Source: a virus. Taken from it: a stretch of DNA of 22,260 nucleotides. Below are positions 1-22,260 of the stretch, in pieces. The notes under the pieces are model-generated. The model ran no database searches, had not been told where the DNA came from, and saw only the letters and a list, made by a program, of their open reading frames with translations. Position 1 is the first letter of the stretch. Every line of letters starts with the position of its first letter. The DNA lies in IMG/VR virus record IMGVR_UViG_3300033806_000003, positions 1-22,260 of that record; one strand, given 5' to 3'. The translations under genes and the position numbers were made by a program.

Positions 1-906
1 GCCAAACCCTCCGATCATATTGGAGAGGTTCGTCTGATTCTGGAGGAAGTTTTGCGCACTCGCGCCCTGTCCAGCATAGATGTACGGAATCATCTGCTGC
101 AAGAACTGGAACTCTGGCCCATAAACATTGCTCTGGAGCAAGCCGCCGTACTGACTTGCCAACTGAGCCGGCCATCCGGCCGCTTGTGCCTGCAATTGGA
201 ATGGTGCCTGAACGCTCGCCGCCGTGAATCCTGGAACCATCTGCGAGATGTCCATTCCAGAAGTCACGTCGCGCCCTGCCAGATTACCGAGGTTCGCGCC
301 CTGCCCGTAAGCCTGACCCATCCCCTGCAAGCCTGAGAGCATCCGAGCCAACTGCTGATTCTGCCAATCAATGTTGAAATTCGACATGGCTTGGTTTTCC
401 AAGCCTGCCGCATAAGGTGTCATCCCGAGGCCACGCGATGTCGACGAGGCGCGAGCCTGATCTTGAACTTGCTGCGCGGCTCGCTGATAGAGGGCGCTTT
501 GTGGATCCTGGGCCGTCTGCCAAAGCTGATCGCCAGCACCCATCAAACGATTTTGCGCTTGAGTGTTGAGCCATCCTAGCGTATTAAGGGCATTGCCAGT
601 GTTCGCCGCGCCGGTAGCAAGGTCGCCGTACTGCGAACTGACCCGTGCGGAAGCAGGCCAAAAAGCCGAAGTATCAAGCCCCGCCAAGCCGCTCATCCCC
701 TGCCCGATTCCCTGCATGATCTGCGGCAGTTGGCTATTCATCTGTAAGGCCAAGTTCTGCATGAACTGCTGGAATGCAGTATTGGCGGCAGACGTATCTC
801 CAGTAGTCGGCTGTGTGCCTCCGCCGCTGCCAGTCAGCCCCTTTATCCCGGAGCCGATGCCAAGCACATCACCGATGATGCTTAGAAATGATCCCAGATC
901 GCCCAT
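1..906 (-). CDS. Gln-rich putative internal/ejected virion protein (partial, runs off left edge)
   Basis: The frame is open from an ATG at 906 to base 1 (302 codons, no stop), so the gene continues beyond the window. The N-terminus is MGDLGSFLSIIGDVLGIGSG, a glycine-rich amphipathic stretch with predicted membrane affinity. The rest is rich in Gln, Ala, Asn and Met and looks mostly helical (for example QQAQ-type runs and NFNIDWQNQQLARML at about residues 176-190). There is no recognisable enzymatic motif. The start is supported by AAGG six bases before the ATG; it overlaps the preceding 64-residue gene by 38 bases. The composition, the membrane-active-looking N-terminus and the position after the tail and lysis genes resemble DNA-ejection or internal virion proteins of podoviruses. 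That role is inferred; a tail accessory protein is the alternative. Confidence 0.75.
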   Translation of the reverse strand, partial: MGDLGSFLSIIGDVLGIGSGIKGLTGSGGGTQPTTGDTSAANTAFQQFMQNLALQMNSQLPQIMQGIGQGMSGLAGLDTSAFWPASARVSSQYGDLATGAANTGNALNTLGWLNTQAQNRLMGAGDQLWQTAQDPQSALYQRAAQQVQDQARASSTSRGLGMTPYAAGLENQAMSNFNIDWQNQQLARMLSGLQGMGQAYGQGANLGNLAGRDVTSGMDISQMVPGFTAASVQAPFQLQAQAAGWPAQLASQYGGLLQSNVYGPEFQFLQQMIPYIYAGQGASAQNFLQNQTNLSNMIGGFG

Positions 907-1063
907 TGCAGACCTTCACTAATTCACGAATCGGCATAAGGTATTTGAAACCTGTCATCAACTGGGTCAACTCTCCTTTGTATAAGCGAATCATGTCTCC
1001 ACTACGATCAATCGCCCATTCAGCGATTGGCCGTCCCTCGAAGTTTGTTTCAATGATTCTCAC
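869..1063 (-). CDS. Small protein of unknown function next to lysis genes
   Basis: This 64-residue protein starts at GTG 1063, which overlaps the holin-like gene's stop as GTGA, the coupling used throughout this operon. It has no transmembrane segment and no signal peptide. The first half (RIIETNFEGRPIAEWAIDRS) looks like two beta strands; the second half contains a short hydrophobic helix (IRELVKVC). It ends inside the start of the Gln-rich virion protein in another frame. I do not recognise a family. A spanin is unlikely because it has neither a lipobox nor an N-terminal anchor. Its place in the tightly packed operon is the main reason to accept it as a gene. Confidence 0.6.
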   Translation of the reverse strand: MRIIETNFEGRPIAEWAIDRSGDMIRLYKGELTQLMTGFKYLMPIRELVKVCNGRSGIISKHHR

Positions 1064-1269
1064 GTTCCCGGCGTCAGGTCGCGTGGGTGCGGATTCGTGA
1101 AGTACGCAGTCAGGCCGGAAATGACCGCTGTGATTGCGCTTGCTACTTCAGGAGTGATCGGCACCTTGGCATAGGTTTGTAGCGCCCAAGGAATCAGGAT
1201 TGTGGCAAGGCCAGCAATCGTTGCCGCAGTCGTTTTGCGAGTCGGTATCGCCGTTGCTTGAGTCGGCAT
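1060..1269 (-). CDS. Putative holin
   Basis: This 69-residue protein has two hydrophobic helices, about residues 15-33 (AATIAGLATILIPWALQTY) and 42-57 (VASAITAVISGLTAYF). They are separated by a short PITPE turn, and the tail is polar. That arrangement fits a small phage holin, which forms inner-membrane lesions that release or activate the endolysin. The ATG at 1269 has a near-perfect AGGAGG six bases upstream. The gene sits 2 bases after the lysozyme gene, so it is almost certainly part of the lysis cassette. The other membrane protein of the cassette (1697-1897) may be the partner holin or antiholin; sequence alone does not show which is which. Confidence 0.7.
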   Translation of the reverse strand: MPTQATAIPTRKTTAATIAGLATILIPWALQTYAKVPITPEVASAITAVISGLTAYFTNPHPRDLTPGT

Positions 1270-1271
1270 GT

Positions 1272-1700
1272 CTAACCTCCTGTAAAAGCCGCCTTCTCCT
1301 GCATTCTACGCCTTAAAAGACCGGCGACAACTGCCCCATTAACGTGATCCCACAAGTCAAACTGAGTAGCCGCCCCCCAATAGTTTCCAGTGTTCAAGAG
1401 CCGCAGCATGGTTGAACCTTTCAAATCGGCGCAACCGAGATTGAAAACGAAGTCAACCAACGCATCAAACTCGCCTTGGGTGAGTTTCACTTCCACTAAA
1501 TGATTGACGCATGATTCAGCACCCGCAATATCGGCCATCAACTGTGCATCGGCTTGCTGCTGAGTCCAGACATCTCCCTCCTTAATTCCCGGATCCTGAT
1601 GTCCCCAACCAATCGACCATCCTTTCTTGTCCCAATAGGCCGTGAGTCGGCAAGACTCGTAGGACTTGATAATCTCGACCCATGCGGCTGAGATATTCAT
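1272..1700 (-). CDS. Endolysin, GH24 lysozyme (T4 lysozyme-like)
   Basis: This 142-residue muramidase would cut the N-acetylmuramic acid to N-acetylglucosamine bond of peptidoglycan at the end of infection. The signature is clear: a helix with Glu15 (IIKSYESCRLTAYWD), Asp24 eight residues later, then GWSIGWGH. The C-terminal lobe has the usual LTQGEFDALVDFVFNLG and LLRRRMQEKAAF segments. Glu15 and Asp24 match catalytic Glu11 and Asp20 of T4 lysozyme. The usual Thr26 is Ser29 here, and the loop between Asp and Ser is one residue shorter than in T4. No signal peptide or SAR anchor is seen, so export would need a holin. The ATG overlaps the upstream gene's stop (ATGA). Confidence 0.93.
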   Translation of the reverse strand: MNISAAWVEIIKSYESCRLTAYWDKKGWSIGWGHQDPGIKEGDVWTQQQADAQLMADIAGAESCVNHLVEVKLTQGEFDALVDFVFNLGCADLKGSTMLRLLNTGNYWGAATQFDLWDHVNGAVVAGLLRRRMQEKAAFTGG

Positions 1701-1897
1701 CGGCTGCGATGTGGTACATCAGTTTGCAGATGCTCATCGATCCTGCGATGCGCGTCATCAGTCCGTTTCTCCATTCGATCTAACCGTTCGTGCATTCCCT
1801 TGATGTCAGCACGAATGCCGCCCCAGATTGCGGCAGCTACTACAACTTGGCCCAGAAACCATACGATGATCTCCGGGATGGAGGCTATCGCTTGCAC
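1697..1897 (-). CDS. Small membrane protein of the lysis cassette (holin/antiholin-like)
   Basis: This 66-residue protein has one strong N-terminal transmembrane helix (about residues 7-28, IPEIIVWFLGQVVVAAAIWG). A charged helical tail with coiled-coil character follows (IKGMHERLDRMEKRTDDAHR). The start is GTG 1897 with AGGAT just upstream; its end overlaps the lysozyme start by ATGA. A single anchor plus a charged coiled coil directly before an endolysin is seen in small holins, antiholins and inner-membrane spanins. No outer-membrane spanin partner is visible nearby, so a holin or holin regulator is more likely. The exact role is inference. Confidence 0.7.
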   Translation of the reverse strand: MQAIASIPEIIVWFLGQVVVAAAIWGGIRADIKGMHERLDRMEKRTDDAHRRIDEHLQTDVPHRSR

Positions 1898-1903
1898 GAC
1901 ATC

Positions 1904-2749
1904 CTACAATGGACCAACAATCGACAACCCCGCAAACTGCAACACCGGCGTACCCGCCGAAAAAACCACCGTCAAACTCAATCGTCCAGTGTCTCCCGAG
2001 GCAAAATTCTGAAGCACGCAACATGAGGCGTAGACCACATTCGGCGTCGAGCACGGAGCGAAAAAGCCATTACCTATCACGTCACCAATCCCAGAAGGAT
2101 GTTCCAGCAAGATCGAGGACGTGCCACTGAAGGTGACACCAGTGCTGGCAAGTCGGCAATTGGCACTGAAAAGATACAAACCCGGTCGTCCTGGCGTGAA
2201 TACACCGGTTGCGGCATTCCATTCTCCAAAGGCGAAGTATTCGCCGCCCGTCACCGTGCAACCAGCACCACTTGACAATACAAGTCTGGTGCCTGATGAG
2301 ATCGCATCCGTGTTGTGAGCGAAGGTTATGGTGTCGCCCGATCTTTGCGGTTGCGAAGTGTTGACTGAATTGAGAATCCCGTAAGTAACTTGAGAGATAC
2401 CAGCATCGAGCACGCCAGAATCGTTAACTAGAGTAACGGTCGTTACACCGACGGCAAAGACCGAGGTGATGACTGTCGAGTAGACAGTCCCGCCTGTGTT
2501 GGTTGTTTTGACCCGGCGCCCTTTGGTCAATAGCGCCGTTTGATCTGAAGACACGGTAAAACTGGTTGCACTAACATAGGTTGGTGTGGCACTGAGCAAT
2601 TGCCATTCAACCGCGCCAACCGATCCAAACGGTTGTGCATTGAGGTTCACTTGCTGCGCGATGTAATTCAAGTCGGCCATAACCGGCACAGCATCGGCGA
2701 CTGTACCATCAAGCAGTTGAATCGGAAGTGGTAATGTGACGATTGGCAT
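1904..2749 (-). CDS. Tail fibre/spike-like protein with C1q-like C-terminal domain
   Basis: This protein has 281 residues from ATG 2749. A longer reading from 2851 would overlap the previous gene by about 100 bases and is not needed. Residues 10-33 carry the phage fibre motif LLDGTVADAVPVMADLNYI followed by QQVN, also present in the 284-residue fibre upstream. The middle is beta-rich and Thr/Val-rich. The last ~130 residues resemble a C1q/TNF-like jelly roll: YFAFGEWNAATGVFTPGRPG followed by LYLFSANC, then a final beta strand. In phages such trimeric heads serve in receptor binding. No Shine-Dalgarno is visible; the ATG lies 4 bases after the previous stop, so translation is probably coupled. 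Several cysteines (CRL, APCS, ASCC) are unusual for a fibre. Confidence 0.8.
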   Translation of the reverse strand: MPIVTLPLPIQLLDGTVADAVPVMADLNYIAQQVNLNAQPFGSVGAVEWQLLSATPTYVSATSFTVSSDQTALLTKGRRVKTTNTGGTVYSTVITSVFAVGVTTVTLVNDSGVLDAGISQVTYGILNSVNTSQPQRSGDTITFAHNTDAISSGTRLVLSSGAGCTVTGGEYFAFGEWNAATGVFTPGRPGLYLFSANCRLASTGVTFSGTSSILLEHPSGIGDVIGNGFFAPCSTPNVVYASCCVLQNFASGDTGRLSLTVVFSAGTPVLQFAGLSIVGPL

Positions 2750-2753
2750 AATT

Positions 2754-3551
2754 TTATGGTTCAATCCATTGAACAAGACAATAACCATCGGCGCCTGTAC
2801 CGCCAGAATGATTCCCAACAGGGCCAGAACCCGCACTCGCTCCTGTTCCATTTACGGTTGCATTGGCACCGTTACTGCTTATCACTGCGTCTGCGCCCTT
2901 TCCTAGAAAGGTGGATGCTCCAGCGCCCCCAGTCTCAATATTCGCAAACTTTGAACCTCCAGGCCATCCCCCTAGAGGAGATCCATTACCAGAATCAAGA
3001 AGTGAAGTACCGCCGCAACCGCCAAGACCTCCTCCGTGAAAGCATGGCGTGCTCTTTTTCCCGAAGGTTCCATCTTGATTCTGTGGTCCTAAGAACGGTG
3101 GCGTACTAGCTCTACCCCGCAGTGGCGCTCCTTGTTCCCCACCACTTCCTCCGTATGGCGCGTTAATGTTGATATTGTAGCCGTGCCCACCTCCGCCGCC
3201 ACCACCACCCAAGTTTTCTTGACCACCGCCGCCACCACCATTAACCGTTGTAACAGGGCCAAAACTTGTTGCGCCTCCATCACCACCCGGTTCAGTTAAT
3301 CCACCACTGCTCGCTGTCCCGCCAGCGCCAATTGTCACAGTTACCGTTCCGCCGGAAGGCACCACTCGCATAATTCGCTGTGCAATCTCGCCACTTCCTC
3401 CTCCACCACCCGCCTCTTGGAACGACGACATGACAGCACCACCGCTGCCCGCTCCAGCCCCGATCATTGTTAGCCATACAGCCGTAACTCCGATCGGAAC
3501 ATTGAACGTATGCACTCCAGCCGTCGTGAACTGAATACACTTTGTTGGCAT
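2754..3551 (-). CDS. Glycine-rich tail fibre tip/adhesin protein (paralogue of next gene upstream)
   Basis: This 265-residue protein has about six or more polyglycine runs, some with 6-8 Gly. It begins with a beta segment (FTTAGVHTFNVPIGVTAVWL, then TMIGAG) and ends with GGTGADGYCLVQWIEP. The same beginning and end occur in the 387-residue protein encoded just before it, so the two are paralogues. Glycine-rich beta proteins of this type form polyglycine-II-like adhesin tips in some phages (for example T-even-like gp38 adhesins), which bind receptors. That is a structural analogy, not demonstrated homology. The ATG at 3551 has GGAG four bases upstream and overlaps the previous stop as TAATG; a start at 3566 is possible but has no good SD. 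Confidence 0.85.
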   Translation of the reverse strand: MPTKCIQFTTAGVHTFNVPIGVTAVWLTMIGAGAGSGGAVMSSFQEAGGGGGSGEIAQRIMRVVPSGGTVTVTIGAGGTASSGGLTEPGGDGGATSFGPVTTVNGGGGGGQENLGGGGGGGGHGYNININAPYGGSGGEQGAPLRGRASTPPFLGPQNQDGTFGKKSTPCFHGGGLGGCGGTSLLDSGNGSPLGGWPGGSKFANIETGGAGASTFLGKGADAVISSNGANATVNGTGASAGSGPVGNHSGGTGADGYCLVQWIEP

Positions 3552-4714
3552 TATGCTCCCACCCAACTCACTAGGCAGTATCCGTCTTGCCCGGCTCCAC
3601 CATTACGCGGAGTAGAAGCATTGCCGCCACCACCTCCTCCTCCAGCGCCATGCGATCCGGCTGGAGCAGCGGTTCCTGCTGTCTCTCCTGCACCACCATT
3701 CCCACCCGGCCCCCAAGGTGTCGAAGCACCGCCACCACCGCCACCTTTGCCGCCTCCAGGCCCACCTCCCGTACCACCAAGATAGCCACCGCAGCCAGCA
3801 CCAGGACCACCAGATCCCGACACAGCGCCTCCACCACCACCGCCTCCGCCTTGATAACATGGGGCACTCGTTACTCCAAGACCTCCAGCGGATCCTGATC
3901 CGCCCGATGCACCACCCAAACCGCCCCCCGGTCCTCCTCCAGTTGCGCCCGCATTGACTATTTGAGAGGTTCCGCCTTGTACTTGATACACGCTTCCGAA
4001 CGAAGTGATTCCTCCTGCTGTTCCGACGCCGGAAACACCGCCCGGGCCGCCTGCGCCGATCGTGACAGTAACTGTCCCCAAAGCAGTGACTGGTACTTGT
4101 ACATTCTCTGCGATCTCTCCAGCCGCACCGCCTCCTCCACCCGTGCCTCCTCCCGAGCTCGTTCCAGTACCTCCCGAGCCACCACCGATCATCGTAAGCC
4201 AGACTGCGGTAACATTCGCGGGAACTGTAAAGGTTCCGCTTGTTGGGAATTCCTGTCCTTTTAGGAAACCGCCACCGGCGCCACCGCCACCGCCAGCAAT
4301 TGGCACATTGATAACATTGATTAGATGCCCAGTCTCGTTGACGACGAATTGTGGTGAATGAGTAGAATCACCGTACACTCCAGGCACGACACCACTGGTC
4401 AAGTGGTCGATCGTCTGATTCGGTAACAACGGAAGTGAAACGATCGGTGCAACATGTAGCGGAGGAGTTGCCGCAATGCCGTTAAACACTGGGCCGGCTG
4501 TAACGATCTGGCTTTGCAGATTGTTTAACTGCTGCAACAAAAATTGGAAATTCGCCATGACCGGTATGGTCTGGGCGAGTTGACCCGGCATCGTGCTCGC
4601 AGGAAGCGGGCCGATGATCTGAGTCGTTGGAGTAGTGCTACCCGGCTGCGGAAACGGACCTTGTTGATTGGTCGGGCCGGTGCCGAGATTCGGCGACGCC
4701 GGGTTGAGTGCCAT
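3551..4714 (-). CDS. Glycine-rich tail fibre protein with N-terminal attachment motif
   Basis: This protein has 387 residues. Residues 1-40 are Pro/Thr-rich. Residues ~40-70 carry a version of the fibre motif (MPGQLAQTIPVMANFQFLLQ). From ~140 on there is a glycine-rich domain that starts with FTVPANVTAVWLTMIGGGSG and ends with GGAGQDGYCLVSWVGA, both shared with the following gene. This gene therefore looks like an attachment module fused to the adhesin module, while the next gene holds the adhesin module alone. The start is ATG 4714, 5 bases after the previous stop, with no obvious SD, so coupling to the upstream fibre gene is likely. The expected role is receptor recognition at the tail tip. 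The minus strand has heavy C/G triplet runs here because of glycine codons. Confidence 0.85.
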   Translation of the reverse strand: MALNPASPNLGTGPTNQQGPFPQPGSTTPTTQIIGPLPASTMPGQLAQTIPVMANFQFLLQQLNNLQSQIVTAGPVFNGIAATPPLHVAPIVSLPLLPNQTIDHLTSGVVPGVYGDSTHSPQFVVNETGHLINVINVPIAGGGGGAGGGFLKGQEFPTSGTFTVPANVTAVWLTMIGGGSGGTGTSSGGGTGGGGGAAGEIAENVQVPVTALGTVTVTIGAGGPGGVSGVGTAGGITSFGSVYQVQGGTSQIVNAGATGGGPGGGLGGASGGSGSAGGLGVTSAPCYQGGGGGGGGAVSGSGGPGAGCGGYLGGTGGGPGGGKGGGGGGASTPWGPGGNGGAGETAGTAAPAGSHGAGGGGGGGNASTPRNGGAGQDGYCLVSWVGA

Positions 4715-4719
4715 TTATT

Positions 4720-5574
4720 TCACACAGGATAAAACATCGAAGACCCGATTTGCGTGGTATTCGAGAAGGCGGTATCGCTCAAAGTCGTGAATGCTGCGCC
4801 TGTAGCACTATTGAGAAAGAACATCGTAGATGTCCCAAGCGTGAAAGCCATCATCACTTGACCCGTGTAAGTCAGATTGCTTGAGAACACCGGCCCGCCA
4901 TTGTCTCCTTGCCATCCGGCGCTGCATGGGAATGGCAATCCGCTAATCACCGCCTGCCCGGTCGATGACCCTTTGTTAGTGAGTACGATAAAGTAGGTGA
5001 AAAAAACGAATCGTCCGATCTTGTACGCCGTCCCTGTTTGGGTCGAATATGCAATGCCTGTCGAACCTCCGCCAAATGTCAGTACGGGCGTCCAATTCAG
5101 AATGTTGGATCCCTGGCTCGAATTCATCAGAATGTAGTTTGCTCCGGTATCCTCGATGTCATAGATCCCGCCAGCGATTAACTCTGATCCAGTGAGTGCA
5201 GTCCCATCCGCGTACTTCAACGGGTGGTTTGCAAGCCCATTGGTAGCGATGTTGACTCCGCCGGCAGCATTATTTGCAATGGCGATGAAGCTGAATCTCT
5301 GCCCTGGCTGATAGGAGGTAATTGCCGGTATGGGCGTCAACGTGATCGCGTTGCCCGTGCCACCGACCGCTCCCGGTTGAACAAAAGTCGGAATGCTAAG
5401 GGCGTTCAGGATGTTGCCGGCAGCAGCATTGGCGTTGACCTGCGAAACGATCCAATTGAAGTTGTTCATCACCGGAACGGCATCTATGATCGTGCCGTCA
5501 ACGATGTTGTTCGGTAGCGCCCCAATGATAGCGCCTAGTGTGAAATACTCACGCATTGTTTTGAGTATTCTCAT
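4720..5574 (-). CDS. Tail fibre protein
   Basis: This protein has 284 residues. After MRILKTMREYFTLGAIIGAL it contains the fibre signature NIVDGTIIDAVPVMNNFNWI followed by VSQVNANAA, known from many phage fibre or spike N-termini. Next comes a beta-rich shaft (residues ~70-150, ITLTPIPAITSYQPGQRFSF). The C-terminal head (WTPVLTFGGGSTGIAYSTQT, then GTAYKIGRFVFFTYF) is common in receptor-binding fibres. The start at ATG 5574 is chosen because GGAGG lies five bases upstream; the TTG at 5598 does not have this. It overlaps the 58-residue gene by 26 bases in another frame. It is probably attached to the hub encoded upstream. Its N-terminus matches the short hydrophobic motif found in several other virion proteins here. 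Confidence 0.88.
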   Translation of the reverse strand: MRILKTMREYFTLGAIIGALPNNIVDGTIIDAVPVMNNFNWIVSQVNANAAAGNILNALSIPTFVQPGAVGGTGNAITLTPIPAITSYQPGQRFSFIAIANNAAGGVNIATNGLANHPLKYADGTALTGSELIAGGIYDIEDTGANYILMNSSQGSNILNWTPVLTFGGGSTGIAYSTQTGTAYKIGRFVFFTYFIVLTNKGSSTGQAVISGLPFPCSAGWQGDNGGPVFSSNLTYTGQVMMAFTLGTSTMFFLNSATGAAFTTLSDTAFSNTTQIGSSMFYPV

Positions 5575-5725
5575 TTTTGCCTCCTTCTTCGTCAGCAATC
5601 AACTCATTCAATAACGTTAATGCACCGTTGAGATAATTGATTTGATCTCTTGTATCGGCCATTACCTTTTGCGCTTTGTTGGCAAGTGCAATCAATTCCT
5701 CGCGCTTTGCTTTCTTGTCTATCAT
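5549..5725 (-). CDS. Small helical coiled-coil protein between hub and fibre genes
   Basis: This 58-residue protein (MIDKKAKREELIALANKAQK...) starts at ATG 5725, which overlaps the hub gene stop as ATGA, and ends at TGA 5549-5551. It is almost entirely helical, with heptad-like hydrophobic spacing at INYLNGALTLLNELI, and has a charged start and a polar end. The 3' end carries the GAAGGAGG that serves the fibre gene, so the two are likely co-translated. The family is unknown. The position between the hub and the first fibre would suit a fibre assembly factor or a small structural linker, but that is a guess. Overlap coupling at both ends is the main evidence that it is real. Confidence 0.7.
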   Translation of the reverse strand: MIDKKAKREELIALANKAQKVMADTRDQINYLNGALTLLNELIADEEGGKNENTQNNA

Positions 5726-7566
5726 TCATGCCCCGTCGTCATGTATCCAGTTTGCTGATAGCGAGCATAGAACGTGCCGATCCCGACTTCCTGAGAGGCT
5801 GTGCAACTGATCGCCAATTGCATTTTCTCAAAGACCAGTGGCACAGTCCACGGTACGGGCCAAGTATGCGGGATGTTCTGTACGCCGCCGCCCCATAAGA
5901 GCCCAGATCCTGTTGCTGATGCCCAATAAGCGGGCGGCGTCTGCTGGCCCCACAATACACCGCTTCCCCAGAAGCTCGGAGCCGGTCCCCATAGCGCGCC
6001 CCCACCCCATAGGTTGCTCGATGACCACAACGTACCATCGCCCCAACGAAAATTGCCCCATAGGTTTCCTGGATTGGCGATGCTGATCTGTACCGAGTTG
6101 ATGATGTTCCCTTGCTCATCCTGTGCCGTGATGTAGTAAGTGATGCTGTTCAGCGTCGATGCCGATAATTCGATCTGTGATTCGGCAACTTGCTTGGTGA
6201 ACATATCATTGGTTTTGGGAAAGCTCGCGCTCAAGAGCGAGCTCGTTATCGGGGTATTCAGATCATTGTTGACGAATCCTTGTTTCTGTTCAGGCACGCT
6301 CTGAATTAGTTTCCCCGGATAATAGACTGAGGACAAAACAAAGAATCCAGAGAATGCAGAAGCGCAATCATAGGAAAATGTATGCGGACCGTTCCAGCGA
6401 CGGCGATGCTCGTCGAACCAATAGTCATTGATCCCACCGATGCCGCGCACATTAGTTTCTCCGCATACCCGATAGATTGTTGAGTTGTAGGCGCCAGCCC
6501 AACGAGTCGGATTGATCGCATTCTCAAACGGCGTAACGATGTCGGGATCGAGCGTCTGCAAATTGTTGGTTAGCGGCCTCAGAGCCCCCAACAAGTCCAG
6601 AAAATAGGGACCGCCGGTTGAGGAGAAGTACAGCCCTGTGGTTGACTGAGCAATAGATCGTGGAGAATTAGTCCCAACGGTAAGCGATACTTGGTCGAGC
6701 CCCAGATTCCAAGTCGCAGGATCGCCCCCCAATTGCCAGATTTGGGTTTGCTTGAAGATGCTCAACGTCTGCACGATCCCGGCGCCGGCCGTCTGCACTG
6801 GCAAACCAGACAATGCGGTAAGTGGCTGATCGTCGCCTACCGTGACTACCTGATTAGCATTTGTCCTTGTTGGTGGATTGGTCAAAACGTCCGTGTACTG
6901 AACAGCATTTCCCACGGCGAAATAACCGCGATTGTTGAAGTTCGCAACTGCCACAGGAACACCCGTTAGCGGATATGTTGTGGTCGTCGTCGAAGTCCAC
7001 GTCGGATTCATTGGATCGGTAACGTCGATGATCCCGAACGTCCATGAGTCTCCCCATAGACCTCCGCTGCCGCCCTGCGCCACGCTGCCCCAAAGCACAG
7101 AATTGCCCCAAAGATATTTGCCCTTTCCAGAGAATCCGGGATGCGTGACAAAGATCATCGTACCCACCGCCGCCATTGTCGGCGGCGTCCAATCGCCTTG
7201 CGTAGCAGGACTTGTGGGCGTGTTCGCGGCAGTAACCCCAGTGATCTTGACGAACGCGCCAGTAGACGTATCGAAGCAAAACGGCTCATCGTTACCTGGG
7301 TTGCGCTGCGTCGAGATCATTCCGTAGATTCTCACCCCGATCGAGATATGCACGGAGATGAATCCAGCCCCGCCCCAAGTACCGGTAGAATTGAAATCGA
7401 TCAATAAGGTATTGCCTGGGCGCGACACTAGGATTTCTGGATTCGACGAATCGAAAATCAGGTTGGTCAACTTCTGGCACGCACCAGGGAACTTCTCACT
7501 TGCGTCAAAGGCATCGCTCAAACCACGCGGCGTAAACTTCATCGGCCTGGAATGATTGATCGCCAT
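5722..7566 (-). CDS. Tail hub/beta-propeller protein (podovirus tail protein) with Leu-Trp-Gly repeats
   Basis: This protein has 614 residues. The core has beta-propeller-like blade sequences, for example TLSIFKQTQIWQLGGDPATW, then VGTNSPRSIAQSTTGLYFSS and TGGPYFLDLLG. This pattern is typical of short-tail hub proteins (P22 gp10-like and T7 gp12-like tail nozzle proteins). An early block (about residues 150-175) and a long block near the C-terminus (about 500-560) carry repeated LWG/FWG motifs. The final ~50 residues form a beta tail. It follows the connector gene with stop and start abutting (TAGATG) and no visible SD, so translation is probably coupled. The inferred role is the distal tail tube that holds the fibres and closes the DNA channel. 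The specific subfamily is not certain. Confidence 0.8.
   Translation of the reverse strand: MAINHSRPMKFTPRGLSDAFDASEKFPGACQKLTNLIFDSSNPEILVSRPGNTLLIDFNSTGTWGGAGFISVHISIGVRIYGMISTQRNPGNDEPFCFDTSTGAFVKITGVTAANTPTSPATQGDWTPPTMAAVGTMIFVTHPGFSGKGKYLWGNSVLWGSVAQGGSGGLWGDSWTFGIIDVTDPMNPTWTSTTTTTYPLTGVPVAVANFNNRGYFAVGNAVQYTDVLTNPPTRTNANQVVTVGDDQPLTALSGLPVQTAGAGIVQTLSIFKQTQIWQLGGDPATWNLGLDQVSLTVGTNSPRSIAQSTTGLYFSSTGGPYFLDLLGALRPLTNNLQTLDPDIVTPFENAINPTRWAGAYNSTIYRVCGETNVRGIGGINDYWFDEHRRRWNGPHTFSYDCASAFSGFFVLSSVYYPGKLIQSVPEQKQGFVNNDLNTPITSSLLSASFPKTNDMFTKQVAESQIELSASTLNSITYYITAQDEQGNIINSVQISIANPGNLWGNFRWGDGTLWSSSNLWGGGALWGPAPSFWGSGVLWGQQTPPAYWASATGSGLLWGGGVQNIPHTWPVPWTVPLVFEKMQLAISCTASQEVGIGTFYARYQQTGYMTTGHE
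5888..6066 (-). repeat. Leu-Trp-Gly repeat block in hub protein
   Basis: Within about 60 residues the hub protein has LWG, RWG, LWS, LWG, LWG, FWG, LWG, YWA and LWG units separated by 3-9 small residues. On the plus strand this appears as repeated ccccat/cccca words. A second, shorter cluster (LWG three times) lies at about 7045-7115. The units are in-frame protein repeats. They probably build a beta-rich loop or spoke with stacked Trp residues; this is inferred. Confidence 0.7.
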
Positions 7567-8313
7567 CTAGAACGGGTATGTCTTAACGGGTTTCAAACCC
7601 CTGGCGAAATGGAAGTGCCTTGGGTCAAGCGTGATTGCGTGAACGGCCTCTTGCTCATCGCCCGACATGATGAGATGCGGGCGAAGCATCCGATCGGTGC
7701 TGTCTTCCCACTCCTTCGTCCTATCGTCCCCTGTGATTCCCATCATTCTCCAGGCTGTTCGTTGGATCAAATAATCTGTGAATGCGAACCAAGGCGTCGT
7801 CGGTGAAGTCTCAGGATTTGGAATCGCGGGCTGATTGCGCATGTAACGATGAGTGAGCACCAAATTGCCTGAACTCTGAGGGTAGACGAACAGATTACCC
7901 GCTTGAGTTATCGTGCCGGCGCCAGCGGTACCACCGGACCACACTTGCGCCTGTGTCGAAAGATCGGTGGCAAACTCATACGGATAATTTGCCATCGATG
8001 GATCCTTGAACTCCGAATCAAACTGTTCCATCGTGATCGGCGTAAGGAAAATGGTGAGCCCACTGGTGAAGGGCGCCGCAGTGCTCGGCATCGGATAGAA
8101 CAGATCATAGGTCCGAAGGTAATCCGATTCCAAGGCGAAGGGGCCATAGCTACCTGGACCAACGGTGATCGATTGAGTGACCCGATTGACTTTGAGGTTC
8201 TTGTTCAATACAAGATCCTCAAGCACCAAGGTAAGCATTTGCCCGCCCAATTGCACCATCGCCGGACCCTTGGCGATGCGGCAGGCTAATTGAACGATCT
8301 GGGCAGCTTGCAT
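7567..8313 (-). CDS. Head-tail connector/adaptor protein (P22 gp4-like)
   Basis: This protein has 248 residues. A helical start (AAQIVQLACRIAKGPAMVQL) is followed by a second helix (LTLVLEDLVLNKNL), a beta segment, SDYLRTYDLFYPMP and then PYEFATDLS. The C-terminal half carries LVLTHRYMRNQPAI, a WFAFTDYLI segment and a final helix with HLIMSGDEQEAV. This layout matches tail-completion/adaptor proteins that sit under the portal in short-tailed phages. Gene order (capsid, two small genes, this gene, beta-propeller hub) supports that. The ATG directly follows the stop of the previous gene (TAGATG); only a weak GCGGAA lies upstream. The assignment to a gp4-like connector is from memory of family features, so medium confidence. 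Confidence 0.65.
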   Translation of the reverse strand: MQAAQIVQLACRIAKGPAMVQLGGQMLTLVLEDLVLNKNLKVNRVTQSITVGPGSYGPFALESDYLRTYDLFYPMPSTAAPFTSGLTIFLTPITMEQFDSEFKDPSMANYPYEFATDLSTQAQVWSGGTAGAGTITQAGNLFVYPQSSGNLVLTHRYMRNQPAIPNPETSPTTPWFAFTDYLIQRTAWRMMGITGDDRTKEWEDSTDRMLRPHLIMSGDEQEAVHAITLDPRHFHFARGLKPVKTYPF

Positions 8314-8715
8314 CTATTCCGCCAGTTTCTTCTCCGCAGCCGAGATCGCGGCATCTGCACTCTCGATTCCGTTTTTGCACATCTGCACATCGGCATCGTA
8401 TTTTGAAATCTGCAACATCTCCTGGCTAGTTAGCTTCTTCGCCCCGCTGCGCTTGTTGATTAGCCGCTCGTAATTCTGATTGATGAGATTCAGGTTGGCC
8501 GCAAACATAGCCCGTTCGGCCCGTTTGTTGATGATGTCCGCTCTCACAACTTGTCGATCGCAGACATCCATCGCCATGTCGATGAGCCGATTCATTCCGG
8601 CACGATCTTCCTCGCCCTCTACAATGTAGAAGGAAATCTTGATACCTCGCTTGTCGGTCAGGTTGTTAGTGATGTCAACGTTGCCGACGATACGTTGTTG
8701 TTTCTGGTCACTCAT
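8314..8715 (-). CDS. Unknown small virion-module protein (helical C-terminus)
   Basis: This 133-residue protein has a polar beta-like start (IVGNVDITNNLTDKRGIKIS then FYIVEGEE). A mostly helical remainder has charged residues spaced as in a coiled coil (DMAMDVCDRQVVRADIINKR; NLNLINQNYERLINKRSG; ISAAEKKLAE). The ATG overlaps the upstream stop as ATGA with a GGGTGG-type SD. I do not recognise the family. Its position between the capsid gene and the connector suggests a head-completion or assembly role, which is inference only. Confidence 0.7.
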   Translation of the reverse strand: MSDQKQQRIVGNVDITNNLTDKRGIKISFYIVEGEEDRAGMNRLIDMAMDVCDRQVVRADIINKRAERAMFAANLNLINQNYERLINKRSGAKKLTSQEMLQISKYDADVQMCKNGIESADAAISAAEKKLAE

Positions 8716-9305
8716 CGTGTCACCACCCTAGCGTTGCGAGTCTGCCATGCAGGATCTTGCTTGCGGTAGAAATTCTCATCCGATCCATGAATGTCACGAT
8801 CATGGCTCCATGTGCGCCATACGATGTCCTTGATGGTGCGCAATGTATCCAGATCGAGCTCATAGGTCGTGCCGTGATAGAACTCCTCGCCGTTGATGCG
8901 CAGGAATATCCCACCACAGGGCGGCATGTCGATCTTGTAGAAATAGGTCGGAACATCGACCATCTCAAAGACCGGCTGCAAGATCGGCTGGCCGTTGTCC
9001 TTGTGCCCAACCACCTTGTAGGACTTGCACCGCGAAACCTTGACCGTCTTTCCGGTTGGGCGACCTTGAATCTCAGTATCACCGACGCGAACTTCGGCGT
9101 CCGCAGATTCCAGGGCTTTTTGCTCGGCCTTGCTGCGCTTTGCCTCGGCAAGCGCCAGCTTAACCGTCAGATCCTCAACCTGAAGTCGCAGCTTCTCTTT
9201 CTCTGGATCTTCGGTGTGCTTGATCGAGGCGACTTCGACATATTTGCCCTGTTCAGGCGCTTTTGCCTCGTAGACTTGATTCTTGCTGCCTTTGGGTCTG
9301 CCCAC
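8712..9305 (-). CDS. Unknown protein with AT-hook-like N-terminus and coiled coil, just after capsid terminator
   Basis: This 197-residue protein starts at GTG 9305, which has GGAGG five bases upstream; the ATG at 9309 is in another frame with poor spacing. It begins MGRPKGSKN, a GRP-K core like an AT-hook minor-groove binder. Residues ~35-70 are a charged coiled coil (KEKLRLQVEDLTVKLALAEA). The C-terminal half is a compact domain (VPTYFYKIDMPPCGGIFLRI, then NGEEFYHGTTYELDLDTLRT) with many aromatic residues and ends in Arg-rich sequence. I cannot name a family. It is the first gene after the terminator, so it may be made at a lower level than the capsid protein. Confidence 0.75.
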   Translation of the reverse strand: MGRPKGSKNQVYEAKAPEQGKYVEVASIKHTEDPEKEKLRLQVEDLTVKLALAEAKRSKAEQKALESADAEVRVGDTEIQGRPTGKTVKVSRCKSYKVVGHKDNGQPILQPVFEMVDVPTYFYKIDMPPCGGIFLRINGEEFYHGTTYELDLDTLRTIKDIVWRTWSHDRDIHGSDENFYRKQDPAWQTRNARVVTR

Positions 9306-9320
9306 GCATTCCTCCTTCTA

Positions 9321-9354
9321 TTAAAAAAATGGGCCGGCCGAAAATGGCCGGCCC
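9321..9354 (-). terminator. Rho-independent terminator after the major capsid gene
   Basis: On the minus strand a perfect 9-bp GC-rich stem (GGGCCGGCC / GGCCGGCCC) closes a six-base loop and is followed by A then seven T. It lies 27 bases after the capsid stop and ends about 15 bases before the next gene's start. All criteria for an intrinsic terminator are met. It would make capsid and scaffold mRNA end here, with tail genes expressed by read-through or an unseen promoter. Confidence 0.93.
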
Positions 9355-9381
9355 AAGGCGCAAACAACGCGCACGGGAGAC

Positions 9382-10797
9382 TTAAGAAATGTCTGCCATC
9401 GTCCCGGCACTATAACCAGGAGTAAAGGCGCTTGAACTCTCAGTCCTAACCAAGAATGCTTGATTGAGAATGATAGAGCCGTAAAACACCTTCCATGAAA
9501 CCACCCGCGTCTGATTCAAACGATCACTCTTATCGGCGCCGGTCAGGTAGAAGAATTCCGGGTTTTCAAGAATCACTTGGCCGTAGGAATGATTGCCAAT
9601 GAAAATCGTTGGAAACACGGTAACGCCGGTTGCGGGAGCAGCAGGCGGTGTCTGTGCAATCCCAATGCCCGTCAACACTACCGTTGCGCCAGAGGCCAAT
9701 TGCGTCGCCTGTCCAGCCAACGGGCCGCTGGTCGGACCCGATGTAGTAGTCGCCAGATTCACCGGGCTTGAAGTCGTCCCGATGTAGACGTTGAACACAT
9801 AGTTGGGCAGCGTTGGCAGAGTGACGGTGATTGAACCAGTCGGACCTGTCACCGAAATGTTGCCCGATACTTGATAGATTCTTTGCTCGACCGAAGTCAG
9901 TACCGGCGAGGCCGTGACCTGGATGTTATAAGTCGCCGACGTTGCTAATGTTCCACCTGTGGTCGATGCCGTACCGCTAACCAGAGCGACGCCAACCCAG
10001 TATGGAATCATGTTGCTTTCGACGAACCGGACGCCACCAAACTCACCGAGCTCATTGTTGTAGAGCCGGTTAATGTCGGAGTAAGCCCAAGCAGTGTTGA
10101 CTTGAGCGTTCTCGCGCATGTCCTGAGCAACAAGAGGATGAATCAGCGCAACATAATGTTGCTTGGTTGCCGGCGACTTTGATGGATCCCGGTACGCACC
10201 GGCCTCAATCATCATATCCTCGCGCTCGTCGCCCATGAATCGAGGAGCACCATACGTCAAGAGCGAGCCTACAATGCGATTGCTCTCATGTGGGCTCATC
10301 ACGTCCGTCGAGGTAAGGCCGGCACGGCTGGTACGGCCATTGACGAAGTTCACTTGATTGGCAGCGACCAACGTGTTCAGCGTGTTGCGCTCCAAGGTTT
10401 CCGGCATCTGAATGGAAACTAACTGAATCGCCTGCTGGAAGATCGGATGCTTGATCGTCAAGTTGGCAACGTCGGTTACTATCACCGAATCGCCCCATTG
10501 CTGCGCCGTCGCGCTTACCTGGACAAGTTGGACTGGCTCACCCGGAGGCGCCACACCCTCTTGTAACTGAGCAAAGGGAAGCGGTAGACGCTCAAAACGA
10601 GTCGCAGTGTAAGTAACACCCCGATTCGTATCCAAGTGCAGCGGCTTGCCGAACTGATAGGCGACTAATTGCCTTCGCGCTAACGGTTCTACTTCCTCCT
10701 GAATGAATGCTTCAACATCGGCCTGGAATCCGGCAGAGGTTGAGGAGTTAATGACGCCAAGCGTCAGATAAGCGGCAAGAAGGGAAAAGAATTTCAT
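9382..10797 (-). CDS. Major capsid protein, N4-gp56 family, with an inserted Ig/FnIII-like domain
   Basis: This 471-residue protein is the main shell subunit. After a hydrophobic start (MKFFSLLAAYLTLGVINSS) comes the HK97-fold pattern of the N4-gp56 family: an N-arm, the E-loop region (ERLPLPFAQLQEGVAPPGEP), WGDSVIVTDVANLTIKHPIF, and a spine helix region ending with ALIHPLVAQDMRENAQ. Residues ~270-390 are a beta-rich insertion (YNIQVTASPVLTSVEQRIYQ; VTLPTLPNYVFNVYIGTT; PPAAPATGVTV), followed by return to the fold (TIFIGNHSYGQVILENPEFF and a final KVFYGSIILNQAFLVRTES). The insertion is likely surface-exposed, as in decorated capsids. The ATG has GGAGAGG upstream. The scaffold gene precedes it and a strong terminator follows. 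Confidence 0.9.
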   Translation of the reverse strand: MKFFSLLAAYLTLGVINSSTSAGFQADVEAFIQEEVEPLARRQLVAYQFGKPLHLDTNRGVTYTATRFERLPLPFAQLQEGVAPPGEPVQLVQVSATAQQWGDSVIVTDVANLTIKHPIFQQAIQLVSIQMPETLERNTLNTLVAANQVNFVNGRTSRAGLTSTDVMSPHESNRIVGSLLTYGAPRFMGDEREDMMIEAGAYRDPSKSPATKQHYVALIHPLVAQDMRENAQVNTAWAYSDINRLYNNELGEFGGVRFVESNMIPYWVGVALVSGTASTTGGTLATSATYNIQVTASPVLTSVEQRIYQVSGNISVTGPTGSITVTLPTLPNYVFNVYIGTTSSPVNLATTTSGPTSGPLAGQATQLASGATVVLTGIGIAQTPPAAPATGVTVFPTIFIGNHSYGQVILENPEFFYLTGADKSDRLNQTRVVSWKVFYGSIILNQAFLVRTESSSAFTPGYSAGTMADIS

Positions 10798-10809
10798 GGT
10801 GTTCCTCTC

Positions 10810-11559
10810 CTACAGTGGTTGACCTTCGAGCCTTGCTCGACGCTTTTCGCGTTCCGTTTGCGGCGCCGCGCCTTTACGCACATCTGAGCGAGCATTGGGC
10901 AAAGAACCGCGATCGACCTTCGCCGGCTCGGCGCTGGGACTCGCTACCGCTTTCTTGGGCTTGACCTTGCCGTCCAGAATGTCTTGCCCGATAAGGTAAG
11001 TCAGAATCATCTTGCGCGGAGGCATGTTCTGACCAGCACGGCGGAATCCGTCAAGAGCTTCTTCTACCCGAGCGCCATAAGCCTTGAACACTTTCGGCTT
11101 GGTGTATTCCAATGCGGCGAACTCGGCGCGATCGGCTCGATCGGATGCGGCGGCAAAGGTCGCATCGGCCCGCTGGCTTGTCTGCCGCCATTTGCGGTTG
11201 CTGTCGATTTGCCAGCGCAACCAGCGAAGCGTGTTCTCGTCAGCGCCACCCTTGCGGGCCTGCTCAAATTCCGCTTCCTCACGCTCGCTTTCGGGATCGG
11301 TCTTTGGTCCTTGCGGAATCTGCACAGATTGGCGAGCTCGTGCTTCTATATCCGCTGCGCGACGCTCGGCTTCTGCTGCACGCCGCTCGGCCTCCGCTAT
11401 CCTGGTAGCCGGATCCTCCGAGTCCCCTTTCTGGGTTACTGTCGGCTCAACAGCCTCAATAAGATCATCGAGGGTGTCGTCCGTGGTCGGCGGATCTGCT
11501 GGCGCGGGATCGTCGCCATCTACGCCAAGATGAAGAAATTTGCGCAGAAATTCGATCAT
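10810..11559 (-). CDS. Capsid scaffolding protein
   Basis: This 249-residue protein lies directly upstream of the capsid gene, the usual scaffold position. After MIEFLRKFLHLGV it has an acidic, Pro/Asp-rich segment (residues ~14-50). Then comes a strong coiled coil (RIAEAERRAAEAERRAADIE, residues ~53-80), a helical middle (NTLRWLRWQIDSNRKWRQTS; ADATFAAASDRADRAEFAAL), a short hydrophobic helix (MILTYLIGQDIL) and a basic tail (REKRRARLEGQPL). Acidic/coiled-coil body plus basic C-terminus is the classic scaffold design, the basic tail contacting the capsid protein. The ATG overlaps the previous stop (ATGA), with only a distant GGAAG as SD. No protease domain is seen in it. Confidence 0.85.
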   Translation of the reverse strand: MIEFLRKFLHLGVDGDDPAPADPPTTDDTLDDLIEAVEPTVTQKGDSEDPATRIAEAERRAAEAERRAADIEARARQSVQIPQGPKTDPESEREEAEFEQARKGGADENTLRWLRWQIDSNRKWRQTSQRADATFAAASDRADRAEFAALEYTKPKVFKAYGARVEEALDGFRRAGQNMPPRKMILTYLIGQDILDGKVKPKKAVASPSAEPAKVDRGSLPNARSDVRKGAAPQTEREKRRARLEGQPL

Positions 11560-12050
11560 AGCGATATGCTTCCGATGTTGTTGATTTGAATCGTCGTGGC
11601 CCCGGTCACGGTAAGAATGAACAGCCGTCGTGTATTCGTTCCGATCGTCATCGTGCCAACCAGTGTGGTATTGGAATCACCGATTACTAGTGTTCCAGTC
11701 TGCCCGATATTATCGTTCATAATCGAGATCGGCTCGGCATAGCTGCCATCGATCGGAACCACGCCTCCAGGACCGGCCCCGATCGCTCCTAGAATCGAGG
11801 CGGTAGACGGCAACGTGATATTGAAGCCACCAGATGCACCAGATGTAAGTCGCGTGATTCCATAACCGACCTGAGCCGCCGTCAGATTGATGTTGGTGCC
11901 CGATGTTGCAATGCCGAATCCAGGCGGCAGCGCCTCGGCGTAGTTGTTGACGTTGTTGATGAGCCCGGAAAGACCGAATCCGGCTGACCTATCAGGCACG
12001 ATCCCCGCCGGCTGCGGGAAGATCACACCCAATCGAAGGAATTCGATCAT
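11556..12050 (-). CDS. Small beta-rich structural protein
   Basis: This protein has 164 residues. It begins MIEFLRLGVIFPQPAGIVPD, sharing MIEFLR with the scaffold encoded next. The remainder is beta-rich with Gly, Thr, Ile and Asn (INLTAAQVGYGITRLTSGAS; GTLVIGDSNTTLVGTMTIGT). No enzyme motifs are seen. ATG 12050 has AGGAGG four bases upstream. The sequence pattern (alternating hydrophobic/Thr, Asn) fits a decoration, capsid-associated or fibre-like protein. The family is not recognised. It is co-transcribed with the scaffold and capsid genes. Confidence 0.75.
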   Translation of the reverse strand: MIEFLRLGVIFPQPAGIVPDRSAGFGLSGLINNVNNYAEALPPGFGIATSGTNINLTAAQVGYGITRLTSGASGGFNITLPSTASILGAIGAGPGGVVPIDGSYAEPISIMNDNIGQTGTLVIGDSNTTLVGTMTIGTNTRRLFILTVTGATTIQINNIGSISL

Positions 12051-12059
12051 CTGGCCTCC

Positions 12060-12899
12060 TTACGCCGCTGCCGTTGCTTGATACAGACCAAGAAGCGTGA
12101 CCAGCGGCGAGAAGATGCCCACCGATCCGGTTGGTCCAACGGTGTATCCCGTCTGATACTGTGCGACGGGTACGGTCGTCGTGCCTGGAACAGTGCCAGC
12201 CGTCATCGTCCAAGCGGTCCCCGCGATCGGCGCGACGATGACGAACGATGTCGCGCTCGTCACCTTGACGATGGGATACCAACCCGAGGGCAGCGTGCCC
12301 GTCGTCACGTTCAGGAAAATCACTTGGCCGACTGTCGGCGAAAGCGCATTCGTGCCGAGTGCCAGGGTATAGGCATTGGTCGAACCGACTTGAGTAAGGG
12401 ATGTAAACGTGGTGCCGTTCGTCATTGCCGCACCGGAAGTCGTCGCCAACTGGGTAATCTGCCCTTGATAGGCCCGGATCGAGGTTGCCGAAACACCCGT
12501 TGTCCCCGATAGCGTTATGGCGGTGTCGGAGAGCGTTGGTGTAGCAATACTCCCACCCGCTCCCGTAGTGAGAATTGAGAAGGGAAATGTCTGTCCCAAG
12601 TACGGATTCTGAATCGCGTTGACAACGTTATAGGCGTAGTCCAGCGTCAGCGTGATTGCGCCGGCATTGGTGAAGCGGTTGAAACTCGTTGCCAGAGCCG
12701 TAAGAGTCGCCGATGCCCCCGAGACTACCGCCGGCACGAAAATGCCGTCTGCCTGAGTGTTCGCAGCATTGAGTTGGGTAAAAACGCTTTGGAGAGCGGC
12801 GGCTGGAACCTGATTGCCGTCGATTTCCATCAGCGATGGAAGAAGAGTAAGCGGCGCACCTGATTGCAGGGCGAAATATTGACGCAGCAAAGCTTTCAT
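12060..12899 (-). CDS. Beta-rich structural protein with virion N-terminal motif
   Basis: This protein has 279 residues from ATG 12899, which has GGAGG five bases upstream; an upstream reading from 12956 has no SD. It starts MKALLRQYFALQSGAPLTLL and then has a weak version of the fibre attachment motif (MEIDGNQVPAAALQSVFTQL followed by NAANTQADG). The rest is Thr/Ala/Gly-rich beta sequence (AITLSGTTGVSATSIRAYQG; ALGTNALSPTVGQVIFLNVT), ending VTLLGLYQATAAA. I do not recognise a family. Being first after a candidate promoter and followed by the scaffold and capsid genes, it may be a capsid decoration or minor virion protein. Confidence 0.75.
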   Translation of the reverse strand: MKALLRQYFALQSGAPLTLLPSLMEIDGNQVPAAALQSVFTQLNAANTQADGIFVPAVVSGASATLTALATSFNRFTNAGAITLTLDYAYNVVNAIQNPYLGQTFPFSILTTGAGGSIATPTLSDTAITLSGTTGVSATSIRAYQGQITQLATTSGAAMTNGTTFTSLTQVGSTNAYTLALGTNALSPTVGQVIFLNVTTGTLPSGWYPIVKVTSATSFVIVAPIAGTAWTMTAGTVPGTTTVPVAQYQTGYTVGPTGSVGIFSPLVTLLGLYQATAAA

Positions 12900-12927
12900 G
12901 GTGCCTCCTGGCAGAAGGTTAACGGAA

Positions 12928-12956
12928 TAGTGATACCGTTTACGGGGTCTTGTCAA
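12928..12956 (-). promoter_or_regulatory. Candidate promoter with internal palindrome upstream of the scaffold/capsid unit
   Basis: In the 66-base gap before ATG 12899 there is a consensus -35 TTGACA (12951-12956). The -10 candidates are weak: TCACTA at spacing 17, CACTAT at 18, or TATCAC at 15. The -10 region lies inside an inverted repeat AACGG-N10-CCGTT (12921-12940) that could be an operator or a small hairpin. The unit it would control ends at the strong terminator at 9321-9354. Confidence 0.35.
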
Positions 12957-12965
12957 ATCAGTGTC

Positions 12966-13487
12966 TTAGACGGGCGCCTTCAAGGCTTCCAGACGCTTGT
13001 TGAAGGCGATTTGGGCGTCCGTGAGCTTGGCTTCCCGCTGCGCTAGGCTCGCCTCCTTCACCTGAATTACGCGCTCGCGAGCATCCAAGGCATCGTCGGT
13101 ATCTTTTTCGGCCTTGCGCCGTGCCGATTGATAAGCCTCAAAAATGGCTCGATCACTGGCGAGCCGAGCGGCGCCCTGATCGACTTCTGCCTGTGCCTGC
13201 TTGGCTTGATCCATAGCGGTCGTCGCCTTTGCGGTGAGATCGGCGGCGGTTGTTTTTGCCATCTGAAGTTCACGCGCCGCTGCTTGAGCGTCGGCTTTAG
13301 CCTGCGCAGCAACCCGTTCGGCATCGTCGAGATTCATCTGAATGCCTTGACGCTTAACGAGCTCATCGCGGAGGGCCGTGATTCGTTTGATCTCGTCATT
13401 GAAGGTGCCTTTCAGGATCTCCTGAGTGGCAATAACCATGTTCGGGATGCCGATCACCTCATCGATCGCAAAGCGCCTAGTTTCCAT
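12966..13487 (-). CDS. Long coiled-coil protein of the structural block
   Basis: This 173-residue protein has a short folded start (METRRFAIDEVIGIPNMVIA), followed from about residue 35 to the end by continuous charged coiled coil rich in Ala, Lys, Glu and Gln (AAQAKADAQAAARELQMAKT; AKATTAMDQAKQAQAEVDQG; VIQVKEASLAQREAKL). The ATG at 13487 overlaps the previous stop (TGATG); an in-frame GTG one codon earlier is equally close to the GGAG. No family is recognised. It could be a rod-like internal core protein, an assembly chaperone or a second scaffold; the sequence does not decide. Confidence 0.75.
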   Translation of the reverse strand: METRRFAIDEVIGIPNMVIATQEILKGTFNDEIKRITALRDELVKRQGIQMNLDDAERVAAQAKADAQAAARELQMAKTTAADLTAKATTAMDQAKQAQAEVDQGAARLASDRAIFEAYQSARRKAEKDTDDALDARERVIQVKEASLAQREAKLTDAQIAFNKRLEALKAPV

Positions 13488-14572
13488 CACTTATTCTCCT
13501 CATCCTTGTCCATGCCTGAGATGAACGCTATCCTGGTCTTTATACCCTTCGGGCCAACACTCCACAAGATTGCGGTCACAGCCGGCGGAACGGGCGGAAT
13601 GAACGTCTGAAGCGTCAGAGGCATACTCTGGGAGGTATCGGTAACGTCCTGCCCTCTCAGTACGGCCAAAGGAATCGGGGGCGTGAACGACGGCCGCACC
13701 GAATCCGGGGTCAAAACCTTTGGAATCGATTGTGAAGTGTCGATCGCCTGCCAATTGGATATGGGCAGCAACGAGAAAGTATTTGCCTGGAATGGGGCGG
13801 GAACGCCAATAATGGTGAGTGGCGCACCTCTCGAAGTATCGTAAACATCCCGTGCTCTTAGTTCGACTAGCGGCAACGAGGCAGTGAAGAAGGGCGCAAC
13901 AGCATCAGGCGTCAGAACCTTCGGGATTGATTGTGTGGTGTCCCCCGGTTGCCACTTCGAGACAGGCAACAGAACGAAGGTATTTGCTTGAAATGGCGCT
14001 GGCAGGGATGTCTGAATACTGAGAGGCATCCCCTTTGAAGTGTCATACACATCGCGCGCCCGCAACTCAACCAGCGGTGGCGGTGGCGTAAAGAAAGGCT
14101 GTAACCCGGCATTAGTGCGAATGCCCAGAGGCATCGCATTCGATGTATCTCTACCCTGCCAAATTGAAGTGATAAGCTGGACAAAGGTGTTGGCCTGGAA
14201 CGGTGTCGGAACCGTCCTAAGCGTAGACGGCATACTCCTTGAAGTGTCGACCAGAACATCTTGCGGTCGGGCGATGAGTAATGGGGGATCAATAAACGAC
14301 GGCATGAGCCCCGCATTGGTTCTAATACCAAGTGGCTGTGCATTCGACGTATCAAGTCCATGCCATACCGAACGGATCGGAGGCATGAAAGTGCTGGCAT
14401 TGAATGGCTTCGTTCCTGCGTTAGTTCGTATGCCTATCGGCATACAGCAGGAAGTGTCTCCTAACTGTGTTGGTGGATTTGGAGGAGCCGAAAGAAGGGC
14501 AACAAAGAACGGCGCTGCTGCTGCCGCAACTGGCGCGAACCGTCTTAGCCTAAACGGCTGCGCTCGAAGCAT
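13487..14572 (-). CDS. Nine-repeat 'DTS' protein of unknown function
   Basis: This 361-residue protein consists largely of nine ~34-residue repeats. Each has the core D-T-S (one copy DTT), at residues 39, 74, 109, 142, 177, 211, 245, 278 and 312. Two unit types largely alternate: type A has PFQANTF, a Trp about 8 residues later, then DTS; type B has PxFTPPxPLVELRARDVYDTS. After DTS comes xxxPL or xxIPKVLTP. The N-terminus is basic, then hydrophobic (RRFAPVAAAAAPFFVALLSA), and the C-terminus ends with a lone globular-looking segment (ILWSVGPKGIKTRIAFISGM). The ATG follows the previous TAG directly, with GGAGG nine bases upstream. I know no family; a fibrous or surface-exposed virion protein is a reasonable inference. 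Confidence 0.8.
   Translation of the reverse strand: MLRAQPFRLRRFAPVAAAAAPFFVALLSAPPNPPTQLGDTSCCMPIGIRTNAGTKPFNASTFMPPIRSVWHGLDTSNAQPLGIRTNAGLMPSFIDPPLLIARPQDVLVDTSRSMPSTLRTVPTPFQANTFVQLITSIWQGRDTSNAMPLGIRTNAGLQPFFTPPPPLVELRARDVYDTSKGMPLSIQTSLPAPFQANTFVLLPVSKWQPGDTTQSIPKVLTPDAVAPFFTASLPLVELRARDVYDTSRGAPLTIIGVPAPFQANTFSLLPISNWQAIDTSQSIPKVLTPDSVRPSFTPPIPLAVLRGQDVTDTSQSMPLTLQTFIPPVPPAVTAILWSVGPKGIKTRIAFISGMDKDEENK
13600..14515 (-). repeat. Nine imperfect ~102-bp tandem repeats (34-residue 'DTS' units)
   Basis: DTS positions are spaced 35, 35, 33, 35, 34, 34, 33 and 34 residues apart. Units 5 and 7 share LVELRARDVYDTS, units 6 and 8 share PFQANTF and SIPKVLTPD, and units 1, 2 and 4 share IRTNAG. 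Pairs A+B therefore look duplicated as a ~68-residue double unit. The repeats are diverged at DNA level and stay in frame, so selection acts on the protein. Confidence 0.85.
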
Positions 14573-15307
14573 CTACATCCTCCAGGGATTGATCGCGAAC
14601 GCGAGCGCTTCCGCAGCCGAGAGCGATCTGTTCCACGCAAACGCTGCCACAACTGGGAAATCACAAGCTTGCGATGCGCTTGATTCCATCCCAGACACGC
14701 CCCACTTTTGCGGCATGACCGCATTCCCGGCACTCGCTACATCTGTGCCAACTGTTGCATCTATGCCATCGAAATAGACTTTCGGAACAGCAGATGCAGG
14801 ATAGCGGACACCCATGTAACAATGTGGTTTTCCGTCGCTCACGCTAGGCCCGCTGGAATTATCAGCCTGTTGCAAGAATCCGCTCGAATATTCAATCAGG
14901 GAAAACTCCCCGGCGGCAGCGGTGCCATTAGAGGCAGTGTTTACGAACAACCCCAGAAGGTCTCCGCCGCCGGAAGTGCGCGCGCCTATCAGGGCACTTA
15001 CCTGTCCAACGTTCGTCGGTGCGGCGATCGCGGCCAAGGTATATCCGTTAGCGGGAACAACGGGCGTGTAAGTGCCGTAGTAAATCGCGTTGTTGCTTGC
15101 CTGCGTCATCAGAGAGGCTGGCCCGAATGCCGTTGCCGTTGCGGAATATCCGCTGAATTGATTGGGCGTGAGCCCGGTGACGAGATCGACAGCCCCATCG
15201 CCAGGAAAGCACGCGAACACCAGACCGCGACCGAGGCCGCTGCTAGTGTTTAAGCACCCTACCGTTGGCCGGTACGGCGGTCGGCCGCAAGTAAGGGATA
15301 TGCCCAC
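14573..15307 (-). CDS. LamG/concanavalin-like jelly-roll protein
   Basis: This 244-residue protein starts at GTG 15307, one base after the previous stop. The fold suggested is a lectin-like beta sandwich: LGRGLVFACFPGDGAVDLVT near the start, central strands (GYTLAAIAAPTNVGQVSALI; DGKPHCYMGVRYPASAVPKV), YFDG, and the diagnostic C-terminal segment AFAWNRSLSAAEALAFAINP. That last pattern (x-W-x-R-x-L-S-x-x-E followed by a short helix and NPW) is typical of LamG_3-like domains in phage surface proteins, which bind sugars or act as capsid decorations. The ligand is unknown. It lies among other beta-rich genes between portal and scaffold. Confidence 0.8.
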   Translation of the reverse strand: MGISLTCGRPPYRPTVGCLNTSSGLGRGLVFACFPGDGAVDLVTGLTPNQFSGYSATATAFGPASLMTQASNNAIYYGTYTPVVPANGYTLAAIAAPTNVGQVSALIGARTSGGGDLLGLFVNTASNGTAAAGEFSLIEYSSGFLQQADNSSGPSVSDGKPHCYMGVRYPASAVPKVYFDGIDATVGTDVASAGNAVMPQKWGVSGMESSASQACDFPVVAAFAWNRSLSAAEALAFAINPWRM

Positions 15308-15308
15308 T

Positions 15309-15824
15309 TTAAGTGTACTGCCCTTCTACTGGCACATAATAAAGCGCGTGGCTGGCCTCTGTAGAGTCGAGATTTACGCCTGTATTGTGCACAACCCACA
15401 GACCGAACTGTGCCGGAACTGAGCCGAAGAGTGACCGTAGGGATACGCCAGCGAAATAATAGGTTACGCCGGTCGTGCCGGTATCCAGCACCATCGTTGC
15501 GACGTTGCGCATCTCCATGGGCTTTTGATTAGCTGTCTGAGCACTACGCAATGCGCTGGTAGTGCCGAAGGCGTCTACCATCGTGCTCGACGTGTCGACG
15601 GAACAGAACGCCCAGACTTCTATTTGCTTGCCGCTAGTGGGCGACGTGCCGACCTTGATCTTGCCACCAAGGACATAATCATCATACGGAGCGCTGCCGC
15701 CAGTGGTATTGTCTATCGTTGCGGTTTGCCACCCGGCGAGGAGATTAGTGTCTGATGCCAGCGACGCTAAAGCCTTCGTGAATGTTCCAGCCGTTCCGTA
15801 CTTAGTGAAGAGATTACCAGCCAC
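15309..15824 (-). CDS. Beta-sandwich structural protein, common phage type of unknown role
   Basis: This 171-residue protein starts at GTG 15824, overlapping the previous TAG by one base. It begins NLFTKYGTAGTFTKALASLA, has strands around DDYVLGGKIKVGTSPTSGKQ and IEVWAFCSVD, and ends FGLWVVHNTGVNLDSTEASH followed by ALYYVPVEGQYT. This architecture recurs in many tailed-phage structural modules without a known function. A decoration or minor tail/head protein is likely. No SD precedes it, so translation depends on coupling to the upstream gene. Confidence 0.8.
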   Translation of the reverse strand: MAGNLFTKYGTAGTFTKALASLASDTNLLAGWQTATIDNTTGGSAPYDDYVLGGKIKVGTSPTSGKQIEVWAFCSVDTSSTMVDAFGTTSALRSAQTANQKPMEMRNVATMVLDTGTTGVTYYFAGVSLRSLFGSVPAQFGLWVVHNTGVNLDSTEASHALYYVPVEGQYT

Positions 15825-16306
15825 TAAGCGCTCCTGGCTTTGTTAACATCCGTATCCTGCGGGATGAATCCGAAATATGGCGCGGGGCAGACATTCGCGG
15901 TCGTGAAATAGCTTTCAAAGACAGATGCCACTCTTTGCGCTGCCGCAGTCAGCGCCGTAACAGTATTCACTGGGAAGATTGATGAAAACCCATTCCTGAT
16001 GTTTATCTGAGTAGCATCCACGAATCCAGGAGCAACCATCGCTGAATAAGCATCGCGGGCTGCTTGAGACAACTGCTGGAATCCTCCATTGCCTCCTGAG
16101 ATTGGCGTTGTTCCCCAATCAATAGCAGTATTGATGATCGTAACATCCACTCTTTGTAGCCAGATCATCACTTGCGTAGTAGCAGGAGTGCTCGCGCCAG
16201 TCAGCGACTGCAAATAGATGGCCGCTACTTGGTCGCTCATCGCCAACGGATTATTGGGATCGGCCTGCATTTTTAGATGCAGTTGATGATAGTCAATGGT
16301 AGCCAT
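15824..16306 (-). CDS. Unknown structural-block protein
   Basis: This 160-residue protein starts at ATG 16306, which overlaps the 29-residue peptide's stop as TGATG. It starts MATIDYHQLHLKMQADPNNP and looks helical in the first half (SDQVAAIYLQSL; TTQVMIWLQRVDVTIINTAI). A second helical part is TALTAAAQRVASVFESYFTT. The C-terminus carries a short Pro/Phe-rich tail (CPAPYFGFIPQDTDV). I do not recognise the family. Its co-translation with the short helical peptide before it suggests the two proteins may act together. Confidence 0.7.
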   Translation of the reverse strand: MATIDYHQLHLKMQADPNNPLAMSDQVAAIYLQSLTGASTPATTQVMIWLQRVDVTIINTAIDWGTTPISGGNGGFQQLSQAARDAYSAMVAPGFVDATQINIRNGFSSIFPVNTVTALTAAAQRVASVFESYFTTANVCPAPYFGFIPQDTDVNKARSA

Positions 16307-16395
16307 CAATAGACCTTCAAGTGGTCGAGCAGCGCCTTGATCTGCTGCAATAGCTCAAGAATTTGCCGAAGCAGATCATCCGTGTGCTCTGGCAT
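16306..16395 (-). CDS. 29-residue helical leucine-rich peptide
   Basis: ATG 16395 opens a 29-residue frame: MPEHTDDLLRQILELLQQIK followed by ALLDHLKVY. It has GAAGGG eight bases upstream, begins one base after the preceding stop, and its stop overlaps the next start as TGATG. From residue 8 on, Leu and Ile fall on a heptad (LL, IL, LL, IK, LL, L), an amphipathic coiled-coil helix. It is too short for default gene calling. A translational-coupling leader is the other explanation; the ordered heptad and SD favour a real peptide. Confidence 0.6.
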   Translation of the reverse strand: MPEHTDDLLRQILELLQQIKALLDHLKVY

Positions 16396-16396
16396 C

Positions 16397-16891
16397 TTAT
16401 TGCCCTTCGAATAAGATATGCCCTGAAACCAGCCCCGTACCATTCTTCGCCGACAGGCACAGTTCCGCGTTTGGCTGTGTGGTGCCCATGCAAGTGATCT
16501 CCTCACCGATGCGGGCTTGCCAGCGAGCGATGCAGCCGAAGGCATTGAATTCAAGCTCCAGCATGTAGGCGGTTGCGCTACGCTGCGGGAAGGTTGTTGC
16601 TGCCGTCGATCCCCACACCGGAGCCGTGGTTGGGGCAGAAGCGTTGACATCCTTCAGCGAGAGGTTGCCGACCGACAAGCCGCCCACCGAAAGTGTAGAC
16701 GTGCGGGCCAAGATCAGTTCCGTGGGATTGCTGGAAGCCGATGCCCCGCCTGCGTAGACTTCATTCACCTTATTCAGTTGGTTGGCGCCCCCAGAGCGCA
16801 GGAATCCCGCAGCCTGACCTGCGACAAAAGACGTTGTATCGTTTACGGGTGCTAGAGTGACGCGACTATACGTTGCTGTATATGCGGCCAT
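16397..16891 (-). CDS. Structural protein of unknown family
   Basis: This 164-residue protein starts MAAYTATYSRVTLAPVNDTT. It is Ala/Ser/Thr-rich with alternating beta-type pattern (TELILARTSTLSVGGLSVGN; LSLKDVNAS), then a longer polar segment and a C-terminal beta part (AYMLELEFNAFGCIARWQAR; IGEEITCMGTTQ; GLVSGHILFEGQ). ATG 16891 directly follows the previous stop (TAAATG) and has AAGGAG seven bases upstream. I do not recognise it. Composition and location suggest a minor head or decoration protein. Confidence 0.75.
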   Translation of the reverse strand: MAAYTATYSRVTLAPVNDTTSFVAGQAAGFLRSGGANQLNKVNEVYAGGASASSNPTELILARTSTLSVGGLSVGNLSLKDVNASAPTTAPVWGSTAATTFPQRSATAYMLELEFNAFGCIARWQARIGEEITCMGTTQPNAELCLSAKNGTGLVSGHILFEGQ

Positions 16892-17236
16892 TTAAATCTC
16901 CTTTGACGGCAGAATGAGTTGCGGGGATTGAAGCTGCCGTGCCTCCGTTTCCGCTGCTTCTTCAAGACGCTGGTTCCAGGTAATGCAACGAGGCCGACCA
17001 GCAGCCTCGTGAATGGCAGCGCAGTTGTCGCAAATGTGGTGTTGACAGCTTTTGCAGAAGTAACGCGCCCGCGAACGCTTTGAGTTTTTCCACACGACAT
17101 ATTGGCAATGCGAACAGGTGTAGGTGTCGGCCTCCAGGTGCATCGTCCCGGTGCCCTTGACATTCTCTCCCAACCCTCGCTGGTCGATTTCCAGGTAGCC
17201 GAGATTGCGAGGGAATCCATCCGTTATGATAAGCAT
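16892..17236 (-). CDS. Cys-rich putative zinc-binding phage protein
   Basis: This 114-residue protein has the start MLIITDGFPRNLGYLEIDQR, then a beta segment (GTGTMHLEADTYTC). A zinc-ribbon-like cluster follows: C41-x2-C44, C61-x2-C64, C69-x2-C72, plus His66, His67, His76 and C84. CSHC and CKSCQHHICDNC can hold one or two zinc ions in a treble-clef or RING-like way. The tail (RLEEAAETEARQLQSP) is helical. ATG 17236 has GAGGGG seven bases upstream, 12 bases after the preceding gene. Such proteins occur in phage structural clusters but I know no function for this type; nucleic-acid or protein contact is inferred. Confidence 0.8.
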   Translation of the reverse strand: MLIITDGFPRNLGYLEIDQRGLGENVKGTGTMHLEADTYTCSHCQYVVWKNSKRSRARYFCKSCQHHICDNCAAIHEAAGRPRCITWNQRLEEAAETEARQLQSPQLILPSKEI

Positions 17237-17248
17237 GGGATCCCCTCA

Positions 17249-17608
17249 TCAGGCATAGAAACTAATGTTGAGAATCGGCGTCCCCGTGGCAAGGATGAAC
17301 TGGATCTTGTTCAAGTCGCCGGAATAGTCCAATTCGCCGCCAGTCGAAAGAATCATCCCAATCGTTGACGTAGGCGCTGTACCGTCATCGCGCCAACGCA
17401 CGCTAGAAGTCGTTCCTTCGCACTGAATGATCGCGTAGCCAGGAACTAAGCCCAGGTTAGCGATCGGTGTCGGCAGTGTCAGGTTAGTGGCACTACCCAA
17501 TGTCCCGCTGGTGATCTGCTGATAGCCCAACGGCCGGCGATAGGCGCTGACCGTGCCCTCGCTAGGAGTCACGGCGAGTTGGAACAACTTACGCAGCCAC
17601 GCGACCAT
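17249..17608 (-). CDS. Small beta-rich structural protein with virion N-terminal motif
   Basis: This 119-residue protein starts at ATG 17608, chosen because AGGAGAGG lies just upstream; the reading from 17644 adds nothing. It overlaps the peptidase gene's end by 20 bases. It starts MVAWLRKLFQLAVTPSEG, then has a compact beta domain: NLGLVPGYAIIQCEGTTSSV, then RWRDDGTAPTSTIGMILSTG, and GELDYSGDLNKIQF ending TPILNISFYA. The RWRDDGT-APT-x-GM...GGE...GDL-x-x-x-F pattern recurs in phage structural clusters. The function is unknown; a head decoration or connector-proximal role is possible. Confidence 0.8.
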   Translation of the reverse strand: MVAWLRKLFQLAVTPSEGTVSAYRRPLGYQQITSGTLGSATNLTLPTPIANLGLVPGYAIIQCEGTTSSVRWRDDGTAPTSTIGMILSTGGELDYSGDLNKIQFILATGTPILNISFYA

Positions 17609-18065
17609 TGGCCTCTCCTTCAAGGTAGAGCCGTAGTGCGGCAATCCGCAGTTGAGGATCAGGATAATACCTCGTTGGCGGTTTTCCGCAACGCATCAGG
17701 AAAATCGCCATTCCCTGTCCGAATCCTTGGCTCGCCGCAAACTCATCGGCAGCATATTCTTGTCTCTGGCACATGAACCTTACCGCCTCTGTCCAACACA
17801 GCGGTACGCACAGTGCCCGAATCTCCATGTGCCACGCTTTGATGTGCTTTAACTCATGCAGCAAGACCGCCTGCTGTTCGCTCCATGAGAGATCGAAGAA
17901 CCTAGCACCAACGGCAATATGCTTGAACGGCCAAAACCCGCGAGCCTCGGCAATGACGTTCCATAGCATATCTGCCTTGACCGGAATGCCGCGAAAGCGG
18001 AAGCCGACTGGCAATCGGTCCAACGCTGCCGGCCCGATCGGCTTCCAAGTGATTCCGCGCTTCAT
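17589..18065 (-). CDS. M48-like zinc metallopeptidase encoded among structural genes
   Basis: This 158-residue protein has a complete gluzincin active site: H70-E71-L-K-H74 in AVLLHELKHIKAWH (two zinc His plus the catalytic Glu), and E103 in RQEYAADEFAAS, the third ligand of M48-type enzymes (E-x-x-x-D). The N-terminal ~60 residues are beta-rich and the segment between the motifs is hydrophobic (EIRALCVPLCWTEAV). There is no signal peptide; the length is close to a minimal M48/BlaR-like domain. The ATG overlaps the previous stop (ATGA). Peptidoglycan-unrelated proteolysis is expected; substrates could be virion proteins during maturation or a host protein. The fold is well supported, the target is inference. 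Confidence 0.85.
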   Translation of the reverse strand: MKRGITWKPIGPAALDRLPVGFRFRGIPVKADMLWNVIAEARGFWPFKHIAVGARFFDLSWSEQQAVLLHELKHIKAWHMEIRALCVPLCWTEAVRFMCQRQEYAADEFAASQGFGQGMAIFLMRCGKPPTRYYPDPQLRIAALRLYLEGEANGRVAA

Positions 18066-18280
18066 AGTTTCTTACCCTCCAGCCGAGCGATGCGCTCCAG
18101 CGATGCCTTTTGCTTTTCCGCCTCAGACTTCGCCGCCCTGAAGCGCCCCGTGTCATCCAGGATCTCTCGCGCACGCTGAAGCGACTGTAAATCATCGCGA
18201 GCTCGCCATGACTTATCGATCCCGTCTACCGCGATAGGGGCATTGCTACCGTCCTGCTTACGTTTGCGTTTCTTAGCCAC
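18062..18280 (-). CDS. Small basic helical protein between portal and peptidase
   Basis: This 72-residue protein starts at GTG 18280, which overlaps the portal stop by eight bases and has GGGGGTG upstream. The start of the longer frame (18349) runs inside the portal gene and is unlikely. The N-terminus is very basic (VAKKRKRKQDG). The rest is one long helix with coiled-coil spacing (LQSLQRAREILDDTGRFRAA; KSEAEKQKASLERIARLEGK). No family is recognised. A DNA-contacting or portal-associated role would suit the sequence and the overlap, but this is inference. Confidence 0.7.
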   Translation of the reverse strand: MAKKRKRKQDGSNAPIAVDGIDKSWRARDDLQSLQRAREILDDTGRFRAAKSEAEKQKASLERIARLEGKKL

Positions 18281-20473
18281 GTCCAGGCACCCCCGCCATT
18301 TGGTCTGGGTTGATTGCCCCAGCCGGATTCTGCCCCGTGCGCGGGCCACCCGCCGCCGGCATGGCTCCCGGCCTTGGGGCGCCGGCTACGCCAGGACCGG
18401 CTCCGCCAGGGCCACCGGGCAATCCACCCTGTTGAGCTTGCCCCATCTGCATCTGCCGCTTCTTTTGCATCTGCATCATGTGACCGCCCATGTGCTTCTT
18501 GAATAGCCCCATCGGATCTCCCGACATCGCGCCAGCCCGCATGTGCGACTGAATGTGGCGAGTGTCGTCATCGCCAGGATGCACTTCGACATCCATGCCG
18601 TTGAACAGGATCTCGTTCTCGGTTTCCGGGTCGATCTGGAACAGGTTGCGTTCATCGACCAGAATTCTCGGCGCTAGCTCGGGACCAAAGATGTTCTCGG
18701 TGCCCATCTCCAGGAACGGTCCCATATCAAGCCGACGCCCAGAGAGCATTTGCGGAGGCACACCCTTGATGACGTTGACCCAAGCAATCTGCTGCTGCAT
18801 ACGTTGCAAGTTTGCCATCGCCTCGGTGCCTGACCAGCGGAAGAAATACTTCTCGCCCCACTGCTGAGGAGGGATGGCCTCGATCTTGGCCTTGGCTCCG
18901 ATCTCTCCGCGCTGCTCAACTTCTAGATCGCGTGTCCGAAACTGCTGATCGAATTCGAACAGCATCTCCACCAACGGATGCAGCATCGCCTGCTCATAGC
19001 GCGAGGCATGGTCGACGATATTGGTCTGCTGCTCTTGCTGCATCTGGCCCATCAATTGATTGTTCTTTCTCCCCTGCGGCATCTTCCCCATCATCATCTC
19101 GTTCACATCCATCGATTCCCAGATTTGCCGTTTCATCTCCTGGCAAATGCTCATCGCATCTTTCCACAACGGAGGGAATGGAATGGGCTTGATCGAGTCA
19201 GGTCCGATCGGCCATACCGCAGCAAGCCCAAGGACAAGAGAAGCCCAATTGGTCACTTTCAGCGGATCCGCCGCCATCACTGGCAGCAGCGAATACATGG
19301 CCGAGTCCTGCCCCATGTTCCAAAAGTCGCACAGATTCCACTGAATGAACTTAACGGGCTCTATCTTCGATTTGCCGAAGAATGATCCGGCGATACGCTC
19401 GACCGGCTCTGAGATGATCGGTCGCTTCCCGCTCCACAGCGGGTTGCGAATGATGCCAATGATGTCAACGGGCGAAGCGTAGTAGACGATCGCTTCCTCT
19501 TTGCGATCTCCGCCAAGATCAAGCTTCTGGTAGACCTGGAAGACCACTGCGTACTTGTCGGTGCCTTCGGTCTTGACCCCGGCATCGTTCGTCTGCTGTT
19601 TCGGCGGAGGGCGCCGATCCTTGCTCTTATCCGGCTCGCAAAACGCCTCGATGTCGGAGCCAGGAGGAAGGATGAACACGCCCTCATCGACCATCTCTTG
19701 AACTTTCGCTGCGCTCATCCGAAGGCGCACGGCAACCGCTCTCGCTTTCTGCAAGTCATTGCAGGTCGGCGGCACCACGGCAAGATCCTCGGTCGCGAAG
19801 TCGATCACTTCCGGTCCTTCGCGAAAAATCTCCTCCTCCTCCAATTCCTCCTCAGGCTCGGCAGTGATGTCGGCGAGCTCCAGATCACCGATCTCGGAAA
19901 ATCCATCGGCGGTTTCGATGCCTTCGACGATGGGATTGCGCTTGACGATGCGCTTGAGTACGCGGACTGATTTAGTCCAATCCACCATCAAATTCCACTG
20001 ACCTGTCACATCTCCAGCGATCAAATCGCTGCGCACCACCGATTTCAAATCCGTGGTACGAATGTAGTGCTCCAGCAATGCTAATTGCGTGTGCGGAGTC
20101 TTGCCGTCAGAGGAGATTCCCGTAACGTGCTTATCGTTATCAGGAAAGAGATTGCGGAGTGCACGCTTGGTCCGTGCGTTGATTGCATCGCGCACGGCTG
20201 GAATGTAGCCCTTGGAATTTCCGGTATAGCGAAGGTTATCGTCCGGTGTAGCGTTGAAGATGCACCAATACTCGGTGATGCGGTTAACCTGCTCGTCCTT
20301 GTTGTCGTAAGCCTTGACGATCGTGGTGTAGAGCTTGGATGCCGCTTCAAAGGCTGCGGATTTGCGCCTATCCGCCCAATTCTTGATGTTGGGCTTATCG
20401 CCCTCCAGCGTGTCGGGATCGCCGACTGCGTTTACGCTATCGGAGGGTAGGTCTTTTTTTTTGAGCGAGCCAT
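18273..20473 (-). CDS. Portal protein (~733 aa), reading frame shift at an A9 run near the start
   Basis: The portal forms the dodecameric DNA channel at one capsid vertex. The frame spans 20492-18273 and contains portal-like segments: RDAINARTKRALRNLFPDND, then LLEHYIRTTDLKSVVRSDLI, a clip/stem region around WNLCDFWNMGQDSAMYSLLP and ESMDVNEMMMGKMPQGRKNN, and a Met/Gln/Gly/Pro-rich C-terminal tail. Length is close to P22-type portals (725 aa). The portal frame contains no ATG, GTG or TTG upstream of 20195, where homologous-looking sequence already runs. The only good start, ATG 20473 (14 bases after the previous gene), is one base out of frame until the A9 run at 20454-20462. A -1 slip there yields MARSKKKDLPSDS and ~733 residues. 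A one-base homopolymer error would give the same protein. Confidence 0.85.
20401..20473 (-). promoter_or_regulatory. Candidate -1 ribosomal frameshift element at the start of the portal gene
   Basis: In the frame of ATG 20473 the codons read TCA AAA AAA AAG, so the heptamer A_AAA_AAG (20459-20453) is in phase; this is the slippery site of E. coli dnaX. Five bases later a stem-loop begins: CCCTCC pairs with GGAGGG (20442-20447 / 20401-20406), AGCGT with ACGCT (20434-20438 / 20407-20411), and GTCGG with CCGAC (20422-20426 / 20412-20416). The 3' strand is thus paired over 16 consecutive bases. Without slipping, the product ends after 13 residues at TAA 20432-20434. An upstream SD-like stimulator is not seen. 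Confidence 0.5.
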
Positions 20474-20487
20474 CAATACTTGTGCTG

Positions 20488-20658
20488 CTAGATCATCACG
20501 CCTGCGAGTTTCTTCGAGCGATGCGGATTGGCCTTGCGTTTGCCAGCGTGGGTCTTACGTCGAGCCGCGTGCTTTGATCCCATGCCATCGGAGGCGAGCT
20601 TAGGCGTCGCTGCCGCAGGAAACTTCTTGTGCTTGAATGACGATTCTTTGCGTGCCAT
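20488..20658 (-). CDS. Tiny, very basic protein upstream of the portal
   Basis: This 56-residue protein (MARKESSFKHKKFPAAATPK...) starts at ATG 20658, which overlaps the previous stop as TGATG, and ends at TAG 20488-20490. It carries about 16 Lys/Arg against 2 acidic residues and has no predicted hydrophobic core. It shares the motif HAGKRK with HAGKKS in the protein encoded just before it. Highly basic and probably disordered, it may bind DNA or RNA. It is too short for default gene calling, but the start/stop coupling and shared motif support it. Confidence 0.65.
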   Translation of the reverse strand: MARKESSFKHKKFPAAATPKLASDGMGSKHAARRKTHAGKRKANPHRSKKLAGVMI

Positions 20659-20912
20659 CAGATTCCCCTTGAGCCTAAACGCCGCAGCAGCGCGGCCCGC
20701 GCCTTGGCTTTCTTAGCCTGTGGTTGCATGTGCTGCGCCCCTACCGCTGGGCGCGGACGATCATCTGGTTCCAGTTTCTTGACGTGCTTGGCAAACGGCT
20801 GCTTGCCGGCGATTTTCTCGGGCACAACCACCGCAGAGCGAGGGCTTTTTTTACCTGCATGACGGCGCAGGTTGCCCTTGCCCTTGGGGTGGTGCATCTT
20901 GCGCATCGCCAT
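20658..20912 (-). CDS. Small basic protein, likely nucleic-acid binding
   Basis: This 84-residue protein (MAMRKMHHPKGKGNLRRHAG...) is rich in Lys and Arg. It has two blocks: GNLRRHAGKKSPRS near the start and QAKKAKARAALLRRLGSRG at the end, the latter probably an amphipathic helix. The centre is Pro-rich. There is no strong SD before ATG 20912; translation may be coupled to the gene ending at 20919. Composition suggests DNA or RNA contact, for example in packaging. No family is recognised. Confidence 0.7.
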   Translation of the reverse strand: MAMRKMHHPKGKGNLRRHAGKKSPRSAVVVPEKIAGKQPFAKHVKKLEPDDRPRPAVGAQHMQPQAKKAKARAALLRRLGSRGI

Positions 20913-20918
20913 GATCGG

Positions 20919-21098
20919 TCAAGTCTGCGACTTGTTGAGCTTCGGGTTGCCCCAAATCTTCTCGCGCATCTTGCCCGATTTCGGATGCTCGGGAACTTTC
21001 GAGGGCGAGCCGTAAGCTCCGCCCTGCTGCTTCATCTCAAAGAAATCGGTGCCATCCTGCGAGGGTGCTTTACGGCCGAGTACCTTGGACACTGCCAT
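20919..21098 (-). CDS. Small basic protein downstream of the terminase gene
   Basis: This 59-residue protein (MAVSKVLGRKAPSQDGTDFF...) starts at ATG 21098, with GAGG six bases upstream; the TTG at 21110 has none. It contains Lys-rich, Gly/Pro-rich sequence (HPKSGKMREKIWGNPKLNKS) and one short hydrophobic helix at the start. It is the first gene after the candidate promoter at 21134-21162. No family is recognised. A role in packaging or DNA contact is inferred from its charge and place between terminase and portal. Confidence 0.7.
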   Translation of the reverse strand: MAVSKVLGRKAPSQDGTDFFEMKQQGGAYGSPSKVPEHPKSGKMREKIWGNPKLNKSQT

Positions 21099-21133
21099 GA
21101 TTGACCTCAACGAAAGCCTTGATCGGCAAGGGG

Positions 21134-21162
21134 ATAATCCGCCGCCCTTGGCGGTCTGTCAA
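21134..21162 (-). promoter_or_regulatory. Sigma70-like promoter at the terminase stop codon
   Basis: A perfect -35 TTGACA (21157-21162) includes the terminase TGA. Seventeen bases later is GATTAT (21134-21139), which matches four of six -10 bases. Transcription would start near 21127, leaving a ~29-base leader with an SD before ATG 21098. The spacer contains a small perfect hairpin (CCGCC-AAG-GGCGG). This is the best promoter-like site seen and would drive the portal-structural operon. Confidence 0.55.
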
Positions 21163-22260
21163 GCACGGGCTCGCGGGTTAGCCGAGATGAAGGCGTTGCC
21201 AGAGGGATTGAGCTCGACGTTGGCCCCTTTGGGGAAGGTTTCGGCGAGTTGGCTCGTCTGATCGAGCGTCGCAACCAAGCACTCCAGCGCCTCCCCAATC
21301 AAACGCGACGTGCCCGGCTCCGGTTCTTGCAGTGCTCGTCCTCCACGTTCCACGGGAAACGCATAGCCGGCTCCTATGGCATTCAGCGTAAGACAAGCCC
21401 TTTTGTCGACGACCAGAAGGCGAGCATTTCGCCAAGGAGTGCGGATACGCTCGGCGAGCACTCCACGGGCGACGGCGGCGTGTTCCGCACGCAGCGGGTT
21501 GAGGCGCTGAGTGCGAAGCGCCGGTACGATCGGAATCCGCGCCCACTGATCGAACGTATCGGCTGGCACCCACGCTTGGATGTCGGCCATAGGAAAGGAG
21601 GTTCGCACCTCGAAACAAAGGGTCTTAACCGCATCGGCGATCGCTCCCGCATGGGCAAAATCGCCCGCAACGTGCAGGCGCCGTCCCTCGCGAATGACGC
21701 ACACCGCCACGCACTCAGAGGGCGAAGCGTTGAAGCCAACAAACACCGGCTCGCCCCTCTCCGGTTTCGGAGCATCGCCAATGTTCGCACCTGAAAAGTC
21801 CTCGTACACGGGAATCCCCGCAAAGATCCGCATAGCATACGCCAGCGCGTTCATCACGTCACGCGGCCCATTGGGGAAGTTGCACCACTCCGCCACCAAT
21901 TGCGGGTGCATTCCTCGCCCGCCAACGAGCACGATGTCACGCGCCTGGGCGAACGGCAGCAAGCCGCGAATGAACTCGTCCTTGTTGCGATCTTGCGGAG
22001 CATTCATGCCGATCAACGGCAGTGTCGTGCCGCGCCGCATCATCTCCAGGCGCATCGGCTGCAACAGCCAATCATCGAGCGAAGTCTTTTCGATCCCGAT
22101 CTTGACGGGTGAATGCTTCTCATAAGTCTCGAACACATCGCGCATGAATTCGTCGGGTTGCCAATACTCGCCGCGTGATTCATGCACCAGGATCTTCGAT
22201 CCCATCCGGCTTACCACAACCTTGCCGGTGCGCGCCGATTGCTGCTCATTGGGTCCGTTG
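21159..22260 (-). CDS. terL: Terminase large subunit, C-terminal part (partial at right edge), with extra nuclease-like domain
   Basis: The frame stays open from 22260 (366 residues visible); the GTG at 22217 is not a true start. The first ~130 residues form the RNase H-like nuclease half of TerL: a beta segment, VKIGIEKTSLDDWLLQPMRL, a helix-strand stretch (DKFIRGLLPFA-like: KDEFIRGLLPFAQARDIVLV), then FPNGPRDVMNALAYAMRI, which matches the last catalytic Asp motif. The ATPase part lies outside the window. Residues ~157-320 (counted from 22217) look like a second, degenerate TerL nuclease-like domain: FVGFNASPSECVAVCVIREG, LNPLRAEHAAVARGVLAERI, ARLLVVDKRACLTLNAIGAG, YAFPVERGG and EPGTSRLIGEALECLVATLD. 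The enzyme packages genome DNA with the portal. Confidence 0.88.
   Translation of the reverse strand, partial: NGPNEQQSARTGKVVVSRMGSKILVHESRGEYWQPDEFMRDVFETYEKHSPVKIGIEKTSLDDWLLQPMRLEMMRRGTTLPLIGMNAPQDRNKDEFIRGLLPFAQARDIVLVGGRGMHPQLVAEWCNFPNGPRDVMNALAYAMRIFAGIPVYEDFSGANIGDAPKPERGEPVFVGFNASPSECVAVCVIREGRRLHVAGDFAHAGAIADAVKTLCFEVRTSFPMADIQAWVPADTFDQWARIPIVPALRTQRLNPLRAEHAAVARGVLAERIRTPWRNARLLVVDKRACLTLNAIGAGYAFPVERGGRALQEPEPGTSRLIGEALECLVATLDQTSQLAETFPKGANVELNPSGNAFISANPRARA

Follow-up and report, generated by a model that had tools for sequence, protein, structure and literature searches.

P0001, a 361-residue protein of nine repeat units, is encoded among head morphogenesis genes, between the portal and scaffold ORFs, and belongs to a slot in which most of its relatives carry other kinds of repeat and most keep the same C-terminal cap. 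Comparison of the slot proteins indicates that repeats and cap recombine independently, in a module exchange whose boundary lies between repeat body and cap. We tentatively propose, at just under an even chance, that P0001 belongs to an accessory arm of the virion, in which its repeats serve as an exchangeable spacer.

Gene context and repeat architecture of P0001

The window, the whole stretch of DNA analyzed here, is an entire linear IMG/VR record of 22,260 bases and is probably a fragment. Its minus-strand genes run from the terminase end through the portal, an M48-like gene, several small genes, a LamG-like ORF, and the repeat protein to a coiled-coil ("coil") gene, two further proteins, a scaffold-like gene, the capsid, tail and fiber-like genes, and an endolysin (Table 1). 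The name "scaffold-like" was given from gene position and from an acidic, coiled make-up. The endolysin (1272-1700, minus strand) resembles the model of the gene transfer agent endolysin BgtA at 94 bits, below the cut-off of 315.

Table 1. Positions in the window of P0001, its parts, and the features around it
Feature	Position	Strand	Basis
Variable interval, portal ORF to scaffold ORF, 6.7 kb	11560..18272	minus	comparison with 61 relatives
LamG-like ORF, in frame with the repeat gene, one TAG codon between	14573..15307	minus	alignment to L021
GGAGG, ribosome-binding site for the repeat gene, within the final codons of the upstream ORF (LamG-like)	14579..14583	minus	sequence
P0001, nine-unit repeat protein of 361 aa	13487..14572 (stop included)	minus	ORF list
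N-terminal 20 residues, continuing a LamG-type ending (NPW...RLRRF)	14513..14572	minus	comparison with fused relative L021
Unit 1, odd type	14408..14512	minus	unit alignment anchored on P-F/S
Unit 2, even type	14303..14407	minus	unit alignment anchored on P-F/S
Unit 3, odd type	14204..14302	minus	unit alignment anchored on P-F/S
Unit 4, even type	14099..14203	minus	unit alignment anchored on P-F/S
Unit 5, odd type	13997..14098	minus	unit alignment anchored on P-F/S
Unit 6, even type	13895..13996	minus	unit alignment anchored on P-F/S
Unit 7, odd type	13796..13894	minus	unit alignment anchored on P-F/S
Unit 8, even type	13694..13795	minus	unit alignment anchored on P-F/S
Unit 9, odd type, proline-rich linker at its end	13586..13693	minus	unit alignment anchored on P-F/S
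C-terminal cap, 31 residues, common to slot proteins with other repeats	13490..13582	minus	cap profile and pairwise comparison
Coil protein gene accompanying the slot	12966..13490	minus	coil searches in relatives

Each unit of P0001 begins with P[FS], followed 18 residues further on by DT[ST] and then by P..[LI], with a period of 33 to 35 residues and the consensus PF(F/Q)...DT(S/T)..P..L. The units start at residues 21, 56, 91, 124, 159, 193, 227, 260, and 294, and their cores lie at residues 39, 74, 109, 142, 177, 211, 245, 278, and 312, giving spacings of 35, 35, 33, 35, 34, 34, 33, and 34. A sequence-only reading of this DNA, which had not given the strand of the feature (minus), had described nine DTS cores at 33- to 35-residue spacing and two alternating unit types. 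Both descriptions hold, with eight cores reading DTS and one DTT. Odd units are of the PFF/PSF...LVELRARDV type and even units of the PFQANTF...S.WQ type, the alternation being clearest in units 3 to 9. Self-similarity (BLOSUM62) was maximal at a lag of 68 residues, at 0.30 per position, far above the best of 1,000 shuffles at any lag (-0.21). The "hydrophobic N-terminal stretch" of the same reading proved instead to comprise 20 residues that carry on the ending of the LamG-like frame lying upstream, and then unit 1, and a signal peptide or membrane segment at this position was dropped.

Synonymous sites between units approach saturation and protein changes are few, which marks the repeat copies as old duplications that selection on the protein has maintained: among the 19 of 36 unit pairs with more than 45% amino acid identity, pS was 0.59 to 0.96 and pN 0.15 to 0.43. 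The near-saturated synonymous sites rule out a recent slippage array as the origin of the repeats. Since the DNA of the units is merely 47 to 70% identical (the same 19 pairs), slippage-driven change in copy number is not expected. Strain-to-strain variation in copy number, suggested as a possibility from the sequence, was not observed; between relatives, it is the kind of repeat that varies.

The repeats matched no known family, as had been stated from the sequence, and the reading frame is intact. Searches of Pfam, PHROGs, NCBIfam, and PDB sequences returned nothing above threshold, and tblastn against 50,697 phage records gave no match up to E 1. The only Pfam match, DUF6996 (E 0.034), did not reach the cut-off, and neither the helical 34-residue repeats of the TPR/PPR type nor the other Pfam repeat families gave a profile match. 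With 13.9% proline, 4.7% glycine, a period of 33 to 35, and no glycine at every third residue, P0001 lacks the collagen pattern. Viral-contig searches with P0001 and with a double-unit alignment yielded 6 and 32 pattern stretches, respectively, and no relatives. A repeat profile run on 398 Burkholderiaceae genomes gave two matches (E 0.0046 and 0.0076) that were judged to be chance; one contained five stops, and neither had this phage nearby. AlphaFold2 modeled two double units of P0001 at a pLDDT of 31. This low value is uninformative about disorder, because a similarly shallow run on the LamG-like ORF scored as low (pLDDT 30).

Exchange of repeat bodies and retention of the cap

Related loci were collected by a capsid-gene search, from which the best 80 of 185 related IMG/VR stretches were taken together with four bacterial loci (three from Paraburkholderia genomes, the fourth from a beta-proteobacterial MAG); extra viral loci were obtained via the gene at 12063-12956. 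In a sample of 398 Burkholderiaceae genomes, a close capsid relative was present in 6 and a weak partial one in 3 more. P0001 matched only three ORFs among the relatives' loci, those of L002, L015, and, weakly, L018. No match was found in genome contigs with a profile of the gene at 12063-12956, nor by tblastn against phages with L015, L003, L021, the gene at 12063-12956, the LamG-like ORF, or the portal, and viral-contig scans with the coil alignment, L015, L003, and four caps added no contig to the known set. A coil profile run on 399 Burkholderiales genomes gave two matches near 22.7 bits, judged to be generic coiled coil. One 79-kb contig (IMGVR_UViG_3300037852_000046; loci L070 and L074) holds two capsid gene copies about 40 kb apart; these may belong to a tandem pair of related prophages, or the assembly may be duplicated.

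Apart from the window, nine contigs carry the coil gene; three of them have an identical slot protein (L003), leaving seven distinct relatives with capsids 80 to 92% identical and Burkholderiales hosts. In the window and these seven, the ORF directly upstream of the coil gene encodes a repeat protein in seven of eight cases, with repeats of the DTS, WPKDEA/MPQT, GFQ, acidic, or KTGxVASL type. The distinct C-terminal cap noted from the sequence was confirmed as a segment of about 31 residues, which seven of these eight proteins retain. It occurs in eight of the nine coil contigs and, at E < 0.2, in no coil-less contig. A cap profile seeded with the window, L002, L018, and L003 and run on 8,556 ORFs recovered L012 (E 3.9e-7), L021 (E 7.3e-7), and L010 (E 2.6e-5), in each case at the C terminus of the ORF preceding the coil gene.

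Cap, body, and coil each pair with different relatives in the pairwise table of the eight proteins, and body similarity was detected in only 2 of 28 pairs, against capsids that are 80 to 92% identical. The match between P0001 and L002 is confined to the last 31 residues (77% identity), the body of L002 being another repeat, WPKDEA...MPQT...FRRVSDD. Conservation of the last cap residues between these two may be due in part to the overlapping ribosome-binding site of the coil gene. L002 and L003 have bodies 51 to 52% identical and caps that differ (29%), and L015 and L018 have coils 73% identical and unlike bodies. GFQ repeats precede the cap in L018 and acidic repeats in L010, and L021 joins a LamG domain, KTGxVASL repeats, and cap in a single ORF. 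The distant relative L015 carries DTS/DES units homologous to those of the window (34% over 125 aa, E 6e-9 in a single comparison), with six cores of the window type in longer units. Neither repeat nor cap is indispensable, because the nonrepetitive slot protein of L012, with one NPISTLPIS motif, is almost without repeat and that of L015 is without a recognizable cap. GFQ, VKTxNGL, PGGxFVNE, and a "DWPNP" repeat are motifs known from other phages; the first three were confined to slot genes among the loci examined, and no true instance of the "DWPNP" repeat was found in the loci searched.

These comparisons bear on whether P0001 might be a cord or ruler of the capsid lattice, in which repeat pairs contact repeating lattice sites and the chain staples or measures the shell. 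Strict alternation of two unit types with little change in length, the high proline content (13.9%), and strong selection on the protein would all suit such a role. Fixed lattice contacts fit poorly, however, with capsids that are 80 to 92% identical yet accompanied by unrelated repeats of other lengths, and the slot is missing from most relatives; we regard the lattice role as very improbable.

The interval between portal and scaffold genes

The portal, M48-like, and scaffold genes were present in all 61 loci compared, defined as those with both portal and scaffold genes; near-identical contigs were not thinned, and L002 and L015, whose contigs are cut, were left out. The portal-scaffold distance ranged from 1.2 to 7.7 kb in these relatives and is 6.7 kb in the window. 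The genes of the window's interval recurred in 0 to 2 of the 61 loci, except g17249 (15 loci), g12060 (28 loci), and g11556 (28 loci). The P0001 repeats and the LamG-like ORF were found in none of the 61 and the coil, by single-sequence search, in two; the repeats, missing from all 61 relatives with a complete interval, are thus optional in the lineage. An internal-repeat test of 252 ORFs in or before the interval, filtered on third-position GC and including some that are out of frame, ranked slot and collagen-like proteins highest, followed by glycine-rich and fiber-like ones. In the distant record MW202637, only two small genes lie between the portal and capsid genes. Taken together, the gene comparisons identify the interval as an accessory region rich in fiber-type repeats.

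This setting is shared by two other accounts of P0001. It could be a component of a tail or neck fiber, acting by the same arm mechanism from the portal vertex or tail: the interval comes after the portal gene, relatives' intervals hold fiber-type repeats, and a C-terminal motif of L015 is weakly, and not significantly, like annotated tail fibers (E 2 to 4). A separate fiber-like gene set follows the tail genes (window 5598-1904), and we consider the tail or neck location doubtful. Alternatively, P0001 and the coil protein could be packed inside the procapsid, aid assembly, and leave or be ejected, as the slot genes sit immediately before the scaffold-like gene and a long helical partner would be typical of internal proteins. 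Against an internal protein, the slot is optional and changes its sequence type freely, its interval neighbors resemble fibers and lectin domains, and P0001 lacks the N-terminal motif common to the capsid, scaffold-like, and several neighboring proteins. An internal role is therefore unlikely.

The motif in question, M..LLR.FL.LGV (or LLLPGV), is common to proteins that are otherwise unrelated, with starts in the window at 17608, 12899, 12050, 11559, 10797, and 5574 (all minus strand), and also occurs in L015, L017, L021, L127, and L128. In 45 of 270 genes, the pattern, which was drawn up from these sequences, fell within the N-terminal 30 residues, compared with 6 of 5,400 random internal 30-mers. 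Like the capsid targeting sequence of T4, the motif may direct proteins to the head, or it may mark them for processing. The proteins starting at 5574, 2851, and 12899 (all minus strand) have a further N-terminal module in common after the start, DG...(D/P)A..VM/VF..xN..(V/L)N, as if several fiber-like proteins used one attachment end.

The LamG-like ORF ends in NPWRM-stop, and its single TAG is followed in the same frame by the ATG of the repeat gene (window 14570-14584, minus strand). The counterpart in L021 is unbroken and reads LamG ... NPWQVW ... repeats ... cap, its LamG domain scoring 28.7 bits with Pfam Laminin_G_3 (PF13385), for which the cut-off is 27.6. Aligned to this domain, the window ORF scored 83, compared with a maximum of 70 in 500 shuffles. 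Pfam called no LamG domain in the window ORF and no Laminin_G_3 domain in P0001 itself; the designation "LamG-like" reflects alignment to one relative, L021. The gene two places upstream is also common to the window and L021 (E 5e-10), and the gene in between has marginal similarity to L021, its score being reached by 15 of 500 shuffles. The two ORFs may be a split gene with translational coupling or may be joined by stop codon readthrough; the repeat gene's own ribosome-binding site weighs against a need for readthrough.

Proposed function and comparison with known systems

In the proposed virion arm, the nine repeats would form an elongated, proline-rich spacer, and the cap would be the end that docks or binds a partner, which might be the coil protein encoded alongside. 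The LamG-like protein, made directly before P0001, would provide an outward, probably glycan-binding head. Exchange of the repeat segment as a module, with its neighbors kept, would reflect selection on spacer length and surface and on no single sequence. The scarcity of body similarity, the recovery of caps outside the profile seeds, the L021 fusion, and the optional interval with its fiber-type repeats speak for the arm; the separation of LamG-like head and repeat protein into two ORFs in the window speaks against it, the link from head to spacer being suggested by the one fused relative. We infer virion presence, orientation, glycan binding, elongated shape, and contact between cap and coil, and attachment to the virion is read from gene position and from likeness to SPP1 gp12 and phi29 gp8.5. 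The sequence-only reading's "virion protein" gains from the location between portal and scaffold genes and the fiber- and collagen-like company, and stands as a plausible assignment, not a demonstrated one; the fibrous or solenoid form given in that reading is conjectural. P0001 could also be a nonstructural protein, for example one that binds a host factor multivalently, and lie in the late operon by chance. Its location among the head genes, together with the fusion to LamG seen in L021, makes this distinctly improbable.

If the arm reading is true, architecture rather than repeat sequence would be conserved in such arms. A broader and rather doubtful version is a general interchangeable cartridge, in which cap and coil partner are kept and sequence-unrelated repeat families are swapped as equivalent spacers, selection tuning only their length and surface chemistry; many orphan short-repeat phage proteins, which are hard to annotate, may then belong to one catalogue. 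The slot amounts to a natural experiment: five or more unrelated types of repeat occur alongside nearly identical capsids and a cap and partner that are retained, so that the role of the repeat is open to testing by segment deletion or exchange.

Among known systems, SPP1 gp12 is described as a nonessential collagen-like capsid accessory spike of 64 aa whose gene adjoins the scaffold gene in the head cluster (PMC6316719, PMC7602432). P0001 is likewise a repeat protein encoded with the head genes, and relatives have collagen-like proteins in this interval. Unlike gp12, P0001 is without the collagen pattern (4.7% glycine) and is far longer (361 versus 64 aa), and its capsid binding is putative. 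The phi29 head fiber gp8.5 and T4 Hoc are presented as optional arms thought to aid attachment, each having one end that binds the capsid and a part that points outward, and with known folds, a beta-tulip with coiled coil and an Ig-like fold, respectively (PMC7602432). The arm proposed for P0001 would share that optional, two-ended plan; in contrast to these two proteins, P0001 belongs to no recognized family, and the coil gene beside it is a separate one.

LamG/concanavalin-like phage proteins (PF13385) resemble the present case in that L021 fuses such a domain to repeats and cap and the ORF upstream of P0001 is LamG-like, and they differ in that P0001 itself lacks the domain and the two are separate ORFs in the window. 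In mosaic tail spikes and fibers, receptor-binding modules are swapped around conserved attachment parts. The slot similarly exchanges modules around conserved parts, but here the repeat body itself gives way to unrelated repeat families and the conserved cap is C-terminal. No description of such a slot was found in the titles and abstract openings of the literature on phage repeat, LamG, head-fiber, and decoration proteins. Exchange of fiber modules is already well known; what distinguishes this slot is the replacement of one repeat family by an unrelated one with the C-terminal cap kept.

Follow-up and report, generated by a model that had tools for sequence, protein, structure and literature searches.

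The window analysed here is a viral contig of 22,260 bases whose right end cuts through a gene for a large terminase (TerL). The part of this gene that lies in the window, an ORF at 21159..22259 (-), reads as the original prediction described it, with the quoted peptides present, and the full ORF of 675 aa is held by a second contig, L002 (positions 896-2923), that is near-identical to the window (99.9% over 6.3 kb). Residues 1-309 of the protein, with the ATPase and D300, fall outside the window and are read in L002. Residues 310-452 (21831..22259, -) make up most of the protein's own nuclease, of the N4-like (phrog_38) type, with E366 at 22089-22091 (-) and D443 at 21858-21860 (-). Directly after the last helix of this nuclease comes an interdomain linker of the phrog_2 type with a G.PVY.DF motif (residues 453-474; 21765..21830, -), which is followed by what fold prediction, profile comparison and residue loss point to as a second RNase H-like domain, a dead nuclease of the phrog_2 type (residues 475-643; 21258..21764, -). 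A short C-terminal arm, modelled with low confidence, ends the protein (residues 644-675; 21162..21257, -). The fusion joint would thus be located around residue 452/453, as we infer from the sequence. An extra region at the end of the terminase had been predicted at 21159-21749; the region is real but was drawn too small, as the foreign part starts at residue 453, includes the linker and spans 21162-21830 (-).

The front half of the terminase

The front half of the protein is of one type throughout. A PHROG scan matches residues 31-462 to phrog_38 (E 1e-31), and in profile comparisons the ATPase scores 184 against the N4-like profile versus 20 against the phrog_2 type, while the corresponding values for the nuclease are 157 and 30, the latter over 14 columns. 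The Walker A and B residues of the ATPase (R55, K59, D157 and D158) are present in every distinct sequence covering them, and all 47 distinct sequences with coverage of the nuclease positions have D300, E366 and D443. Judged by these residues and profiles, residues 1-452 are a complete phrog_38/N4-like ATPase with an intact nuclease. Both domains are shared with other phrog_38/N4-like TerLs, such as that of Desulfofustis phage LS06-2018-MD01. However, the TerLs of the Desulfofustis and Microcystis phages and of distant contigs are mostly of about 500-545 aa and stop shortly past the nuclease, whereas the TerL of the window continues into the additional C-terminal part, referred to here as the TerL tail.

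Fold, ancestry and active site of the TerL tail

An AlphaFold2 model of the tail, based on the family alignment, shows the strands and helices in RNase H order (pLDDT 74, pTM 0.77), and in a model of the full-length protein most of residues 470-600 reach a pLDDT of 85-95. When the tail model was compared with the PDB by Foldseek, the first 17 matches were all TerL chains (including D6E, 5oee, E 8e-6, and SPP1, 2wc9), with the G20c, RuvC and HCMV nucleases lower in the list and with moderate TM-scores of 0.44-0.65. The structure prediction and superposition that had been proposed along with the original prediction therefore place the tail, on predicted models, in an RNase H-like fold nearest to the TerL nucleases. 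The closest solved folds are the nucleases of the D6E, SPP1 and G20c TerLs, which have metal-binding active sites and occur as one nuclease domain per protein.

Neither scans against Pfam and PHROG nor sequence searches of solved structures gave a usable match for the tail. A relation was found by comparison with TerLs of the phrog_2 type, represented by 120 viral contigs with a YSHPxxDALQYL motif, one example of which falls in phrog_2; the TerL of Bordetella phage BPP-1 was dropped as a comparator, since it has no SHPxDALQYL ending. The tail matches the phrog_2-type nuclease profile with a probability of 97.3, an E of 2e-11 and a score of 74.5 over 161/169 columns, compared with 13.3 +/- 2.4 (maximum 22.2, n=60) for column-shuffled controls. 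With flanking sequence added, the score against phrog_2-type TerLs rises to 104 (E 7.7e-15) over 190 columns, and the alignment starts at residue 453, so that the whole domain and the linker are covered. Plain HMMER recovers the relation in both directions (E ~2e-4). The linker points to the same lineage, as the G.PVY.DF motif is carried by 75/102 phrog_2-type TerLs and 66/72 members of the tailed family but by 0/25 N4-like TerLs. It is therefore well supported by profile and motif evidence that the tail and its linker descend from a different terminase lineage than the front half, namely the phrog_2 type with its SHPxDALQYL ending, and the comparison with YSHPxDALQYL in the original prediction was an apt one. 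Phrog_2-type TerLs are ordinary two-domain proteins with the catalytic Asp residues kept; here their C-terminal part alone is retained and these residues are lost.

Indeed, all three catalytic positions are altered. The first, on strand 1, is N486 (the Asn of 'GFN'; 21729-21731, -), and among 48 distinct tails it is Asn in 45, Ser in two and His in one, while phrog_2-type TerLs have Asp in 69/70. The second lies in W539-V-P-A-D543 (21558..21572, -), the counterpart of WxDPAG in phrog_2-type TerLs, where Pro541 takes the place of the Asp and Pro or Thr is found across the tailed family. At the third, HPxDALQYL has become LIGEALECL and the residue is E632 (21291..21293, -), with Glu in 46 tails, Gln in one and Val in one. 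The catalytic Asp triad is thus missing from the tail, although nearby acidic residues are conserved, with Asp or Glu at position 543 and Asp at position 546 in 46/48 each. By its sequence, the tail is a homologue of the phrog_2-type nuclease domain that is apparently dead rather than an active member. The claim of a second, RNase H-like and catalytically degenerate nuclease domain is hence borne out by AlphaFold2 and Foldseek, by the profiles and by the loss of catalytic residues in all 48 sequences.

Distribution of the tailed family and its neighbouring genes

To find the family, an alignment of the full-length protein and the Desulfofustis TerL served as the query; one built from seven distant TerLs was too divergent to be used. 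The search recovered 28 relatives with identities of 42-49%, in two of which (L033 and L035) the contig ends before the tail is reached, as well as 25 distant TerLs whose match stops at about residue 480. Later scans added further tailed relatives down to 29% identity. The search for other TerLs with this tail, suggested with the original prediction, thus yielded 48 distinct tail sequences from many independent contigs, always fused to TerL. Of 107 tail-bearing loci, some of which are overlapping stretches of a single contig, 106 have the tail and the protein's own nuclease in one ORF and the remaining one starts at a contig edge; no stand-alone tail was found. In eight usable pairs the dN/dS of the tail is 0.05-0.19 (NG86; approximate values, as dS is often near saturation), mostly somewhat above that of the front nuclease; in these pairs, therefore, the tail evolves under purifying selection.

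Intermediates were sought as long phrog_2-type TerLs with both nucleases, and none of these proteins gave a match to the profiles of the N4-like ATPase or nuclease; their extra length appears to come from upstream read-through or an intein. In one of them, the 823-aa ORF of L094, a phrog_2-type TerL is apparently interrupted at the P-loop by an intein-like segment. In a collection of 50,697 phage records, tblastn of the tail returned nothing significant and no record covered 80% of the full-length query, so that the tailed family is essentially absent from that collection. A similar architecture may be present in a BFVD match of 672 aa, A0A8S5VBB5 from Myoviridae sp. ctbEa13, whose alignment extends over 660 columns. 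The only genome matches are two contigs (L260 and L261) of the uncultured betaproteobacterium MAG CAIJPE01, by which the host is weakly indicated.

The structural genes of the locus resemble those of phages with phrog_2-type TerLs. The portal protein (18273..20195, -) is related to portals encoded beside phrog_2-type TerLs and not to those beside N4-like TerLs: the tailed-family portal profile scores 78, 61 and 48 against three portal clusters of the phrog_2 side, which are related to one another, and 17, at background, against the neighbours of N4-like TerLs, which do match portal-type PHROGs. The match to the phrog_2 lineage is remote and is seen at the profile level only. Similarly, the major capsid protein (phrog_1357; 9382..10797, -) has matches in phrog_2-TerL phages only (6/30 phrog_2-type records and 0/28 N4-like ones, many of both being fragments). 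From these profile matches it follows that the TerL tail, which aligns with phrog_2-type TerLs together with its linker, shares one ancestry with the portal and the capsid, while the motor has another.

Other features of the neighbourhood were recorded. The major capsid protein has 471 aa against 356 positions in phrog_1357, with seemingly around 100 residues inserted. Three small ORFs of 63, 84 and 56 aa are located between TerL and portal (20488-21110, -); the 63-aa ORF is kept in about 30 tailed-TerL loci, while the 84- and 56-aa ORFs, very rich in Lys, Arg and His, are found only in the nearest relatives. A 158-aa protein (17589-18065, -) is conserved in 59 tailed loci and weakly matches a metallo-protease PHROG (E 0.01).

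A possible transplant of the packaging motor

We consider it probable that the end of a resident terminase was joined to an N4-like motor, and that the dead nuclease has been kept as a portal dock. Recombination into the terL of a phage with a phrog_2-type head would have brought in an N4-like terminase, and the incoming protein would have landed in front of the linker and nuclease of the resident terminase, whose ATPase would be gone; we infer that the exchange between the lineages went in this direction. The resident nuclease would have been left as a C-terminal relic, losing catalysis because the new nuclease does the cutting, and would have been kept because it carries contacts with the phage's own portal, perhaps also with DNA. 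Through the dead domain the foreign motor would then dock on the original capsid, while the packaging cuts would be made by the front nuclease. Since the nuclease domains of HK97 have been fitted directly below the portal (PMC10359639), docking to a portal of the phrog_2 lineage is, by analogy, the most likely reason for retention, and C-terminal nuclease domains are believed to be what holds motors to the portal (PMC7672431); the C-terminal arm of D6E (PMC5727402) is a further precedent. Of the three binding partners named in the original prediction, DNA, portal and small terminase, the ancestry of portal and capsid favours the portal. Against docking, the residues of T4 that contact the portal have been located to a helix-loop-helix at the hinge (PMC9958956).

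By a different analogy, the captured nuclease could help to hold DNA, as an additional clamp or a processivity element, instead of docking on the portal, which we regard as rather unlikely. Such a role has been proposed for the C-terminal domain of phi29 gp16, which still binds DNA without catalysis (PMC7672431), and conserved Arg residues (R550, R574 and R582) are found in the tail; however, the protein's own nuclease domain is already available for DNA binding, and a clamp would leave the common ancestry of tail, portal and capsid unexplained. A regulatory role of the tail, through binding of the small terminase or through restraint of the active nuclease or of the oligomeric state, appears improbable. 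No obvious small terminase gene is seen beside terL in L002, L010, L013 and the other loci inspected, as judged by ORF lengths only, so recruitment may differ in this family, and the C-terminal arm of D6E affects ATP binding, for which a control of assembly has been proposed (PMC5727402), but the placement of the domains in the full-length model (pTM 0.54) is too uncertain to favour this role. The acidic residues at 543, 546 and 632, each conserved in 46/48 tails, give a very small chance that the tail has a rearranged active site and acts as a second nuclease, given that the strand-1 Asp is replaced in 48/48 and that incomplete active sites in the nuclease superfamily are often inactive (PMC3985635).

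The original prediction had also offered two origins for the domain, captured or tandem duplicated. Capture agrees with the phrog_2-type match, whereas duplication of the protein's own nuclease, for which the same fold class and a weak in-register stretch of 67 columns could be cited, is rejected: the tail scores 17 against its own nuclease (shuffled maximum 18.0) and 11.6 against the N4-like nuclease, both at shuffled background, versus 71-104 against the nuclease of phrog_2-type TerLs, and its linker, too, carries the phrog_2-type motif. Finally, chance or misassembly could in principle fuse two terminase lineages, yet the 48 distinct in-frame versions on many contigs, their spread down to 29% identity and the low dN/dS allow both a functionless read-through remnant and a chimera of the assembly to be dismissed.

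A dead terminase nuclease as such was already known. The C-terminal domain of phi29 gp16 is likewise RNase H-like, is without catalytic residues and is retained in a packaging motor (PMC7672431). In phi29, however, the vestigial nuclease is the motor's only C-terminal domain, while here it is additional, follows an intact nuclease and stems from another terminase lineage. Hence the novelty that the original prediction saw in a pseudo-nuclease holds for the extra domain and not for a vestigial nuclease in general. In the open-licence literature searched, we found no account of a terminase that has two nuclease domains or contains a pseudonuclease, nor of an extra dead nuclease of a foreign terminase lineage behind an intact one.

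The part of the terminase that attaches to the portal and the orientation of the nuclease domains have long been debated. A protein with both an intact nuclease and a conserved dead one separates cutting from any structural role of the nuclease domain, and the tailed TerL thereby makes the docking question testable. More tentatively, the tailed family may be a natural motor transplant, in which the packaging engine was swapped between lineages and the old, dead nuclease was kept as the coupling to the portal; this suggests how phages of different lineages may exchange packaging motors even though a motor has to fit its portal. If the transplant is true, the terminase nuclease domain would have a separable docking function that is selected even without catalysis.
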